NCBI RefSeq assembly: GCF_900111745.1
Contig: NZ_FOIJ01000003.1
Coordinates: forward strand, 1 to 64,000
DNA from: Stigmatella erecta
GTDB taxonomy: Bacteria > Myxococcota > Myxococcia > Myxococcales > Myxococcaceae
Length of the DNA: 64,000 bases
Direction of reading: 5' to 3'
In this document: piece by piece, positions 1 through 64,000 of the stretch
How the letters are laid out: every line of letters begins with the position of its first letter
Position numbering within the stretch: the first letter of the stretch is position 1
Notes under the pieces: model-generated
What the model saw: the letters and a program-made list of their open reading frames with translations, nothing else
Database searches by the model: none
Told to the model about the DNA's origin: nothing
Made by a program: the position numbers and the translations under genes

Positions 1-192
1 GTCACGCTTCCTACCCGCCAAGACTGACGACTCCTGCCTCAGGCACCCGGCTCAGGCCTGCCCCTTCAGGGGGACGGGGCACGGCGAACACATACGAGCC
101 CCCGAAATCACCGGGTCCGTGTCGGTGGCGAGTCCCAATCCAGGAACGCGCCTGCTGCCCCCGAAGCGGCGTCACAGCGATCCCTGCTTCAT
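1..192. other. Left-edge stretch, nothing recognised
   Basis: No gene, RNA or repeat that I recognise lies here. Frames on the minus strand stay open for about 80 codons but have no start signal and no recognisable protein family. It is downstream of the minus-strand gene that ends at 193, so it may hold that gene's terminator, although I see no convincing hairpin with a T-tract. Confidence 0.4.
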
Positions 193-2610
193 CTAGCCCG
201 CCACTCGACCGAGACAGCACTTTTTGAACTTCTTGCCGCTCCCGCAGGGACATTGCTCATTGCGCGACGGTGGCCTCTTATGTTCGGCGAGGTAGGCGCC
301 GTATTTCCTTTGGGCGAAATGCTCTAGGTTCTGCTCCAGCTGCGCCGTCGGCTGGACCGGTGCGTCATCCACAAGAAACCGCTGGAGCTTCGAGTCGGAA
401 GCGCGAAAGACTAGGACCACCGCACTCGAGACGCCTGTCTGGTGGCGCTTGAGGTTGGTATACTGCCGCACCTTCGCTTCATCGATGGCGCCGGTTGGCG
501 AGGTCACCAGAACGACCAGCGAAGAAGCCTCCTTGATCACCTGTGTGAACGTATGCTCCTTGCCTTCAGTCCGGGTGACGGCGACGAATTTCTGAACGAC
601 CCCTTCGATCTCGTCTCGGGCCGTGCCGTCAAGCGACAAGAGCAGCGTCGACACGAGAAAGCGCCTGGGCGCGCCCGTGGCTTCGATCTCGCTCATCAGG
701 TTGCGATACCAGTCGGACATCTTCAGGCGCGGCTTTTCTCCCGAGGAGACGCGCCCGGCCAAGTGGTTGTAGTACCGCTCGATCGGGACCGTGTAGCCGA
801 CCGGTGAGAACCGATGCAGCCCCGCGAGCTCCTCTTTCCGGTAATAAAGACCTTCGTTCAGGAACATGGCCAAGTAATCCAGTTCATCAATGGTCGACAC
901 CTGGGGCAGCTCATTCAGGGCCAGCCGGCGCTCGAGGTAGAGCAGGAACTCCGTCGGCGACTCCAGGAGCTCGCTGATGACGCGCAGGTCGTTGATGAAC
1001 ACGGACCAGGGCCAGGTGCGGCCATCGACGAGCCCCATCTCCTTCGCGGAGTTGAGTCGCGCCGAGACGTGGCCGATGTCGGCCAGCGTGACGTTCACCA
1101 TGTAAACGGAACGAAACTGCTCAAGGGACTTAATCGTGACGGCCTCGGTCCCGTCCTCCCGCTCGAAGCGCGCCGGAAGATGGTCCTGGATGAACCGCAG
1201 CGTTCGGGTGGCTTGCGTGTAGGGCTCGCCGACGAGATGCGAGAGGTCGCTCTTGAGCGTCTTTTCGGCACCTCTCATCGCGGCGTCGGAGAAAGGCCCG
1301 GCCTTCATCTCGACGACGAAGAGCACGTCGTCGAACAAGATCAGGCCATCGGATTCGAATCGCCGAACCAAACCGTTCTCTGTCGTGCTGTAATAGACGT
1401 TCGGAAAGATTTGGGCGCCCGGCAACAAGCGCGCGAGGTGCCCAAGCGTGAGTTTCTCGATGGTTTTTCCACGCACTTCGACGTACTTCGTCTTGTAATA
1501 CTCTGGATCTATTTCCTTGATCAGTCCCTCCAGGATGTGGGCCCTGTTTCTCATGAGGAGAGTCGTGTTGGGGCAGTACAGCTTCCCGTCTTTCTGGATC
1601 AACGGGCGCTCAAAGATCCGGCTGTCATTGGAGGGCCATCCGGGGGATTTCTTGAACGTCAGGAAGCCGGAATTCTCGCCGACAGACAATGAGAGCTTGT
1701 CGCGCAGGAAGCCGGTGGGGTCCGGCAGGGTCACCTCGAACTCCGGATACCCACCCTTCGACCGCATGGACTGCATCTGGCTGCGACACTCGACGCCCAA
1801 GGGAGAACTCCTGATCTGCGACATGGCCTCTTCGAGCGACAGTTCCGGGCTTTTGTCGGTCAGTGAAATGAACTCTTCGTGCAGCTTTTTGAATTTCGAC
1901 ATCAACTTGCCGTGGGCGTGAATGGCATCCATGACGCCTTTGTTGATGTCGTTGCAGATTGAGAGGAACTGACCGGTGGTGGGGAGATTGTGTCGTTGAA
2001 AGAACGGATCGTGCGCAGAGAAGAGCGCTTGTATCAGCTCCGTGTCGTGCTCCAGAAACGAGGAGCCGCGAATTGCCAGATGCCGCATCATCCCCAGGAA
2101 CTGCGTTTCGTGGACGGCGAATGACGAGTTGGGGTTCATGTCTTTGAACATGAAAAAGAACATGCAGCTGTCAACGATGGACTTCACGAGCGTCTCGAAT
2201 CGCTCGGCCTGCTCTTCTGTCGCCTGCTGGGTCCCGTGGTTGGGAACCGACATGATCAGGCTCTGGGCATACTCGACGTACGATTCACGACCCTCGTGTT
2301 CCGGCTCGGAGTAGGTCTCCATGTCCGCAAGGTTGTTCTTGAGGAAGATGGAAAACAACAGCGGGAGCGGATCGCATGCCGCGACGATGCCGCTGCACTC
2401 GTTGATCTGCTTCGCCATGTCGGAGGTCAACTTCTGCCTCATCTCCGGCATCTTCTCCCGCATGCGCTGGAAGGCGGCTGGGTCCCACCGGGTCTGCGTA
2501 TGAAGGAAGCGGCCGAATCTGGCCATGGTCAAGGGGCCTGCCGAGAAGACCTCGTCCGGCTTGATTTTGACCTTTCCCTGTTCTCTCTTTTTTTTCTTCT
2601 TTTGTCCCAT
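193..2610 (-). CDS. PD-(D/E)XK-like nuclease core fused to a C-terminal SEC-C zinc motif
   Basis: An 805-residue protein beginning with a very basic MGQKKKKKRE stretch. I chose the ATG at 2610 because the upstream frame is low-complexity and AT-rich non-coding sequence precedes this codon. Around residues 417-436 the order Asp421, twelve residues, Glu434-Met-Lys436 in a predicted strand (VLFVVEMKAG) matches the D...ExK catalytic core of restriction-endonuclease-fold nucleases. The last 25 residues carry CPCGSGKKFKKCC, the SEC-C zinc-binding motif first named for SecA and found in many unrelated proteins. The first 400 residues are not recognisable to me. The protein is cytoplasmic by sequence. 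It has lower GC codon use than genes right of 8.8 kb, which fits acquired DNA. A role in defence or DNA processing is inference; only the zinc motif is certain. Confidence 0.7.
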   Translation of the reverse strand: MGQKKKKKREQGKVKIKPDEVFSAGPLTMARFGRFLHTQTRWDPAAFQRMREKMPEMRQKLTSDMAKQINECSGIVAACDPLPLLFSIFLKNNLADMETYSEPEHEGRESYVEYAQSLIMSVPNHGTQQATEEQAERFETLVKSIVDSCMFFFMFKDMNPNSSFAVHETQFLGMMRHLAIRGSSFLEHDTELIQALFSAHDPFFQRHNLPTTGQFLSICNDINKGVMDAIHAHGKLMSKFKKLHEEFISLTDKSPELSLEEAMSQIRSSPLGVECRSQMQSMRSKGGYPEFEVTLPDPTGFLRDKLSLSVGENSGFLTFKKSPGWPSNDSRIFERPLIQKDGKLYCPNTTLLMRNRAHILEGLIKEIDPEYYKTKYVEVRGKTIEKLTLGHLARLLPGAQIFPNVYYSTTENGLVRRFESDGLILFDDVLFVVEMKAGPFSDAAMRGAEKTLKSDLSHLVGEPYTQATRTLRFIQDHLPARFEREDGTEAVTIKSLEQFRSVYMVNVTLADIGHVSARLNSAKEMGLVDGRTWPWSVFINDLRVISELLESPTEFLLYLERRLALNELPQVSTIDELDYLAMFLNEGLYYRKEELAGLHRFSPVGYTVPIERYYNHLAGRVSSGEKPRLKMSDWYRNLMSEIEATGAPRRFLVSTLLLSLDGTARDEIEGVVQKFVAVTRTEGKEHTFTQVIKEASSLVVLVTSPTGAIDEAKVRQYTNLKRHQTGVSSAVVLVFRASDSKLQRFLVDDAPVQPTAQLEQNLEHFAQRKYGAYLAEHKRPPSRNEQCPCGSGKKFKKCCLGRVAG

Positions 2611-2697
2611 GTGATTTCTCGTATTTTTGAAATCTATTGGAAGATTGGTTCGTTGAACCCTACCTGAATGAGTCAACGGCTGAAAAGCACAGCGATC

Positions 2698-2876
2698 ACC
2701 ACGGATAGGCAAAATAAGCCCCGCCCGAGCGCCATCCCCCGACGGCAGCGCCACCGCCCCGCAGCTGACACGCAAGGCTCCGCCCCACCACGAATAAGTA
2801 AAACAAGCCCCCTCCAGTGCGCAGACGCCCGACGGAAGCGCCACCGCCCTGCGACCGACGCACAAGGCTCCGCCCG
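2698..2876. repeat. Two-copy direct repeat, about 89 bp
   Basis: Two diverged copies sit head to tail, the first starting ACCACGGATAGGCAAAATAA at 2698 and the second ACCACGAATAAGTAAAACAA at 2787. Both end in CAAGGCTCCGCCC. The copies share the middle block GACGG(C/A)AGCGCCACCGCCC. There is no coding signal; it looks like a decayed tandem duplication or repeat family member. Confidence 0.65.
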
Positions 2877-2915
2877 GCCGCGTCCGCGCAGCCCATGCCA
2901 TTCTCCCTCGCTGCC

Positions 2916-3098
2916 TCAAGCCCCCGCTTCGCCGCCCGTCCAGCGCTGGTCCTCGTCTTCCGGCTCCCAGCCCGGGCGCTCCCTCTCTTCGGGAGGCCCC
3001 GTCGGCCACAGTTCCCCCTGCGGCTCTTCCTCGGCCTTCGCCACCTCGGGCGCCTTCGCCGGCAGCCCCAGGTGCTCCAGAATCTTCACTCCGGCAAC
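2916..3098 (-). pseudogene. Transposase C-terminal remnant (IS91-like, tentative)
   Basis: The minus-strand frame reads VKILEHLGLPAKAP, then a linker, then ELWPTGPPEE and an acidic tail to a stop at 2916. The combination of KILEHLGLP, a short proline/alanine linker and ELWPTGPPEE resembles, from memory, the extreme C terminus of IS91-type (Y2) transposases seen often in myxobacteria. The upstream frame loses any resemblance exactly at the hairpin at 3100-3140, so only about 60 residues survive. No start codon, catalytic tyrosine or zinc region is left. The family name is my best guess; a protein search of this tail would settle it. Confidence 0.45.
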
Positions 3099-3099
3099 A

Positions 3100-3140
3100 T
3101 GGTACGCTCCGCCGCGATTGCTACGCGGCGGAGCGTACCA
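3100..3140. repeat. Perfect 17-bp inverted repeat (hairpin)
   Basis: TGGTACGCTCCGCCGCG at 3100-3116 is followed by the 7-base loop ATTGCTA and by its exact reverse complement at 3124-3140. It abuts the broken 5' end of the transposase remnant. No T-tract follows on either strand, so a simple terminator is less likely than a REP-like element or a transposon end. Confidence 0.8.
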
Positions 3141-3413
3141 ATGTCCCCACGACACTGTGTCGAGCGCCAGGGCCTCGGGTCCGCCGCCGACAGCGCCCGC
3201 TATCCACCGCGATGCGGTTCCGCCCGGGTCCTGAGCAGCACCTCGCGCGCAGAGCATCGAGATGCACCAGGCGTTCGGTATCACCGTCACCCCGGTGGTG
3301 GGTGCAGATCCAGGGCGGATTGGCGGGGTGTGCTCGGGGCGGACCGGGGCCTCAACACTGCGCCAGGGTTCTTGGCACGCATCGCCTGCGCGGGGTGGAA
3401 AGGTGGGCTGGCT

Positions 3414-4268
3414 TCAGTCGCCGAGACGGGAGAAGTCGAGGTGCTCGGCAATGGCCTCAAGGCTCTCCGGGGCTCGCTCGCAGAATTCGGCAATGTCGAT
3501 CCAGAAGAGCCATCCCTGAACGCCCTTGATGCCTACCCCCATCTGCTCGCCGGACGGCGTGTCCATCTCGTAGAACCCGCCGAGATTGTAGGCCTCAAGT
3601 TGCTGCACTCGCTCATTGAGGATCCGCTGAGAGATCCCCAGCGCGTCCCTTACATCGCTTATGAGAATCGTGGACCACCCCCAAATGCTATCCCGGGATG
3701 CCACGCGCGAATCCTTCATGCGGTAGGTGCGCTGCACGACGGCACGGAGGAAGCCGCGAACCTCCCGAGGCACCTTCCTGTAGTCCTCAAGGTACTGATT
3801 CAACCAGCCGACCTGATCCACGAGTTCAGCGTCAAGCTGTCCCCACTCAAGGACCTTGTTGATGCGCCGCAGGTTCTTCACCGGCTTGGGCTGTGTCAGG
3901 GTCGTTAAGTCCTTCAGCCTCTCCAGGATGACTTCTCCAGGATTGGCGAACTTGCGCTCGTGGTCCGCCTTCATCCGACGCAGCTGCTCGACCGTGTACA
4001 CAGTGACGTCGTCAGTCACTGTGTGATGCTCGTAGCACATCAGCATCAGGTTGGAGACATGGCGCCGGTCCTCATTCGTCATCGTGGGGTCGAACCGTTC
4101 CCCGCCTGGCGACGCGGCCGCGATGTGGCAGACCTGTCCGATGAAAGTGCCCTCCTCGTTCATCATCAGGTGGGTGCAGCCCGGGAACGCACACAGGTTG
4201 CCGGACTTCAGGTAGAGCTCGCGGAGCGTCTCTGGTGTCGGCGTCAGTCTCTTCACTTCTTCAGTCAT
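3414..4268 (-). CDS. HNH-type nuclease-like protein with C-terminal winged-helix-like region
   Basis: A 284-residue protein starting at the ATG at 4268, where recognisable sequence begins (MTEEVKRLTP). The N-terminal third carries Cys26 and Cys31 in LCAFPGC, His48 in QVCHIAAASP, Asn73 in VSNLMLMC and the pair His81-His82: the C-x4-C...H...N...HH layout of HNH nucleases that begin with an ICAFPGC-type zinc knuckle. Residues roughly 110-200 are charged and helical. The end (DVRDALGISQRILNERVQQL and following) looks like a winged helix, so DNA binding is plausible. It is on the same strand as the SEC-C nuclease, but 800 bases apart, so probably not one operon. Defence or mobile-element association is inferred from the neighbourhood. 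Confidence 0.75.
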   Translation of the reverse strand: MTEEVKRLTPTPETLRELYLKSGNLCAFPGCTHLMMNEEGTFIGQVCHIAAASPGGERFDPTMTNEDRRHVSNLMLMCYEHHTVTDDVTVYTVEQLRRMKADHERKFANPGEVILERLKDLTTLTQPKPVKNLRRINKVLEWGQLDAELVDQVGWLNQYLEDYRKVPREVRGFLRAVVQRTYRMKDSRVASRDSIWGWSTILISDVRDALGISQRILNERVQQLEAYNLGGFYEMDTPSGEQMGVGIKGVQGWLFWIDIAEFCERAPESLEAIAEHLDFSRLGD

Positions 4269-4339
4269 GGCGCGGGCGACCTTAGCCACTTCCGGTGAGG
4301 CGGGACTAGATCCAGCGGTGGGTGGACCACCTGCGCCAA

Positions 4340-5250
4340 GCAGGTCTGCTTGCCACCGGTGAAGGTGGCGAGTCGGGGTGGATCTGCGCAGGCCCGAGCC
4401 GGCCGTGCCGCGAAGGTGAGCCTGCGAGGTGGGCCGCCCGGCGGAGCGGATCCACCCGGGGCCCCAAAGCCGGTGGGGATCCACCCTTGCGGCCACGAGA
4501 TCGGGCAGAAGGCCGGTGAGCGGCAGGGGAGGCTCCGTCCCGCGCAGGCTGCGAGGCCCTATAAAGCCGAGCCCCCGTGCGGCCCGTATAAAGCCCGTGC
4601 GGCGCCGATGAAGGCGGTTAGAACGAGCTGGCCGCCAGGCCTGCCGCCGACTGCTGCGGGGGTGGACCTCCTGGTGGAGCCGATCCACACCGGCTCAGAG
4701 CTGGCCGTGTCGCTCATGAAGGTGGGGCTGCGGGGGTGGACGTCCCGGCCCATGCCCAAGCTGCCGACTGGGGCGGGGTGGATCTGCGCGGGCCTGAAAC
4801 TGGCTGTGCTGCATGAAGGCGGTGCGCCGGGGGTGGACCTCCTGGCGGGCCCGGATCCAGCCACAGGCCGATGCCGGCACTGCCTGCCATTATGAAGGCG
4901 GTGCGCCGGGCGGTGGACCTCCGGGCGGGCCGGATCCTCCGCGGCCTGAGCTGGCCGTGGCGCATGAAGGCGGTGCGCCGGGGTGGACCTGCTGGCGGGA
5001 CTGGATCCCCCTCCCGGGCCCGAGCTGGCCGTGGCGCATGAAGGCGGTGCGCGGGGGTGGACCTCCTGGCGGGACTGGATCCACTCCATCCCCGAGAGGA
5101 CTGTGCTGCTTGAAGGCGGTGCGCCGGGGTGGACCTCGCCCGGCGGGAGCGGATCCACCCGAGCCAGAGGCCGGCCGGTGCAGCGGGGGTGGACCTGCGC
5201 AGTCTCCGCCCCGACCCGAGCTGGCCGTGCTGCATGAAGGTGGTGCGAGC
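4340..5250. repeat. Degenerate ~73-bp tandem repeat array, non-coding
   Basis: A motif beginning ATGAAGGCGGTGCGCCGGGG, followed by TGGACCTCCTGGCGGGACTG, then GGATCCA, a variable CCCGAGCTGGCCGTG and back to ATGAAGG recurs. The ATGAAGG-type anchors stand at 4608, 4716, 4813, 4892, 4964, 5038, 5110 (TTGAAGG) and 5234. The most regular units are 72, 74 and 72 bp, so the frame is not kept and all six frames stay open only because of base composition. Degraded pieces (CGGATCCACC, GAGC(T/C)GGCCGTG) extend left to about 4340. Several units contain GTGGA and TCCAC about 18 bases apart and two contain GGCGCA / TGCGCC, so transcripts could form hairpins. No spacers of constant length, so not CRISPR. Function unknown. 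Confidence 0.75.
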
Positions 5251-5794
5251 TGCCGCAGCCGGAGGGACAAGCGTTTCCAATTGGCCCTACCTGAAAAGTC
5301 TTATCGTGACTGCAGACCCGGCGGGACCCGGCGGGAATCGATGACTCTTGATGCCAACCAGCGGCACGCGCCGCTAGCGGTACTTGGACTAAGCCCAAAT
5401 TGCTTCGGCGACCCCTGGGGTTGGGAGCGAACTTCGTCCCGCGATCGGTAGACTTTCAGAGGGAAAATGATAGAAGGATTTGCTGGTTGGAGGTCGCGTC
5501 AATGAGCGACCGGGAGGTCTCACAGGACGCGGACCATGAAGGGTCCGCCCCACGGTGGATGCGGGGCTTTGCCCCAAAAAAACTTCAGGCCGTCACCATG
5601 GAAGTGGGTCCATGGCAACGGCCCGAAGAACGACGGGACCTAGTACGTAAGAATCCGCGCCGTGCTCGTTTTGGCGGACAAGCACTCGCACTCTTGCGTA
5701 CAACGCCGACCGTCGTCAATTCGTTTGGAGGCCAGAATGAGGCCCATGCGGAGCTTGGCACCTCCGCACACAGACAGTCGGAAAGGAGGCGGTC
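5251..5794. other. Intergenic stretch, no recognised gene
   Basis: About 540 bases between the repeat array and the 51-residue gene. Frames on both strands lack family resemblance and consistent codon bias. A small GGGGC-TTT-GCCCC hairpin near 5562-5574 is followed by A residues on the + strand rather than T, so it is not a + strand terminator. The promoter of the gene at 5795 presumably lies at its right end. Confidence 0.4.
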
Positions 5795-5950
5795 ATGCGC
5801 AAGCAGCCGCTCTTCCTCCACGAGGACTGCGAGTGCCCGCGTTCGGCGTTTTTCACGAGCGCGCGCGGCGTGAGGTACTACGCCAAGTGGTACGGCAAGA
5901 AGTGCTTTGTCTTCCACACTCGCAGCTGCCCCAACCGGAGGAGCCGCTAA
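5795..5950 (+). CDS. 51-residue Cys/aromatic-rich basic micro-protein
   Basis: A short frame that starts with ATG at 5795 after an ideal ribosome site (AAGGAGG at 5783-5789, five bases before the start) and ends at the TAA at 5950. The product has four cysteines, in HEDCECPRS, KKCFVFH and SCPNRR, seven aromatic residues beyond Phe-rich FF/YY pairs, and a basic C terminus (PNRRSR). The two-plus-two Cys spacing could bind a metal ion. A GC-rich hairpin at 5969-5999 lies 18 bases after the stop. I do not recognise the family. Strong ribosome site plus hairpin make a real gene likely, but coding status rests on those signals alone. Confidence 0.55.
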   Translation: MRKQPLFLHEDCECPRSAFFTSARGVRYYAKWYGKKCFVFHTRSCPNRRSR

Positions 5951-5968
5951 CCAAGGCGGCTAAGCGCG

Positions 5969-5999
5969 GGGCCCGGAGGGATATACCTCCCTCGGGCCC
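5969..5999 (+). terminator. GC-rich hairpin after the micro-protein gene
   Basis: GGGCCCGGAGGG pairs with CCCTCGGGCCC around a short ATATAC loop, with one bulged G, followed by TTT only. It is placed 18 bases after the stop codon of the 51-residue gene, as expected for an intrinsic terminator with a weak T-tract. Confidence 0.5.
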
Positions 6000-6235
6000 T
6001 TCGTGACTTCGGACTCCGTGACAGCCCCTGCCGCGTAGCGAGACGTGATGAGCCACACCGGTACGGCAGGCCAGCGTCGCTCTTGCCGCGTACAGGCCCG
6101 GGGCTAGGCAGACGGGCCATGCCTCCCCACACCGTGCAACTGGTTGCAGCCGCACGCGGCAGTCCCACTTCACTTCTTCTATACTCTCACTGCGGTGAGG
6201 CAACACGCGCGCATGTCGCACACGGAGAGTCACCA

Positions 6236-6760
6236 GTGAACCCTTGGTTCTTCTTCTACGGTGTGGTCGGTTGCGCTCTCCTATGGGCGGCACTGGACCA
6301 TTGGGTATTCCTGCCGCAACGGCTGGAGCGCCAATTCGGCGATGCGTGGCGTTCGTACAACGAGAAAGCCTTCCATCCTCAGATCGGGCTGCCGGGTGAA
6401 GGTAACGTCCGCGATCTAGTTCGCGTTGCCTTCGAGGTCTGTAGCAAGGGAGGCAAACTGGCCGTCGTTATTGAGCACCATGAAGGGACAGGGATTGCTG
6501 TCCATGAGTTTGCTAGAAATGGCTTGTTTGCCTCACGTGGGCCGTACTTCATACGGCTGAGGAACTCAGTCTGGTCATTTACGGGAAGACGTCACATGCT
6601 CAAGTCCGTGCTCTATCCCTATGGCATTGCAACTTCTAATCCGAAAGGTGGGCAAACACGCGAAGTTGCCCGTGAGATCCTAGAGTTCGATACGAAGCGG
6701 TACCCGCCATTGTCTCTTCGACAGTACGCACAATTGGCTCAACGCTCCGAGAACATATAA
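6236..6760 (+). CDS. Membrane-anchored hypothetical protein
   Basis: A 174-residue protein from the GTG at 6236, chosen because a GGAG ribosome site lies at 6223-6226 and because the product then begins with a membrane segment (about residues 3-25, PWFFFYGVVGCALLWAALDH). The rest is soluble and ends LRQYAQLAQRSENI. The region LVRVAFEVCSKGGKLAVVIEHHEG and the following GPYFIRLRN suggest a small alpha/beta domain that I cannot name. It is not part of an obvious operon: the hairpin at 5969-5999 precedes it and a minus-strand nuclease gene follows. Codon use matches the accessory block rather than the GC-rich backbone. Confidence 0.6.
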   Translation: MNPWFFFYGVVGCALLWAALDHWVFLPQRLERQFGDAWRSYNEKAFHPQIGLPGEGNVRDLVRVAFEVCSKGGKLAVVIEHHEGTGIAVHEFARNGLFASRGPYFIRLRNSVWSFTGRRHMLKSVLYPYGIATSNPKGGQTREVAREILEFDTKRYPPLSLRQYAQLAQRSENI

Positions 6761-6890
6761 ACAGCACAAACATGCCTATTGCGGCGCGCCGCTCGCCTAG
6801 TCAGTCCCAGCATCAAGGCCAGTCCGCCTAGCGTAGGAGTCACTTTGAAGAGGCGCACGCATTGGTCGGATGCCCTGACACCAGCACTGC

Positions 6891-7589
6891 TTATGGCCAG
6901 ATGACGCGGCAGGCCAGATACTCGCTCAGCACCATCTGCACGGTGTTGCCATCATTCTGACTGACGCGGTAGCGATAGCGGCCTTCCTGCACCACGATCC
7001 AGTCGTCCCATGGGACCATCAAACCCTCTCCGATGACAGCCCGCTGGAAAGCGCGGCTGCCAATCTCCGGCCAGAGGCTTACGCCGGCCTCGTCGGGCGA
7101 CTCGAACGCCACTCGGTCATCGTCTGTCATACAGATAAACGGCATGAATTCGACGACCTCCGGCTCACTGAGGCCGGGCAGGCTTAGCTCGTAGGCCATG
7201 TGACCCCGCGCGAGTTTGAGTAGGACGTTCCGCACGCGGTTACGGTCCGGCTCCCAGATTGTTCTCCCATCCACCACGCGGCGGCACTGGGCGAGGCGAG
7301 CCGCGAGCGCTGGGCGCTCGGCCAACGTGCGCTTGATCTTCGATCGCACGACGCCAGCCGGATCACACGCGCCGGTCACCGCGCACTCGATGAGGCAGGC
7401 GACGTATTCTTCGTCCTGAGAGAAACCCTCATTGCATGATCGGCAGGCGTCGACCACCGGCAGGTTGTCCGGTGGCGGATCGTCGAGCAGCACCCTTGAA
7501 GGAACGTGGTCGCGTGTGTCGGGTGATCCGTAACAGTAGGCGCACATACCGTTCAGCCGCTCATCGACGAACAGTTTTCGAGGGTCCAT
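6891..7589 (-). CDS. HNH-type endonuclease-like protein
   Basis: A 232-residue protein. Cys16-x2-Cys19 (MCAYCYG), His28 in TRDHVPSRVLLD, then Cys49-x2-Cys52-Asn53 (ACRSCNEGFS) is the CxxC...DH(V/I)PS...CxxCN layout of a zinc-stabilised HNH nuclease. The remaining 170 residues have no recognised domain. The ATG at 7589 has a good ribosome site (AGAGG at 7597-7601, seven bases away). It is transcribed divergently from the PD-(D/E)XK gene at 7629 with only 39 bases between the start codons, and a perfect palindrome sits in that gap. The shared control region suggests that the two nucleases work as a unit; its target is unknown. Confidence 0.8.
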   Translation of the reverse strand: MDPRKLFVDERLNGMCAYCYGSPDTRDHVPSRVLLDDPPPDNLPVVDACRSCNEGFSQDEEYVACLIECAVTGACDPAGVVRSKIKRTLAERPALAARLAQCRRVVDGRTIWEPDRNRVRNVLLKLARGHMAYELSLPGLSEPEVVEFMPFICMTDDDRVAFESPDEAGVSLWPEIGSRAFQRAVIGEGLMVPWDDWIVVQEGRYRYRVSQNDGNTVQMVLSEYLACRVIWP

Positions 7590-7605
7590 TCCGTTACCTC
7601 TTGTT

Positions 7606-7626
7606 GAGCGGGTATCCTACCCGCTC
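7606..7626. promoter_or_regulatory. Perfect 9-bp-arm palindrome between divergent nuclease genes
   Basis: GAGCGGGTA at 7606-7614 and its exact complement TACCCGCTC at 7618-7626 surround TCC. It fills about half of the 39-base gap and ends two bases before the ATG ATG of the + strand gene. It could be an operator shared by both genes or an RNA hairpin masking the + strand start, which has no Shine-Dalgarno sequence of its own. Confidence 0.6.
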
Positions 7627-7628
7627 GG

Positions 7629-8096
7629 ATGATGCTGACCGAGAACCATGTAATCGAGGCCGTGGCCAACCACCTCGCGACGCGGGGCTGGACGATCAAC
7701 CAGAAGCTGACGACTGCCGAACGGGGTATCGACATCATCGCGAGCCGGGCAGGGAGCGGACGCCTGCTCGTCGAGGCAAAGGGCGGCACAAGCTCAATGC
7801 GGCATACTAAGCGCTTCGGCAAGCCCTTCGACGACGGCCAGGTGAAGAAGCATGTGTCCGTGGCCTTCTACTACGCCGCGAAACTCCAAGGGCTGCATCC
7901 CGCCGACTCCATTGCACTGGCGCTGCCAGACGACGCTTGGCACCGAGCCGCTATTGAGGCCATCGGCGCGGCGCTCGGCAAGCTCGTTATCTGCGTCTAC
8001 TTCGTCGCCGCCGACGGCGGCGTCTGTGAGTGGAGTGGACATGGGCTTCTCGTGGGTCCTAAGAGGCCGGGCGACTCGGACTGCTCGCGTCCGTGA
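7629..8096 (+). CDS. Mrr-like PD-(D/E)XK nuclease
   Basis: A 155-residue protein. Residues 33-52 read GIDIIASR, a short turn, and LLVEAKGG: Asp35, Glu49 and Lys51 form the D-x13-ExK catalytic core of restriction-endonuclease-fold proteins (Mrr/VRR-like). GQVKKHVSVAFYYAAKLQ at 70-87 fits the helix that follows the core and often contributes a Gln. Two ATGs stand at 7629 and 7632; neither has a clear ribosome site, and a perfect palindrome ends at 7626. No methyltransferase or specificity subunit is adjacent, so this is not a classical restriction system. It is most likely a stand-alone nuclease of a mobile or defence module; the substrate is unknown. Confidence 0.8.
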   Translation: MMLTENHVIEAVANHLATRGWTINQKLTTAERGIDIIASRAGSGRLLVEAKGGTSSMRHTKRFGKPFDDGQVKKHVSVAFYYAAKLQGLHPADSIALALPDDAWHRAAIEAIGAALGKLVICVYFVAADGGVCEWSGHGLLVGPKRPGDSDCSRP

Positions 8097-8157
8097 GTGG
8101 CTTGCCCCTGTTAGGCCGCATGTGCCCCCAGTGTGCCCCTCCAGCGGGGATAAGCAT

Positions 8158-8187
8158 GGGACGAGACGGGATGAGACGGGATGGGGC
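8158..8187. repeat. Three 10-bp direct repeats
   Basis: GGGACGAGAC, GGGATGAGAC and GGGATGGGGC follow each other without a gap, exactly one helical turn apart, 80 bases before the attachment-like site. Such phased repeats are typical of arm-type or excisionase-binding sites, which is an inference from position only. Confidence 0.6.
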
Positions 8188-8266
8188 GGCAGAACGAACC
8201 GACGTGAGATCAAGGCGTTAGCCGGTAACAGCGCGACCTGCTTGGGGTTTTGCTTCCGCCTTGTTA

Positions 8267-8290
8267 CGGGTTCGATTCCCGCCGCCTCCA
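8267..8290 (+). other. tRNA/tmRNA 3'-end-like segment, putative attachment site
   Basis: The T-arm sequence CGGGTTCGATTCCCG is followed by the acceptor-like CCGCCTCCA, matching the last 24 bases of a bacterial tRNA or of tmRNA (whose 5' end GGGGGCG would pair with CGCCTCC). The upstream sequence does not form the rest of a tRNA, the T-stem closing pair is already lost at 8266, and no CCA is encoded. Such isolated 3' ends are the duplicated core left when an integrative element inserts into a tRNA gene. The matching intact gene would lie outside the window. Confidence 0.6.
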
Positions 8291-8451
8291 TGGAGGAACC
8301 GCCGCAGCAGCTTTCCGAAATTCGTTGTCATCCCTCAGGATGAGAACATGCACCGGCCAATGAGGGGTTGGCGATCCCGCCAACGGACAGGTCTTGTGCT
8401 GTGACTGCAACATCAAGAAGGGTGATCAGGAACAGTGAAGGCACCCCGACG

Positions 8452-8880
8452 ATGAGCGAGCCTGTGACCGAGCACCGCGTCAAAATCCTGTTCGAGCTTG
8501 AGCAGGACGAAGATGCTTATCCGCCAGTGAGTGCAGAAACGCTCTGGGCCATCAAGGCCGGTGATGGCCTCTTCAAAATCGACAACATTCCCTTCTTCAC
8601 GCTTGGCATCGCGGTGAACGACATCGTTTCCGCAGTTCCGGAGCAGAATGTCTTCCGTTTCAAGAAGGTTGCGCATCGAGCAATGGGGTTACGAAGAAGC
8701 CTGCCTGGCACAGCCTTGAAAATGGGGTGGCGCTCAGCCAGGAGGTGCAAAGGACCCAGGCTCGTAAAGGAGCCCGCCCGCCCGCCGGGGCCACAGCCTT
8801 CCAAGGAACGTTGCCGCCTGGGAGTATCCTACGCGGCGGATGTTTTCCCTTCCTGGCTACACGCTCCTCGGAGCCCATAA
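8452..8880 (+). pseudogene. Truncated DUF4265 protein gene
   Basis: From the ATG at 8452 the first 73 residues read like a DUF4265 protein: KILFELEQDEDAYPPVSAET, then LWAIKAGDGLFKIDNIPFF and DIVSAVPEQ. DUF4265 proteins are normally about 140-170 residues. Resemblance stops near 8670, and the frame then continues into arginine/proline-rich sequence that overlaps the start of the hybrid kinase gene at 8840. The C-terminal half has therefore been lost, probably by the rearrangement that created the nearby island border. Function of the family is unknown. Confidence 0.6.
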
Positions 8881-11800
8881 GTCGTCCCCCACCCACCTGC
8901 TGCTCCGCGCGGTCAGGGACCTGGATGGCCTGCGGCTCATCCTGAAGACCCCCGTGGCCGCGGCGCTCGGCCCGCGGGAGCGGGAGCGGTACCGCCGCGA
9001 GTTCAGCATCCTTCAGCGGATCCGGGACATGCCGGGCGTGCCGCACGTCTACGGCTGCGAGCAACTCCCCGATCGTCCGGTGTTGCTCCTGGAAGATGTG
9101 GAGGGCCAGCGCCTGTCCGAGCTCACGGCAGAGCCCTTGGAGGTGGGACGCGTCCTGGAGCTGGGCATCTCCCTGTCCTCCACGCTCGCGGAGCTTCACC
9201 GCCGCGGCATCATCCACAAGGACGTCAAGCCCGCCAACATCTACCTGGCCGCCTCGGGAGAGACGCGCCTCATCGACTTCGGCAGCGCCAGCTTCCAGCG
9301 CGTCGAGCACGTGGATGCGCTCCTCTGGCCGCACATCGAAGGGTCCCTGGAGTACATGTCTCCCGAGCAGACCGGGCGCATGAACCGCCCGGTGGACTAC
9401 CGCACGGACCTGTACTCGCTGGGCATCACCCTCTACGAGCTGCTCACCGGCAGCCTGCCGTTCCACGGGAAGGACGCGCTCGAGTGGTTCCACGCGCACA
9501 TGGCGCAGGCCCCGGTCCCCCCCCTGGAGCGGGTGCCGGGCCTGCCGCCGGTGCCGTCCGCCATCATCCTGAAGCTTCTGGCCAAGGTGGCCGAGGAGCG
9601 CTACCAGAGCGCCGAGGGACTGAGGGCGGACCTCGCGCGGTGCCGGGAGAACCTGCGCCGGGGCGTGCACGAGGAGTTCCTGCCGGGCCTGCAGGACTAT
9701 TCGCCACGCTTCCAGCTTCCCCAGCGGCTCTATGGGCGTGACCTGCCCGCCGCCGCCTTGCGGCAGGCGCTCGAGCGGGTCTCCCTCGAAGGCCGGCCGG
9801 AGCTTGTCCTGGTGCGAGGCTACTCCGGCATCGGCAAGTCCGCGGTGGTGCACGAGCTGCACAAGCCCGTGGTCCGCCAGCGCGGCCTCTTCCTCCACGG
9901 CAAGTTCGATCAGTTCCAGCGGGACATTCCGTACGCGCCCCTGGCCCAGGCCATCCGCGGGCTGACACAGCAGCAACTGTCCAGCACGGACGCGGAGCTG
10001 GCGCGCTGGCGCGAGCACCTGCTGAAGGCGTGGGAAGGCGAGGGCCAGGTTCTCGTCGACGTGGTGCCCCAGCTGGAGCTCGTCGCCGGCAAGCAGCCAC
10101 CTGTCCCCGAGCTGCCAGCCGCCGAGGCGCTGCACCGCTTCAGCCGCGTGTTCCGCAGGTTCCTCGGCGTCTTCGCCACCTTCGAGCACCCACTCGTCCT
10201 CTTCCTGGATGATCTCCAGTGGGCGGATCTGGCCAGCCTTCAGCTGCTCCAGCACCTGCTCACCCACCCGGAGACACCTCCGGTGCTGCTGATTGGAACC
10301 TACCGGGACAACGAGGTGAGCCCCGTCCACCCGCTGGCGCTCATGCTTGCAGAGCTGCGCAAGACGGGCGCGCGGATGACGGATCTACAACTCGAGCCTC
10401 TGAGCCTCGACGACATCCAGCGGCTGGTGGCCGATACGCTGCCCGGCGCCGGCGCGGAGATTCGTGAGCCGCTCTCGGTGCTGGCCCTGCAGAAGACGGG
10501 CGGCAACCCGTTCTTCCTGCTCCAGTTCCTGCGCACGCTCAACCAGGACGGGCTCCTGGTGCGCACGCCCGAGGGCTCGTGGCGCTGGGATGCCGAGGGC
10601 GTCCGGGCCCGGGGCTACTCCGACAACGCCGTCGACTTCATGGTGGGCACCCTGCGCCAGCTGCCCGCCGCCACGCGGCACCTGCTGCGGCTGGCGGCCT
10701 GCGTGGGCAACGCGTTCCCCTTGCGGATCCTGCTGCTGCTCTCACACCGGGAGGACGCCGCGGAGGTGGAGCAGGAGCTGGAGCCCGCGCTCCAGGAAGG
10801 CCTGGTGGCGAGCAGCGGCCCAGAGCAGTACCGCTTCCTCCACGATCGCATCCAGCAGGCGGCGCACGCCCTCATCCCCGAGCAGGAGCGCCAGGCCATC
10901 CACCTGCGCATCGGCCAGCTGCTGCTGGCGAGCCTGTCTCCCGAAGAGCTGCAGGAGAACCTCTTCGACGTGGTGAGCCAGCTCAACGCCGGGGCCAGCT
11001 TGCTCTCCAGCCCCACCGAGCGCCACCAGGCCGCGCGTCTCAACCGCGAGGCGGGCACCCGGGCCCGGGCCGCGACCGCGTTCCGCTCGGCCGCCCACTA
11101 CTTCGCCATGGCCTTCCAGCTGCTCCCCGGAGATCCCTGGGAGGTGGACCCCGAGCTGGCCTTCCAGCTCCTGCTGGAGCAGGCGCGCTGCGAGTTCATG
11201 AGCGGCAACCCCGGGCAGACGCACCAGCTGCTGGAGATCCTCCAGCCGCGGGCCCACGGCCGCGCGAACCTGGCGACGATCTACCGGCTCCGGAGCGACC
11301 TCCTCCTGGCCCGGGGCGACTTCCAGGGCTCTTTCTCCGTCCTGCTGGAGGGCCTGTCCCTCGTGGGCATGCCGCTGCCGCCGAATCCCTCCTGGGAGGA
11401 GGTGCTCGAGGCCCAGCAGGAGGTGCAGGACCTTCTGGGGGAGCGTCCCATCGCGAGCCTCGCCGGGCTGCCGCGCCTGGCCGAGCCGGACATGGAGGCG
11501 GTGCTCCTGCTCCTGAGTGAGCTGTATGGCTCCACGCTCGTGGTGAGCCCCCACTTGCTCATCCTGCACCTGTGCAAGCTCGTCTCCCTCAGCCTGCGCC
11601 ATGGCAACTCCCCCGCGTCCGTCCATGCTTACGGCAACTATGGGGTGATCCTGGGCGGGGCCTTCCAGCGCTACCACGAGGGCTACGCCTTCGGGCAGCT
11701 CGCCCGCGAGCTCTCGGAGCGCTACGGGTCTCCCGCCCTCAAGGGCCGGGCGCTCTACTGCCTGGGCCTGCTCAGCGGCTGGACCCAGCCGCTCGCCTCT

Positions 11801-14116
11801 TCGCTGGAGGCCATGCGCCAGGCCTTCCAGCACGCGCTCCAGGCCGGAGACATCCCCATCGCGGGGTTCTGCTGCCCCTTCCTCGTCATGAATCGCCTGA
11901 ACCTGGGGCACGCGCTGGAGGAAGTCGAGCAGGAGGCGGTGGTGCGCATGGACTTCGTGCGCAAGGCCGGTTTCGTGGTGGTGAAGGACATCCTCCTGTT
12001 CCTCCAGGGCTATGTGCGGCAGCTGCGCGGCCTGTCCCCCGTGTTCGGCTCCCTGAGCGGCGACAGCTTCAACGAGGAGTCCTTCGAGGCCGGGCTGGCC
12101 TTCAAACGCAGCAGCTTCATCCAGTGTTGGTACTGGCTCATGCGGATGAAGGCGCACTACCTGAGCGGCGGCTTCGAGCAGGCACGCGAATCCGGCGAGC
12201 GGTGTGCCGCGCTGAGCTGGAGCCTGATGGGCCGCTCCCTGTTCGCGGAGTTCACCTTCTTCCGCGCCCTGAGCCTGGCCGCCTGCTTCGAGCGGATGCC
12301 GCCCGGAGCGCAGGCCCCGGCGCTTGAGGCCCTCCGGCAAGCCCAGCGGCAGTTCGCACAGTGGGAGGGGAACTGCCCGGAGAACTTCCGCGCGCAGGAG
12401 CGGATCCTCTCCGCGGAGCTGGCCCGGCTCACGGGCCGTCAGTGGGAGGCCCTCCACGCCTGTGAGGAGGCCATCCCCTGGGCTCGCCAACAAGGCCTTC
12501 CCCAGCTGGTGGGGCTCGCGTGCGAGCTGGCCGCCCGCCTGGGACGCGCGAGGCTGCCCCTGCTCGCGGACGCCTATGCGCGCCAGGCCCGCGAGGCCTA
12601 CCTGGGCTGGGGGGCCCTGGGGAAGGTGCGGCACCTGGAGGGGCAGTGGCCCGGACTGGCCTCCGCCACGGCGGCCCTGGAGTCCATCCCCGGCACGGAC
12701 TCGGCGCAGCTCGACGTGCTCTCCGTGGTGAAGGCGCAGCACGCCATCTCCGGGGAGATCGTCCTCGACCGGCTGGCGGACACGCTGCTCAAGGTGGCCA
12801 TCGAGAATGCCGGAGCACAGCGGGGAGCCCTGGTGCTCCTCCAGGGCGGTAAGCTGTCGGTGGTGGCGGACTCGGCCGCCCTACCGGAACCCTCCGGGGC
12901 CGACGGGAACGAGGCAAGCCTGCCCTGGACGCTCATCGCCTACGTCCGGCGCACCCGGGAGCACGTGCTCCTCGATGATGCCACTCAGCCCCACGCGTTC
13001 TTGGAGGAGGGGTGGCTCGCGCGCACGCGGGCCCGCTCGGTGCTCTGCCTCCCGCTGGTGCGGCAGGAGGAGTTCCGCGGGGTGCTCTACCTGGAGAACA
13101 GCCTCGCCACCCACGCCTTCACGCCCGCGCGGCTCGCGCTGCTGGGGTACCTGGCCTCCCAGGCGGCCATCTCCATCGAGAACGCGCGGCTGTACGCGGA
13201 GGTGCAGCGGGCCGAGACGGCCCTGCGCCGCGCCAACGACGAGCTGGAGAAGCGGGTGGAGGAGCGCACGGGGGAGCTGAGAAAAGCCCAGGCGCAGTTG
13301 TTGGAGACGGCGCGCTCCGCGGGCATGGCCGAGGTGGCCACCAGTGTGCTCCACAACGTGGGCAACGTGCTGACCAGCGCCATCATCAACGTCGAGGTGC
13401 TCCACCAGACGGTGAACGCCTCCCGCGTGGGACGCGTGAAGCAGGTCTCCACCATGCTCCAGGAGCACCAAAGCGCCCTGGCGGACTTCCTGACGCGGGA
13501 TTCACGCGGCACCCGGCTGCCGGGATACCTGGCGAGCCTGGCCAACGAGCTGCTCCGGGAGCAGGCCACGCTGCAGGAAGGGCTGGCTGGGATGACCAAG
13601 CACATCGAACACGTGCGGGCCGTTGTCCATTTGCAGCAGACCTTCGCCCGGAGCACGCTCCTCATCGAAGAGTGGGATCTCTCGCAGCTCGTCGAGGACG
13701 CCTTGAGCATCCAGATGCCCGCGCTCAAGAGCCACGGCGTCTCCGTGACCCGGCAGCTCGCGTCACTGCCCAAGGTCCGGGTGGACAAGCACAAGGTGCT
13801 GCAGATCCTGATCAACCTCATCAACAACGCCAAGGACGCCATGGCCGCGTTGCCCGGTGACCGCCGGCACCTGCTCGTGCGGCTCGAGGCGAAGGAACCC
13901 ATGGCGCGCATCCAGGTGGTGGACCAGGGCGTGGGCATCGCGCCGGAGCTCCACGCCCAGCTCTTCTCCCAGGGCTTCACCACGCGCGAGGGGGGCCATG
14001 GCCTGGGCCTGCACTCCAGCGCGCTGGCGGCGCGGATGCTGGGCGGGCGCCTCCTGCTGGAGAGCGATGGACCGGGCCAGGGCGCCACGGCGACGCTGGA
14101 GCTGCCCCTGGTTTAG
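8840..14116 (+). CDS. Hybrid Ser/Thr kinase - AAA ATPase - GAF - sensor histidine kinase
   Basis: A 1758-residue signalling protein. Residues 5-265 are a protein kinase: Lys36, catalytic HKDVKPAN (His126-Lys127-Asp128, HKD in place of HRD), metal-binding Asp146 in LIDFGSA, and EYMSPEQ. A predicted ATPase follows: Walker A GYSGIGKS at 327-334 and Walker B LVLFLDDLQWAD near 455-463. A long helical, TPR-like stretch covers about 650-1290, a GAF sensor domain about 1300-1450 and a histidine kinase the rest, with the phospho-acceptor His near 1503 (SVLHNVGN), N-box NLINNAKDAM, DQGVGIAPE and GHGLGLHSS. This fixed architecture is common in myxobacteria and cyanobacteria. No membrane segment is seen, so it is cytoplasmic. 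No partner response regulator is adjacent. The start lacks a clear ribosome site. Confidence 0.93.
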   Translation: MFSLPGYTLLGAHKSSPTHLLLRAVRDLDGLRLILKTPVAAALGPRERERYRREFSILQRIRDMPGVPHVYGCEQLPDRPVLLLEDVEGQRLSELTAEPLEVGRVLELGISLSSTLAELHRRGIIHKDVKPANIYLAASGETRLIDFGSASFQRVEHVDALLWPHIEGSLEYMSPEQTGRMNRPVDYRTDLYSLGITLYELLTGSLPFHGKDALEWFHAHMAQAPVPPLERVPGLPPVPSAIILKLLAKVAEERYQSAEGLRADLARCRENLRRGVHEEFLPGLQDYSPRFQLPQRLYGRDLPAAALRQALERVSLEGRPELVLVRGYSGIGKSAVVHELHKPVVRQRGLFLHGKFDQFQRDIPYAPLAQAIRGLTQQQLSSTDAELARWREHLLKAWEGEGQVLVDVVPQLELVAGKQPPVPELPAAEALHRFSRVFRRFLGVFATFEHPLVLFLDDLQWADLASLQLLQHLLTHPETPPVLLIGTYRDNEVSPVHPLALMLAELRKTGARMTDLQLEPLSLDDIQRLVADTLPGAGAEIREPLSVLALQKTGGNPFFLLQFLRTLNQDGLLVRTPEGSWRWDAEGVRARGYSDNAVDFMVGTLRQLPAATRHLLRLAACVGNAFPLRILLLLSHREDAAEVEQELEPALQEGLVASSGPEQYRFLHDRIQQAAHALIPEQERQAIHLRIGQLLLASLSPEELQENLFDVVSQLNAGASLLSSPTERHQAARLNREAGTRARAATAFRSAAHYFAMAFQLLPGDPWEVDPELAFQLLLEQARCEFMSGNPGQTHQLLEILQPRAHGRANLATIYRLRSDLLLARGDFQGSFSVLLEGLSLVGMPLPPNPSWEEVLEAQQEVQDLLGERPIASLAGLPRLAEPDMEAVLLLLSELYGSTLVVSPHLLILHLCKLVSLSLRHGNSPASVHAYGNYGVILGGAFQRYHEGYAFGQLARELSERYGSPALKGRALYCLGLLSGWTQPLASSLEAMRQAFQHALQAGDIPIAGFCCPFLVMNRLNLGHALEEVEQEAVVRMDFVRKAGFVVVKDILLFLQGYVRQLRGLSPVFGSLSGDSFNEESFEAGLAFKRSSFIQCWYWLMRMKAHYLSGGFEQARESGERCAALSWSLMGRSLFAEFTFFRALSLAACFERMPPGAQAPALEALRQAQRQFAQWEGNCPENFRAQERILSAELARLTGRQWEALHACEEAIPWARQQGLPQLVGLACELAARLGRARLPLLADAYARQAREAYLGWGALGKVRHLEGQWPGLASATAALESIPGTDSAQLDVLSVVKAQHAISGEIVLDRLADTLLKVAIENAGAQRGALVLLQGGKLSVVADSAALPEPSGADGNEASLPWTLIAYVRRTREHVLLDDATQPHAFLEEGWLARTRARSVLCLPLVRQEEFRGVLYLENSLATHAFTPARLALLGYLASQAAISIENARLYAEVQRAETALRRANDELEKRVEERTGELRKAQAQLLETARSAGMAEVATSVLHNVGNVLTSAIINVEVLHQTVNASRVGRVKQVSTMLQEHQSALADFLTRDSRGTRLPGYLASLANELLREQATLQEGLAGMTKHIEHVRAVVHLQQTFARSTLLIEEWDLSQLVEDALSIQMPALKSHGVSVTRQLASLPKVRVDKHKVLQILINLINNAKDAMAALPGDRRHLLVRLEAKEPMARIQVVDQGVGIAPELHAQLFSQGFTTREGGHGLGLHSSALAARMLGGRLLLESDGPGQGATATLELPLV

Positions 14117-14182
14117 TGCGCCCCCCCCTCCATGGCTCCAGCGGTAGAGTGGTGGACCTACTCAGCACAGAGGTCCACCCTG

Positions 14183-15649
14183 ATGTTCAAGCCCGTTGCA
14201 CTCCTGCTGCTCCTCGCCTCCCCCGCGCTGGCCCGGCAGGTGAATGTCTCCTCGGTGTCCCAGCTCCAGACGGCCCTCGCGGGCGCCCAAGCCGGGGATG
14301 AACTCATCCTCGCGGACGGCACCTATGCGGTGAACGCCAACCTGAGCTGCACGGCGAGTGGGACGGCGCAGGCCCCCATCACCGTGCGCGCCCAGAACCG
14401 GCTGGGTGCGCTCATCCGCTTCAACGCGGTGGAGGGCTTCAAAGTCTCCGGCGCCTACTGGCGCTTCGAGGGGCTCGACATCCAGGGCGTCTGCCCGGAC
14501 GACAACACCTGTGAACACGCCTTCCACGTCACGGGCCGCGCCGAGCACTTCGTCCTGCGAAACAGCCGGGTGCGCGACTTCAACTCGCAGCTCAAGGTGA
14601 ATGCCGTCCAGACCGGAAGCACGTGGGAGATTCCCCACCGTGGACTCATCGAGCGCAACGAGCTGGCCGACACCCGCCCCCGGGCGACGTCCAATCCGGT
14701 GACGAAGCTCAACATCGACACGGGCGACGGCTGGATCGTCCGTGACAACCTCATCCGTGACTTCCACAAGAGCTCCGGGAACCTCATCTCCTACGGCGCA
14801 TTCATGAAGAGCGGGGGCAACAACGGCGTGTTCGAGCGAAACCTCGTGCTGTGCACCCGGGATGTGGCCACCGGCGGCACCCGCATCGGGCTGTCCTTCG
14901 GAGGCGGCGGGACGGGCAATGCCTTCTGCGCGCCGAACTTCGATGCCAACAAGCCGTGCGATCCCGAGCACAGCGGCGGCGTGATGCGCAACAACGTCAT
15001 CGCCAACTGCTCGGACGTCGGCATCTACCTGAACAAGGCCCGCTCCACGCAGGTGCTCTTCAACACCCTCGTGTCCACCTCGGGCGTGGACTTCCGCTTT
15101 GCCTCCAGCACGGGCTCCGCGCACGGCAACGTGCTGGCAGGGAACCTGCGCGGCCGGGAGGGCGGCACGTTCGAGGCCGGCACCAACCTGCTCAACGTGA
15201 GCTCGGCCACCTTCTCCGGCTGGTACCAGGAGCCGCTGAAGGGAGACCTCACGGTTCGAGGCAACGTGTCCTCGTTGATCGGCGCCGCGGCAGCCCGGGC
15301 GCAGGTGGTGGATGACTTCTGCGGCCGGCCCCGTCCGGCCCAGGGCGCGTACACGCTGGGAGCCCTGGAGCACTCCCTCGGGGATTGCCCGGGCTGGCCC
15401 ACCGATGGGGGCGGCGGCGCGTCTCCCGGCGAGGGGCCCAGCGACGGAGGCGTGGATGGGGGCAGCCCTTCTCCCGGGGACGCGGGGGGAGACAGCGATG
15501 GAGGGCCGGGCGAGGAGGGCCCTTCCGATGAGGAGGCCTCCGATGGATGCGGCTGCGCCTCGAGTCCGGTGGGAAGCGCCACGCTCCTTCTCATGGCCTT
15601 GGGGCTCCTGGCGTTCTCCAACCCCCGGCGGCCTCCCAGCCGGAAGTAG
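14183..15649 (+). CDS. Secreted beta-helix (lyase-like) protein with MYXO-CTERM anchor
   Basis: A 488-residue protein. The ATG at 14183 gives a clean signal peptide (MFKPVALLLLLASPALA). Residues about 20-400 resemble polysaccharide-lyase-6 / chondroitinase-B type parallel beta-helices: AQAGDELILADGTY near the start, then repeated right-handed-helix turns (VMRNNVIANCSDVGIYLN, TQVLFNTLVST). The tail is a Gly/Ser/Asp-rich linker, then CGCAS, a hydrophobic segment and a basic end (RRPPSRK). This is the MYXO-CTERM sorting signal, a Cys-containing tripartite tail used for surface anchoring in myxobacteria. Substrate is not proven; alginate- or glycosaminoglycan-like uronates are the family norm. 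Confidence 0.85.
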   Translation: MFKPVALLLLLASPALARQVNVSSVSQLQTALAGAQAGDELILADGTYAVNANLSCTASGTAQAPITVRAQNRLGALIRFNAVEGFKVSGAYWRFEGLDIQGVCPDDNTCEHAFHVTGRAEHFVLRNSRVRDFNSQLKVNAVQTGSTWEIPHRGLIERNELADTRPRATSNPVTKLNIDTGDGWIVRDNLIRDFHKSSGNLISYGAFMKSGGNNGVFERNLVLCTRDVATGGTRIGLSFGGGGTGNAFCAPNFDANKPCDPEHSGGVMRNNVIANCSDVGIYLNKARSTQVLFNTLVSTSGVDFRFASSTGSAHGNVLAGNLRGREGGTFEAGTNLLNVSSATFSGWYQEPLKGDLTVRGNVSSLIGAAAARAQVVDDFCGRPRPAQGAYTLGALEHSLGDCPGWPTDGGGGASPGEGPSDGGVDGGSPSPGDAGGDSDGGPGEEGPSDEEASDGCGCASSPVGSATLLLMALGLLAFSNPRRPPSRK

Positions 15650-15763
15650 CCCCAGCCCCCTCTCTTTGCCGTCCATTCAACTGACGCGCCTCGCCACTGC
15701 CCCAAGGGGCAGAGGCAAAAGAGAGATCCAATTCTGCCTCCCGGACGCACTGCACTCACCACC

Positions 15764-16090
15764 ATGAGCGATCCGTGTATTCACGTGTCAGCGGCCAGCT
15801 TCGATGAGGCCGTGCTGAAGGCGCAGGGCCCGGTGCTGGTTGATGTCTGGGCCAGCTGGTGCGGGCCCTGTTCGCGGCTGGCCCCGCTGCTGGAGGAGCT
15901 CGTGGGTGAATACGCGGGCCGGTTGACCCTCGCGAAGCTGAACATCGACGAGAACCGGGCCATCGCACGCCAACATGGTGTCCAGCGCCTCCCAACGCTG
16001 CTCCTGTTCAAGGCAGGCAGCGTCGTCGCGGTCAAGGAGGGAGTGCCGTCCAAGCCTCAGCTGACGGAGTTCCTGGCCGCCCACCTGTAG
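15764..16090 (+). CDS. Thioredoxin
   Basis: A 108-residue protein of typical thioredoxin length. It has the active site Trp32-Cys33-Gly-Pro-Cys36 in VDVWASWCGPC, the cis-proline at 77 (RLPTLLLF) and the buried Asp27 region. It reduces disulfides in cytoplasmic proteins using electrons from thioredoxin reductase, which is not in the window. There is no signal peptide. The start at 15764 has no strong ribosome site. It is 45 bases ahead of the BP74-like gene on the same strand, so the two may be co-transcribed. Probably one of several thioredoxins in the genome, so no symbol is assigned. Confidence 0.93.
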   Translation: MSDPCIHVSAASFDEAVLKAQGPVLVDVWASWCGPCSRLAPLLEELVGEYAGRLTLAKLNIDENRAIARQHGVQRLPTLLLFKAGSVVAVKEGVPSKPQLTEFLAAHL

Positions 16091-16135
16091 TCACGCAGTC
16101 CGTCCCATCCCAGCCATCACCCGAAGGAGATCCGC

Positions 16136-16483
16136 ATGGCCAACCCCCGCTATTTCTCATTCATGCAGCGGCCGGACCAGGAGTTCGTCTTCGAGCTGAA
16201 CGACGCCGAGAAAGTCCAGCAGGCCCTCGACATCCTCTCGGGAAAGGAGACGTTCAAGGTCCACGTCATGGGCAGGCTCGTGAAGAGCCCGAAGCCCTAC
16301 AACTCCAAGTGGGACTACCACCTCGATCCCGCCTCCATCAGCTTCTTCGCCATGGCCATTGAAGTGTGCGATGCCGACATGGGCTACGTGCAGGATCATC
16401 TGGACGAAGCGGGTGGCGCTTTTCTCCCGGGCTTCTTCTGGTGCCCGTGGAACTCCAGGCTGACGAGGGAAGTCACTCCCTGA
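16136..16483 (+). CDS. BP74-like small protein
   Basis: A 115-residue protein with an excellent ribosome site (AAGGAG, six bases before the ATG). The sequence YFSFMQRPDQEFVFELNDAEKVQQA, then HVMGRLVKSPKPYNSKW, YHLDPASISFF, AIEVCDADMGYVQDHLDE and FLPGFFWCPW resembles the BP74 N-terminal domain, known from Dictyostelium calcium-dependent proteins and scattered bacteria. The three invariant blocks HVMGR, YHLDP and FWCPW are all present. No signal peptide is seen, so location is uncertain. Two Cys residues (in EVCDAD and WCPW) and the upstream thioredoxin gene invite a redox link, which is speculation. Confidence 0.6.
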   Translation: MANPRYFSFMQRPDQEFVFELNDAEKVQQALDILSGKETFKVHVMGRLVKSPKPYNSKWDYHLDPASISFFAMAIEVCDADMGYVQDHLDEAGGAFLPGFFWCPWNSRLTREVTP

Positions 16484-16541
16484 CGTCAGCGGGGCTGCGA
16501 GCTCTTCGCTTGGAACTCCCGCCTGGAGGGCACCCGGGCCA

Positions 16542-17276
16542 CTAGTATCCGCACTTCCGGGTGATCATCCGGGCGGGGGACTCCATTCCAGCACTGTCAC
16601 GCACCTTCACGTAGAGCGTGTTCCAGACGATCTCCATCCGGTCGAAGACCGACGGGCAGTAGAACCCATTGCTGGTCCCCCCTGCGTCCCAGGCGCCCAT
16701 GTATTCAGTGCCATCCGGGTACCGGATGCGCTCCTGCCAGAAGTAGGTATAGCCCCCCGTGCCGCCGCTGCCGCTCGCCGTGCAATTGACCTGGGAAACG
16801 GGATACGCGCACGAGAGCGTGGCCGTGGGGCAGTCCTGGACAACGGACAGGGTGAGCGTCCGGGGAGCTTCCAGACACGTGGTGCGGTTTCCATTGCTGT
16901 CGATGACCATCGGGTAGGCCTTCACCTCCACCGTGTGCGCCCCACAGGTGGCCCCCGCACTGCTCATGTACCAGCTGCCAGAGTTTCCCGGACGCTCCTC
17001 GACAACGCGCGGGACGCCATCCACCCGGTACTCCAGCTTCACGGCGTTGGCGAAGGTCGACACCGCCCAGGCCCCATGTCCGGCGATCTCTCCGCCATAC
17101 GAGGACATGCCCACGGTGCTCAAGGCCGTCACGCTCAAGCCAGAGCACAGCGCGGACTGCTGGGTGCCCACGGCCTCCTGCGGAGCCAAGGTCCCCTCCT
17201 CGGGGGCTCCGCAAGCCACCCCCATCAAGGCGCCCAAAGCAACGCTCAGCGAGGACCGTCTCCACTCATGTCCCAT
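16542..17276 (-). CDS. Secreted lipoprotein, unknown function
   Basis: A 244-residue protein beginning with a basic, hydrophobic signal and a lipobox-like LMGVACGAPEE (Cys22), followed by an acidic and threonine/glutamine-rich spacer typical of myxobacterial surface lipoproteins. The body is rich in Gly, Ser, Thr and aromatics, with paired cysteines (ATCGAHT, TTCLEA, TLSCAYP, QVNCTAS, FYCPS, RKCGY), so a disulfide-stabilised beta-sandwich in the periplasm or on the surface is likely. Part of it (LSCAYPVSQVNCTASGSGG then YFWQERIR) reads like a PKD/Ig-type repeat. It is divergent from the glucoamylase gene and shares its upstream region. Confidence 0.65.
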   Translation of the reverse strand: MGHEWRRSSLSVALGALMGVACGAPEEGTLAPQEAVGTQQSALCSGLSVTALSTVGMSSYGGEIAGHGAWAVSTFANAVKLEYRVDGVPRVVEERPGNSGSWYMSSAGATCGAHTVEVKAYPMVIDSNGNRTTCLEAPRTLTLSVVQDCPTATLSCAYPVSQVNCTASGSGGTGGYTYFWQERIRYPDGTEYMGAWDAGGTSNGFYCPSVFDRMEIVWNTLYVKVRDSAGMESPARMITRKCGY

Positions 17277-17330
17277 TGGAACACCTATCGGGTCAGGGAT
17301 TACCTGTCTAAACTACCAGACGCGTTCTCT

Positions 17331-17348
17331 CCGTGCAATTCCGTGCAA
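17331..17348. promoter_or_regulatory. Direct repeat in a divergent promoter region
   Basis: CCGTGCAA occurs at 17331-17338 and again at 17341-17348, exactly 10 bp apart, in the 196-base gap between the lipoprotein gene (minus) and the glucoamylase gene (plus). Same-face direct repeats like this often bind a dimeric regulator; nothing else supports the call. Confidence 0.3.
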
Positions 17349-17472
17349 AGCGTCCCCGGCCGTGGCGGCCCCGTTGACTCGTCCATAAAGATGACAGCGT
17401 TTTCCCGGGCTGGACTTCCCCTTCGGTCAACCGGCCCCACCTTCGGTGTCTACAGGCCAGGAGGCGCACCGC

Positions 17473-19680
17473 ATGTCTCTCCCCCCCATGTTGAATGTTC
17501 CCTGGGGCCTGACGCGCGCCAGGCACAGGACGCCGTCCCGTTGGCCCGTGCTCCTTGCCTTGCTGGTGCTGGCAGGCTGCGCGGGAACCAAGACCTCCAG
17601 CGCCGTGGCCCCTGGCCAGCCGGGCAGCGCCGCCACCTGGACGCCCGCGGACAAGACGGGCTTTGGCACCTCGCGCAGCGAGACCAGCCGGGTCTGGTTC
17701 ACGCTCGGCGCCCGGGGGGAGCTCACGGAGGTCTACTACCCCACCCTCAGCACCCCGAGCGTGCGGGACGTGCGCTTCGTGGTCTCCGACGGCAGCACCT
17801 TCGCCGAGCTGGAGCACGCGGCCTCCGACTCCCGCGTCGAATGGGTGGACCCGCGCAGCCTCACCTTCCGCCAGGTGAACACGGCGCGCTCCGGCAAGTA
17901 CCGCCTCACCAAGACGTATGTGACGGACCCGGAGCGGCACGTGGTGCTCATCCAGGTGCGCTTCGAAGCCCTCTCCGGCGGGCCCTACACACTGCACGTG
18001 GTGTACGACCCCTCCCTGTCCAATGACGGGATGGATGACACCGGCACGAGCCAGGACCAGGCGCTGCTCGCCACCGATGGCACGTCCGCGAGTGCCCTCT
18101 TGGCCTCCCCTGCCCTCACGCGGCCCTCCAGTGGCTACCTCGGCGTGAGCGATGGGTGGAGCGACCTCCAGAACGACTTCACCCAGGACTGGGAATACAC
18201 CGCGCCGAACGCGGGCAACGTGGTGCAGACCGCACGGCTGGAGGTGGACGGGCAGGACCGTCAGTTGGTGACGCTCGCGCTCGGGTTCGGCACCACCGGG
18301 GACGAGGCCCGCACGGCCGCACGGGATTCCCTGGCCGCGGGCTTCTACACGGTGGCGGATCGGTACGCCGCGGGCTGGCATGGCTACCTGGACGGCCTGC
18401 CCCGCGCCCCCGCGAGCGCTCAGCCGTGGCAAGCCACCTATGACGTCTCGCTGATGGTCCTGGCGGCCTCCGAGGACAAGACTTACCGGGGCGCCTTCGT
18501 CGCCTCGCCCAGCATGCCGTGGGTCTGGGGCAACGGGGAGGTGGAGCGGCCCTCCGGCCCCTACCACCTCGTCTGGTCGCGCGACCAATACCAGGTCGCC
18601 ACCGCGCTGCTCGCCGCCGGAGACCGGGCGGGTGCTGGCCGCGCCCTGGACCACCTCTTCCAGGTGCAGCAGAAGCCGGATGGCTCCTTTCCCCAGAACG
18701 CCGAGGTGAATGGCAAGCCGCGCTGGGGCAGCCTCCAGCTCGATGAGGTGGCGCTGCCCCTCGTCATGGCCTGGCAGCTGGGCCGGACCGATGCGGCGAC
18801 GTACACCGCGCACATCAAGAAGGCCGCGGACTTCCTGCTCGCCAACGGCCCCGTCTCGCCCCAGGACCGCTGGGAGAACCAGGGCGGCTACTCGCCCGGG
18901 ACGATCGCGGCGGAGATCGCCGGGCTCGTCTGTGCCGCGGACCTCGCGCGCCGCAACGGGGACACCGCGTCCGCGGAGCGCTACGAGGCCACCGCGGACT
19001 CCTGGCAGCAGCAGGTGGATGCCTGGACGGTCACCACCAACGGCCCGCTCGCGTCACACCCGTACTACCTGCGCGTCACCAAGGACGGTAACCCCAACGC
19101 CGCCACCGTGTATTCGCTGGGCGATGGCGGCCCGTCCGCCGTGGACCAGCGCCAGGTGGTGGACCCGAGCTTCCTGGAGCTGGTGCGGCTGGGCGTGAAG
19201 CCCGCGAAGCACCCGGCCATCCTGCAGACCCTGCCCGTGGTGGATGCCCAGCTCGGCGTCCAGACACCGCAGGGACTCCTGTGGCGCCGCTACAACCACG
19301 ACGGCTACGGCGAGACGCGCGAGGGCGGCGAGTGGTTCATCAGCGAGCCTGACACCGGGAAGACCTTTGGGCGGGCCTGGCCTATTTTCGCGGGCGAGCG
19401 CGGGGAGTACGCGCTCGCCGCGGGGCTGCCCGCCGAGGGCTACCTGGCCACGATGGCGGGCTCCCGGAACGCCGGATACATGCTGCCCGAGCAGGTCTGG
19501 GATGGGCGGCCCCCCACCGGCCAGCCCGGGTTCGTGGCGGGACAGGGCACCTTCTCCGCCACCCCGCTGCTCTGGACGCACGCCCAGTTCGTGCGCCTGG
19601 CCTGGTCCCTCCAGGCGGGCTACCCCATCGAGCAGCCCGCCGTGGTGGCCTGCCGCTACACGGGCATCTGCCAGCGGTGA
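17473..19680 (+). CDS. GH15 glucoamylase-type lipoprotein (glucan 1,4-alpha-glucosidase)
   Basis: A 735-residue enzyme that releases glucose from the non-reducing ends of alpha-glucans. I chose the ATG at 17473 because AGGAGG lies at 17459-17464, eight bases upstream; an in-frame ATG at 17446 has no such site. LALLVLAGCAG is a strong lipobox. The beta-sandwich N-terminal domain of bacterial GH15 (about 50-300) is followed by an (alpha/alpha)6 barrel with VWSRDQYQVATALL, KPRWGSLQLDE and RYNHDGYGE, then GGEWFISEPDTGKTFGRAWP, where the glutamates of GGEW and nearby are the expected acid/base region. It is likely anchored to the outer membrane or periplasmic face and used to digest starch or glycogen from prey. 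Confidence 0.9.
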   Translation: MSLPPMLNVPWGLTRARHRTPSRWPVLLALLVLAGCAGTKTSSAVAPGQPGSAATWTPADKTGFGTSRSETSRVWFTLGARGELTEVYYPTLSTPSVRDVRFVVSDGSTFAELEHAASDSRVEWVDPRSLTFRQVNTARSGKYRLTKTYVTDPERHVVLIQVRFEALSGGPYTLHVVYDPSLSNDGMDDTGTSQDQALLATDGTSASALLASPALTRPSSGYLGVSDGWSDLQNDFTQDWEYTAPNAGNVVQTARLEVDGQDRQLVTLALGFGTTGDEARTAARDSLAAGFYTVADRYAAGWHGYLDGLPRAPASAQPWQATYDVSLMVLAASEDKTYRGAFVASPSMPWVWGNGEVERPSGPYHLVWSRDQYQVATALLAAGDRAGAGRALDHLFQVQQKPDGSFPQNAEVNGKPRWGSLQLDEVALPLVMAWQLGRTDAATYTAHIKKAADFLLANGPVSPQDRWENQGGYSPGTIAAEIAGLVCAADLARRNGDTASAERYEATADSWQQQVDAWTVTTNGPLASHPYYLRVTKDGNPNAATVYSLGDGGPSAVDQRQVVDPSFLELVRLGVKPAKHPAILQTLPVVDAQLGVQTPQGLLWRRYNHDGYGETREGGEWFISEPDTGKTFGRAWPIFAGERGEYALAAGLPAEGYLATMAGSRNAGYMLPEQVWDGRPPTGQPGFVAGQGTFSATPLLWTHAQFVRLAWSLQAGYPIEQPAVVACRYTGICQR

Positions 19681-19699
19681 GCCCCGCGGCAGGGCGCGG

Positions 19700-21496
19700 C
19701 TACCAGGGGCAGTCCACGACGTCCACGGTGCGCGTCACGGGCGTGGCGGTGTTGCCGCCACTGTCCGTCAGCGAGTACGTCACCGTGTAGGTGCCCTCCG
19801 CCCAGCCATTCACTTCCCCCGTGTGCCACACGGTGGCCGCGAGGTTGCCGTAGCACGCGTCCGTGGCCTCCACGCCCGGGTCCACCCAGAGGCTGCCGCA
19901 GGTGTGCGTCTGGTGGGCGGCACCCTTGAGCACCAGCACCGGCGCCGTCCGGTCCTCCACGTGCACGGTGCGCGTGACGGACACATCCCCCTGGGCATTC
20001 CAGGCCGCGTACGAGACCGAGTACGTGCCCTCCGCGCCCAGGTTCGGCCCGGGCCCCATGGCGTCGGCGCCCGTGTTGTACGCATGCACCGCCACCGGGT
20101 TGCCGCACCCATCGGCCGCCTGGGCGCCCAGGTCCGCGTAAGCCCCCGGGCCGCACTCCAGCGTCAGCTCCGTGCCCCCGTGGACGGTGAGGGTGGGCGC
20201 CCCCGGGGTGCAGGGCACGCCCTGCGGATCCGAGAAACGCCGCGCCCGGATGAACGTCCGGTTCCTGGAGGGATCAAACTCCGTGTAGGCCACTAGGTTC
20301 TGGTCCGCGCCCAGCGAGGCGACCGCGGGCCGCTCCGCCCCCGTGGAGGGATGCAGGTCCACGAGGATCTGCTCCGGGCCCACCTCGCCCGTTACCTGGA
20401 CGCGGGTGCTGATGACCTTGGGGGCCCCGCCCCGCGTGCCGGCGTAGGTGACCCGGAAGCTGCCCGCGTCGAAGAGGACCGAGGCGGAGGACGTGGCCCC
20501 CGTGCCCACGGTGAAGGCCGTGTCATCCAGCACGCGCCACTGGGACAGGCTCACCCGCTTGGCCTTCAGGACGCCCCCCGCCTCATTCCAGACCACCAGG
20601 AAGTTGCTCCCATCGGAGGCCAGCACGGGGGTGTGTCCGCCCGCGCCGGCCACCGTGAGGGTCGCCATGGGTCCGGAGGCTCCCGCGGGAGACAGCCGCG
20701 TCGCCCGGAGCGGGCCTGTGAAAGAGCCCTCGGACCAGACCATCAGGTAGGAGCCGCCCCCGTAGGCCAGCTGGGGTTTGTAGCCATTGGGCGCGATGGC
20801 GAACGAGATGTCATCCACGCGCTCGCCCGAGGGCCGCATCCGGAGCCCATTCAGCAAGAACTGGGTGGGATTGCCATTGCGCGGCACGGTCCAGCCTTCC
20901 CAGACGCCCAGATAGTTCTGTCCGTCGAAGGCCACGGAGGGCCGGTAGCTGTCCCGGGTGCCGTAAAAGCTGAACGACGCTTCCCCCAGCACCGCCCCAT
21001 CCGAGGCGCGCACCCGGACGCTCTTGATTTCATTGTAAGCGGTGAGGTTGCTGAGCCTGTACCAGGAGTAGATGACCAGGAAGTTCGTCCCATCGAACGC
21101 GACCGAGGGATCCGTCAAGACCTCATCGCTGGCATAGGGATGGGAGTCCAACATGATGGGCGTGGCATCCAGCACAGCGCCATCGGCCGCCCGGACCCGC
21201 ACCGCGCGAAGCCCGGGCTTCCCTCCAAAGAACTCCTTGCGGACCACGAGGTAGAGGCCATTGCCCGCCGCGACGGCGGGCATGCGCTGGGTTTCGATGT
21301 AGACCTCCGTCGGAAGCGGGACCTCCGGCGAGACGGTGAGGGCGCGGGGCAAGGTGGCCACCGTGCCCTCCTCTTTCGTGAGCTCATGCCTGGCGGGCTC
21401 CGTGGGGCCGCAGGCGGCGAGCGTGCCCAGCAGGGCGCACACCGCCAGGCGACAGGACAGCGTGGGACTTTTCAGGAGGGAAAGGCTGACGTTCAT
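19700..21496 (-). CDS. Surface lipoprotein with beta-propeller-like body and two C-terminal Ig-like repeats
   Basis: A 598-residue protein. The ATG at 21496 is preferred over a GTG 24 bases upstream because it places the signal and lipobox (LLGTLAACGPTEPA) at the usual distance. The middle has recurring units such as PSVAFDGTNFLVIYS, PSVAFDGQNYLGVWEG, PQLAYGGGSYLMVWS and PVLASDGSNFLVVWNE, each about 60 residues, typical of a propeller blade family common in myxobacterial secretomes. The end has two DUF5011/HYR-like Ig modules (AEGTYSVSYAAWNAQGDVSV and AEGTYTVTYSLTDSGGN), each with paired cysteines. A role in surface binding is likely, ligand unknown. Confidence 0.75.
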   Translation of the reverse strand: MNVSLSLLKSPTLSCRLAVCALLGTLAACGPTEPARHELTKEEGTVATLPRALTVSPEVPLPTEVYIETQRMPAVAAGNGLYLVVRKEFFGGKPGLRAVRVRAADGAVLDATPIMLDSHPYASDEVLTDPSVAFDGTNFLVIYSWYRLSNLTAYNEIKSVRVRASDGAVLGEASFSFYGTRDSYRPSVAFDGQNYLGVWEGWTVPRNGNPTQFLLNGLRMRPSGERVDDISFAIAPNGYKPQLAYGGGSYLMVWSEGSFTGPLRATRLSPAGASGPMATLTVAGAGGHTPVLASDGSNFLVVWNEAGGVLKAKRVSLSQWRVLDDTAFTVGTGATSSASVLFDAGSFRVTYAGTRGGAPKVISTRVQVTGEVGPEQILVDLHPSTGAERPAVASLGADQNLVAYTEFDPSRNRTFIRARRFSDPQGVPCTPGAPTLTVHGGTELTLECGPGAYADLGAQAADGCGNPVAVHAYNTGADAMGPGPNLGAEGTYSVSYAAWNAQGDVSVTRTVHVEDRTAPVLVLKGAAHQTHTCGSLWVDPGVEATDACYGNLAATVWHTGEVNGWAEGTYTVTYSLTDSGGNTATPVTRTVDVVDCPW

Positions 21497-21574
21497 GTCT
21501 ACCTGGGGGCAGGGATTCACCCGGACATCCGGGTGAGGGACAGGGAGGGGGGTTGTCCCAGACAGAATGAAACG

Positions 21575-21967
21575 TCATCGCCTGATGAATTTCACCCTCT
21601 TCGCGGCCGGGCTCTTACGAGCGGATTTCTGTTGTTTTTGCGCCGCCACCCGGAGCGCCGCCTCCAGGGCGCGGCGGGCCCAGGGCAGGAGCGCGTGCGC
21701 GTCGTCCTCCGCCTCCGCAGGCGGCGTCCAATAGGACAACGCCACGGGGGCCTTCCCCTTTCCCGCGTCGTAGACGAAGGGCTCTCCTCCCGCGGCCTGA
21801 AAGGCGGGCCGGGTGGTCTCATCCGTCTTGAGGTAGAGCCGCTCCCGGATGATGAGCCCCATCATCACCCCGTCGCAGTACAGCCCCCACCCGCCAAACA
21901 TGGCGCGGGCACGGACGGGCCCCAGCGGCTCCAGCAGCTCCAGCGTGTACTCCACGAAGCGGTCCAT
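21575..21967 (-). CDS. TfoX/Sxy N-terminal domain protein
   Basis: A 130-residue protein consisting of the TfoX N-terminal domain: ARAMFGGWGLYCDGVMMGLI near the start, LYLKTDETTRPAF, and the FVYDAGKGKAPVALSYW strand pair. The single-domain form lacks the C-terminal helix-hairpin-helix part of the Haemophilus competence regulator. The C terminus is Lys/Arg-rich (KQQKSARKSPAAKR), so nucleic-acid contact is possible. In myxobacteria the biological role of these proteins is not established. It is followed closely by the HxlR regulator gene upstream on the same strand (51 bases), so it could be in that operon. Confidence 0.85.
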   Translation of the reverse strand: MDRFVEYTLELLEPLGPVRARAMFGGWGLYCDGVMMGLIIRERLYLKTDETTRPAFQAAGGEPFVYDAGKGKAPVALSYWTPPAEAEDDAHALLPWARRALEAALRVAAQKQQKSARKSPAAKRVKFIRR

Positions 21968-22018
21968 GGGCTCACGCTACCCCTACCTTCCAGGTAGCGC
22001 ACCTCCCACGAGAGGTGT

Positions 22019-22480
22019 TCACTCCTCCCGGGGCGTGAACACCGGCTGACCGCCCACGGTGAGGTCGCCCCCCCTCACGGGGCGCCCACACGCCTGGCAC
22101 CCCAAGAAGGTGTGAAGGCGCTGTCCGCAGTCATGCACGAAGCCCCCGGTGGCCCCCGGCTCCGCGGGTGCCCAGCGCTGGCCCCACTGCAACAGGGAGA
22201 GCAACGTGGGGGCCAGCTCCCGCCCTGCCTCGGTGAGGTGGTACTCGCTGCGCTGGGGCCGCTCGGAGTACTGCACCCGGCGCAGCACGCCCGCGTCCGA
22301 CAACTTGCGCAGGCGCGCGGTGAGCACATCCCGGGGCGCCCCCGTGTTCTGCGCGATGCCCTCGAAGCGGCACACCCCATAGAAGACTTCCCGGAGGATG
22401 AGCAGGGACCACTTCTCCCCCACCACCTCCAGCGCGGAGGCCAGGGAACACACGCGCGGAGCCACGGCCTGCTTGGACAT
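22019..22480 (-). CDS. HxlR-family winged-helix transcriptional regulator
   Basis: A 153-residue protein. CSLASALEVVGEKWSLLILREVFYGVCRF is the HxlR start, followed by the recognition region (GAPRDVLTARLRKLSDAGVL) and wing (SERPQRSEYHLTEAGREL). A Cys-rich C-terminal extension (HDCGQRL and GCQACGRPV) gives three to four thiols that could bind zinc or sense redox/electrophile stress, as some HxlR proteins do. It is divergent from the DUF1304 gene at 22604. Two near-identical palindromes lie between them, so autoregulation and control of that gene are likely. Confidence 0.9.
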   Translation of the reverse strand: MSKQAVAPRVCSLASALEVVGEKWSLLILREVFYGVCRFEGIAQNTGAPRDVLTARLRKLSDAGVLRRVQYSERPQRSEYHLTEAGRELAPTLLSLLQWGQRWAPAEPGATGGFVHDCGQRLHTFLGCQACGRPVRGGDLTVGGQPVFTPREE

Positions 22481-22498
22481 GCCCCCATCCTAATTTAT

Positions 22499-22517
22499 CG
22501 GTTGGAATTTCAAACCG
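22499..22517. promoter_or_regulatory. Operator-like palindrome 1 (HxlR candidate)
   Basis: CGGTTGGAATTTCAAACCG is a 19-base inverted repeat with two mismatched positions and one central base. It lies 18 bases before the HxlR start codon. Its half-site matches that of the second palindrome, 33 bp away centre to centre. Confidence 0.7.
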
Positions 22518-22531
22518 ACTTAAGGTAAAGC

Positions 22532-22550
22532 CCGTTGGAATTTCCAACGG
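22532..22550. promoter_or_regulatory. Operator-like palindrome 2 (HxlR candidate)
   Basis: CCGTTGGAATTTCCAACGG is a perfect 9-bp-arm palindrome around one central base, sharing the core TTGGAATTTC with the first site. Centre-to-centre spacing of 33 bp is about three helical turns, so two dimers would sit on the same face. It lies 53 bases before the DUF1304 start. Confidence 0.75.
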
Positions 22551-22603
22551 ACCTGGGCCGCCGCCATCCCCTGACGCGCCGGCCCCGGTGAGGGGAGCTG
22601 TCC

Positions 22604-22966
22604 ATGCAGATCGCCGCGAAGATCCTGGTGGGGCTGGTCGCCGCCATTCACGTCTACATCCTGGTGCTGGAGGCGTTCCTGTGGCGCAAGCCCCTGGGGA
22701 TGAAGGTCTTCCGGCTGGACGCGGAGTTCGCCGCCCGCTCGGCCACGCTCGCCGCCAACCAGGGCCTGTACAACGGCTTCCTCGCTGCGGGGCTGGTGTG
22801 GGGGCTGGTGGCTGCCGAGCCCATCGGCTTCCAGGTCCAGCTCTTCTTCCTGGCGTGCGTGGCGGTGGCCGGCGTCGTGGGCGCGCTCACCGTGAGCCGC
22901 CGCATCTTCTACGTCCAGACGGTGCCCGCGCTCATCGCGGGAGCGTTCGTGCTCCTGGCGCATTGA
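22604..22966 (+). CDS. DUF1304 membrane protein
   Basis: A 120-residue protein of the DUF1304 family with four predicted membrane helices (about 5-22, 48-65, 72-92 and 98-118). The family marks are AAIHVYILVLEAFLW, then NQGLYNGFLAAGLVWG and RRIFYVQTVPALI. It has a good AGGGGAG ribosome site. Function of the family is not known; such genes are frequently under HxlR or MarR control, as here. The last 35 bases overlap, tail to tail, the end of the reductase gene on the other strand. Confidence 0.88.
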   Translation: MQIAAKILVGLVAAIHVYILVLEAFLWRKPLGMKVFRLDAEFAARSATLAANQGLYNGFLAAGLVWGLVAAEPIGFQVQLFFLACVAVAGVVGALTVSRRIFYVQTVPALIAGAFVLLAH

Positions 22967-23909
22967 GCGCTTCGAGGTGCCGCACGGGCTGGCCCCGGTC
23001 CCGCCCCGTGTCGATGTACTCGCGAATCATCAGCCGCGTCTGCGCGGAGACCTTGGTGAAGTGGGCCCGCAGGTAGGTCTCCATGTCGAAGGGCGCCAGC
23101 CGCGTCCCCAGGAACGCCAGCCGGAAGGCCAGGGGCCGCAACAGCCCCACGGCCCAGGCCGTGCGCCCCCGGTGCCCGCCCGTGGCGATCGCGATGGCCT
23201 CCCGGGTGGCCTCGCGCACGGCTCGCACCGAGGGCCCCTCGCGGAAGCGCGCGAAGCGCCAGTCCGCGGCCTCCAGTCCGGTCACGAAGACGTTCAACAC
23301 CGCGGAGGGCACGGCCATGGCCTGGGCCACGCTGGGGTGCTCGCGGGCGGGATAGCCTCCCTGGCGCAGCGCCCGGACCACCTCCCGCAGCCGTCCAGGG
23401 GGGCCGCTGAACAGGCCCCGGGCCAGCGGCGGCAGCCAGAACGCCGTACCCGGCCCGGGCCCCTGCCCCGGCTTCAAGGGCGAGGCGAAGCTGATGAAGG
23501 GAATCAGCCCGCTGACGAGCCGGTCCTCGGGCACGTGCTGGAGAAGCCATTCCCGGTCGTGGAGCGCGGGCTGGAGCATCACCCAGGTGGCCTCGCCCGT
23601 GGCCCGCGCCAGCCCCCCCACCCACGTGCCCTCGCGCAGCGCCGCCGAGGAGACGCAGAACCAGACCTGGTCCCAGGTCCGCCGCGCCACCTCGTCTTGC
23701 GACTCAAGCACCTCGAACCCGGAGAGGCGCTCGGGGGGGCCCCGCGAGACGAGGCCCAGCGGGTGGAGGGTGAAGCCTGCCCGGGTGGCCTCCGCGTGCC
23801 GCGCCTTCACCAGGAAGGTGAGCTCGCACCCGGCCGCCGCCAGGAACCTCCCGAAGACCTGGCCAACTGACCCTGCTCCCACCAGGAGAACTCGCGGACG
23901 TGCGCTCAT
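22932..23909 (-). CDS. Ketopantoate reductase (ApbA/PanE)-like NADP-binding protein
   Basis: A 325-residue protein. PRVLLVGAGSVGQVFGRFLAAAGCELTFLVK is a Rossmann nucleotide site (GAGSVG at 11-16) followed by the ApbA/PanE pattern. The usual catalytic lysine and the C-terminal helical domain are only loosely recognisable: RTWDQVWFCVSSAAL replaces the normal strand motif, and the C-terminal part (LRPLAFRLAFLGTRLAPFDM) is diverged. So the family is clear, but reduction of 2-dehydropantoate is not; another 2-keto acid substrate or a non-catalytic role is possible. It converges on and overlaps the DUF1304 gene by 35 bases. Confidence 0.75.
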   Translation of the reverse strand: MSARPRVLLVGAGSVGQVFGRFLAAAGCELTFLVKARHAEATRAGFTLHPLGLVSRGPPERLSGFEVLESQDEVARRTWDQVWFCVSSAALREGTWVGGLARATGEATWVMLQPALHDREWLLQHVPEDRLVSGLIPFISFASPLKPGQGPGPGTAFWLPPLARGLFSGPPGRLREVVRALRQGGYPAREHPSVAQAMAVPSAVLNVFVTGLEAADWRFARFREGPSVRAVREATREAIAIATGGHRGRTAWAVGLLRPLAFRLAFLGTRLAPFDMETYLRAHFTKVSAQTRLMIREYIDTGRDRGQPVRHLEALNAPGARTLPR

Positions 23910-24098
23910 GGCGGCGTCCTAGCCCGCCTCCCGGAGCCGGGTCCACCCACCCCGTGCCCCCCAGACGTCAATCCGCGAGAAAGTTGATTCTTCTGCTTTC
24001 CAAGAAACGCGCCCGCGCTTAAGACAGCGCGTGCGAGGCCGCCCCAGCGTGAAGCCGGGCCGTCTCGCAACCCCCGAAGTTCCCCGGTGGAGGTGTGT

Positions 24099-24935
24099 AT
24101 GAGCACTCGCGGCATGAGCGGTCATCCCTGGAAGGTTCTGGGCCTCGTGGCAGCCCTGGTGGCCGGGTGTGGAGGCAGCACTTCCTCCGTGGAGAGCGTC
24201 GAGCTGAAGGGCGCGGACGAGAACGTGGCCACCCAGGAGAGCACGCTGACCGGCTGTGTCACCGCGGGCGCCAACCTCCAGACCACCACGGACCTAAACC
24301 TGCGCTCCGGCCCGTCCACGAGCAACGGCATCTTGCTGACCATGCCGGGCGGCGCCGTCGCCAAGGAGGCCGGCGGAGGCTGTCCCACCAGCGGCTGGTA
24401 CAAGCTGACCTACAGCGGCATCACCGGCTGGGCCTCGGGCAGCTACCTCAACCTGGCCACCAGCACGCCGCCCTCGTCCACCCGCGATGGCGCCGTCGCC
24501 CGGGCCCAGAGCGCGATGGGCTTCTCGTACTGGTGGGGCCACGGGGCGTTCAAGCCAGGGGCCGCCGTGGGCTCGTGCTCCGGCAACTGCCCGAGCTGCA
24601 CGCACACCGGCTCGTATGGCGCGGACTGCTCCGGCTTGCTCGCCAAGGTGTGGGTGGTACCCAGCAGCAACAGCAACATGGCCACCGACTCGCACCCCTA
24701 CGGCACCATCCACTTCAACGCCGACACCAGCCAGTGGAAGACCGTCTCCCGCGACAGCCTGCTGAAGGCCGACGCGCTCGTGTACAACACGGACGGCGCG
24801 GGCCACACCTTCCTCTACGAGTCCGGGGACGGCTGGGGCAGCATGTGGGCCTACGAGTGCAAGGGCTGCGCGTACGGCTGCGTGTACAACCTGCGGACCG
24901 CCACCACCACCTACCACGCCATCCGGCACTACTAG
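24099..24935 (+). CDS. Secreted SH3b - NlpC/P60-type peptidoglycan hydrolase lipoprotein
   Basis: A 278-residue protein; ATG 24099 is supported by GGAGG five bases upstream. AALVAGCGG is a lipobox (Cys24). Residues 52-120 form a bacterial SH3 domain (LNLRSGPSTSNGI and GITGWASGSYL). The C-terminal half resembles an NlpC/P60 or CHAP-type cysteine peptidase: catalytic Cys177 in YGADCSGLLAKVW and His236 in GAGHTFLYE. FSYWWGHGAF precedes the Cys as in other NlpC/P60 enzymes. Extra cysteines (GSCSGNCPSCTHT, CKGCAYGC) probably form disulfides. It would cut stem peptides of peptidoglycan, either its own or prey's. Confidence 0.85.
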   Translation: MSTRGMSGHPWKVLGLVAALVAGCGGSTSSVESVELKGADENVATQESTLTGCVTAGANLQTTTDLNLRSGPSTSNGILLTMPGGAVAKEAGGGCPTSGWYKLTYSGITGWASGSYLNLATSTPPSSTRDGAVARAQSAMGFSYWWGHGAFKPGAAVGSCSGNCPSCTHTGSYGADCSGLLAKVWVVPSSNSNMATDSHPYGTIHFNADTSQWKTVSRDSLLKADALVYNTDGAGHTFLYESGDGWGSMWAYECKGCAYGCVYNLRTATTTYHAIRHY

Positions 24936-24977
24936 GCCCGCCGCGCCAGCGGCCGGACGCCGGGAAGGGCTCGAGCC

Positions 24978-26090
24978 ATGACGGTGCGCCAGCGCGGTGT
25001 TCTCCTCCTCGGCGGGCTCGTGCTCCTCGTGCTCGCCGTCGCCTTCGGGGTGACACGCCGGGGGGGCCAAGCTCCGGGGGACCTGCCACTTCCCTCAGAA
25101 GCGCCGGGAGCCTCCGCGGGGGCGGTGCCGCCCTCGGCGGGAACCCCCGGCCGTTCCTCCCCGTCGGGGACAGCGCCTCGCGCCCCGGCCCCCCCGAAGC
25201 CTCGGGAGGTATTCGCCGAGCTGGGCTGGGGCAGTGGCCCCTCCCAGCTCGGGCGCGAGCGGCCCCAGGAAGGCAACCCCGAGGCCCCCATGTCCCTGGC
25301 GGTGACGCCGCTTGGCGAGGCCGTGGTGCTGGACCAGGTGAATGGCCGGCTCGTGCGGCTGGGCCCGGACGGACAGGTGCGCGGCACCCTGCCCCTCACC
25401 CAGCAGACGCCACAGGATGTCACCGTGGCACCCGATGGCACCCTGCTGGTACTCGACCGGCTGAAGGATCAATCCGTGGCCCTCATCGATCCCACCACGG
25501 GCGAGCTGAAGGGAGACCTGCCGGTGACGGGCCCGGGCATCCCCGAGCCCGGCGGCATCACCGGCACCTTCGTGGACGGAGACTCCGTGTACGTCGAGCG
25601 TGAGCACAGCGCCCTCGTCCGCATTGGCGACCTCTCGGGCAAGGCCGACCCCACGCACCCGGAGATTCCAGGCCGGCCCACCCGGGACGGCCGCGCCTAC
25701 CTCCTGGCCCGCATCATCGATGCGCCCACGGGCCGCCTCTTCGTCAACGTCATCGACCGGGACTCCGGCCAGCGCCGCTACACCCGCGAGTACCGGCTGG
25801 CGTTCCCGCTGATGGCCATCACCCTGCTCGACAGCGACCGGACGGGCCTGCTCTACCTGGGCGTGGCGGGCACGTTGCCCACCGGCAAGCCCAGCCCCGC
25901 CACCGCGCCAGGCGTGCGCCTCTTCTGCCTGGATCCGCTGGATGGCAAGGTGCTGGGCCAGACGGACCTGCCCCTCAACACCCTGCCCGAGGAGACCTTC
26001 CGGGACTTCACCGTCCTCGACGAGGGCGGCGTCCTCTTCCAGCTGCGCACCGAGGCGGGCGTCACCCTCCGGCGGGCCCACTGCCGGTAA
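24978..26090 (+). CDS. Membrane-anchored beta-propeller-like protein
   Basis: A 370-residue protein with an N-terminal membrane anchor (about 7-25, VLLLGGLVLLVLAVAFGV), a Pro/Ala/Ser-rich spacer (about 28-75) and a beta-rich extracytoplasmic domain. Units such as SLAVTPLGEAVVLDQVNGRLVRL and DVTVAPDGTLLVLDRLKDQSVAL look like NHL/SMP-30 type propeller blades. No catalytic residues are evident. It follows the NlpC/P60 gene by 42 bases on the same strand and precedes another secreted lipoprotein by 38, so the three may be one transcript. Function unknown. Confidence 0.7.
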   Translation: MTVRQRGVLLLGGLVLLVLAVAFGVTRRGGQAPGDLPLPSEAPGASAGAVPPSAGTPGRSSPSGTAPRAPAPPKPREVFAELGWGSGPSQLGRERPQEGNPEAPMSLAVTPLGEAVVLDQVNGRLVRLGPDGQVRGTLPLTQQTPQDVTVAPDGTLLVLDRLKDQSVALIDPTTGELKGDLPVTGPGIPEPGGITGTFVDGDSVYVEREHSALVRIGDLSGKADPTHPEIPGRPTRDGRAYLLARIIDAPTGRLFVNVIDRDSGQRRYTREYRLAFPLMAITLLDSDRTGLLYLGVAGTLPTGKPSPATAPGVRLFCLDPLDGKVLGQTDLPLNTLPEETFRDFTVLDEGGVLFQLRTEAGVTLRRAHCR

Positions 26091-26128
26091 ACCCTCCCCT
26101 TCCCCTGTCTCTCCCCATTGGAGTCCCC

Positions 26129-27424
26129 ATGTCTGGATTTCCCTCAGGAACCCGAAGGTTCTTCGCCGTGGCCTGGCTCACCGGCACCAGCCTCGCGGGG
26201 TGTGGCCCCGCCGTGGAGCCGGACGGCCCGGACGAGGCCGTGGGCACCGGAGCACAGCCCCTCACGGAGGGCGCGCCCCTGACGGTGCATGACGCGAGCT
26301 GTCTCCAGCTCCAGGATCAGAACACCTGGAGCAGCGCCGCCGCGTTCATGGCGGACGTTGGCCCCGCGATCGGGCTGCCGGCCGTCCTCCAGGATCTCAA
26401 CCGCGCGGGCCCCATGCTCACCGCCTCCACCCACCCGCCCGCCACGGGCTACAAGGGCGGCTTCCGCTGGAACGACGGCGACATGGGCACCTCGGAGTGG
26501 ATTCCGCAGGCGCTCACCGCGGGCGTGTCGGGCAGCATCAACACCGCCATCGTCTCCTGGCATTACGCGCTCACCAGCCCGGACAAGGGGGTGCGCCTCT
26601 CCGTGGCGGACATCTCGGACATGTCCGCGAGCGCGGTGAACTACCGGCACCTGCTGCTGGTGCGCCCCACCAGCGCCGGCAACTTCACCGCCGTGGCCGA
26701 GCACGGCGGCGGCCTGGCCTGGTTCGGCAACTACCTCTATCTGGCGGACACCTCGGACGGCGTCCGGGTGTTCGACCTCACGCAGATCCGCCAGGTGGAC
26801 ACCAGCACCGCGTGCGAGACGGCGCTGGGCAAGAACGGCTCGGTGTGGTGCGCCTATGGCTACAAGTACGTGCTGCCGCAGGTGAGCGCGTACGTGATGC
26901 CCGCGAGCATCACCAGCCCCTGCCGCACCAAGTTCTCCTTCCTCGGCAAGGACACGCGCGGCACGGTGCCCGCGCTGCTCTCGGGCGAGTACTGCAACAA
27001 CGGCGACACCCCCTGTCCCTATGACGGCAACACGCCCGGGCTCGGAGGGCGGCTCTACCGCTGGCCGGTGGACGCGGCCACGAACCGGCTCAAGACGGTG
27101 AGCGGCGCGGTGAAGCCCGAGCGCGCCTACATCATGAACGAGCCCAACGTGCAGGGCGTGGCCCCGATCATGACCACCACCGCCACCACCTCCTACTGGC
27201 TGAGCTCCACGCGCTACGGGGGCGCCCTCTTCAAGGTGTCCACGGGGGCCTCGCGCAAGGCCTACCTCTCGGGCAGCTCGCAGTGGCCGCGAATGCCCGA
27301 GGGCATGCACGCCACGGGCAGCGGCACCAACCTGTGGACGGTCACCGAGGGTGTGTCGGGCGTTACCGCCCCGGCACTGGGCGGCCGCGTGGTCTTCTTC
27401 GTGGACCAGGCGGCCGTGGACTGA
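26129..27424 (+). CDS. Secreted lipoprotein with propeller-like domain
   Basis: A 431-residue protein; GGAG lies five bases before the ATG. TGTSLAGCGPAVEP is a lipobox. The body has HGGGLAWFGNYLYLADTSDGVRVFDL, a hallmark of beta-propeller secreted proteins common in actinobacteria and myxobacteria, followed by Cys-containing loops (ETALGKNGSVWCAYGYKY, SPCRTKF, YCNNGDTPCPYDG). The end (RMPEGMHATGSGTNLWTVTEG) matches the closing blade of the same group. No enzymatic motif is visible. Likely located at the outer membrane or exterior. Confidence 0.7.
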   Translation: MSGFPSGTRRFFAVAWLTGTSLAGCGPAVEPDGPDEAVGTGAQPLTEGAPLTVHDASCLQLQDQNTWSSAAAFMADVGPAIGLPAVLQDLNRAGPMLTASTHPPATGYKGGFRWNDGDMGTSEWIPQALTAGVSGSINTAIVSWHYALTSPDKGVRLSVADISDMSASAVNYRHLLLVRPTSAGNFTAVAEHGGGLAWFGNYLYLADTSDGVRVFDLTQIRQVDTSTACETALGKNGSVWCAYGYKYVLPQVSAYVMPASITSPCRTKFSFLGKDTRGTVPALLSGEYCNNGDTPCPYDGNTPGLGGRLYRWPVDAATNRLKTVSGAVKPERAYIMNEPNVQGVAPIMTTTATTSYWLSSTRYGGALFKVSTGASRKAYLSGSSQWPRMPEGMHATGSGTNLWTVTEGVSGVTAPALGGRVVFFVDQAAVD

Positions 27425-27440
27425 CGCTCCGCCGGGCCGT

Positions 27441-27821
27441 TTACCGGGAGGCCCGCAGCCGCAGGCGGATGGGGCCCTTCGCCGTCGAGGGGTCCACCAC
27501 CCGGCCGCCCTGGAGGATGTCCACGTCCCCCCGGGCCACCAGCCGCCGGGCCGCCTCGCGCACGGGCTCCATGCGCTCACGCCAGTCCTCGCCCCCCTCG
27601 GCGCGCGCCACCTCCGAGGGGCACATCGTCGCGCCCCGGGCCCGGGCGCCGAGCATCTCCAGGATGCGCTGTTCGAGCGCGTCCTGCCCCGCACCATCCT
27701 TGCGGCCCCGGCAGCGCGCGGAGCAGTAGCGGATGTGCTCCCAGTCCCGCTCCCACTTCTTGCGCCAGGTGATGCGCCGGCCGCAGACGGCGCACACCTT
27801 GGAAGGAGGCGCGGACGTCAT
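27441..27821 (-). CDS. DUF2256 - DUF3253 protein
   Basis: A 126-residue protein with two small domains. Residues 8-40 ([20 protein letters not shown] and YCSARCR) are DUF2256, a treble-clef-like zinc knuckle of the type CxxC...CxxxC. Residues 48-120 ([26 protein letters not shown] and [16 protein letters not shown]) are DUF3253, a winged-helix fold. The fusion is a known arrangement; the function is unknown, but zinc knuckle plus winged helix suggests nucleic-acid binding. It lies 10 bases downstream of the SDR gene on the same strand, so the two are probably co-transcribed. Confidence 0.85.
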
Positions 27822-27831
27822 CGCTGACCGC

Positions 27832-28602
27832 TCAGGCGCCGCCCCAGTTCATCGTCAGGCCGCCGTCGATCGTCCAGGTCTGGCCGGTGACGTAGTCCCC
27901 GTCGTCCGAGGCGAGGAACAGCGCCAGCCGGGCGATCTCCTCGGGCTGCCCCGCGCGGTGCCACGGAATCTCCTTGAGCGACTCCTCGCGCTGCTTCGGG
28001 TCATCCAAGCGCTTCTGCGTCATGGGCGTCTGAATGAGCCCCGGGGCAATGCCGTTGACGTTGATGCGGTCGGGGGCGAGTTCCACCGACAGGCTGCGCG
28101 TGAGCGAGCCCAGGCCCGCCTTGGACATGCCATAGGGCGCGCTCTCCGCGGTGGGCAGGTGCTGGGCCACCGAGCTGATGTTCACGATGCGCCCCTTGCC
28201 GCCGTGCTTCTTGCGCAGCTGGATGAAGGAGCGGGCGCAGAACAGGGGCCCCATGAGGTTGACGCGGAGGATCTGCTCCAGCTTCGCGTCTTCCAGCTTC
28301 TCCACGGGAATGCCGTGCATGCCCTGGCCCGCGTTGTTCACCAGGATGTCGATGACGCCCAGCTCGGCGGCCGTGCGCTCGAAGAACTTCGCCACCTCGG
28401 CCGAGTTGCCCACGTCCCCTTGCAGGACAAGGGCCCGCCGGCCCTGGGCCTCCACGAGGCGGCGCGTCTCCTGGGCGCCCTTCTCGTCCGAGTGGTAGAT
28501 GATGCTGATGTTCGCGCCCTCCCGGGCAAACACCTCCGCCGTCGCCTGGCCAATTCCCGAATCCGCCCCGGTGATGAGCGCCACCTTGCCTTGAAGCTTC
28601 AT
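27832..28602 (-). CDS. Short-chain dehydrogenase/reductase (glucose 1-dehydrogenase / FabG type)
   Basis: A 256-residue classical SDR. The nucleotide site TGADSGIG is at 11-18, NNAG in [11 protein letters not shown], the catalytic Ser in NISSVAQ, and YxxxK in APYGMSKAG. The C terminus [18 protein letters not shown] is typical of the class. It would oxidise or reduce an alcohol/ketone with NAD(P). The exact substrate cannot be read from the sequence. It heads a two-gene unit with the DUF2256-DUF3253 gene. Confidence 0.9.
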
Positions 28603-28748
28603 GTGAGCCGTCTCCTGTCGCTGAGGGTCCCGGCGTCTTACGCGCCCCCACCTCAGGCCGGGACGCGTTCGGCCCGGAACTGATGCCTGGCGGATACGCG
28701 CAAGGCCCTTCTGTCAGGCGGGCGTCAGACGGCGGAACCGGGGCCGGC

Positions 28749-29378
28749 TCACCGCGGCCTGGAGGCCGCCGTGGGACACCAGAAGAACGTGGTGTCCTCG
28801 ACCCCCGCCACGGGGAGACGCTGAAAGCCCAGGCGCTCGTAGAACCGCAGCGCCCGGGTGTTGCCGTTGGCCGTGCCCAGGTGCAGGGAGGGTGCACCGG
28901 CGGCGGCCACCGCGGCCAGGAACGCCTCCACCATGCGGCGGCCATGCCCGGCGCCCTGCGCGTGGGGAAGCAGGTCGACGTGCAGGTGCGCGGGGTGTGA
29001 GGCCAGCTCGGGCGCGAGCATCCGCTCCGGGTGGTGCAGCGTGGAGATCAACCGGTCATCCGCCGTGAGGGGCGGCTCGGCCGGGCGGGGATACCGGCCC
29101 GCCACCCGCGGCAGCCACCGGGCACGCCAGGCTTCCACGAATGCCGCCGTGTCGGCGGTGCCAAGCACGTACCCGGCCACCCGGCCGCCCTCGTCGAGCA
29201 CGAAGGCCCGCTGCGGCTCGAGGTCGAGGTAGGGGCCGGCATAGACGTCGGGCAGCAGCGCGTCGCTCAGGTAATGGCCCCGGGCATCCTGGCCGGATGC
29301 GCCCGTGCGCACGCAGATGTCATAGATGGCCTCCCGGTCGCCCGGTTGGTAGGGCCGAAGGTGCATGAACGAGGGCAT
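28749..29378 (-). CDS. GNAT-family N-acetyltransferase
   Basis: A protein of 209 residues from ATG 29378 (205 from a second ATG at 29366; neither has a strong ribosome site). MHLRPYQPGDREAIYDIC is the usual GNAT start; AFVLDEGGRVAGYVLG is the central strand pair; HLHVDLLPHAQGAGHGRRMVEAFL holds the acetyl-CoA pyrophosphate loop (Q-x2-G-x-G/A pattern), and LHLGTANGNTRALRFYERLGF is motif B. LPHAQGAGHGRRM with the HVDLLP strand resembles O-GlcNAcase-type / bacterial acetyltransferase homologues. The substrate is unknown. Confidence 0.88.
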   Translation of the reverse strand: MPSFMHLRPYQPGDREAIYDICVRTGASGQDARGHYLSDALLPDVYAGPYLDLEPQRAFVLDEGGRVAGYVLGTADTAAFVEAWRARWLPRVAGRYPRPAEPPLTADDRLISTLHHPERMLAPELASHPAHLHVDLLPHAQGAGHGRRMVEAFLAAVAAAGAPSLHLGTANGNTRALRFYERLGFQRLPVAGVEDTTFFWCPTAASRPR

Positions 29379-29440
29379 GTCCGGGAGGGGGTGAGAACCG
29401 TTCCACCCGGCGATGGGCGGAACGGTCCGGGGTTGAGGAT

Positions 29441-29983
29441 TTACAGCGAGGGGGCGCCGATCACCGTGGTGCAGTTGCCCGTGGTGCCGCAGGTGGTGCC
29501 CTTGCTGGTGTACCAGGCGGACTTGCGGGTGCCGTACTGGCGGTTGTCCGCGTGCACGTGGGGGCCGGTGGCATCCCCCGTGCCGCCCACCAGGCCCAGG
29601 GCGCAGCCGTCGCACGTCTTCGTGCCGGAGCTGGCGTTGGCGTAGATGTGCAGCTGACGGAAGTCCCAGCCGCTGGCGCCGGAGACGACGTAGTAGTTGC
29701 CCGCGCCGCCGTTACACGTCGAGCCGTAGCACGCCGCCCCACAGCCGCCGTAGTACCGGTAGGCGAAGCTGCCCGCGAGCATGGCGCGGTGGTTCCACTC
29801 ACCGCACGTGCCGTTGCTGATGTCGAGCGCCGTGTGGCTGCCGCTGCTGCAGCTGTAATACGTCGTCGAGTTCACGCGGGCGTTGGGCTCGCAGATGGGG
29901 CCCTTGGCGCTCGCCGCCACGGCTACTCCAGCCCAGCCAGCCAGGACCGCGCTGGCGGTGTACAGCACCTTCTTCACGTTCAT
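29441..29983 (-). CDS. Secreted M23-type endopeptidase-like protein
   Basis: A 180-residue protein; the ATG at 29983 has a GAGGAG/AAGG ribosome site and starts a signal peptide (VLAGWAGVAVAASA). Zinc ligands of an M23 (LytM/LasA-like) metallopeptidase appear as His50 and Asp54 in SGSHTALDISN and His144 in TGPHVHADN (HxH 142-144), with a further His112 in RQLHIYANA. The eight or more cysteines point to a disulfide-rich exported form. It would cut peptide cross-bridges in peptidoglycan, consistent with predation or self-remodelling. It is last in a same-strand run after two HEAT-repeat genes. Confidence 0.75.
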   Translation of the reverse strand: MNVKKVLYTASAVLAGWAGVAVAASAKGPICEPNARVNSTTYYSCSSGSHTALDISNGTCGEWNHRAMLAGSFAYRYYGGCGAACYGSTCNGGAGNYYVVSGASGWDFRQLHIYANASSGTKTCDGCALGLVGGTGDATGPHVHADNRQYGTRKSAWYTSKGTTCGTTGNCTTVIGAPSL

Positions 29984-30030
29984 ACCTTCTCCTCGGGGGT
30001 TGCGCTGCGGGACTGCGGGTGAGACTGCCG

Positions 30031-31026
30031 CTACCTGCGCAGGCGCTCTTTCTCGCGCAGCAGCAGGTGCCATTCCTGGAGCCCGAGGCGAAGGGCGGAC
30101 TGCCAGGCGTCAATCTCTGGATCCAACGCCGGGGCCACGCCGCGCAGGGACTCGAGCGTGGCGCGCGCCCCGCCCATGCCCAGCCGGACAATCCCTTGCA
30201 ACGCGGCCTTGCGCACCGCCGGATCGCGCTCGCCGCGGTAGAGCGCCACGAGCGCCTCCTTCACGGCGGCGGACTCCGCGCCCGGCACACCGCCGAGCGC
30301 CGTGGCCGCCGCGCCTCGCAGGGCGGGCTCTTCCGAGCGCAGTTGCTGGCGCAGCTGCTCCACCGTGCCGGAGCCCACCGCCTCCATGGAGACCTCGGAC
30401 AGCAGCCGCGCGGCCGCCTGCGGATCCTTCGCGGCCAGCGCCGCGGACACGGCGGCCTCGGAGACCGTGCGCTCGTGGCCGAAGTACACCTTGGCGCTCT
30501 CGTGGACGAGGTTGTCCACCACGGCCTGGCGCACCTCGGGCGCGCTGTCGCGGATGAGCTGCTCGTACGTCACCCCGCCACCGTTCTTCGCCATGAGGTC
30601 CACGGAGCCCGTGCCCCGCAGGCCCCGCACCGCGGCGGCCCGGGCCTGGGGGTCCCCGTCCTGCGCGGCCCGGGCGAGCAGCGGCTGCACGAGCGTGGCG
30701 TCCTCCGTGAAGGAGGACTTGCTGGCGAGCGCCGCGCCCAGCGCCTCCAGCGTGTCTGGATCCCGCTCGCCCTGCACGGCCGCGCGCAGCTCGTCCGCGG
30801 GCATCACGCGCGCGGCGGCCTTGAGCCGCTCCCGGGCGTACTTGCGGTAGGCGGGCGAGCCCGTCTTCAGCGCCACGCGCAGCTCATCGATCATCCCCGT
30901 GAACGAGCACGCCGTCTGCCGAAGGGGGGTGGGCTCGGCGCGGGCGGGCAGCCCCCAGAGGGCCGAGGCCAGCAGCAGCGCGGACCACCGGGAGCCGCGG
31001 CCCGGGCGAAAGTGGGAGGAACTCAT
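30031..31026 (-). CDS. Exported HEAT-repeat protein
   Basis: A 331-residue protein with a signal peptide (SALLLASALWGLPARAEP) and alpha-helical HEAT/PBS-like repeats over about 90-320, for example PQARAAAVRGLRG, APEVRQAVVDNLVHE, EPALRGAAATALGGV and DPAVRKAALQGIVRLG. Its ATG overlaps the stop of the next upstream gene by four bases (ATGA), so translation is coupled. The frame stays open far to the left of the true start, which is artefactual. HEAT solenoids normally bind proteins; its partner is likely the membrane HEAT protein encoded just before it. Confidence 0.8.
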   Translation of the reverse strand: MSSSHFRPGRGSRWSALLLASALWGLPARAEPTPLRQTACSFTGMIDELRVALKTGSPAYRKYARERLKAAARVMPADELRAAVQGERDPDTLEALGAALASKSSFTEDATLVQPLLARAAQDGDPQARAAAVRGLRGTGSVDLMAKNGGGVTYEQLIRDSAPEVRQAVVDNLVHESAKVYFGHERTVSEAAVSAALAAKDPQAAARLLSEVSMEAVGSGTVEQLRQQLRSEEPALRGAAATALGGVPGAESAAVKEALVALYRGERDPAVRKAALQGIVRLGMGGARATLESLRGVAPALDPEIDAWQSALRLGLQEWHLLLREKERLRR

Positions 31027-32207
31027 TGGTGGGGCGCCCCTTCCTCGACGGTGCACCGGTGACGCTCCTGGACGCCGAGCCAGATGCGGGCGAAGTCCAC
31101 GGTGCCCCCGGCATAGAGCCGCTGGAAGTCCTGATAGTCCTGCGCGAAGCGCGGATCCTGCGCCGCCATCTGCTGGAGCAGCGGCAGGGCGCCGGGCCCG
31201 GCCGCGCGCGCGGCGAAGCGGAACAGCGCCCAGCGCACGCACTCGTCCTTCTCCAGCGGGAAGGCCGTGCGGTAGGCCTCCAGGGCCTTCTGGGGATCCT
31301 CGGTGACGGCGAGCCGGAAGGCGGCCATCTCCCGCACGTCCCGCTCGGGATCCTTGCGCATGATGCCCACGAGCCGGTCCATCGACTCGCTGCCGATGAG
31401 GGGATCCGAGTAGGAGGGCATCTCCAGGGCCAGCAGGCGCACGGCCAGGTCCTCGGACTTCTCGCCCACCTCGAGCAGCTCGTTCCAGTAGGGGGCGAAG
31501 GTACCGGTGCGCTCGTAGTCCTCCTTCATCACCCGGCCCAGGGTGCGCGTGGCCATCCAGCCGGCCGCGTCGGTGGCCGGATCCATCGCGAGCGCCTTCA
31601 GGCGCTGGATGCTCCCGGGAGACAGCCGCCGCTGCGACTCCAGCGTGTCCACGGCGGCGGCGCGGATGTCTGGCTGCGCCCGGGCGTCCTCGCCCATCTT
31701 CAGCAGGCGCTCCACCACCTGGGGCTGGTGGACGGCGGGCGCGTGCTTCAGGGCCCCCATGTAAATGCCAAGCTCGGGCGGCGCGGAGTGCTCCGCCCAC
31801 CCCAGCACCTGGAGCGCCTTGCCCGCGTCCTCGGCGATGAGCTCCGTGAGCCGCTCCTGGAGGTAGCTCAGCAGCTCGCTGTCCCCTGCCCCCGCGGCGG
31901 CGCGCAGCGTCTGGCGGAAGGTGTCGAGCGAGCCGTTCCGGTCGAACTCCGCCACGCCCTCCCAACAGCCAGGCATGGGCAGGATGTCCTCCTTGGGCCT
32001 GCGCTCCTCCGGGGCGGTGGGCCCTCCGGAGGCGCCCGGGGGCGCGGAAACGGGGGGCGCCTGGCCGGTGGAGGCGGCAGCAGGAACCGGGGTGTCCACA
32101 GGGGCCTCCCCGGAAGAACCCAGGCGGCGCGAAACCACCGCGGCCCCCAGGGCAATGAGCAGCAGGACACCGAGGATGCCGATGGCCTTGAGAGAAGAAC
32201 GTGGCAT
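31023..32207 (-). CDS. Membrane-anchored HEAT-repeat protein
   Basis: A 394-residue protein with one N-terminal membrane helix (about 8-26, AIGILGVLLLIALGAAVVS), a Pro/Ala-rich spacer to about 75, and a helical solenoid: repeats such as DIRAAAVDTLESQRRLS, DAAGWMATRTLGRVMKED, EDLAVRLLALEMPSYSDP and DVREMAAFRLAVTEDP. A Cys at PMPGCWEG and one near the C terminus (HRCTVEE) could pair. First gene of a unit with the exported HEAT protein (four-base overlap) and, 47 bases further, the M23 enzyme. This suggests a scaffold in the periplasm that may hold or regulate the hydrolase, which is inference. Confidence 0.8.
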   Translation of the reverse strand: MPRSSLKAIGILGVLLLIALGAAVVSRRLGSSGEAPVDTPVPAAASTGQAPPVSAPPGASGGPTAPEERRPKEDILPMPGCWEGVAEFDRNGSLDTFRQTLRAAAGAGDSELLSYLQERLTELIAEDAGKALQVLGWAEHSAPPELGIYMGALKHAPAVHQPQVVERLLKMGEDARAQPDIRAAAVDTLESQRRLSPGSIQRLKALAMDPATDAAGWMATRTLGRVMKEDYERTGTFAPYWNELLEVGEKSEDLAVRLLALEMPSYSDPLIGSESMDRLVGIMRKDPERDVREMAAFRLAVTEDPQKALEAYRTAFPLEKDECVRWALFRFAARAAGPGALPLLQQMAAQDPRFAQDYQDFQRLYAGGTVDFARIWLGVQERHRCTVEEGAPHQ

Positions 32208-32227
32208 GGGCCGAACCTGGCTGGCTG

Positions 32228-32255
32228 GCTATCACAGGTATTCTGGCTATTTCAA
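32228..32255 (-). promoter_or_regulatory. Possible sigma70-type promoter of the HEAT operon
   Basis: On the minus strand TTGAAA (32250-32255) and an extended -10-like TGTGATAGC ending at 32228 are 16 bases apart, within an unusually AT-rich patch, 21 bases before the ATG at 32207. The -10 element is poor, so this is tentative. Confidence 0.3.
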
Positions 32256-32352
32256 TATTCCAAGAAATTGACCCAGGCTGGGTGGCTTTGGCCTCAGGCC
32301 CTCCGGGGGCCTCTTGGCGAAGCCCAAACGAGGTGAAGTAGCTTTCCCCGGC

Positions 32353-32988
32353 ATGAATGGGATGAAGCCTTGGCTGCCCCTCGCGGGCGCCCTCGTGGTG
32401 CAAGCGTGTTCCTTTCCCTGTGACAAGACCGGCGACAGCCGCGGCACCCTCCAGCCCGTCAGCGGCAGTGGGCAGCTGGTGGTGAGCTGCGCCAGCAGGC
32501 AGGACACGCGCACCTTTGCGTTTCATGAAACCTGGTTTCTCTACTCGGTCCATGACCTGGAGAAGAAGACACGCTCGTTCGAGGTGACCCTGGGCTTCCA
32601 GGGACAGAACGCGCCGGCGAATCTCAACTTCACCTTCGACCGGACCCTGGCGGATGGCGCCTACCCCCTCGATGGGCAGTCGACGGCGCCCGTGCAGACG
32701 GAGCTGACCTGGATGCGAAGCCTGGAGGGCACCGTCTCCCTGGCGCGCTCCCGGGACGTGCCCTTCATCGACGTGTCCGAGCCCGAGCCCGGCGAGTACG
32801 CCACCACCGTGGACCTGACGCTCGCGCTCACGGGACAGCTCACCAGCTACTACAGCTTCGACTGCCCGGAGCCGCTCCAGTTCACCCTGCTGCCCTCCAC
32901 CGTCCACCTGGAGAAGCACACCACCGTGGGCACGTGTGACGGCGGGGATGTGCTCGAAGGGCTCAGCAACGCCCGCCTCGGACACTGA
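32353..32988 (+). CDS. Small lipoprotein, unknown function
   Basis: A protein of 211 residues from the ATG at 32353 (a second ATG nine bases later is equally possible; an upstream in-frame ATG at 32314 would give a long charged leader). A signal with lipobox-like ALVVQACSFP precedes a beta-rich body of about 190 residues with paired cysteines (FPCDKTG, VVSCASR, FDCPEP, GTCDGGD). No domain is recognised. It is divergent from the HEAT operon with a 145-base shared upstream region, so co-regulation is possible. Confidence 0.65.
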   Translation: MNGMKPWLPLAGALVVQACSFPCDKTGDSRGTLQPVSGSGQLVVSCASRQDTRTFAFHETWFLYSVHDLEKKTRSFEVTLGFQGQNAPANLNFTFDRTLADGAYPLDGQSTAPVQTELTWMRSLEGTVSLARSRDVPFIDVSEPEPGEYATTVDLTLALTGQLTSYYSFDCPEPLQFTLLPSTVHLEKHTTVGTCDGGDVLEGLSNARLGH

Positions 32989-33090
32989 GGCCCACGCTCC
33001 GGCGGGTGCCCTGTCCGGAGAGCAAGCAGGAAAGCCGAAACCGCCGGGAACGCTCCTCCCTTCCGTCCTGGCGGTGCGCATGTTGTCGCT

Positions 33091-34353
33091 GTGTCTGCGC
33101 ATCCGCCTCCATCCGAGACCGAGCGTCGCGGCCAGTTATGGCAAACGATCGAGCAGTTGCTGGCGCTGCCCGCGGCCGAGCTTCGCCCCACGATGGAACG
33201 GGCCAGCCACCTCATCAGCGAGATGCTCCACGCGGACAAGGTGGACATCTTCCTGCTGGAGCCGCAGACCCAGACGCTCGTGGCCATGGGCGTCAGTGAT
33301 ACGCCCATGGGCCGGAAACAGCGGAGCCTCGGCCTGGACCGGCTGCAGCTGGCCAACCGCGGGCGCACCGTCGAGGTCTTCGAGACAGGACAATCCTGGC
33401 ACTCCGGGCATCAGGACGAGGACCCCGGGGAGCTGCCAGGTATCAAGTTCGGGCTGGAGATCCGGTCCAACATCTCGGTCCCGATCGAGATCGGCGGGCA
33501 GCGGCGCGGGGTGCTGGGGAGCACCTCGGCCCAGCCCGAGTTCTTCTCCCTGGAAGACTTGCGCTTCCTGGAGACCGTGGCCCGGTGGGTGGGAATGGTG
33601 GCCCACCGCGCCGAGCTCGTGGAGCAACTGACGCGGGCCGCCGCCGAGCAAGGCCGCCGCGCCGCCGCCGACGAGCTCATCACCATCTTCGCCCATGACA
33701 TGAACAACCACCTGTTCTCGCTGCGCGTGCGCATCGAGCTCATTCACAAGCGGGCGCGGCGCGAGCAATCCGCCAGCTACCTGCGCGATGCCGCGGCGGC
33801 CGCCCAGGGCGTCGAGGCCCTCTCGCGCCTGTCCTCGGACTTGCTCGACGTGGGACGGCTGGACCAGGGGCTCTTCGCCCTCCGCTCCCAGCCGGTGGAC
33901 CTGATGCGGCTGGTGGAGGAGACGGCGGCCGCCGCCACGACCCCTCGGACCGAAGTCCAACACCGGGGCCCCCCGGAGCTCGTGGCCATGGCCGACCCGG
34001 ACCGGCTGCGTCAGCTGCTCTCGAACCTCGTGGCCAACGCGCTGAAGCACTCCCCGGCGGGAATCCCCGTGGTCGTGGAGGCGGCCCGGCAGACACGCAC
34101 GGACGGCCTCTGGGCCGTCCTCACCGTCTCCGACCAGGGCCCGGGCATTGCGCCTCACCTGCTGCCACGGCTGTTCGAGCGCTTCTCACGGGGCCCCCAC
34201 TCGTCGGGGCTGGGCCTCGGCCTGTACCTGGCACGGCAGATCGCCGTCGCCCACGGAGGGACCCTGGAGGTGCACTCGGCGCCGGGCAAGGGCGCGCGCT
34301 TCGAGTTCGCCTTCCCCCTGGACCGGGACATGCTGCCCAGTCCCCTGGAATGA
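33091..34353 (+). CDS. GAF-domain sensor histidine kinase
   Basis: A 420-residue soluble kinase. GAF sensor about 20-180 (ASHLISEMLHADKVDIFLLE and SNISVPIEIGGQRRGVLG), phospho-acceptor His202 in TIFAHDMNNHLFSLR, N-box LSNLVANALKHSP, G1 SDQGPGIAPH, F box LFERFSRG and G2 SSGLGLGLYLARQI. It starts with GTG at 33091; the nearby ATG at 33080 is out of frame. No membrane helix and no adjacent response regulator, so it is an orphan cytoplasmic kinase, as is frequent in myxobacteria. It ends 24 bases before the convergent GH3 gene. Confidence 0.92.
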   Translation: MSAHPPPSETERRGQLWQTIEQLLALPAAELRPTMERASHLISEMLHADKVDIFLLEPQTQTLVAMGVSDTPMGRKQRSLGLDRLQLANRGRTVEVFETGQSWHSGHQDEDPGELPGIKFGLEIRSNISVPIEIGGQRRGVLGSTSAQPEFFSLEDLRFLETVARWVGMVAHRAELVEQLTRAAAEQGRRAAADELITIFAHDMNNHLFSLRVRIELIHKRARREQSASYLRDAAAAAQGVEALSRLSSDLLDVGRLDQGLFALRSQPVDLMRLVEETAAAATTPRTEVQHRGPPELVAMADPDRLRQLLSNLVANALKHSPAGIPVVVEAARQTRTDGLWAVLTVSDQGPGIAPHLLPRLFERFSRGPHSSGLGLGLYLARQIAVAHGGTLEVHSAPGKGARFEFAFPLDRDMLPSPLE

Positions 34354-34377
34354 CGCCGGGCCCCTGGGCCTCCCGGG

Positions 34378-36678
34378 CTACTGCACCTGCGCCAGGATGT
34401 CGTTCAGCATCTGCTCGGTGAACTTGCCCTCCGAGAAGTTGATCAGCTTGTAGGCAGGCATGTCGTGCACGAACACCAGCGTGGACATCTCGGCCTTCTT
34501 CCGGGCGCGCTCCTCCTGAGGGGTGCGCTTGGGGTCTGTGCCCGCGGCCGCCCCCCCCATGATGATGCTCGCCAGGCGCGGATAGAACTCCTTGCCCTTG
34601 GGGTGGTCGCGGAACTCCTTCACCAGGGACTCGCGCGTCAGCACCGGCACGGCCACCGGGGCCTCCACCGCGACGGACTGGCGCAGGGGCAGCTCCCGCG
34701 AGGAGCCTCCCACCAGGATGTCGAACCGGCCCGGGTTCACCGTCCACTGGCGGCGGGAGAGATCGAAGTACGAGAAGTCACGCGCCTTCAGCGTGAAGCT
34801 CACCGTCTTCTCCTCGCCCGGCTGGAGCGCCACCTTGGCGAAGGCCTTGAGCTCCTTCTCGGGACGGCTGACCACGGGCTTGTCCTCGCGGACGTAGAGC
34901 TGGACGATCTCCTTGCCCGCCACCTTGCCGGTGTTCTTCACCTTGAACTGGACGGTCAGGCTGTCCGTGTCCCGGATGGACGCCGCGCCGAGGCTCAGCC
35001 CCGAATAGGCGAAGGTGGTGTAGCTCAGGCCAAAGCCAAACGGGAACAGCGGCGCGAGGTTCTTCTTGTCGTAGTACCGGTAGCCGATGAAGACGCCTTC
35101 GCCGTAGTACGCCCGCTGATTCAGGCCGGGGAACTCGAGCGCGGCGGGCGCGTCCTCCGTCCGCACGGGGAAGGTCTCCTGCAGCTTCGCCGAGGGGTTC
35201 ACCTTGCCCGTGAGGATGTCGGCGATGGCGCCTCCGCCGGCCTGGCCCGTGAGCCAGCCCTCCAGGATGGCCTTCACCTGGCGGGCCCACGGCATGGTGA
35301 TGGCCGAGCCATTCATCAGCACCACCACCGTGTTGGGCTGCACCTGGCTGACCGCCTCGATGAGCTGGTTGTGCCCTTCGGGCATGTCCAGGGTGGCGCG
35401 GTCGAAGCCCTCGGACTCGTGGCTGTCCGGCAGGCCCGCGAAGACGATGGCCACGTCGGCGTTCTTCGCCTGCTGCCGCGCCTCGTCGAGGAGCTGCGCG
35501 GAGGTGACGCCCTCCAGATCATAGCCGCTCGCGTACGCGATGCGCTCGCTGCCGCCCAGGAGCGCCACCAGCTCGTCATGCGCGGTGGAGAGGCGGGCCG
35601 GATTCACCTGCGAGCTGCCCGCCCCCTGGAAGCGGGGCTCCTTGGCGAAGGCGCCAATCAGGGCGATCTTCTTCTTGCCCCCCACCTCCAGCGGCAGGAG
35701 GTTGTCCTCGTTCTTCAGGAGGATGATGCTCTCACCGGCCACCTGCCGCGCCAGCGCGTGGTGCTGGTCCAGGTCGGCGCGGACGCCGGTGCGGCGGTGC
35801 TCCACGGCCTTGAGGACCACGGCGAGCAGCGAGGTCACCACCTCGTCCAGCCGCTTCTCGGGCAGCTGGCCCGCGTTGACCGCCTCGATGATCTTCTGGC
35901 GGTTCACTTCCCCGCTGCCCGGCATCTCCAGGTTCAGCCCGGCCTGGACGCCCTTCGCGCGGTCGTGCACGGCGCCCCAGTCCGACACCACGAACCCCTC
36001 GAACCCCCACTCCTTGCGGAGGATGTCCTCCAGCAGGACCGGGTTCTCCGAAGCGTAGACGCCGTTGACCTTGTTGTAGGCGCACATCACCGACCACGGC
36101 TGGGCCTGGGTGATGGAGATCTCAAAGGCAGGCAGGTAAATCTCGCGCAGGGTGCGCTCATCGAGGATCGAGTCGCTCACCATGCGCTCGAACTCCTGAT
36201 TGTTCACCGCGAAGTGCTTCAGGGAGGTGCCCACCCCTTCGCCCTGAACACCCTGGATATAGGCCGCCGACAGCTGGCCCGCGAGGAGGGGGTCCTCGGA
36301 GAAGTACTCGAAGTTGCGCCCGCCCAGCGGCGAGCGCTTCATGTTGATGCCCGGCCCCAGCAGCAGCTGGACGTCATTGGCCTGGGCCTCCCGGGCCAGC
36401 GCGGCGCCCACCTGCCGGATGAGCTCCGTGTTCCAGGACGAGGCCAGCGCGGAGGCGGTGGGGAAACAGGTGGCCGGGACACTGTCCGCGGTGTTCGGCC
36501 CCAGGGCCTTCCGGAGCCCGTGAGGACCGTCCGCCATGAAGATGGAGGGAATGCCCAGACGCTCGACCTTGTGGGTCGTCCACGAGCCATTGCCAGACAG
36601 GAGCCGGGCTTTCTCCTCCAGCGTCATCTGGGACACCAGCGTCTGCGCCTTGGCCACGTATTGGGAGTGTTGGGACAT
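34378..36678 (-). CDS. GH3 beta-glucosidase
   Basis: A 766-residue retaining glycosidase. The N-terminal barrel has SLKHFAVNNQEFERM and the nucleophile Asp233 in FVVSDWGAVHD; the second domain carries GYDLEGV and SHESEGFDRATLDMP; the C terminus (about 590-690) is a fibronectin-III-like domain (VQFKVKNTGKVAGKEIVQLYV). There is no signal peptide, so it is cytoplasmic and should act on imported oligosaccharides. It ends an unusual tail (RKKAEMSTLVFVHDMPAYK and after, about 50 residues) that is shared by many GH3 beta-glucosidases. It is 36 bases after the GH1 gene and last in the transporter operon. Confidence 0.93.
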   Translation of the reverse strand: MSQHSQYVAKAQTLVSQMTLEEKARLLSGNGSWTTHKVERLGIPSIFMADGPHGLRKALGPNTADSVPATCFPTASALASSWNTELIRQVGAALAREAQANDVQLLLGPGINMKRSPLGGRNFEYFSEDPLLAGQLSAAYIQGVQGEGVGTSLKHFAVNNQEFERMVSDSILDERTLREIYLPAFEISITQAQPWSVMCAYNKVNGVYASENPVLLEDILRKEWGFEGFVVSDWGAVHDRAKGVQAGLNLEMPGSGEVNRQKIIEAVNAGQLPEKRLDEVVTSLLAVVLKAVEHRRTGVRADLDQHHALARQVAGESIILLKNEDNLLPLEVGGKKKIALIGAFAKEPRFQGAGSSQVNPARLSTAHDELVALLGGSERIAYASGYDLEGVTSAQLLDEARQQAKNADVAIVFAGLPDSHESEGFDRATLDMPEGHNQLIEAVSQVQPNTVVVLMNGSAITMPWARQVKAILEGWLTGQAGGGAIADILTGKVNPSAKLQETFPVRTEDAPAALEFPGLNQRAYYGEGVFIGYRYYDKKNLAPLFPFGFGLSYTTFAYSGLSLGAASIRDTDSLTVQFKVKNTGKVAGKEIVQLYVREDKPVVSRPEKELKAFAKVALQPGEEKTVSFTLKARDFSYFDLSRRQWTVNPGRFDILVGGSSRELPLRQSVAVEAPVAVPVLTRESLVKEFRDHPKGKEFYPRLASIIMGGAAAGTDPKRTPQEERARKKAEMSTLVFVHDMPAYKLINFSEGKFTEQMLNDILAQVQ

Positions 36679-36714
36679 GTCAGGAAGGTCCTCTTCGAGG
36701 CAGATGGGCGGCGG

Positions 36715-38088
36715 TCAGGGCACCTGAACCGCGTTCTCCGCGATGACGCCCCGGTACCAGAGCGCACTGTCTTTGGGAATGCGCTGCTGCGTCTTGTAGT
36801 CCACCCACACGATGCCGAAACGTTGCGAATAGCCGCGATCCCACTCGAAGTTGTCCATGAGCGACCACACGAAGTACCCGGCCAAGGGCACCCCCGCCTC
36901 CATCGCGCGGTGGGCCGCGGCGAAGTGCTCCCTCAGGAAGGCAAGCCGCTGCTCGTCCTTCACCCGCCCATCCGCCCCGGGGGGCGTCGAGTAGCTCGCC
37001 CCATTCTCCGTCACGTAGATTTTTCGCGGCCGGTAGTCGAGGTGGACGCGCAGCAGCGTGTCCCGGAGGCCGTTGGGATGAACCTCCCACCCCATCTCGG
37101 TCCACTCCTTCTCGGGCGCCAGGAACACCTGGCGCGGCTCGTTCTGCGCCTCGGGGACCTTGTCGCTGCGCAGGACCGTGCGGTTGTAGTAGTTGATCCC
37201 CAAGAAGTCGCACTTCACCGCGATGGTCTCGAAGTCCCCGGGCTGCACCACGGTGAGGCCCTCGGGCGGCAGGTGCCCCGCGGCGACGTAGTCGGCGATG
37301 ATGTCCACGGGGTAGCGGCGCCCGAAGAGCGGATCCAGGAACCAGCGGTTGAAGTGGCCGTCGAAGTGCCGGGCCGCGTCGTGGTCCGCCGCGCTCGGCG
37401 AGGCGGGCTCCGAGGGCGTCAGGTTCAAGGTGATGCCCACCTCGGCCCCCGGGCTGGCCGCGCGGATGAGGGGCACGGCGAGCCCATGGGACAGCAGCAG
37501 GTGGTGGCTGGCCGCGAGCGCCGTGCGGTAATCCTTCAGCCCCGGCGCGTGGATGCCCAGGTGGTGGCTGAGAATGCTCGCGCACCAGGGCTCATTGTGG
37601 GTGATCCACTTCTTCACCCGGTTCCCCAGGGACTTCGCCACCACGCCCGCGTACTCCGCGAACGCCTCCGCCGTCGAGCGCTTCGCCCAGCCTCCCTCGT
37701 CCTGGAGCACCTGGGGCAAGTCCCAGTGGTACAGCGTCACGAAGGGCTCGATGCCCGCCTCGAGCAGCGCGTCCACCAGCCGGCTGTAGAAGTCCAGGCC
37801 CGCCTGATTCACCTTCCCCCGGCCCTCCGGGAGGATGCGGGGCCACGCGACGGAGAAGCGGTAGTGCCGGATGCCCAGGCCCTTCATCAACGCGATGTCT
37901 TCGCGGAAGCGGTGGTAGTGGTCACACGCGACATCGCCGTTCGTCCCGTCCCTCACCTTCCCGGGCGTCTTCGAGAAGCGATCCCAGATCGACTCCCCGC
38001 GCCCGTCTTCCAGCGCGGCGCCTTCGATTTGGTAGGAGGAGGTGGCGACCCCCCAGACGAACTCAGTGGGAAAGCGAAGGGTAGTCAT
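36715..38088 (-). CDS. GH1 beta-glucosidase
   Basis: A 457-residue enzyme. ATG 38088 is preferred since GGAGG lies ten bases upstream and FPTEFVWGVATSSYQIEG follows at once; a TTG 21 bases earlier is less likely. The acid/base Glu166 (THNEPW) and the nucleophile Glu361 (YVTENGASY) are both present, with LYHWDLPQ and SLMDNFEWDRGY typical of GH1. No signal peptide: cytoplasmic. It hydrolyses beta-glucosides or cello-oligosaccharides. It begins 30 bases after the second transporter ATPase gene, so it belongs to the same operon, and pairs with the GH3 enzyme to finish the degradation. Confidence 0.94.
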   Translation of the reverse strand: MTTLRFPTEFVWGVATSSYQIEGAALEDGRGESIWDRFSKTPGKVRDGTNGDVACDHYHRFREDIALMKGLGIRHYRFSVAWPRILPEGRGKVNQAGLDFYSRLVDALLEAGIEPFVTLYHWDLPQVLQDEGGWAKRSTAEAFAEYAGVVAKSLGNRVKKWITHNEPWCASILSHHLGIHAPGLKDYRTALAASHHLLLSHGLAVPLIRAASPGAEVGITLNLTPSEPASPSAADHDAARHFDGHFNRWFLDPLFGRRYPVDIIADYVAAGHLPPEGLTVVQPGDFETIAVKCDFLGINYYNRTVLRSDKVPEAQNEPRQVFLAPEKEWTEMGWEVHPNGLRDTLLRVHLDYRPRKIYVTENGASYSTPPGADGRVKDEQRLAFLREHFAAAHRAMEAGVPLAGYFVWSLMDNFEWDRGYSQRFGIVWVDYKTQQRIPKDSALWYRGVIAENAVQVP

Positions 38089-38118
38089 GTGTTGGGAACC
38101 TCCGTTCAACGGGTCGCT

Positions 38119-39189
38119 TCAGGAAGCGGCGCCTTCGGCGACGGCACTCCGGGGGCCCACGGCACCGGGCTCCTGAGCGGAGACCGTCCCCGTGGCGGCG
38201 CCCTGGCCGAACAGGTGGCAGCGCACCCAGCGATCCTGGCCGAGCGGCGTCGCCCCCGGCATCTCCTGGCGGCACACCGCCATGACGCTCGGGCAGCGGT
38301 CGGCGAACGGACAGCCGGGGGGCGGATCAATCAGCTTGGGCGCCCCGGACTTCGCGTTCAGCGCGCTCTTCATGGAGCCATTCGGATCCGGCACCGCGGA
38401 GAGCAGCAGCTGGGTGTAGGGGTGCGCGGGCTTGAGCATCAGCTCCTCGCTCGGCGCGCCTTCCACGATGTGGCCCGCGTACATCACCATCGTCCGGTCC
38501 GCGAAGTAGCGCGCGCTGGCGATGTCGTGGGTGATGTAGAGGTACCCGATGCCCCGCTCCTCCTTGAGGCGCTCCATCAGGTTCAGCACGCCCACGCGGA
38601 TGGACACGTCGAGCATGGAGATGGGCTCGTCGGCCAGGATGACGGAGGGCCCTGGGGCCAGCGCCCGGGCAATGGCCACGCGCTGGCGCTGTCCACCCGA
38701 GAGCTGGTGCGGATAACGGGAGGCGACATCGGCGGCCGGGTTCAGGTCCACCGTGGCGAGCAACTCGTGCACGCGGTCGCGCAGCTCGGCGGCGCCCTTG
38801 GCCTTGCCATGGAGCATCAGGGGCCGCTCCAGGTGGTTGCCAATGGTGTGGACCGGGTTCAGCGAGCCAAACGGATCCTGGAAGATCATCTGGACTTGCG
38901 ACCGGTAACTGAGCGAGGCGTTGCGGGGCTCCTTCTGGAGGACGTCCTGGCCCCGGAAGAGGATCTTCCCGCCCGAGGGCTCCATCAGCCGCACGAGCAA
39001 CCGCGCGATCGTGCTCTTGCCGCTGCCCGACTCGCCCACGAGCGCAACCACCTGCCGCGCGCCCAGCGAGAAGGAGACTTCATTGAGGGCGCGCAGCTGC
39101 TTGGGCCTGAAGCCTCCCCCCACCTGAAAGTACTTGCTGATGCCCTGGGCCTCGAGGAGCACCTGGCTCTCCGGCTTGATGATCGTCAT
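38119..39189 (-). CDS. Opp/Dpp-family ABC transporter ATPase (F-type position)
   Basis: A 356-residue ATPase. Walker A GESGSGKST, signature LSGGQRQRV, Walker B VILADEP and the C-terminal oligopeptide-type extension with the Cys-rich CPFADRCPSVMAVC (iron-sulfur or zinc-like cluster of OppF/DppF). ATG 39189 overlaps the preceding ATPase stop by four bases. Works as a heterodimer with the next upstream gene to energise import. Opp-type importers move peptides in many bacteria, but several carry cello- or other beta-oligosaccharides; the two beta-glucosidases downstream favour sugar. Confidence 0.95.
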   Translation of the reverse strand: MTIIKPESQVLLEAQGISKYFQVGGGFRPKQLRALNEVSFSLGARQVVALVGESGSGKSTIARLLVRLMEPSGGKILFRGQDVLQKEPRNASLSYRSQVQMIFQDPFGSLNPVHTIGNHLERPLMLHGKAKGAAELRDRVHELLATVDLNPAADVASRYPHQLSGGQRQRVAIARALAPGPSVILADEPISMLDVSIRVGVLNLMERLKEERGIGYLYITHDIASARYFADRTMVMYAGHIVEGAPSEELMLKPAHPYTQLLLSAVPDPNGSMKSALNAKSGAPKLIDPPPGCPFADRCPSVMAVCRQEMPGATPLGQDRWVRCHLFGQGAATGTVSAQEPGAVGPRSAVAEGAAS

Positions 39190-40163
39190 GGGGATTGGGA
39201 ATCCAGGTGGCAGGCCTCGATGTGATCCGGCCCCAGCTGACGCAGCTCCGGCACCGTGGCCTTGCACTGGTCCATGGCCGAGGGGCAGCGCGGGTGGAAG
39301 CGGCACCCTGACGGCAGCCGCCGCATGTCCGGGGGCGAGCCCGGAATGCCCACGAGCTTGCGGCGCGGGCCCCGGACGGAGGGGACCGAGCCCAGGAGCC
39401 CCTGGGTGTACGGGTGCTTGGGCGCGGTGTACAGCTCCCGCGAGGGGGCCATCTCCATGAGCTTGCCCGCGTAGAGGACCGCGATGCGCGTGGAGAACTC
39501 GAGGATCAGCGACAAGTCATGCGTGATGAACAGGATCGAAAACCCGAGCTTTTCCTTGAGCTCCGAGACCTGGTGGAGGATCTCCTTCTGCACCACCACG
39601 TCGAGCGCCGTGGTGGGCTCATCCATGAGCATCAGGGGCGGCTCGAGCGCCAGCGCGATGGCGATCACCACGCGCTGCCGCATGCCACCCGACAGCTGGT
39701 GCGGGTAGCTCGTGAGGCGCGAGCTGTCGATGCCCACGAGCTTCAGCAGCGCCACGGCCCGGTCGAGCGCATCCGAGCGCTTCATCGGCAGGTGCGCCTG
39801 GATGGCATCGACGATCTGCTCGCCAATGCTGAGGATGGGGTTGAGCGAGTTCATCGCGCTCTGGAACACGAGCGAGATCTTCCGCCAGCGCAGCTGCCGC
39901 AGCTGCGCCTCGCTCATCGCCAGCACGTCCTCGCCCTCGAAGAGCACCTGGCCACCCGTGATGACCGCGGGCGGACGAAGGATGCGCAGCAGGGCCTGGG
40001 CCACGGTCGACTTGCCACTGCCCGACTCGCCCGCAAGCCCCAGCACCTCTCCCTTGCCGATGTCGAACGAGACGCCATCGACGGCGCACACGGGCCCTGC
40101 CGGGGTGAGGTACTCCACCCGCAAGTCCTTCACCGACAGCAACGCCGGGGCCTTGGCTTCCAT
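39186..40163 (-). CDS. Opp/Dpp-family ABC transporter ATPase (D-type position)
   Basis: A 325-residue ATPase from ATG 40163 with Walker A GESGSGKST, signature QLSGGMRQRV, Walker B LMLMDEPTTAL and the C-terminal Cys motif CRFHPRCPSAMDQC of OppD/DppD. Its start overlaps the permease stop by one base and its end overlaps the next ATPase by four. Partner of the F-type ATPase. Confidence 0.95.
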   Translation of the reverse strand: MEAKAPALLSVKDLRVEYLTPAGPVCAVDGVSFDIGKGEVLGLAGESGSGKSTVAQALLRILRPPAVITGGQVLFEGEDVLAMSEAQLRQLRWRKISLVFQSAMNSLNPILSIGEQIVDAIQAHLPMKRSDALDRAVALLKLVGIDSSRLTSYPHQLSGGMRQRVVIAIALALEPPLMLMDEPTTALDVVVQKEILHQVSELKEKLGFSILFITHDLSLILEFSTRIAVLYAGKLMEMAPSRELYTAPKHPYTQGLLGSVPSVRGPRRKLVGIPGSPPDMRRLPSGCRFHPRCPSAMDQCKATVPELRQLGPDHIEACHLDSQSP

Positions 40164-41098
40164 TAGCGCCTCACCACGGGGGTTGACAGCCCCCCTTCCA
40201 GGTTGTGGCTCTTGAGGAGCCGCGTCCACGTCCCCTCGGCCCGGAGCCGCGGGTTGGTAATCTCGTCGATCGCGAAGTTGACGAGCACGAGCGCGAAGCC
40301 GATGAGCGCCACGCACATGCCCGTGGGGACCACCGTCCACCACGCGCCCGTCAGCAGGGCGGCGTTGTTCGAGGCCCAGTACAGGTTCGTGCCCCACGTC
40401 ACCACGCTGACGTCCCCGATGCCCAGGAACTCCAGCCCTACCTGCGCGCCGATCGCGTAGACCGTCGCCGAGATGAAGCCGCTCATCAAGAGCGACGTCA
40501 TGTTGGGCAGAATCTCCCGGAAGATGATCCGCAGGCGCCCCTCACCGCTGACGATCGCCGCCAGGACGAAGTCCTTCTCCCGCAACGAGAGGATCTGCGA
40601 GCGCAGCATGCGCGCATTCCACGCCCAGCCGGTGACGACCAGCACGAGCCCGATGGTGACGGGGCCCGGCTGGAGGTAGGCGGCGATCACCACCGCCATG
40701 GGCAGCCCGGGGATGATGAGGAACACGTTGGTGACGAAGGACAGGACGCCGTCAAGCCACCCGCCGAAGAAGCCAGCCGTCATGCCGATCAGGGCGCCAA
40801 TCGCCATGACGGCGAAGCCCGTCACGAACCCGACGATGAGCGACGTGCGGGCCCCGGCAATGGTCTGCGCGAGCACGTCCTGGCCCTGCCCGGTGGTGCC
40901 GAAGAGGAACTCGGACGAGGGCGGCTGGTGGGGCGCGCCCACGAACGCGGCCGGGTCCGTCGAGACGAGCACCGGCCCCAGGAGGCCGAGCAAGACGAAG
41001 AACAGGATGAGCGCCGCGCCGAAGGCGGCCTTGCGGTTCTCGAGCAGCTGCCAGAGGAACCCCGAGCGCTGCTTCTTGGCTTGAGTCGCGGATGACAT
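40163..41098 (-). CDS. Opp/Dpp-family ABC transporter permease (C-type)
   Basis: A 311-residue inner-membrane protein with about six helices. FGTTGQGQDVLAQTIAGART and GFVTGFAVMAIGALIGMTAG are the usual DppC blocks; the EAA-like coupling loop appears as DFVLAAIVSGEGRLRIIFREILPN. Also present is an N-terminal short cytoplasmic arm. Forms the channel with the B-type permease. 24 bases follow the previous gene. Confidence 0.94.
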   Translation of the reverse strand: MSSATQAKKQRSGFLWQLLENRKAAFGAALILFFVLLGLLGPVLVSTDPAAFVGAPHQPPSSEFLFGTTGQGQDVLAQTIAGARTSLIVGFVTGFAVMAIGALIGMTAGFFGGWLDGVLSFVTNVFLIIPGLPMAVVIAAYLQPGPVTIGLVLVVTGWAWNARMLRSQILSLREKDFVLAAIVSGEGRLRIIFREILPNMTSLLMSGFISATVYAIGAQVGLEFLGIGDVSVVTWGTNLYWASNNAALLTGAWWTVVPTGMCVALIGFALVLVNFAIDEITNPRLRAEGTWTRLLKSHNLEGGLSTPVVRR

Positions 41099-41122
41099 TG
41101 CAGCCTTCTTTCGTCCTTCCCG

Positions 41123-42100
41123 TCAGCGCGCCCGCGTCCGCGGGTCAAGCCACACGTACAGAATGTCCACCAGCAGGTTCGCCCCCAGCACCGCCAGGGT
41201 GATGGTCAGGAAGATGCCCTGCATGAGCGGGTAGTCCTGGTTGCGCACCGCCTGGATGAGCAGATAGCCCTGGCCCGGGTACGAGAAGACGATCTCCGTC
41301 AGCAGCGAGCCCGACAGGACGAACCCCAGCGCCATGCCGAAGCCCGTGACGTTCGGCAGCAGCGCGTTGCGGGCGGCGTAGTGAAACATGATGCGCTTCT
41401 GGGACAAGCCCTTGGCGTTCGCCATGGTGATGTAGTCCTCGGCGAGAATGCCCACCATGGTGCTGCGCATGCTGAGCATCCAGCCGCCGAGCGAGGCAAT
41501 CACGATCGCCAGGGCGGGCAGCACCATGTGCTGCACCACGCTGAAGATGAACTCCGCGCTGAACGAGGGGGCAATCGTGTCGCTGTAGGCATGCCGCAGG
41601 GGGAATGCGCCCAGCACGAACCCCAGCACGTAGAGCAGCACCATCGCCAGCCAGAAGTAGGGAAACGCCCCCAGGAAGATCAGCACCGGCGGCAGCACCG
41701 AGTCCAGCCAGCCGCCGCGCCGCCACGTGGCCACCACGCCAAGCGCCGTGCCGAGCCCGAAGCTGAGAATGACTGCAATGCCCGACAGGAGCAGCGTCCA
41801 GCCCAGGCCCGTGGAGATGACCTCCGTCACCGTCGCGGGAAAGTACGCGACGGACAGGCCCAGGTCGCCCTGGAACAGGTGGCGCACGTAGGTGAAGTAC
41901 TGCTGGAGCAGCGGCTCGTTGGTGAAGCCAAACGCCAAACGCAGGGCGTCGATGGCCTCGGGCTGCAGCTGCCCCGCGAAGCGCGCGAACATGGCCGAGC
42001 CGGGATCGCCCGGCATGAGCCGCGGGATGAGAAAGTTCAGCGTGAGAGAGGCCCACGCGGCGACCGCGTACAAGCCCAGGTTTCGCAAGAGGTGTCGCAC
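41123..42100 (-). CDS. Opp/Dpp-family ABC transporter permease (B-type)
   Basis: A 325-residue inner-membrane protein. The N-terminal NFLIPRLMPGDPGSAMFARF and the loop DYITMANAKGLSQKRIMFHYAARNALLPNVT are characteristic of DppB/OppB. Six membrane helices are evident. It starts 34 bases after the binding-protein stop. Confidence 0.94.
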   Translation of the reverse strand: MRHLLRNLGLYAVAAWASLTLNFLIPRLMPGDPGSAMFARFAGQLQPEAIDALRLAFGFTNEPLLQQYFTYVRHLFQGDLGLSVAYFPATVTEVISTGLGWTLLLSGIAVILSFGLGTALGVVATWRRGGWLDSVLPPVLIFLGAFPYFWLAMVLLYVLGFVLGAFPLRHAYSDTIAPSFSAEFIFSVVQHMVLPALAIVIASLGGWMLSMRSTMVGILAEDYITMANAKGLSQKRIMFHYAARNALLPNVTGFGMALGFVLSGSLLTEIVFSYPGQGYLLIQAVRNQDYPLMQGIFLTITLAVLGANLLVDILYVWLDPRTRAR

Positions 42101-42134
42101 GGGACCGGGTGAGCCTTTCTCAGACGCGTCAGGG

Positions 42135-43838
42135 CTACTTGGGCTTCACTTCCACCAGGACGAACAGGTTCTCCGGGGGGCTGTTCGGCGTGAGCTTCGC
42201 GTAAGGATTGTCCTTGCTCGGGAAGTTCGTGAAGCGGCGCGTACTGTACTCTCCCCACGACGGGCCGGGAAAGAGGGGCACCGTGGGCGCGTTCTGCACG
42301 AAGATCATCTGCATCTGCGCGGCGAGCTTCTTCTGCTCTTCCACATCGCTCGTGCCCTCGAAGGCCTTGAAGAGAGCGTCCGCCTCCTTGCTCGCGAAGC
42401 GGTTCCAGTTGCGGGCGGCCACCTCTCCCACCGGGCGGACGGTCTCGCTGGACATGAGGTCGCGGTAGACGTGGTACGGCGTGGGCTCGTCCGACGTCCA
42501 GCTGACGCACAGGTCGTACTCGCCCTTCTGGAGCCGCTCGAAGTAGGGGCTGAAGTCGTAGGTCTTCAGCGTGGCGTCGAACCCCAGCTGCTTCAGGTTC
42601 TGCGCGATGATCTGCGCGGCGCGCACCCAGTCCGTCCAGCCCGTGACGACGTTGATCTCGAAGCGCAGGGGCGCCTTGTCCGGACCCACCCGGATGCCGC
42701 CCTCGCCCCGCTTGTAGCCCGCCTCGTCCATCAGCGCGTTCGCCTTGGCCAGGTCCATCTTGGTCCAGTCGCCCGCGGCCACCGCCTCCTGGTTGCGCCA
42801 CAGGTCGTGCGCCTCGCTCAGGCCCGTGGCGTCCGAGGGCTTCGTATAGCCATACATCGCCACCTTGACGATCTGGTCGCGGTCGATCGCCATGCTGATC
42901 GCCTTGCGGACACGCACATCGCTGAAGGGCTTCTTGGTGGTGTTCAGGTAGAGCGTCGTCGTGTTGCCGACGAGCGGGAACCAGTAGTGGTTGTTGTCCT
43001 TGTCCTTGCTGACGAAGACCCGCTCGATGTCCGGCACGAAGCTGCCGGCCCAGTCCAGCTCGCCGGTGAGCAGCGCCAGGTTCGCCTGATCATTGCCCGG
43101 GTACGCCGGGAAGCGCAGGCTCTGCACGGCGGGCTTGCCCTGCTGCCAGTAGTGCGGGTTGCGGCCCAGCTCGAAGATCTGGTTCTGGAAGACCTTCACC
43201 TCGGTGAAGGGGCCCGTCGCCACGGGCGTCTCGTTCTTGTAGATGACCGGATCCGGGACGTCCTTCCACTTGTGCTCCGGCACAATGGGCTGGTGGACGA
43301 TGTAGATGAGGCCGGGCACGTAGGGGCGCGTCAGGGTGAACTCCACCGTCGCGTCATCCTTGGCCTGCACCGACTCCACGAAGCCCCACACGGCCGCGAA
43401 ATCCAGGGCCTTGTGCTTCTTGAGCAGCTCGAAGGTGAAGGCCACGTCCTTGGCCGAGAACGGCTGGCCATCCGACCACTTCACGCCCGGGCGCAGGGAC
43501 AGGGTGAGCTTCTTGTTGTCCTCGCTCCACTCGCTCTTCGTCGCCAGCCAGGGGACGAACTCGCCCTTGAGCGTGTTGAAGATCATCAACGGCTCGTAGA
43601 CACCGGCGCGGGTGGGCCAGCGCGCGGTGCCCGGAGCAATCAATGGATTGAAGTTGCGGATCCAGGAGGCCTGCTGTTCCTGCGCGACGGTCATCGCGGT
43701 GGCCTGCACGGCGGCCGGGGCCTTACCGGCTTCGGCGGGAGCAGCGGGCTTGGCGCCCTCCTGCGAGCTCTTCGAGCAGTGGACAAGGCCCCCCAGCGAC
43801 AGCAGGGACATGCACATCATCAGCAGCCGGCGTGACAT
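42135..43838 (-). CDS. ABC transporter solute-binding protein (family 5), lipoprotein
   Basis: A 567-residue extracytoplasmic binding protein. LMMCMSLLSLGGLVHCSKSS is a lipobox signal; ATG 43838 has a GAGGAG ribosome site. FVPWLATKSEWSEDNKKLTL, LRPGVKWSDGQPFSAKDVAF and VRKAISMAIDRDQIV are the family 5 blocks. Family 5 includes OppA/DppA but also cellobiose- and cello-oligosaccharide-binding CbtA-type proteins. This is the first gene of a seven-gene unit running through two permeases, two ATPases, GH1 and GH3. The sugar specificity is inferred from the co-encoded glucosidases. Confidence 0.92.
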   Translation of the reverse strand: MSRRLLMMCMSLLSLGGLVHCSKSSQEGAKPAAPAEAGKAPAAVQATAMTVAQEQQASWIRNFNPLIAPGTARWPTRAGVYEPLMIFNTLKGEFVPWLATKSEWSEDNKKLTLSLRPGVKWSDGQPFSAKDVAFTFELLKKHKALDFAAVWGFVESVQAKDDATVEFTLTRPYVPGLIYIVHQPIVPEHKWKDVPDPVIYKNETPVATGPFTEVKVFQNQIFELGRNPHYWQQGKPAVQSLRFPAYPGNDQANLALLTGELDWAGSFVPDIERVFVSKDKDNNHYWFPLVGNTTTLYLNTTKKPFSDVRVRKAISMAIDRDQIVKVAMYGYTKPSDATGLSEAHDLWRNQEAVAAGDWTKMDLAKANALMDEAGYKRGEGGIRVGPDKAPLRFEINVVTGWTDWVRAAQIIAQNLKQLGFDATLKTYDFSPYFERLQKGEYDLCVSWTSDEPTPYHVYRDLMSSETVRPVGEVAARNWNRFASKEADALFKAFEGTSDVEEQKKLAAQMQMIFVQNAPTVPLFPGPSWGEYSTRRFTNFPSKDNPYAKLTPNSPPENLFVLVEVKPK

Positions 43839-43942
43839 GGATCACTCCTCACATGGAGAGTGCTCCATATATGCGATCCGTGCCACCGGGGGCAGTTTCG
43901 TTTTTCGACGCAAAGCGTTATGGCTATCCTACGGATGAAAAC

Positions 43943-43963
43943 GATCTCATTGTGAATGAGATC
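43943..43963. promoter_or_regulatory. Palindromic operator candidate of the oligosaccharide operon
   Basis: GATCTCATT at 43943-43951 and its complement AATGAGATC at 43955-43963 surround GTG: a perfect 9-bp-arm inverted repeat 105 bases upstream of the binding-protein start. No regulator gene lies next to it, so the binding protein is unknown. Confidence 0.6.
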
Positions 43964-43997
43964 ATTCACGAGCTGTCGCAAGAAGAGGGGCGCGTCC

Positions 43998-44029
43998 GCC
44001 CTGAGAGGCGTTACTTCGCGTCTCAGGGC
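43998..44029 (-). terminator. Hairpin after the GABA transaminase gene
   Basis: GCCCTGAGA at 43998-44006 pairs with TCTCAGGGC at 44021-44029, with an inner GCG/CGC pair. It stands 31 bases after the gabT stop codon, which fits a terminator separating the two operons, though no T-tract follows on the minus strand. Confidence 0.5.
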
Positions 44030-44059
44030 CCCCTGCGTGTTTCGCTCACCGCCCGCTCG

Positions 44060-45331
44060 TTACCCCGCCAGCGAGGACTCCAGGATGGCGAGCCCTTCCT
44101 TGAAAACCGGCTCGGGCACCGTCAGCGGGAAGAGGAAGCGGATGACGTTGGAGTGGACGCCGCACGTCAGCAACATGAGCCCCTTGTCCAGCGCCCGCGC
44201 CTTCACCGTCTTGGTGAACTCGGCGTCCGGGGTGTTACCCCCGGGCTGGCAGAATTCCACCGCCAGCATGGCCCCCAGCCCTCGCACCTCCGCCATCTGG
44301 GGCACCTTCGCCTTGAGCGCCTCGAGCCGCGTGCGCAGCACGCCGCCCAGCTCGTTGGCCCGGCCCACCAAGCCCTCCTCCTCGATGACATCCAGCACCG
44401 CGTGCGCCGCCGCGATCGACAGCGGGTTGCCCGCGTAGGTGCCCCCGAGCCCTCCGGGCGCCGGTGCGTCCATCACCTCCGCGCGGCCCGTCACCGCCGA
44501 CAGCGGGAAGCCGCCGGCCAGGGACTTGGCCGTCACCACCAGGTCCGGCGCCACGTCGTGGTGCTGCATCGCGAACCACTTCCCCGTGCGCGCAAAGCCC
44601 GTCTGCACCTCGTCCGCGATGAGCAGGATGCCGTAATCGTCACACACCTTGCGCAGGCGCCGCATCAGCTCGGGGGGCGCCACGTAGAAGCCCCCCTCGC
44701 CCTGGACCGGCTCGATGAGGATCGCCGCCACGCGCTTCGGCTCGATGTCCGCCGCGAAGAGGTTCCGGAGCGCCTGGAACGTGTCCTCCACGCGGATGCC
44801 ATGCAGCTCGGAGGGAAAGGGCACGTGGTAGACCTCGGGCGGGAACGGCCCGAAGCCTGCCTTGTAGGGGGACACCTTGCCGGTGAGCGCCATGCCCATC
44901 ATCGTCCGGCCGTGGAACCCGCCGCTGAAGGCGATGACGCCGCTGCGGCCCGTGGCCGCCCGGGCGATCTTCACCGCGTTCTCCACCGCCTCCGCGCCCG
45001 TGGAGAAGAAGGTCGTCTTCTTGGCGAACGCACCCGGGGTGAGCTGGTTGAGCCGCTCGGCCAGCCGCACGTAGGACTCGTACGGGACGATCTGGTAGGC
45101 GCTGTGCGTGAAGGCGTCCAGCTGGGCCTTCACCGCGGCGACCACCCGGGGGTGGCGGTGCCCGGTGTTGAGCACCGCGATGCCGCCCGCGAAGTCGATG
45201 AAGCGGCGGCCCTCCACGTCCCACAGTTCGCTGTTCTCCGCGCGGGCCACGAAGAAAGGCGCCATCACCCCCACCCCTCGCGGCGTGGCGGCGTCCTTGC
45301 GGCTCAGCAGGCTGACGTTCTTGTCACTCAT
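44060..45331 (-). CDS. gabT: 4-aminobutyrate aminotransferase
   Basis: A 423-residue class III PLP-dependent transaminase. TFFSTGAEAVENAVKIAR, GFHGRTMMGMALTGK, ILIEPVQGEGG, DEVQTGFARTG and the PLP lysine Lys269 (TAKSLAGG) match GABA transaminase closely. It converts GABA and 2-oxoglutarate to succinate semialdehyde and glutamate. AAGGGGG precedes the start. It is the last gene of the polyamine operon, 36 bases after the aldehyde dehydrogenase, consistent with the last two steps of putrescine degradation. Succinate-semialdehyde dehydrogenase is not in the window. Confidence 0.93.
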   Translation of the reverse strand: MSDKNVSLLSRKDAATPRGVGVMAPFFVARAENSELWDVEGRRFIDFAGGIAVLNTGHRHPRVVAAVKAQLDAFTHSAYQIVPYESYVRLAERLNQLTPGAFAKKTTFFSTGAEAVENAVKIARAATGRSGVIAFSGGFHGRTMMGMALTGKVSPYKAGFGPFPPEVYHVPFPSELHGIRVEDTFQALRNLFAADIEPKRVAAILIEPVQGEGGFYVAPPELMRRLRKVCDDYGILLIADEVQTGFARTGKWFAMQHHDVAPDLVVTAKSLAGGFPLSAVTGRAEVMDAPAPGGLGGTYAGNPLSIAAAHAVLDVIEEEGLVGRANELGGVLRTRLEALKAKVPQMAEVRGLGAMLAVEFCQPGGNTPDAEFTKTVKARALDKGLMLLTCGVHSNVIRFLFPLTVPEPVFKEGLAILESSLAG

Positions 45332-45367
45332 CTGGCAACCCCCTTGTGTGGGTCCGCTCCCGGGCCC

Positions 45368-46807
45368 TCAGTACTTCACCATCACGTGGCGGACCGTCGT
45401 GTAGTCCTCCAGCGCATACATGGACAAGTCCTTGCCGTACCCCGAGCGCTTCATGCCGCCGTGGGGCATTTCGCTCACCAGCATGAAGTGGGAGTTGATC
45501 CACGTGCAACCGTACTGCAGCTCGGCGGCCACCTTCATGGCCTTGCCGATGTCCTGGCTCCACACGGAGCTGGCCAGGCCGTAGTCCGAGTCGTTCGCCC
45601 AGGCGATCGCCTCGGCCGGGTCCGAGAAGCGCGTCACGGAGACCACCGGGCCGAACACCTCCCGGCGGACGATTTCATCCTCCTGCCGCGCCCCCGCCAC
45701 CACCGTGGGCGCGTAGAAGAAGCCGCCTCCCGCCCCGGGCTTGCCGCCCGTCGTCACTTCGATGTGCTTCTCGCGCGAGGCCCGCTCCACGAAGCTCGCC
45801 ACGCGCTGGCGCTGTTTCTCGGAGATGAGCGGCCCCATCTCCACGCCCTGCCCGTCCGGGCCCCCCACCTGGATGGAGGAGACGGCGCTCGTCAGGTCCG
45901 CCACCAGCCGGTCATACACCTTGGGCCCCGCGTAGATGCGGCACGCGGCGGTGCAGTCCTGGCCCGCGTTGTAGAAGCCGAAGGTGCGCACCCCGGCCAC
46001 CACGCTGGCCAGGTCCGCGTCGTCGAAGACGATGACGGGGGCCTTGCCACCCAGCTCCAGGTGCGTGCGCTTGACGCCCTGCGAGGCGGCCTGGAGCACC
46101 TTCTGGCCCGTGGCCACGTCGCCGGTGAGGGAAATCATCCGCACCTGGGGCTGGCTGATGAGCGGCGCCCCCACCGTCTCCCCGCGCCCCGTCACCACGT
46201 TGATGACGCCGGGCGGGAACAGCCCCGCGATGAGCTCGGCGAGCTTCAGCAGCGTCAGCGGCGTCTGCTCCGAGGGCTTGATGACCACCGTGTTGCCCGC
46301 AGCCACCGCCGGGCCCAGCTTCCACGCCGCCATCATCAGCGGGTAGTTCCACGGGGCGATGGAGGCCACCACGCCCACCGCGTCCCGGCGGATCATGCTC
46401 GTGTAGCCCGCGGCGTACTCGCCCGTGGCCAGGCCCGTCATGCAGCGCGCCGCACCCGCGAAGAAGCGGAACACGTCCGCCACCGCCGGAATCTCATCGG
46501 CGAGGGCCGCGGTGTACGGCTTGCCGCAGTTGCGCGACTCCAGCCGGGCGAACTCCGGCCCCTGGGCCTCGATGGCGTCGGCGAGCTTGAGCAGCAGCGT
46601 GGCGCGGTCCTTCGGCGGGGTGCGGGACCAGCTCGGGAAGGCCTTCTCGGCGGCCTTCACCGCGGCCTGAATCTGGGCGGCCGAGGCCTCCGCCACGCGG
46701 GCAATCACCTCGCCGGTGGCCGGGGCGAGGATGTCCTCCACCGAGCCCTCGCCCGCCACGAACTGCCCGTCGATGAATTGCTTGCCATCGAATTGCTTGC
46801 CATCCAT
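45368..46807 (-). CDS. Aminobutyraldehyde-type aldehyde dehydrogenase
   Basis: A 479-residue NAD-dependent aldehyde dehydrogenase. [29 protein letters not shown] (Glu251) and [11 protein letters not shown] (catalytic Cys285) are diagnostic; the LELGGKAP and QDCTA forms fit 4-aminobutanal/betaine-aldehyde type enzymes (PatD-like). AGGAG lies five bases before the ATG. Reaction: 4-aminobutanal to GABA. The N terminus contains the 5-residue duplication [10 protein letters not shown], encoded by a 15-bp tandem copy. The gene follows the permease gene by 55 bases in the putrescine operon. Confidence 0.9.
46775..46804. repeat. 15-bp tandem duplication inside the aldehyde dehydrogenase start
   Basis: GAATTGCTTGCCATC is present twice back to back (46775-46789 and 46790-46804), producing [10 protein letters not shown] directly after the initiator Met. 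It keeps the frame. Confidence 0.85.
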
Positions 46808-46862
46808 GGGGGTCTCCTGGGTGCCACGAGAGGGGGCCCCTGAGGGCCCGTTGGGTTGAAAG

Positions 46863-47690
46863 TCACTTGCCGCTGCCGGCCACCTGCTCGGTGCCCCGGG
46901 TGAGGCGCCAGGCCAAGAGCAGCGGCACGGCCGTCACGAACATCACCACCATCGCCACCACGTTCGTCACCGGCACATCGCGCGGCCGGCCCAGCTGGTT
47001 GAGCATCCAGATGGGCAGCGTGCGCTCGTGGCCCGCCGTGAAGGTGGTGACGATGATTTCATCGAAGCTCAGGGCGAAGGCGAGGATGCCGCCGGCCAGG
47101 AGCGCGGTGGCCATCTGCGGCAGCAGCACGTAGCGGAAGGTCTGCAGGCCGTCGGCCCCCAGGTCCATGGAGGCCTCCACGAGCGTGTGCGGGGTGCGCC
47201 GCAGCCGGGCGACGACGTTGTTGTAGACCACCACCAGGCAGAAGGTGCCGTGCCCGGCGGCGATCGTCCAGAAGCCCAGGGACAGCTCCGCCAGCCGGAA
47301 GGCCGACAGCAAGGCGATGCCGGTGATGATGCCCGGCAGCGCGATGGGCAGCGCGAACATCAGCGTGAGGGCCTCGCGGCCGAAGAACCGGCGGCGCGCC
47401 AGCACCAGGGCTGCCAGCGTGCCGAGCACCAGGGCGAGCACCGTGGCCGCCGCCGCCACGCGCAGGGACAGGAAGAGGGCCTGCAGCACGTCCTCGCGCC
47501 CCAGCGCCACTTGGAACCAGCGCAGGGTGAAGCCCTGGAGCGGGAAGCTGAAGGCGCTCTCCTCCGTGTTGAAGGCGTAGAGGCACACCACGGCGATGGG
47601 GAAGTGCAGGAAGGCCAGCCCGCCCCAGGCCAGCACCGACAGCCACCGGGGCGCGCGCGGCGCGGCGGCGGAGGTGTCCTCAGAGCGCAT
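46863..47690 (-). CDS. potC: Polyamine-type ABC transporter permease (PotC-like)
   Basis: A 275-residue membrane protein with six helices. The EAA coupling loop is [21 protein letters not shown], and [24 protein letters not shown] is the PotC/YdcV signature region. It overlaps the other permease by 11 bases. Putrescine or spermidine specificity is inferred from the operon. Confidence 0.9.
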
Positions 47691-48612
47691 CGAAGGCCCC
47701 CAGCCGCCGGGCCAGCGTCAGGTAGACGGCGATGATGAGGATGGGCACCCCGGTGAAGGCCGCCGCCAGGGGCAGGTTCCCCACCGAGCCCTGCATCGTG
47801 TTGACCATGGTGCCAATGAAGAGCCCCGAGGGCCCGATGAGCTGCGGGATGATGAAGTCCCCGAGCGTGAGCGAGAAGGTGAAGATGGAGCCCGCCACCA
47901 CGCCGGGAAACGCCAGCGGCAGCAGCACCGTGCGGAACGTCTGCACCGGGCGCGCGCCCAGGTCCGCCGAGGCCTGCAGGAGCTGGGGCGGCACGCGCTC
48001 GATGGCCGCCTGCACCGGGAGGATCATGAAGGGCAGCCACACGTAGGTGAACACCAGGAAGCGCCCCAGGTGGGAGGTGGACAGCGAGGTGCCCCCCACG
48101 GCGGGAACCTCCAGCACCCACTCCAGCGCGGGCAGCAGGCCCAGCTTGCCCACCAGCCAGTAGAGGATGCCGCCCCGGGTGAGGATGACCGTCCAGGCGT
48201 AGGCCTTGACGATGTAGCTGGCCCACATGGGCAGCATCACCGCCACGTAGAAGAAGCCCTTGCGCCAGCCGTGCGCGTAGCGCGCCCCGTAGTAGGCCAC
48301 CGGGAAGGCCAGCAGCGCGGAGGCCACCGTCACCGCGCTGGCCATGCCCACCGTGCGCAGGACGATGTCCGCGTTGGCGTCCTCCAGGAGCGCCTGGTAG
48401 TTCACCCAGGTGAGCTCCGGCGTCACCGCCATGGTGAAGTCGTCGAAGGTGTAGAAGCTCTGGGCCAGCAGGGACAGCAGCGAGCCCAGGTACACCGCGC
48501 CGAACCAGAGCAGCGGCGGGGTGAGCATGAGCAGCAGGCGCAGCGTGCTGCGCCGGTAGAGGACGTTGGAGAGCGCCCGCCCCGCCCCTGCCCCTGGCGA
48601 GCCCCCGCTCAC
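47680..48612 (-). CDS. potB: Polyamine-type ABC transporter permease (PotB-like)
   Basis: A 310-residue permease. [20 protein letters not shown] begins the membrane part; EAA loop [44 protein letters not shown] is typical of PotB. A GTG start overlaps the ATPase stop by four bases. Partner of the PotC-like subunit. Confidence 0.9.
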
Positions 48613-49625
48613 GTCCCCGGCTCCAGCTCCACCATGGCCTGGCGGGACCAGGTCAGCCGCACCGGCTCTCCGGGCCGGGGGCCTCCAGCCTCGGCCTCCG
48701 CGTTGGGCAGGCTCAGGACGAGCGGCGTGCCCTCGGCCACCTCCACCGTGTAGCGGCTGGTGGCCCCGTGGTACTGCACGTCCACGAGCCGCCCCTCCAC
48801 GCTCGGGCCATCGGAGGGGGCCTCGCCCGCGAAGCGGATGTGCTCGGGCCGCACGGAGAAGGGCCGCGGCAAGCCGGTGAGCCGCTGGGCCAGCGGGCCC
48901 TCCACCACGTTGGAGGTGCCCACGAAGCGGGCGACGAAGGCCGTGCGCGGCCGCGTGTAGAGCCCCCGCGGGGTGTCCACCTGCTCGATGCGGCCGTGGC
49001 TGAAGACGGCCACCCGGTCCGACATGGACAGGGCCTCGCCCTGGTCGTGGGTGACGTAGATGAAGGTGATGCCCAGCCGGCGCTGCAGGGACTTCAGCTC
49101 CGTCTGCATCTGCTCGCGCAGCCGCAAGTCCAGCGCCCCCAGCGGCTCGTCCAGCAGGAGCACCCGGGGCTTGTTGACGAGCGCCCGGGCCAGGGCCACG
49201 CGCTGGCGCTGGCCTCCGGACAGCTCGGCGGGCCGGCGCGCGCCGTAGCCCTTGAGCGCCACCAGCTCCAGCGCGCCCTCGGCCTCCGCGTGGCGGCGCT
49301 TCTTCTCCATCCCCTTCACCATCAGCCCGTAGGCCACGTTGTCCCGCACGTTCATGTGCGGAAACAGGGCGTAGTCCTGGAAGACGGTGTTCACGTCACG
49401 CTCGTAGGGCGGAATGCCCGCGGCCTCCTGGCCGTGCAGCAGGAGGCTGCCCGAGGTGGGCTGCTCGAAGCCGGCGATGAGGCGCAGGCACGTCGTCTTG
49501 CCCGAGCCGGAAGGGCCCAGCAGGGAGAAGAACTCCCCGTCCTGGATGGCCAGGGAGACATCATCCACGGCCCGCACGGCCCCGTAGTGCCGGTGCAGGC
49601 CCCTGAGTTCGACGGCGGCCGTCAC
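48609..49625 (-). CDS. potA: Polyamine-type ABC transporter ATPase (PotA-like)
   Basis: A 338-residue ATPase. Walker A GPSGSGKTT (37-45), signature LSGGQRQR (135-142), Walker B VLLLDEPLGALD (155-166), and a C-terminal TOBE-like domain (FSVRPEHIRFAGEAP). This layout fits PotA/PotG. A GTG start lies four bases after the binding-protein stop. Confidence 0.93.
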   Translation of the reverse strand: MTAAVELRGLHRHYGAVRAVDDVSLAIQDGEFFSLLGPSGSGKTTCLRLIAGFEQPTSGSLLLHGQEAAGIPPYERDVNTVFQDYALFPHMNVRDNVAYGLMVKGMEKKRRHAEAEGALELVALKGYGARRPAELSGGQRQRVALARALVNKPRVLLLDEPLGALDLRLREQMQTELKSLQRRLGITFIYVTHDQGEALSMSDRVAVFSHGRIEQVDTPRGLYTRPRTAFVARFVGTSNVVEGPLAQRLTGLPRPFSVRPEHIRFAGEAPSDGPSVEGRLVDVQYHGATSRYTVEVAEGTPLVLSLPNAEAEAGGPRPGEPVRLTWSRQAMVELEPGT

Positions 49626-49629
49626 GCGC

Positions 49630-50778
49630 TCAGCGCCCGCCCATGATGGCGATGTAATCCTGCGTCCACTTGCTGTAGGGCACGCACGTGCCCTGGCTGG
49701 CGCACTTGGCGACGGGCGTCTTCCAGAACTTCACCTCGCCAAAGCGCTCGAAGCCGTTCTTCTGACAGAACGCCGTGCCCCCCGGGGCCGCCGTCTGACA
49801 GGCCTCGGGCACCACCGGGTTGGAGCCGAACCACTCGGCCAGCGCCGACTGGAGCTTCGGGTTGAGCGACCACTCCATCCACTTGTACGCGCACACCGGG
49901 TGCGCGGCGCTCGTGTGCATCATGGTGGTGTCCGCCCACCCCGTGGAGCCCTCGGCGGGGATGGTGGAGTCGACGGGCTTCTTCTCCGCCTTGAGCGCGT
50001 TGACCTGGTAGGGCCAGGCGCTGGAGACGGCGACGCCCTCGTTCTTGAAGTCGTTCATCTGCACGGTGACGTCGTGCCAGTACCGGTGGGTGAGCGCCTT
50101 CTGGCCGCGCAGCAGCGCCAGCGCCGCGGCGTACTGCTGGGCGTTGAGCTCGTACGGATCCTTGATGCCCAGCTCCGGCTTCTTCTTGGCCAGATACAGC
50201 GCCGCGTCGGCGATGTAGATGGGGCCGTCATAGGCCTGGACGCGGCCCTTGTTGGGCTTGCCGTCCGGCAGGTTCTGCGGCTCGAACACCACGGACCAGG
50301 AGGTGGGCGCCTCCTTGAAAACCTGGGTGTTGTACATGAGCACGTTGGGGCCCCACTGGTAGGGAACGCCGTAGTGCTTGCCGTCCACCGTGTGCCAGGG
50401 CGCGTTCTTCAGCCGCTCGTCCACCGTCTTCCACGAGGGGATGAGCTCGGGGTTCACCTCCTGCACCTTCTTGCCGTGCACCAGGCGCAGGCTCGCATCA
50501 CCCGAGGCGGTGACCAGGTCATACCCGCCCTGGTTCATGAGGCTCACCATCTCGTCCGAGGTGGCGGCGGTCTTCACGTTGACCTTGCAGCCGGTGTCCT
50601 TCTCGAAGGCGGTGACCCAGTCGTACTTCTTGTCGGTCTCTCCGCGCTCCAGGTAGCCCGGCCACGCGATGATGTCGAGGCGGCCTTCCGGCTTGCCGAG
50701 CTGCTTCGGGGGGGCGGCCAGGGAATGCCCTGCCGCCGCCAGCACCACACCCACAGCCCACGGCTTGAGGTTCAGCAT
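49630..50778 (-). CDS. potD: Polyamine-type ABC transporter binding protein (PotD-like)
   Basis: A 382-residue periplasmic protein. ATG 50778 is chosen since AAGGAGG (50786-50792) lies seven bases upstream; an ATG two codons earlier is one base from that site. A signal peptide (VGVVLAAAGHSLAAPP) precedes IIAWPGYLERG, DWVTAFEKDTGCKVNVKTAA and GGYDLVTASGDASLRLV, the PotD/PotF-type fold. Cys pair in EACQTAAPGG and KCASQGTCVP suggests disulfides. First gene of the six-gene polyamine operon. Confidence 0.88.
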   Translation of the reverse strand: MLNLKPWAVGVVLAAAGHSLAAPPKQLGKPEGRLDIIAWPGYLERGETDKKYDWVTAFEKDTGCKVNVKTAATSDEMVSLMNQGGYDLVTASGDASLRLVHGKKVQEVNPELIPSWKTVDERLKNAPWHTVDGKHYGVPYQWGPNVLMYNTQVFKEAPTSWSVVFEPQNLPDGKPNKGRVQAYDGPIYIADAALYLAKKKPELGIKDPYELNAQQYAAALALLRGQKALTHRYWHDVTVQMNDFKNEGVAVSSAWPYQVNALKAEKKPVDSTIPAEGSTGWADTTMMHTSAAHPVCAYKWMEWSLNPKLQSALAEWFGSNPVVPEACQTAAPGGTAFCQKNGFERFGEVKFWKTPVAKCASQGTCVPYSKWTQDYIAIMGGR

Positions 50779-50832
50779 CCGCATTCCTCCTTGAGGTTGA
50801 TCCGCGCGTTACTGTAGCCAGAGGCCACGGCC

Positions 50833-51285
50833 CTACTCAATGGAGGCCTCACGGCGCGAGAACATGGAGATGGCATTCAGCGTCATCACCCCCTCGCCCT
50901 GCTGGTTGCGCAGCTCCAGCCGGCACCGGATGGCCCCCCGGTCGCGCTTGCTGCGCGACGGGATGAGCTCCACCACCTCGACGCGCAGGGACAGCGTGTC
51001 CTCGGGCCGCACGGGGCGGATCCACCGCAGCTCGTCCACGCCAGGCGAGCCCAGGCCCGCCGCATCCTTCAGGACACAGTCCACCAGCAGACGGTGGCTG
51101 ATGGCCGCGGTGTGCCAGCCGCTGGCGATGATGCCGCCATAGAGGGTGCGGCGCCCGGCCTCGTCGTCCAGGTGGAAGGACTGCGGATCAAACTGGTGCG
51201 CGAACGCGATGATCTCCTCGCGCGTCACCTTGTAGGGCCCAGCCTCGTGGACCTGTCCGACCTGAAAATCCTCGAAGTAGCGCAT
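50833..51285 (-). CDS. MaoC-family dehydratase
   Basis: A 150-residue hotdog-fold protein: FAHQFDPQSFHLDDEAGRRTLYGGIIASGWHTAAI is the (R)-specific enoyl-CoA hydratase/MaoC core with the hydratase 2 Asp/His pair (FDPQSFHLD). WIRPVRPEDTLSLRVEVVELIPSRSKRDRG continues the family pattern. Acyl-CoA hydration is the usual activity; the exact chain is unknown. It begins five bases past the AraC-type regulator stop, so they are co-transcribed. Confidence 0.9.
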   Translation of the reverse strand: MRYFEDFQVGQVHEAGPYKVTREEIIAFAHQFDPQSFHLDDEAGRRTLYGGIIASGWHTAAISHRLLVDCVLKDAAGLGSPGVDELRWIRPVRPEDTLSLRVEVVELIPSRSKRDRGAIRCRLELRNQQGEGVMTLNAISMFSRREASIE

Positions 51286-51289
51286 GGGT

Positions 51290-52330
51290 TCACCTTGTAT
51301 GGGGATCGGCGGCGTGCCGCTGCCGAAATGTTTCTGGACTCACGCCCCACCACCGTTTGAACGCCCGGTGAAAAACGCTGGGATCACTATATCCCAGGAG
51401 AAAAGAGACCTCGGCGATGGAGACCCGGCGCTGGAGGAAGTCTGCGGCGCGCTCCCGCCGCAGGCCCTCTAGCAGACCCGCGTAGCGCTGTCCCTCCTCG
51501 GCCAGCTTGCGCTGGAGGGTGCGCGGCGGCATCCGCAGGGCCCGGGCCGCCGCCGCGATGGAGCAGTCCCCGCCCCCCAGCGAGCGCTGGAGGTACTGCC
51601 GGACGCGCGAGGCGAGCCCCTGCTCCGGGGGCAGCGCGCTCAGGGCCCGCTGGGCCTGGCGCTCGAAGATGGCGTGCACGAGCGCATCGGCGTGCACCAG
51701 CGGCAGGGCCGCGTCCTCGTGGGAGAACTCGATGTCGTTGGAGGGGGCGCGGAAGGACAAGGGGCAGCCGTAGCGCTCCCGGTGCTCGCGCGTGTCCTCG
51801 GGCTCGGGGTGGACGAAGCGGATGCCCAGGGGCACCACGTTGCGCTCCGTGAGCAGGCGCACCCCGATGACCAGTTGCGCCATGACCAGCTCCGCGAGGT
51901 ACCGGTGCGCGGGGCGCCACGCCCCCACGGGCGTATAGCGCATCCTCACGCCCCGCTCTGTCGGTTCGAGCGCCAGGCGCTCCCCATCCCCCCAGACGCG
52001 CTGGTAGCGCACGCCCCGCTCCAGGGACTCGAACAGCGTAGGGCTGGTGGCGATGACCGCCGAGCCCACATCGTCCGGATCCACCACCGGCAGCCCCGCC
52101 ATGAGCAGCCCCAGGTGGGGCTCCCCGCTGAGCTCCACCGCCCGCTCCAGCAGCGCATCCAGCGTGGCGTAGGGAATGCGCTGCTCAGGGTCTTCCAGCA
52201 CCGCCTGGGACAGCCCGAACTCCTGGCAGAGCCGCCCGGTGTCGAGCCCCGGCCGCTTCAGGGCCTCCAGGGCCTGAAGCGCGTGGCGAACCTGCCGGAT
52301 GGATTGGGAAGGAAGGGACGGGGAGGCCAT
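51290..52330 (-). CDS. AraC-family regulator with arabinose-binding-like N-terminal domain
   Basis: A 346-residue protein. The first 220 residues are the DUF/Arabinose_bd-type sensor of OruR/ArgR-like activators (FGLSQAVLEDPEQRIPYATLDALLERA). The C-terminal 100 are two helix-turn-helices (CSIAAAARALRMPPRTLQRKL and SIAEVSFLLGYSDPSVFHRAF). Four bases separate it from the MaoC gene, so it may control that enzyme and sense a fatty acid or acyl derivative, which is inference. Confidence 0.9.
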   Translation of the reverse strand: MASPSLPSQSIRQVRHALQALEALKRPGLDTGRLCQEFGLSQAVLEDPEQRIPYATLDALLERAVELSGEPHLGLLMAGLPVVDPDDVGSAVIATSPTLFESLERGVRYQRVWGDGERLALEPTERGVRMRYTPVGAWRPAHRYLAELVMAQLVIGVRLLTERNVVPLGIRFVHPEPEDTREHRERYGCPLSFRAPSNDIEFSHEDAALPLVHADALVHAIFERQAQRALSALPPEQGLASRVRQYLQRSLGGGDCSIAAAARALRMPPRTLQRKLAEEGQRYAGLLEGLRRERAADFLQRRVSIAEVSFLLGYSDPSVFHRAFKRWWGVSPETFRQRHAADPHTR

Positions 52331-52364
52331 GGGAACGGGGGCGACGAAAACGAGCGCCTCTTCG

Positions 52365-53012
52365 TCAGCGGCCCACCACGGCGGCGCGAAGCCACCGCCA
52401 CCCCGCGCCCACCCCGGGGGCCACGCGCAGCATCGTCCAGCGCACCTGGCGGAGCTGCGGCCCCGTCAGGGCCTTCTCCATGGGCTCCAGCAGCGCCATC
52501 GCCTCGGCCCGCGAGTGCCGCTGAGCCAGCAGCCGCGCCAGGTCCAGCCGGGGGGCGAAGAGCGTGGGCTCCAGTGCCAGGGCGTCCTTCAGCAGGATGA
52601 TGGCCTCGGCGCGCTCATTCCTGCCCCGCAGGGAGAAGCGGCCCCGCAGGAGGATGCGGACCGCGTCGGCGCGGCGCCCCCGCTCCACGTTCATCCGCGC
52701 CATCTGCTGCCAGAGCCCCGTCTGGGCGGGAAACGTCTCCGCCGCCTGGGTGTAGACGGCCAGGGCCTTGTCGGCGAAGCCCTTGTCCAGGTGGCCCTGC
52801 GCCGCCTCGCGAAAGCTCTGGAGCGCGGCCTCGGGCTCCTTCGTCCGGGCCAGCAGGGGGGCCAGCTTGACGTGGACGGCGGGGTCCTTGGGCTCCAGCG
52901 CCAGCGCCTGGCGGTAGCCCTGAATGGCCCGCTTGAGCTTGCCCCGGGCCCGGGCACGATCCGCCTCGGCGATGAGCTGGGAGCGGGAGGGCGGCTCTTT
53001 CTTGCCGAACAT
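52365..53012 (-). CDS. TPR-repeat protein
   Basis: A 215-residue, all-helical protein with tetratricopeptide repeats: RAIQGYRQALALEPKDPAVH, KALAVYTQAAETFPAQTGLW and EAIILLKDALALEPTLFAPR. MFGKKEPPSRSQLIAEAD starts it without a signal peptide. Several myxobacterial TPR proteins share this layout; it probably acts as a cytoplasmic scaffold. It stands alone, 34 bases from the AraC gene. Confidence 0.82.
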   Translation of the reverse strand: MFGKKEPPSRSQLIAEADRARARGKLKRAIQGYRQALALEPKDPAVHVKLAPLLARTKEPEAALQSFREAAQGHLDKGFADKALAVYTQAAETFPAQTGLWQQMARMNVERGRRADAVRILLRGRFSLRGRNERAEAIILLKDALALEPTLFAPRLDLARLLAQRHSRAEAMALLEPMEKALTGPQLRQVRWTMLRVAPGVGAGWRWLRAAVVGR

Positions 53013-53109
53013 GCCTCACTCTAACTCCTCGGTTTGACCGCAGGTGACTCCCAAACGCCTGGAAGCAGCGTGAGGCCACCTGCGAACCCATGACCGGAGA
53101 TGCCTGCCT

Positions 53110-55353
53110 TCAATACAGCAAGGAGAGAACGGGCGTGTGTGCGTAGTTTGTAGGCCCGCCATCGCCAATCTGGCCGTTTCCGTTGTCCCCCCACCCCCAC
53201 AGGGTGCCGTCCGAGCGCACCATCAGCGAGTGGGAGTCGCCCGCCGCCACGGCTACCCCTCCGCTCACGCCAGGCACCGCCCCAGGCACGGTGCGCCGGC
53301 TCGTGGTGCCATCCCCCAACTGGCCGTAGGAGTTGTTCCCCCAGGCCCACACCGTGCCGTCCGAGCGCACCACCAGCGAGTGGAAGGAATCCGCCGCCAC
53401 GGACGCCACCCCGCTCAGCCCTGGCACTGCCCCAGGCACCTTGCGTTGGCTCGTGGTGCCATCCCCCAACTGGCCGTAGGAATTGTACCCCCAGGTCCAC
53501 ACCGTGCCGTCCGAGCGCAACGCCAGCGAGTGGAAGGAACCCGCCGCCACGGCCACCACCCCGCTCAGGCCTGGCACCGCCACAGGCACCGTGCGTCGAG
53601 TCGTGGTGCCATCCCCCAACTGGCCGCTTCCGTTGTTCCCCCAGGCCCACACGGTGCCATCCGAGCGCAACGCCAGCGAATGGGAGTCGCCCGCCGCCAC
53701 AGCCACCACCCCGCTCACGCCTGGCACCGCCACGGGCACCGGGCGCCGGCTCGTGGTGCCATCCCCCAACTGGCCGTAAGAGTTGTTCCCCCAAGCCCAT
53801 ACGGTGCCGTCCGAGCGCAACGCCAGCGAGTGGGAATCGCCCGCCGCCACGGCCACCCCCCCGCTCACGCCTGGCACCACCCCAGGCACCAGGCGGTCAC
53901 TCGTGGAGCCATCCCCCAACTGGCCGTAAGGGTTGTACCCCCAAGCCCACACCGTGCCGTCCGAGCGCAACGCCAGCGAGTGGAAGGAACCCGCCGCCAC
54001 GGCCATCCCCCCGCTCACACCTGGCACCACCCCAGGCACCGGGCGCCGGCTCGTGGTGCCATCCCCCAACTGGCCGTTTCCGTTGTGCCCCCAGGCCCAC
54101 ACCGTGCCGTCCGAGCGCAACGCCAGCGAGTGAGAGTCGCCCGCCGCCACGGCTTCCACCCCACTCACGCCTGGCACTGCCCCAGGCACCGGGCGTTGGC
54201 TCGTGGTGCCATCCCCCAACTGGCCGCTTCCGTTGTACCCCCAAGCCCACAGGGTGCCGTCCGAGCGCACCACCAGCGAGTGGGAGTCGCCCGCCGCCAC
54301 GGCCACTCCCCCGCTCACGCCTGGCACCTCCCCAGGCACCAGGCGGTCACTCATGGTGCCATCCCCCAACTGGCCGTAAGGGTTGTGCCCCCAGGCCCAC
54401 ACCGTGCCATTCGAGCGCAACGCCAGCGAGTGAGCGTAGCCCGCCGCCACGGCCGCCACCCCACTCAGGCCTGGCACCACCCCAGGCACCGGGCGCCAGC
54501 CCGTGGTGCCATCCCCCAACTGGCCATTTCCGTTGTGCCCCCAGGCCCACACCGTGCCGTCCGAGCGCAATGCCAGCGAGTGGGAGTCGCCCGCCGCCAC
54601 GGCCACCACCCCGTTCAAGCCCTGCACCACCGCAGGCACCGGGCGCCGGCTCGCCGTGGTGCCATCCCCCAACTGGCCATAGTAGTTGGCCCCCCAGGCC
54701 CACACCGTGCCGTCCGAGCGCAACGCCAACGAGTGGAAAGAACCCGCCGCCACGGCCACCACCCCGCTCAGGCCTGGCACCACCCCAGGCACCGTGCGCC
54801 ATCTCGTGGTGTCTTCTTCCCCCAACTGGCTGTAGTAGTTGTCTCCCCAGGCCCACACCGTGCCGTCCGAGCGCAACGCCAGCGAGTGGAAAGAACCCGC
54901 CGCCACGGCCACCCCTCCGCTCACGCCTGGCACCGCCCCAGGCACCGGGCGTTGGCTCGTGGTGCCATCCCCCAACTGGCCGCTTCCGTTGTACCCCCAG
55001 GCCCACACCGTGCCGTCCGAGCGCAACGCCAGCGAGTGGGAATCGCCCGCCGCCACGGCCTCCACCCCGCTCACGCCTGGCACCGCTACAGGCACCGGGC
55101 GGTTCGTCGTGGTGCCATCCCCCAGCTCGCCGTTTCCGTTGTACCCCACAGCCCACACCGTGCCGTCTGGACGTACCGCCAAGGAATGTTCATTCCCCGC
55201 GGCGACACGGGACCTCGCCTGAGCGCCCCAGAGAGGAGAAAGACGCAACGCCTGCGCTTCTGTCTCAACCGTGGCCTGCCCACAGCCAACGGCCAGCCAA
55301 AGCCCAAACCACACACTCAACATCTTCCTCAGCCATCCTTGACTGCTCTGCAT
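53110..55353 (-). CDS. RCC1-repeat surface lipoprotein
   Basis: A 747-residue protein from ATG 55353, with signal and lipobox [16 protein letters not shown]. The rest is 14 RCC1/ATS1-type repeats of 50 residues, each with [15 protein letters not shown] followed by [14 protein letters not shown] and [12 protein letters not shown]. Fourteen repeats would make about two seven-bladed propellers. The DNA units are so alike that the period is exactly 150 bp for nine units and slightly longer for some others. An upstream in-frame ATG at 55413 is possible. RCC1 repeats mediate binding; the ligand is unknown. Such genes are prone to unequal recombination. Confidence 0.9.
53250..55200. repeat. Tandem 150-bp repeats inside the RCC1 gene
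   Basis: The anchor GTGGTGCCATCCCCCAACTG recurs at intervals of exactly 150 bases from 53305 to about 54505, then with a few in-frame insertions. Adjacent units differ mainly in short blocks (for example the codons between GACGG and WAWG). Recent duplication or gene conversion is the simplest cause. Confidence 0.9.
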
Positions 55354-55519
55354 TCGGGTCCCCTGGGTCCTGACACGCGACAAGCGGCCACCCCTTAGCC
55401 CACGCGATACCATTGACCTAGCACTAGCAAACCCACCTCCGTGCGGGCCTATCTCACGATGTTCTCCAGGGCTACTTTCCCTCTGAAGAGCAACGTCCCC
55501 CTTTCCCTGGAGTCCTCTC

Positions 55520-55939
55520 ATGAGCCCCCCGTCCCCTGTCCCGTTCAGCCGCGCGGTGGCCGCCGCGCTGTCCTGCCTCGTCCTCGCGTTGCCCAGCCAC
55601 GCCCAGGCCCCCACGCCGAAGCCCGCCCCCGCGGCCGGAGACACGCTGTTGCTCACCATCTTCCTGCGGCACGATCAGGGCAAGACGGTGGATGAGATCA
55701 ACGCTCACTTGGAGCGCACCGGCTTCCGCAAGAGCTTCCCGCCCGAGGGCGTGGAGGTGGTCTCCTGGTATGTGATGATGGGCGTGGGCCAGGTCGTCAC
55801 GCTGCGGCTGCCGCCCAGCAAGCTGCGCGCGGTGAACCTCGCCATCGAGAAGGGCGCCTGGGGCGGGTTCCGTACCGAGTTCTACCCCACCTACGACTAC
55901 CGCCCCATCTGGGAGGAGATGCGCGCGAAGACGCGCTGA
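55520..55939 (+). CDS. Small exported hypothetical protein
   Basis: A 139-residue protein; GGAG lies seven bases before the ATG. A signal peptide ([18 protein letters not shown]) precedes a short Pro/Ala-rich spacer and a compact alpha/beta domain ([20 protein letters not shown] and [20 protein letters not shown], ending [22 protein letters not shown]). The motif [15 protein letters not shown] is distinctive, but I know no name for it. It is divergent from the RCC1 gene, with a shared upstream region of 166 bases. Confidence 0.65.
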
Positions 55940-56029
55940 GGCTGCTGCCTGGCTGCCCCCTCCCGGGGATGGAGGGCAACCAGGCCCCTCGGGAGGCCAC
56001 GGACGCCGGGAAATGCTATGGCTTGAGAC

Positions 56030-56440
56030 ATGCCCGTCTTGCGTCACGCCTTCATCCTCCAGGCTGTCCAGGAGCTTGGCCGGTTCACCTCGGTGCTCTC
56101 CCGCGCCCGGGAGGGAACCACCCTGGAGGCAGGGCTGCGGAGCATCCGGGAGGCCTGCGTGGCCACGCTGGGCATGGAGTTCGACACGCTGACGCGCTTC
56201 GATGCGGCCTCCGTGGTGGGCCTCTTCTCCCACCCCGAGCAGGCCCGGATCCTCGCCCGGCTGGTGGATGAGCAGGCACGGCTGTTCGTGAGCCATGGGC
56301 AGCTCCAAGCCGCGCTCGGGGACAGCCTCTACGCGGGCCAGCTCCTCGCCTGCTCCCGTCAGCGCTTTGGCGTTCCCCGGGATGCCCGGGCGGCGGAGAC
56401 CCTCCAGCTCGAAGCCGGCGAGCCCTCGCCCCTCGTGTGA
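56030..56440 (+). CDS. Hypothetical protein
   Basis: A 136-residue, mostly helical protein with no signal peptide. HAFILQAVQELGRFTSVLSR and LEAGLRSIREACVATLGMEFDTLTRFD are reminiscent of small helical-bundle families that pair with a membrane system, but no domain is certain. The start has a weak ribosome site. It ends eight bases before the convergent FAD enzyme gene. Low GC bias differences are not evident. Confidence 0.5.
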   Translation: MPVLRHAFILQAVQELGRFTSVLSRAREGTTLEAGLRSIREACVATLGMEFDTLTRFDAASVVGLFSHPEQARILARLVDEQARLFVSHGQLQAALGDSLYAGQLLACSRQRFGVPRDARAAETLQLEAGEPSPLV

Positions 56441-56447
56441 AGCGGAG

Positions 56448-57944
56448 TCACCGCCCTGAGCGGCTGGCGGCGATGCGGGCCGCGGTCCGGACACCGCCCA
56501 GCGCCGTGGCCAGGGTGCTCTGCCCCGGGAAGACGGAATCCCCCACGAGCCAGAGCCCCTTCATCACCGGCCGGGGCCCCAGCTCGCGGTAGTGGCCCAG
56601 CCCCGCGCGCCGGGGCACGCCGCCCACGGCGCCGCCCTCCCTGCGCGTGAACCGCTCGAAGGTGCGGGGCGAGGCCGTCATTTCCTTCTGCACGTCCTCC
56701 GACCACTCCGGTGCCAGCCGCGCGAGCCCCTCGCGCATCCGGGACTGGATGCCCTCCACGTAGCGGGCCTGCTCCTCCGGAGAGCGGTCCCGGAGCGCCC
56801 GCAGGGGGACATGGGTCGACACGGTGAGCGTGCGGAACCCCTCGGGCGCACGCCCCACGTCCTCTGCCCCGCTGGCGGAGACGAACAGGTGGTTGCCCTC
56901 CTGGAACGGCAGGGCCTCGTCCTGGATGAGTTCCAGGTGACAGGGCGAAGGGCCCAGGCCCTCCGGCGCGCGAACCACCCGGTACAGCATGGCCGCGCCC
57001 CACCCCTCCGCCACGTTCCCGGCCAGGCGGTCCAGCCGTGGCAGCCGCCCGGGCGGCAGGTCCAGCAGGCGCAGCAGGCCCTGGGGCAGGACGTTGGCAG
57101 CCACATGCCGGGCCCGCAGCTCGCCCTGGCGCGTCATCACCCGCCACCCGTCCGGCCCCGGCACCAGCGCCTTGACCCGGTTGGCCAGCCGCACCTCGCC
57201 CCCGCAGCGGGTGAAGGCCTCCAGCAGCGCCTCGCCCAGACGGCCCACCCCGCCCCGCACGTGTCCCGTGCCCCGCCAGTAATAGTCCATGGCCGCCAGG
57301 GCAATGGGCGTCTCCGCCTCGGCGGCGCTGCACTGGACGGTGATCTGACACAGGCCGTTCAGGTACGTCCGCAAAGGCAGGAACCGCGCCAGCCCGAAGT
57401 GCTCCAGCACCCGCTCCAGGGGCCGCCCCAACCAGCGCAGGAGCGGCACATACCGGGGCACCCGCGCCGCGTGGCGCACCAGCGCGCGAACATCCAGCGG
57501 GGGCAGCAACGCGGGCTCATCGAACAGCGCCCACAGGGCATCGGCCACCTGGCGCTGGTACGCGAAGAAGCCCTGAATGCCCTTCGCGGGCGCTCCGGGC
57601 AAGGCACACAGCGCCTCCAGGAAGCGGGGGCGGTCCCGGTACACCCGCAGCACCCGCTCCGGGGTGCGCAGCTCCACGAGCGGATCCAACCAGTCCACTT
57701 CCACCGCCAGCCCATGCCGGCGGATCCACTGGCCAAAGAGCTGCGCCTCGGCCAGCCCGGAGAACAGCGTGGCCCCCGCCTCGAAGCCATGGCCCTGCCG
57801 CTGGAACGTGCTGGCGCAGCCTCCCGGGTAGTTGAGCGCCTCGCACAGCACCACGCGCGCGCCCCGCTGCGCCAGCTCGAGCGCGGTGGCCATGCCCCCG
57901 AACCCCGCGCCCACCACCACCGCGTCGTACCAGTCCTCGGGCAT
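56448..57944 (-). CDS. CrtI-like FAD-dependent oxidoreductase
   Basis: A 498-residue flavoprotein. YDAVVVGAGFGGMATALELAQRGARVVLCEA is a full dinucleotide-binding motif; NYPGGCASTFQRQGHGFEAGATLF is the next FAD block of phytoene desaturase/carotene isomerase-like proteins; GLWLVGDSVFPGQSTLATALGGVRTAARI is the C-terminal FAD site. The family includes CrtI/CrtO/CrtISO and retinol saturases. A carotenoid substrate is plausible but the co-transcribed partners (metallophosphoesterase, thioesterase) do not demand it. It begins three bases after the metallophosphoesterase stop. Confidence 0.85.
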   Translation of the reverse strand: MPEDWYDAVVVGAGFGGMATALELAQRGARVVLCEALNYPGGCASTFQRQGHGFEAGATLFSGLAEAQLFGQWIRRHGLAVEVDWLDPLVELRTPERVLRVYRDRPRFLEALCALPGAPAKGIQGFFAYQRQVADALWALFDEPALLPPLDVRALVRHAARVPRYVPLLRWLGRPLERVLEHFGLARFLPLRTYLNGLCQITVQCSAAEAETPIALAAMDYYWRGTGHVRGGVGRLGEALLEAFTRCGGEVRLANRVKALVPGPDGWRVMTRQGELRARHVAANVLPQGLLRLLDLPPGRLPRLDRLAGNVAEGWGAAMLYRVVRAPEGLGPSPCHLELIQDEALPFQEGNHLFVSASGAEDVGRAPEGFRTLTVSTHVPLRALRDRSPEEQARYVEGIQSRMREGLARLAPEWSEDVQKEMTASPRTFERFTRREGGAVGGVPRRAGLGHYRELGPRPVMKGLWLVGDSVFPGQSTLATALGGVRTAARIAASRSGR

Positions 57945-57947
57945 GGC

Positions 57948-59132
57948 CTACTTGCCGCGCAGCGTGAGCACCGTCACTTCGGGGGGAATCCCCAGCCGGA
58001 ACGGCAGCCAATGCCCCGTGCCCCCGGACACGTACAGATAGCTGTCCTTCTTCCGGTACCCCCCGAACATGAACTCGAAGACGAACCAGAACAGCGGCAT
58101 GCCAAAGAAGGCGACCTGACCCCCGTGCGTGTGGCCCGCGAGCGTGAGGCGGGCGCCGCGCTCGGCGGCATAGGGGAAGAAGGAGGGGTGGTGCGTCAAG
58201 CAGAGCACCACCTCCTCGGGCGAGGTGCCCTGGAAGGCCTTCTCCGCCGAGGCCTCCATGAGCGAGGTGCGCGCCCCCATGCCCCGGCCCAGCGGGTAGT
58301 CCACGCCCACCACCCGCACGCGCTGGCCCTCGTGCTCGAACACGTGCGCCGAGTCCACGAGCAGCCGGACCGGAACGCCCCGCTTCTGCAGCCCCGCATA
58401 GGCCCGGACGATGGGCCCCAGCCCCCGGAAGTGCTCGTGGTTGCCGAGCACCGCCAGCATGCCGTGCGGCGCGCGGGCCTCGCCGAGCGCCTCCATCGTC
58501 TCGTCGAGCTGGGTGAGATCGTCGATCAAATCCCCCGTCATCACCTGCACGTGCACGTTCGCCGCGTTCATCGCCGCCACCGCCCCCCGCAGGTACCCCG
58601 GGGTGATGAAGGGCCCCACGTGCACGTCGGTGATTTGACCGATGCGGAAGCCCTCCAGGGCGGGCGGCAGGTGGGCCAGGCGCACCTCCACCTCGCGGAC
58701 CACGAAGCCCGCCATGCCGTTCACCACGCCGGCGGCGCTGGTGCCCACGGCCAGCAGGGGCACGGCGCGCCCGGCGTTCACCAGCAAGTCCCGGCGCTCC
58801 AGGCTCACGTCCGAGCCCTCCAGGGGCTGGGTCCGGCGGCGCTCGCGCAGCCAGCGCAGAAAGACGACCGGCAGGCCCACCACCACCATGATGAGCACCG
58901 TGACGCTCCACACCGTGGAGATCAGCTTCAGCGGCCCCCCGATGTACGGAATGTCCCCATGCGAGCCAAGCCCGAGCGCCATGGGCACCAGGTAGGCCGC
59001 CAGGGCCAGGACGAGGAGGCCGAAGAACCCCCACTTCCTCTTTCCCTGCACCAGCCCCGGCCACAGCCAGCGCAGCAGGACGAAGCCCAACAGGCTCAGC
59101 AACGTAACGAGAATGAGTCTTCCCACGAGCAT
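57948..59132 (-). CDS. Membrane metallophosphoesterase (YkuE-like)
   Basis: A 394-residue protein with membrane helices in about 1-22, 36-56 and 72-92 and a further hydrophobic segment after RRDLLVNAGRA (about 113-140, twin-arginine-like). The catalytic domain shows the metal motifs DVH (169-171), GD (200-201), GNHEH (230-234) and AGHTHGGQ. YkuE-type enzymes remove phosphate from lipids or nucleotides; the exact substrate is unknown. It lies seven bases after the thioesterase gene stop and three before the FAD enzyme start, so one operon. Confidence 0.9.
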   Translation of the reverse strand: MLVGRLILVTLLSLLGFVLLRWLWPGLVQGKRKWGFFGLLVLALAAYLVPMALGLGSHGDIPYIGGPLKLISTVWSVTVLIMVVVGLPVVFLRWLRERRRTQPLEGSDVSLERRDLLVNAGRAVPLLAVGTSAAGVVNGMAGFVVREVEVRLAHLPPALEGFRIGQITDVHVGPFITPGYLRGAVAAMNAANVHVQVMTGDLIDDLTQLDETMEALGEARAPHGMLAVLGNHEHFRGLGPIVRAYAGLQKRGVPVRLLVDSAHVFEHEGQRVRVVGVDYPLGRGMGARTSLMEASAEKAFQGTSPEEVVLCLTHHPSFFPYAAERGARLTLAGHTHGGQVAFFGMPLFWFVFEFMFGGYRKKDSYLYVSGGTGHWLPFRLGIPPEVTVLTLRGK

Positions 59133-59139
59133 GGTCCGC

Positions 59140-59550
59140 TCAGCTCAAGAACTTCGTCATCCGGCCCTGGGCCACCAGCACCCCATCCGTCTCCCGGCGG
59201 ACATCCACCTGGACAAAGGCCAGCGTGCGCCCCGACTTGAGCACCGTGGCCTCCACCAGCACGGCGGAGCCTCCGGGCGCCGGCGCGAGCCAGGACACGT
59301 TGAGATCCGTGGATACCCCGGGGCGCCCGTCCCGGTCCGCCGTCATGATGGCCAGCGTCCCCACCACATCCACCAGGGTCGCCACCGCCCCGCCGTGCAG
59401 CGCGCCGCCCATGTTCTGCACGGGGGCCTCCACGGGCAGCCGCACCCGGGCGCGGCCCCCCTCGGCCTCCAACACCTCCATGCCCACCAGGGACCGGTCA
59501 TACCCATGCTGGCCCAACAGGCCCAAGCGCTCCTTCAACGTATCGTTCAT
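59140..59550 (-). CDS. PaaI-family hotdog thioesterase
   Basis: A 136-residue protein. RVRLPVEAPVQNMGGALHGGAVATLVDVVGTLAI is the PaaI/YbgC hotdog core with GALHGG and the acidic residue that follows in VD(V). It probably hydrolyses an acyl-CoA or aryl-CoA. ATG 59550 lacks a clear ribosome site. First gene of a three-gene operon on the minus strand; divergent from the SDR gene at 59660. Confidence 0.85.
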   Translation of the reverse strand: MNDTLKERLGLLGQHGYDRSLVGMEVLEAEGGRARVRLPVEAPVQNMGGALHGGAVATLVDVVGTLAIMTADRDGRPGVSTDLNVSWLAPAPGGSAVLVEATVLKSGRTLAFVQVDVRRETDGVLVAQGRMTKFLS

Positions 59551-59659
59551 GTGGCCACACCATAATCGGGCCCCCCGCACGATGCTCTCCCTCCCGCACG
59601 GGTTCGGGTCCAGGATGGCGGCCCTCGGGCGCATGGGGCGCCCACCGGGAGAGAAAACC

Positions 59660-60460
59660 ATGAGCATGAAGTTGAGTCTGACGGGGCGGACGGCGCTGGT
59701 AACGGGCTCGACCGCGGGCATCGGGCTGGCGGCGGCGGTGGGACTGGCGCGCGAGGGAGCGCACGTCATCCTGAATGGGCGCACCGAGGAGCGCGTGAAG
59801 CGCGCCCGGGAGCAGGTCCTCGAAAGCATTCCCGGCGCCCAGGTGTCCGGGGTGGCCGCGGACTTCTCCTCCGCCAAGGGGGCCGAGGCCGTGACGCGCG
59901 CGTTTCCCCACGTGGACGTGCTGGTGAACAACGTCGGCATCTTCGAGCCCAAGCCCTTCGAGCAGATCCCGGACGAGGACTGGTTTCGCTTCTTCGAGAC
60001 GAACGTGATGAGCGGGGTGCGCCTGAGCCGCTTCTACTTCCCGAAGATGAAGGCCCTGAACTGGGGGCGCATCGTCTTCGTGTCGAGCGAGTCCGCGGTG
60101 CAGATCCCCTCGGAGATGATTCACTACGGGATGACGAAGACGGCGCAGGTGGCGGTGGCGCGCGGGCTGGCGGAGCTAACGGTGGGCACCGGGGTGACGG
60201 TGAACACGGTGCTGCCGGGGCCGACCTCCTCCGAGGGCGTGGCGCAGTTCGTGGCCGAGCTGGGCAAGTCCCAGGGAATCGACGCGAAGCAGGCCGAGCG
60301 GGACTTCTTCACCCACGCCCGGCCCACCTCCCTCCTCAAGCGCTTCATCCTCCCGGAGGAGGTGGCCAACCTCATCGTCTACGTGTGCAGCCCGCATGCC
60401 TCCGCCACCAACGGCGCCTCGCTGCGCGTGGACGGCGGCGTGGTGAGGGCCATCCTCTAA
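59660..60460 (+). CDS. Short-chain dehydrogenase/reductase
   Basis: A 266-residue classical SDR. TGSTAGIG at 15-22, NNVG in VDVLVNNVGIFEPKPFE, catalytic Ser in FVSSESAVQIP and YxxxK in HYGMTKTAQ. The C terminus (ATNGASLRVDGGVVRAIL) is standard. An AGAGA ribosome site precedes the ATG. The substrate is unknown. It is alone on its strand. Confidence 0.9.
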   Translation: MSMKLSLTGRTALVTGSTAGIGLAAAVGLAREGAHVILNGRTEERVKRAREQVLESIPGAQVSGVAADFSSAKGAEAVTRAFPHVDVLVNNVGIFEPKPFEQIPDEDWFRFFETNVMSGVRLSRFYFPKMKALNWGRIVFVSSESAVQIPSEMIHYGMTKTAQVAVARGLAELTVGTGVTVNTVLPGPTSSEGVAQFVAELGKSQGIDAKQAERDFFTHARPTSLLKRFILPEEVANLIVYVCSPHASATNGASLRVDGGVVRAIL

Positions 60461-60539
60461 TCCGGGAGCCACTCTGGCGCGGGCCCCTCGGGTTTCATGG
60501 TAAAATCGGAATTTCCTTCTTTCGCTTCTGGAGCTTCCG

Positions 60540-60902
60540 ATGACGTGCTCTTCGTGGAACCCGTGGGCCGCGGCCGGTGCCGTGGCGCTCTTGCTGGGGT
60601 GTGGTCCTCTGGAGGCCCCAGAGGACGCGGAGCGCGAGGGCCTGACGGAACAGGCGCTCACCAACACCTGTCACAGCACCTCCGCGAGCTACACGTTCAC
60701 GTGTGCCACGGTGAACGTCTACAGCACGGCCACGGGGACGACGCCCATCGACACGATTCAATGCGGCGGCGCGTACTGGTCCGTGACCCTGCTCAAGGCC
60801 TGTCCCACGAACGGACGCTTCCAGGTGGAATACGCCAAGGACTTCGGAGGCGAGTCCGGGACCGGCTGGGTCAGCCGGTCCGTCCTGGTCGCGCCGCGCT
60901 GA
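60540..60902 (+). CDS. Small lipoprotein with SH3-like domain
   Basis: A 120-residue protein. GAVALLLGCGPLEAP is a strong lipobox (Cys21), followed by an acidic linker and a domain resembling bacterial SH3 (VNVYSTATGTTPIDTIQCGG and GFGESGTGWVSRSVLV-like end). Cysteines (NTCHST, FTCATV, IQCGG, KACPT) probably form two disulfides. It may bind the peptidoglycan or a polysaccharide; the same SH3-like half occurs in the NlpC/P60 protein at 24099. Confidence 0.7.
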   Translation: MTCSSWNPWAAAGAVALLLGCGPLEAPEDAEREGLTEQALTNTCHSTSASYTFTCATVNVYSTATGTTPIDTIQCGGAYWSVTLLKACPTNGRFQVEYAKDFGGESGTGWVSRSVLVAPR

Positions 60903-60904
60903 AC

Positions 60905-60930
60905 AGCCCGTTCGCGCCCCCCGACGGGCT
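60905..60930. terminator. Convergent-gene hairpin
   Basis: AGCCCGT at 60905-60911 pairs exactly with ACGGGCT at 60924-60930, between the stop codons of the small lipoprotein (+) and the lectin-tailed protein (-). It could stop transcription from both sides; T-tracts are short. Confidence 0.45.
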
Positions 60931-63434
60931 CAGAGCAACTGCACGTTGCCTCCGAGCGAGGCAACGTACGTCGTCCCTCCGGAGTGCACCACCGTCGTCC
61001 CGAAGAACGACCGGATCCCACTGCCTGCCGGTGCGGCGAGCGTGAAGGGCCGTGAGTTCTGGACGTTATGCAGCGTCCCGAAGGGGCCGTGGGTTTTCCC
61101 GCGCGCGGTCTGGAAGGTGATTTGTGCCACCTGCTCCATGCCGAAGTATGTGCCCGTGAAACCGGAGAACGACACGATCGCGTCGCCGGTCAGATCGATC
61201 GAGGCCGCGTTGCCGCCATTGCCTCCCTGGAGGGACGGGGAGTTGGAGCCATAGCTGGGCTGAATGGCGTCGATGATGTCGCCGGAGCGCACCAGGAGGC
61301 TCGTCATGGGTCCCCAGCCGCTGACCGTGGGCAGGTTGTCCCAGCCCGCTCCCGGTCCTCCCACGGGACCGATGGGGCCATAGGGCATGCCCGACTGGAA
61401 CCAGTTCAAGATGAGATTGCAGCGGATGGCCGACAGATCACGGCTCGCCGGCATGTGCAGCGGCTGGCTCATGTCCAGGCCGAGGACCCGTTGGATCTTG
61501 TCGCGGTTCTCCACCACCCCCTCATAGGTCCACAGCTGGAAGCGGCCCATGATGGGATAGAGCATGCCGTACTGCCGCAGGATGTCCCGGATGCCGTTGG
61601 TCCACGAGGGCGTGCCCGAGATTGGATTCTGCTGATAGATCTGAACGCTGACGAGATCGTCCGGGTCCTGGTTGTAGTCCGTGACCTCGGGGGAGAACGT
61701 GTAGGAGGTGAAGTAGACCTGTCCGTCGATGAAGCCGCGGGGATTGCCTGGATCCTGGCCGGTGAGCGTGACGGTGGCCTTGCCTCCGTTGATCGCCACG
61801 AGGTTCGAGGAGAGGACGAGCTTTCCCGGGGGCGTGGAGATGTTGTTCGGGTTGATGCCATTGGTGCCCGACGTCCCCAGGGTGCCAAGGGTGTACTCGG
61901 ACGCCGCGCTCGGGCTCAGGGTGTTCAACTGGATCTTCCACTGGTCCGTCCCGTCGGTGCGGCCGAACTTGCGCACGTAGATGTTGACGGTCTGGGTTTC
62001 CCCCAGCGGGAAGCTGGGCGTGGTCTGCATGCCCGGGTTCATGCGGAAGACGAACTGATCCGCGCGCATGCTCAGACCCTCGGAGTTTTCCTCCAGCAGG
62101 GTCTGGGTCACGGACTTGCCGTTGACGCGCGTGGTGCTCTGCAGGGCGATTGGAAGGTTCGCGAGGCTCTTCGGGTCCACGGAGCCGAAGTTGGTGACGG
62201 TCAACATCCCGGAGCGCTTGTCGATGAAGTCCGGCTGGGCGTAGTCGATCGAGGGGACGAAGGTCGTGTACGTCTTGGTGTCTCCGGAGCCCGTGTAGTA
62301 GGCGAGCGACAACGTCCCGAGCGCCTCGGCCCACAGCGGCCGTCCCGGCATCTGGACGGGCAATGAGTTGGCGAGGTCGATGGTCAACGAGGGCGTGGTG
62401 CCCTGGAGATCGAGCTGGGCCTGGGCCCACCAAGCGGCGGGAGTTGTCCCCTTGGGCGGCGGCGCCAGGGTGCGCGCCGGGACGGCAAAGGCCGGCTCGT
62501 CATCCAAACAGGGGCCGATGGAACCGACGAGCTTGCCGTAGTTGAACTCATAGAGCGGCTGCTCGGACAGCGGTTGCCCACTGCTATTGGTCCAGGGCTG
62601 GTAGGGCTGCTGGGTCGCGGCCAGGATTGCCGGACCGTACTGCTGCGCGGCGCTCTGTCCCAAGAGCTGTTCGAGCAGGTTGTTGACGTAGGACATCGTC
62701 GGGATGAAGCCCCGCCCCGGAGGCTTGGGCGTTTTTCCGTCTGCATCGAGGTTCATCACGTAGTCCTGGAGACTCGTGATCTGGTTGAGGACACTCTGGG
62801 GCACCCCCTTGCCCAGCATCGTCTGAAACGTCGTTGGGGTGAAGGCATAGAGCTGAGGGCCGTTGTTGTGGGCGCTGACCACCATGCGAATGGACAGGCG
62901 GTTGGGCGATGCTTTCTGGAGCGCCTGGAGGACCGCCGAGTTGCCGGCATTCCATTTCAGGTTGGTGAGCGTCGATTGGTAGACGGCGGAGCCGCTCGCG
63001 GAGTTATGTGGGGTATTGGCGCCCTGCGAGTTGCCCCAGATGCCATTGAAGGCCACCGGGGTGAAGAGCCCCTGGACGTAGGCACCGCCGAAGGTGCCAA
63101 TCATGACGGTCATCCCCCAGATCTCACTGCCGTTCTGCTGCATGGGGTCCAGGTCCACCAGCTTGGGCGGGGAGCTGGTGTACAGGGCCGTGACCGAGGA
63201 CCCCAGCAGGGAGTCGCTGGTGATGCCGGGGGCATCGATGGTGGTCACCGTGCACTTGAGCAGATCGAAGATGCTGTCGCCCTTGGGCTCCCAGTAGAGC
63301 TCGATGTTCTTGGGCTTGAGCGAGTCTTCGTTGTAGTTGTCCGGGTTGTAGTTGTTGGGCGTGTTGTTGATGGTGGCCGGCGAGGCCTGGAACTGCCCGG
63401 AGAAGTTGATGCGAGGTTGGTCGAGGTAGCTCAT
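60930..63434 (-). CDS. Large protein with C-terminal jacalin-like lectin domain
   Basis: An 834-residue protein without a signal peptide. It starts MSYLDQPRINFSGQFQASPA, a start I associate with a bacterial and fungal family of unknown role. The last 130 residues (GGNGGNAASIDLTGDAIVSF, GMEQVAQITFQTARGKTHGP, and HSGGTTYVASLGGN) resemble a jacalin-like mannose-binding lectin fold: GG-rich loop, paired Phe/Gly strands and a terminal SGG motif. The central 600 residues are not recognised. The gene is 12 bases after the CxxCH gene, so co-transcribed. Confidence 0.65.
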   Translation of the reverse strand: MSYLDQPRINFSGQFQASPATINNTPNNYNPDNYNEDSLKPKNIELYWEPKGDSIFDLLKCTVTTIDAPGITSDSLLGSSVTALYTSSPPKLVDLDPMQQNGSEIWGMTVMIGTFGGAYVQGLFTPVAFNGIWGNSQGANTPHNSASGSAVYQSTLTNLKWNAGNSAVLQALQKASPNRLSIRMVVSAHNNGPQLYAFTPTTFQTMLGKGVPQSVLNQITSLQDYVMNLDADGKTPKPPGRGFIPTMSYVNNLLEQLLGQSAAQQYGPAILAATQQPYQPWTNSSGQPLSEQPLYEFNYGKLVGSIGPCLDDEPAFAVPARTLAPPPKGTTPAAWWAQAQLDLQGTTPSLTIDLANSLPVQMPGRPLWAEALGTLSLAYYTGSGDTKTYTTFVPSIDYAQPDFIDKRSGMLTVTNFGSVDPKSLANLPIALQSTTRVNGKSVTQTLLEENSEGLSMRADQFVFRMNPGMQTTPSFPLGETQTVNIYVRKFGRTDGTDQWKIQLNTLSPSAASEYTLGTLGTSGTNGINPNNISTPPGKLVLSSNLVAINGGKATVTLTGQDPGNPRGFIDGQVYFTSYTFSPEVTDYNQDPDDLVSVQIYQQNPISGTPSWTNGIRDILRQYGMLYPIMGRFQLWTYEGVVENRDKIQRVLGLDMSQPLHMPASRDLSAIRCNLILNWFQSGMPYGPIGPVGGPGAGWDNLPTVSGWGPMTSLLVRSGDIIDAIQPSYGSNSPSLQGGNGGNAASIDLTGDAIVSFSGFTGTYFGMEQVAQITFQTARGKTHGPFGTLHNVQNSRPFTLAAPAGSGIRSFFGTTVVHSGGTTYVASLGGNVQLL

Positions 63435-63446
63435 CCCTGTCTCCTC

Positions 63447-64000
63447 TTAGGGGTTGTTGAGGTAGGCGTTGCAGGCGGTGGGCAAGGCGCCGTTTTCGCA
63501 CCCACCCGGCATCTGGACTTCGTCGAAGAGGTGGCTCAAGCCCACGGGCGGCAGGTTCTGGCTGTCGCTGGGGCCCGACATGTTGTGGCAGCTCAAGCAG
63601 TTGTAGGGGTTGCTCACCGCGGCGACGCCGTTCTGCACGAAGGTCTCCATGGAGGTATTGGCGGCGGACAGCGAGCCTGCCTGAGCTTGCAGATAGGGCG
63701 GCACGGTCTTCCCGGTGGTCCACACGTTGCCCACGAGCTCGTAGTTGGCCCAGACCTTGTTGATGAGGGTGGGATTGGCCTGGATGAGCGACTGGACGCT
63801 GGTGTTGATGGCGTTGATGGCCGCGGTGCTCTCGGCGAGCATCTGCTGGGTCTTCTCCTGGCAGGCGAACTGGTTGGGATTGACGCTGCAGTTCTCCCCT
63901 CCGGGGAATTCGCCCGTGGCCGAGTCTCCCTGCGGGTGCATGCGGCAAACCTGGGCCGGCTTGCCCACCTCATAAGTATTGAACTTACAGTCGGTGCACT
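63447..64000 (-). CDS. CxxCH (cytochrome c-like) protein, 5' end outside the window
   Basis: The frame is open to the window edge; from the first complete codons it reads CTDCKFNTYEVGKPAQV and so on for 183 residues to a stop at 63447. The heme-type motif NCLSCHNM is near residue 140 of this part, about 60 residues before the end; the sequence NTSMETFVQNGVAAVSNPYN precedes it. Several cysteines (CTDCKF, VCRMH, ENCSVN, FACQEK) suggest a further disulfide or metal site. Only one CxxCH is visible here, so it could be mono-heme or have more upstream. Expected to be exported. It leads the pair with the lectin-tailed gene. Confidence 0.7.
   Translation of the reverse strand, partial: CTDCKFNTYEVGKPAQVCRMHPQGDSATGEFPGGENCSVNPNQFACQEKTQQMLAESTAAINAINTSVQSLIQANPTLINKVWANYELVGNVWTTGKTVPPYLQAQAGSLSAANTSMETFVQNGVAAVSNPYNCLSCHNMSGPSDSQNLPPVGLSHLFDEVQMPGGCENGALPTACNAYLNNP

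Follow-up and report, generated by a model that had tools for sequence, protein, structure and literature searches.

The elements analysed here resemble several described systems. In Dehalococcoides, islands are bounded by ssrA and by short direct repeats of the gene's 3' end, insertion takes place in the T-loop, and some islands without an integration module were termed possible cis-mobilizable elements (PMC3146451, in part). The tDNA islands catalogued by Islander share the tyrosine integrase, a core in the T-arm and restoration of the gene's 3' end by the element (PMC4383910, in part), while CIMEs keep attL and attR, lack integration and transfer genes and accrete in tandem (PMC5704250, in part). 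ICEBs1 has an integrase for a tRNA gene that also uses alternative sites, and site-specific integrases are believed to stay confined to their tRNA or tmRNA sites since insertion elsewhere does harm, as shown for ICEBs1 (PMC3715440, in part). The sitAI cassettes are similar in having a SitA5 escort domain, a nuclease toxin of modular build and an immunity gene next to it, and occur on mobile DNA such as the Mx-alpha prophages (PMC5562445, PMC8546572, PMC10047993, each in part); sitA loci outside Mx-alpha-like elements typically adjoin other mobile genetic elements (PMC5562445, in part).

The window and its right-hand border

The window is a stretch of 64,000 nucleotides of Stigmatella erecta DNA. 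A preliminary description, made from the letters alone, had taken its first 8,290 positions for a gene-poor, nuclease-rich island of lower G+C, ending at 8267-8290 in a T-arm and acceptor 3' end without the rest of the tRNA, the footprint of a tRNA- or tmRNA-targeting integrase, and followed by a truncated DUF4265 gene. All of these points stood. The features are as follows.

1-95, no strand: repeat at the contig end, shared without a mismatch with the starts of contigs C1 and C26; the assembly breaks here
193-2610, minus: 805-aa SEC-C protein (8.1e-9) with PD-(D/E)XK-like motif; cargo
3414-4268, minus: 284-aa endonuclease of HNH type, akin to CBASS/SAVED effectors (PADLOC PDC-M68A, 7.8e-28); cargo, putative defence
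4800-5160, no strand: degenerate tandem repeat between cargo genes, 74-bp unit x 4.8
6236-6760, plus: 174-aa protein without a Pfam or PADLOC hit at 0.01; cargo
6891-7589, minus: 232-aa HNH-like protein, judged by eye (no Pfam match at 0.01; weak PADLOC match, 0.0038); cargo
7629-8096, plus: 155-aa Mrr/PD-(D/E)XK-like protein (GIDIIA..LLVEAKGG; Mrr_cat 0.0092, below cut-off); cargo
8118-8290, plus: right terminus of an element of family RB, comprising attR and the arm region (nhmmer E 2.8e-56, 188 bits)
8121-8141, plus: B-lineage arm-type motif (TGTGCCC..AGTGTGCCCCTC), positions read from the sequence
8158-8187, plus: three direct repeats GGGAYGRGRC, read from the sequence
8211-8263, plus: inverted repeat CAAGGCG (8211-8217) / CGCCTTG (8257-8263) right before the core, read from the sequence
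8268-8290, plus: core, attR; duplicates the T-arm and acceptor at the 3' end of ssrA, to which it is identical
8364-8438, plus: what is left of a C-terminal frame that resembles a toxin by eye (..LCCDCNIKKGDQEQ*)
8452-8880, plus: internally deleted DUF4265 gene (Pfam 1.2e-9, profile 1-48 of 115)

G+C is 62.4% in 1-8290 versus 69.2% in the rest, and none of 238 other 8.29-kb windows is as low; about 60% of the segment is coding on a choice of five ORFs. Four of its products are nuclease-like: the CBASS/SAVED-like HNH protein, the SEC-C protein with its D..E-x-K motif, the weak Mrr-like protein and the HNH-like ORF. The motif of the SEC-C protein (D421..E434-x-K436) is invariant across five sequences. 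Matches to this protein were found in 4 of 95 other family genomes searched, and these four homologs have no core within their 4-5 kb loci. A structure model of it (pLDDT 66) gave nothing below 0.001 in a PDB search; the weak matches (E of 0.009 or more) include several to nucleases (Can2, SduA, McrBC). The HNH endonuclease at 3414-4268 also matches CBASS effector models of PADLOC; its single-sequence structure model was uninformative (pLDDT 37). A role of these nuclease genes in phage defence is plausible. Within 1-8290, which is the visible right part of the element, no tyrosine integrase was found, and the element's left end lies out of view because the window opens at a contig start, where the assembly breaks.

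The border itself matches the 3' end of the genome's own ssrA at 23 of 23 nucleotides, position 8267 being one extra matching C ahead of this core. ARAGORN predicts neither a tRNA nor a tmRNA gene anywhere in the window, and an Rfam scan of the window gave no match at gathering score. The identity to ssrA upholds an element border (attR) left by a tRNA- or tmRNA-targeting integrase, and the window core is a tDNA 3' fragment at one end in the sense of Islander.

The right end at 8118-8290 belongs to a right-end family of integrative elements that we named RB. Since the RB model was built from six sequences including this one, its own score is not independent; independent support comes from 95 matching right ends outside itself in 14 genomes, 75 of which end within 2 bp of 8290, giving a sharp border. 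This right end is the only DNA that 1-8290 has in common with the 14 genomes, apart from the 95-bp contig-end repeat, and the cargo is unshared there at the DNA level. Two end lineages, A and B, each carry their own arm-type motif at both ends; the B motif is present in 35 of 37 RB ends, 28 of 35 LB ends and none of 51 A ends, in constant orientation, and shuffles gave 0. The GGGAYGRGRC repeats could be further integrase sites. A conserved RNA structure of the right end was rejected, as its stems are mostly invariant or broken and the covariation is unconvincing.

To the right of the border, the toxin-like remnant probably belongs to a second, decayed cassette; in genome G036 a similar stretch sits ahead of DUF4265. 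The longer DUF4265 copy of G036, relative to which the window gene has an internal deletion, itself has an early stop and ends just before another core.

Dispersed copies of the ssrA 3' end

The intact ssrA gene lies away from the window contig, at C2:285180-285543, and carries a 10.9-kb element of its own that leaves ssrA intact; the contig runs on without a break to either side. With up to two mismatches, the 23-nucleotide core occurs 21 times in the genome on nine contigs, against a chance expectation of 0.0036 at 69% G+C and 0 for a reversed-pattern control. Sixteen of the 21 copies form same-strand pairs; the next copies on the window contig lie 551 kb to the right, on that side well beyond the roughly 200 kb within which the preliminary description asked for a second one. 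Single or diverged cores and tandem leftovers also occur. Cores as tRNA genes were rejected, since ARAGORN found only ssrA at 13 element loci; an intact tDNA at the other end was seen for E1 and was absent at the 12 other element loci scanned. Among 18 sampled Myxococcaceae genomes of four genera, 17 carry 12-35 ssrA tails each (the maximum of 35 counted at up to one mismatch), and the spread of the core positions is compatible with uniformity in three genomes.

Integrases, insertion sites and SitA5 cassettes

Tyrosine integrases (Phage_integrase, 4.1e-33) adjoin the left ends of some elements and are present in E3 and E8. Of 53 integrase loci found, the 35 named ones were scanned, and in 18 of them a core lies 61-102 bp beyond the integrase stop (160 bp in one); these cores are at ssrA or elsewhere, and other integrase loci end at tRNA genes. 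A search for a phage or plasmid home of the integrase gave only relatives below 33% identity at 1e-20. No full-length A-lineage integrase was found in this genome at 1e-60, so that its A cassettes have no visible resident helper, and no link of its integrase-less cassettes to a resident helper was established.

The one clean empty site, from another genus, provides a filled/empty comparison and shows entry into an intergenic inverted repeat resembling the tmRNA T-arm. T-stem pairing continues into the host side of attL at 31 left borders (5.13 of 6 pairs; slid controls, 2.21). Some of the flanks counted there as host resemble unrecognised right ends of further families. The right halves that attR owes to the host resemble ssrA more closely than true empty sites do, which simple entry at secondary sites does not explain. 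In G037, the sites of E4, E5 and E6 hold elements with other ends or of other sizes.

In four genomes, seven units of 2.5-2.9 kb that lack an integrase carry no more than a gene for a SitA5 kin-discrimination toxin and one for immunity. The SitA5 escort domain scores above the curated cut-off in all seven, each at more than 160 bits, and the adjacent immunity gene is Imm52 in six and Imm11 in E9. E5, E7, E9 and E11 keep both att ends without an integrase or transfer gene, as CIMEs do, and toxin and immunity genes are their only genes of size; the right end of E9 and the left core of E11 have diverged (4-5 mismatches). This genome has 25 SitA5 matches, of which 20 are, as far as scanned, not within such elements.

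These results suggest, with a probability that we put at about 0.8, that 1-8290 is the right part of one of a set of dispersed Myxococcaceae integrative elements with an ssrA 3'-end core, which have spread into T-arm look-alikes and of which some are mobilised in trans. A tyrosine integrase encoded beside the left end of some members would recombine cores in the T-loop (around TTCGATT), using the lineage-specific arm motifs at both ends. Its primary targets would be the 3' ends of ssrA and tRNA genes, and elements would also enter intergenic inverted repeats that resemble a T-arm. A site with a core could be used again, and this would yield tandem arrays as well as sites occupied by different elements in sister species. 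Members that lack an integrase, the SitA5 cassettes included, would most likely be mobilised in trans by a cognate integrase. While the identity and scatter of the cores, their pairing, the arm motifs, integrase genes beside left ends, two-ended cassettes lacking an integrase and a single filled/empty site are observed, we infer the recombination chemistry, the movement in trans, the defence role and the way in which elements pass between cells.

Alternatives and comparison with known systems

The alternative that survives best concerns one step only and is compatible with the preferred explanation: the minimal SitA5 cassettes may be independent deletion products (CIMEs), formed site by site and never mobile as 2.7-kb units, with full elements alone moving. 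CIME decay has been described (PMC5704250, in part), and the spacing from the left end to the SitA gene varies among cassettes. We regard this as a serious possibility, though not the favoured one. The order left end, SitA5 gene, immunity gene, right end is nevertheless identical in all seven cassettes and four genomes; five of the six others are 80-83% identical to E7 in DNA along most of their length, and E9 matches it at its ends only; and there are two toxin/immunity types, Tox-REase-5/Imm52 and AHH/Imm11. A tentative extension, to which we give somewhat less credence, is a chromosome-wide network in which element-spread ssrA tails serve as interchangeable docking sites, among which integrases in trans shift and exchange small cassettes of toxin-immunity and defence genes; if true, it would generate part of the myxobacterial kin-identity repertoire, functionally like a dispersed integron.

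That ancient tmRNA islands were scattered by rearrangement, so that the cores are relics and nothing moves, appears improbable. Many ends and integrases are decayed fragments, and the single or diverged cores, the tandem leftovers and a genome without a full-length A-lineage integrase would fit such decay. Against it stand the pairing of ends, their intact arm motifs, cargo genes that remain open, the different occupants of one site in sister species, and an integrase match at 1e-60 in 53 of 96 genomes, with stops in 6 of 117 matches, though many of these are fragments. Far less credible is a terminal-direct-repeat transposon that captured an ssrA tail by chance and uses a DDE transposase or another enzyme for movement: the dispersal over non-tRNA sites, compatible with uniformity in three genomes, and an IS66-like transposase gene inside E2 (by eye) would suit it, but nine complete elements show no terminal inverted repeat and no target duplication beyond 0-3 bp, tyrosine integrases stand beside left ends with relatives at tRNA genes, and the element in ssrA leaves that gene intact. 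An ordinary single island with an intact ssrA to the left and a displaced ssrA fragment as its border would account for the core and the compositionally foreign interior, but the separate, already occupied ssrA and the 21 cores on nine contigs refute it in this assembly, barring a misassembly of C2 and C3. The preliminary description had looked for a second core left of the window, beside an intact tRNA or ssrA gene and an integrase, a side that falls beyond the contig start.

Returning to the dispersed elements, a limited literature search found no paper on them in myxobacteria by title, which does not establish absence from print, and the words tmRNA and ssrA are absent from the main texts of PMC5562445, PMC8546572 and PMC10047993. 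Unlike known sitAI carriers, the SitA5 units described here are small and end in ssrA tails, and no phage genes were seen in them; an Mx-alpha prophage has phage structural genes in a unit of about 100 kb, whereas the minimal cassettes measure 2.5-2.9 kb. Some cassettes bring toxin and immunity genes by which these social soil bacteria separate kin from strangers, and the elements, if active, would be a concrete vehicle for the turnover of myxobacterial kin-discrimination loci. The integrase is not an IntI (integron model 57.8 bits, cut-off 265). The Dehalococcoides islands use the serine recombinase DsiB instead of a tyrosine integrase, and their repeats all lie within 100 kb downstream of ssrA, whereas here copies extend over whole chromosomes (PMC3146451, in part). 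Islander islands need an integrase and an intact tDNA at one end, while most elements examined here are at non-tDNA sites and several have no integrase (PMC4383910, in part). In contrast to CIMEs, the small units have a constant gene order, dispersed sites and kin-discrimination toxin/immunity cargo (PMC5704250, in part). Finally, secondary sites of ICEBs1 are detrimental and selected against (PMC3715440, in part), whereas here many non-tDNA copies persist per genome; so many ssrA tails, apparently often at T-arm look-alikes, contrast with the expected confinement of integrases.

The window border and copies of the ssrA tail

Positions 8268-8290 of the window are identical in 23 of 23 bases to the 3' end (T-arm and acceptor) of the single full-length ssrA (tmRNA) gene of the genome, at C2:285180-285543 (183.9 bits; C numbers denote contigs of this genome). 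The G+C content of the left 8.3 kb is 62.4%, against 69.2% in the remainder of the window, and lies below every one of 238 other same-size windows. Both the tRNA/tmRNA-type border and the lower G+C content given in the preliminary description are therefore confirmed. Since the window begins at the start of contig C3, it lacks the left part of the island; contigs C1 and C26 both start with a sequence identical to bases 1-95. Contigs C3, C7, C18, C20 and C27 break at or near these elements, and the ends of C7 and C27 share one 75-bp left flank followed by two different continuations. Another lower-G+C stretch, at 60-64 kb, holds a gene (60930-63434) for a protein of 834 aa that includes a jacalin-like lectin domain.

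The 23-bp core (up to two mismatches) is present in 21 copies over nine contigs, with no copy of the reversed-pattern control and a chance expectation of 0.0036. Sixteen copies form eight same-strand pairs spaced 2.7-13 kb, one being ssrA itself with a 10.9-kb element, and ARAGORN scans of the 12 remaining element loci gave neither a tRNA nor a tmRNA gene. The border observation stands, but its reading as a single island in ssrA does not, since the cores are dispersed and ssrA carries that other element. Across Myxococcaceae the core (up to one mismatch) occurs in 89 of 96 genomes, and the control pattern in none of the 96. At this threshold 17 of the 18 genomes of four genera have 12-35 copies (the eighteenth has 4), the 27 genomes of genus g19 have 1-17, the 16 of genus g6 have 1-7, and the remaining ones 0-2. 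After merging within 30 kb, the 16, 21 and 23 sites of three complete or nearly complete chromosomes are consistent with a uniform distribution (KS p 0.77, 0.93 and 0.51). We also detected the same left end with a different, tRNA-like core, GGGTTCAAGTCCCGTACTCCTCG, at loci L203 (1707; G000:C2:115207), L206-L209 and L250; the L207 element adjoins tRNA-Asp, and no tRNA gene lies within loci L203, L206, L208 and L209, so other tRNA tails may be dispersing too.

Element ends and integrases

The aligned ends sort into left families LA, LB and LC and right families RA, RB, RC and RD. Window 8118-8290 is an RB end, with a profile score of 188 bits that is not independent, the window being one of six training sequences. 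As an independent test, window 1-8290 was searched as DNA in 14 genomes at 1e-20. The right end had 95 matches outside itself, 75 stopping within 2 bp of 8290 and 90 between 8281 and 8290; the other DNA had only three, own-genome copies of the contig-end repeat at 1-96. Motif A was found in 24/28 LA, 20/23 RA and 0/72 B ends, and motif B in 28/35 LB, 35/37 RB and 0/51 A ends; the families were recruited by profiles containing the motifs, but left and right profiles were separate, so that sharing between both ends was not built in. The motifs, 18-21 bp long, constant in orientation and absent from shuffled sequences, behave like integrase arm sites. In nine complete elements, terminal inverted repeats were absent and any target duplication was limited to 0-3 bp.

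A tyrosine integrase gene adjoins the left core of elements E3 (Phage_integrase, 4.1e-33) and E8 (the integrase 97% identical to that of E3). At 1e-60, 117 matches, six with an internal stop, were found in 53 of 96 genomes (1-7 each, counting fragments), and in core-rich genomes they are outnumbered by cores. Among 35 of 53 named integrase loci scanned, the integrase stop is followed by a core (up to four mismatches) in 18, at a distance of 61-102 bp except in L235 (160 bp). Integrases with LB ends are 73-94% identical to that of E3 and those with LA ends 66-74%; the LB match at L222 (69%) is no more than weak. Some loci lie at ssrA (L216, L222, L228) or at tRNA genes (L207, L215, L223, L225, L227, L229, L231, L240), and further ones of the same lineages adjoin neither. 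Relatives of about 50% identity in two MAGs (L234, L235) are likewise at tmRNA genes. The MAGs of L234, L235, L236 and L238 (48-50%) are labelled Polyangia, Deltaproteobacteria, bacterium and Patescibacteria, and the L236 and L238 integrases adjoin tmRNA-like cores.

Integrase-less cassettes and other cargo

Seven LA-RA units of 2.5-2.9 kb were identified, four in our genome (E5, E7, E9 and E11) and single ones in G036, G042 and G041. Each of the seven toxins scores above the SitA5 cut-off; six units carry Tox-REase-5 with Imm52, and E9 carries AHH with Imm11. Five of the six others are 80-83% identical to E7 in DNA sequence over most of their length, similarity between E9 and E5-type cassettes is confined to the ends, and some ends have diverged (four mismatches in the E9 right core, five in the E11 left core). 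G036, G041 and G042, three of the four genomes with such cassettes, also have integrases of 68-72% identity, which on identity fall in the A-lineage range; the 1e-60 search found no full-length integrase of that range in our genome. The twelve measured elements make up 0.84% of its DNA and hold 4 of its 25 SitA5 matches (binomial 5e-5). E10 has a fifth match, which is partial, and the loci of the other 20 have no end above 32 bits (L185 31.7, L189 17.4). Judged by eye, a further small LA-RA unit in G077 has P450-like and ferredoxin-like frames. Among the larger elements, E2 encodes a Z1/MzaC-like helicase and E3 encodes FRG and GmrSD-like proteins; the E3 FRG-domain gene beside a GmrSD/DUF262-like gene (L031 12630-14491) is a plausible defence pair.

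The SEC-C protein of the window has matches in 4 of 95 other genomes (20-24% identical, full alignment), and a defence role of the window cargo is putative, based on family resemblance. A degenerate 74-bp tandem repeat (4.8 copies) lies between cargo genes at 4800-5160. Right of the core are a C-terminal remnant judged toxin-like by eye and the DUF4265 gene previously described as truncated, which is indeed damaged, by internal deletion. They probably represent a second, decayed cassette, because DUF4265 relatives in G036, G037 and G042 stand just before another core.

Insertion sites and comparison with known systems

Filled and empty states were compared at one g19 site (13 genomes, conserved gene end in six). 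Core and LB end occupy it in G065, G076 and G062, and core and LA end in G077. It is empty in G066 and G059, with an intergenic inverted repeat in its place (GCCGCAGCGG-CGATTC-CCGCTGCGGC in G066; GCCGTAGC, then TTCGATTCGT, then GCTGCGGC in G059). The ssrA genes of G066 and G078 appear uninterrupted, because the tmRNA is intact and no left-end profile matches above 15 bits beyond the core. The closest relative, G037, also has cores at the E4, E5 and E6 sites, but element end or size differs; more distant genomes have no core at the E4 (two) or E5 (six) site within the stretch compared.

At 31 left borders (non-ssrA, without tandem flag) the six host bases beside the core extend the T-stem by 5.13 of 6 pairs, against 2.21 in the slid control, with at least five pairs at 84% against 2%. 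Several of these flanks resemble one another (CTGGGAGTGCCAGGCGGC type) and may represent the right ends of a further family, outside the modelled set. Five of six own-genome sites (E2, E4, E5, E6, E7, E9) have 5-6 pairs, and E6 has two. The right flank of E6 (L034 10493-10732) has matches of 72-97% identity at multiple positions in every one of seven relatives and seems to belong to a large repeated gene family.

Some observations weigh against this overall reading. Host-side right halves at attR are closer to ssrA than empty sites are, and site re-use accounts for tandems, not for every attR half resembling ssrA. Many element ends show decay, and no circular form or excision was seen. No description of such a dispersed ssrA-tail family was found in the literature searched, whose coverage of relevant papers is incomplete. 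The elements work like a tDNA-integrase island family, CIME-like (cis-mobilizable) members included, that has escaped from its tDNA sites.
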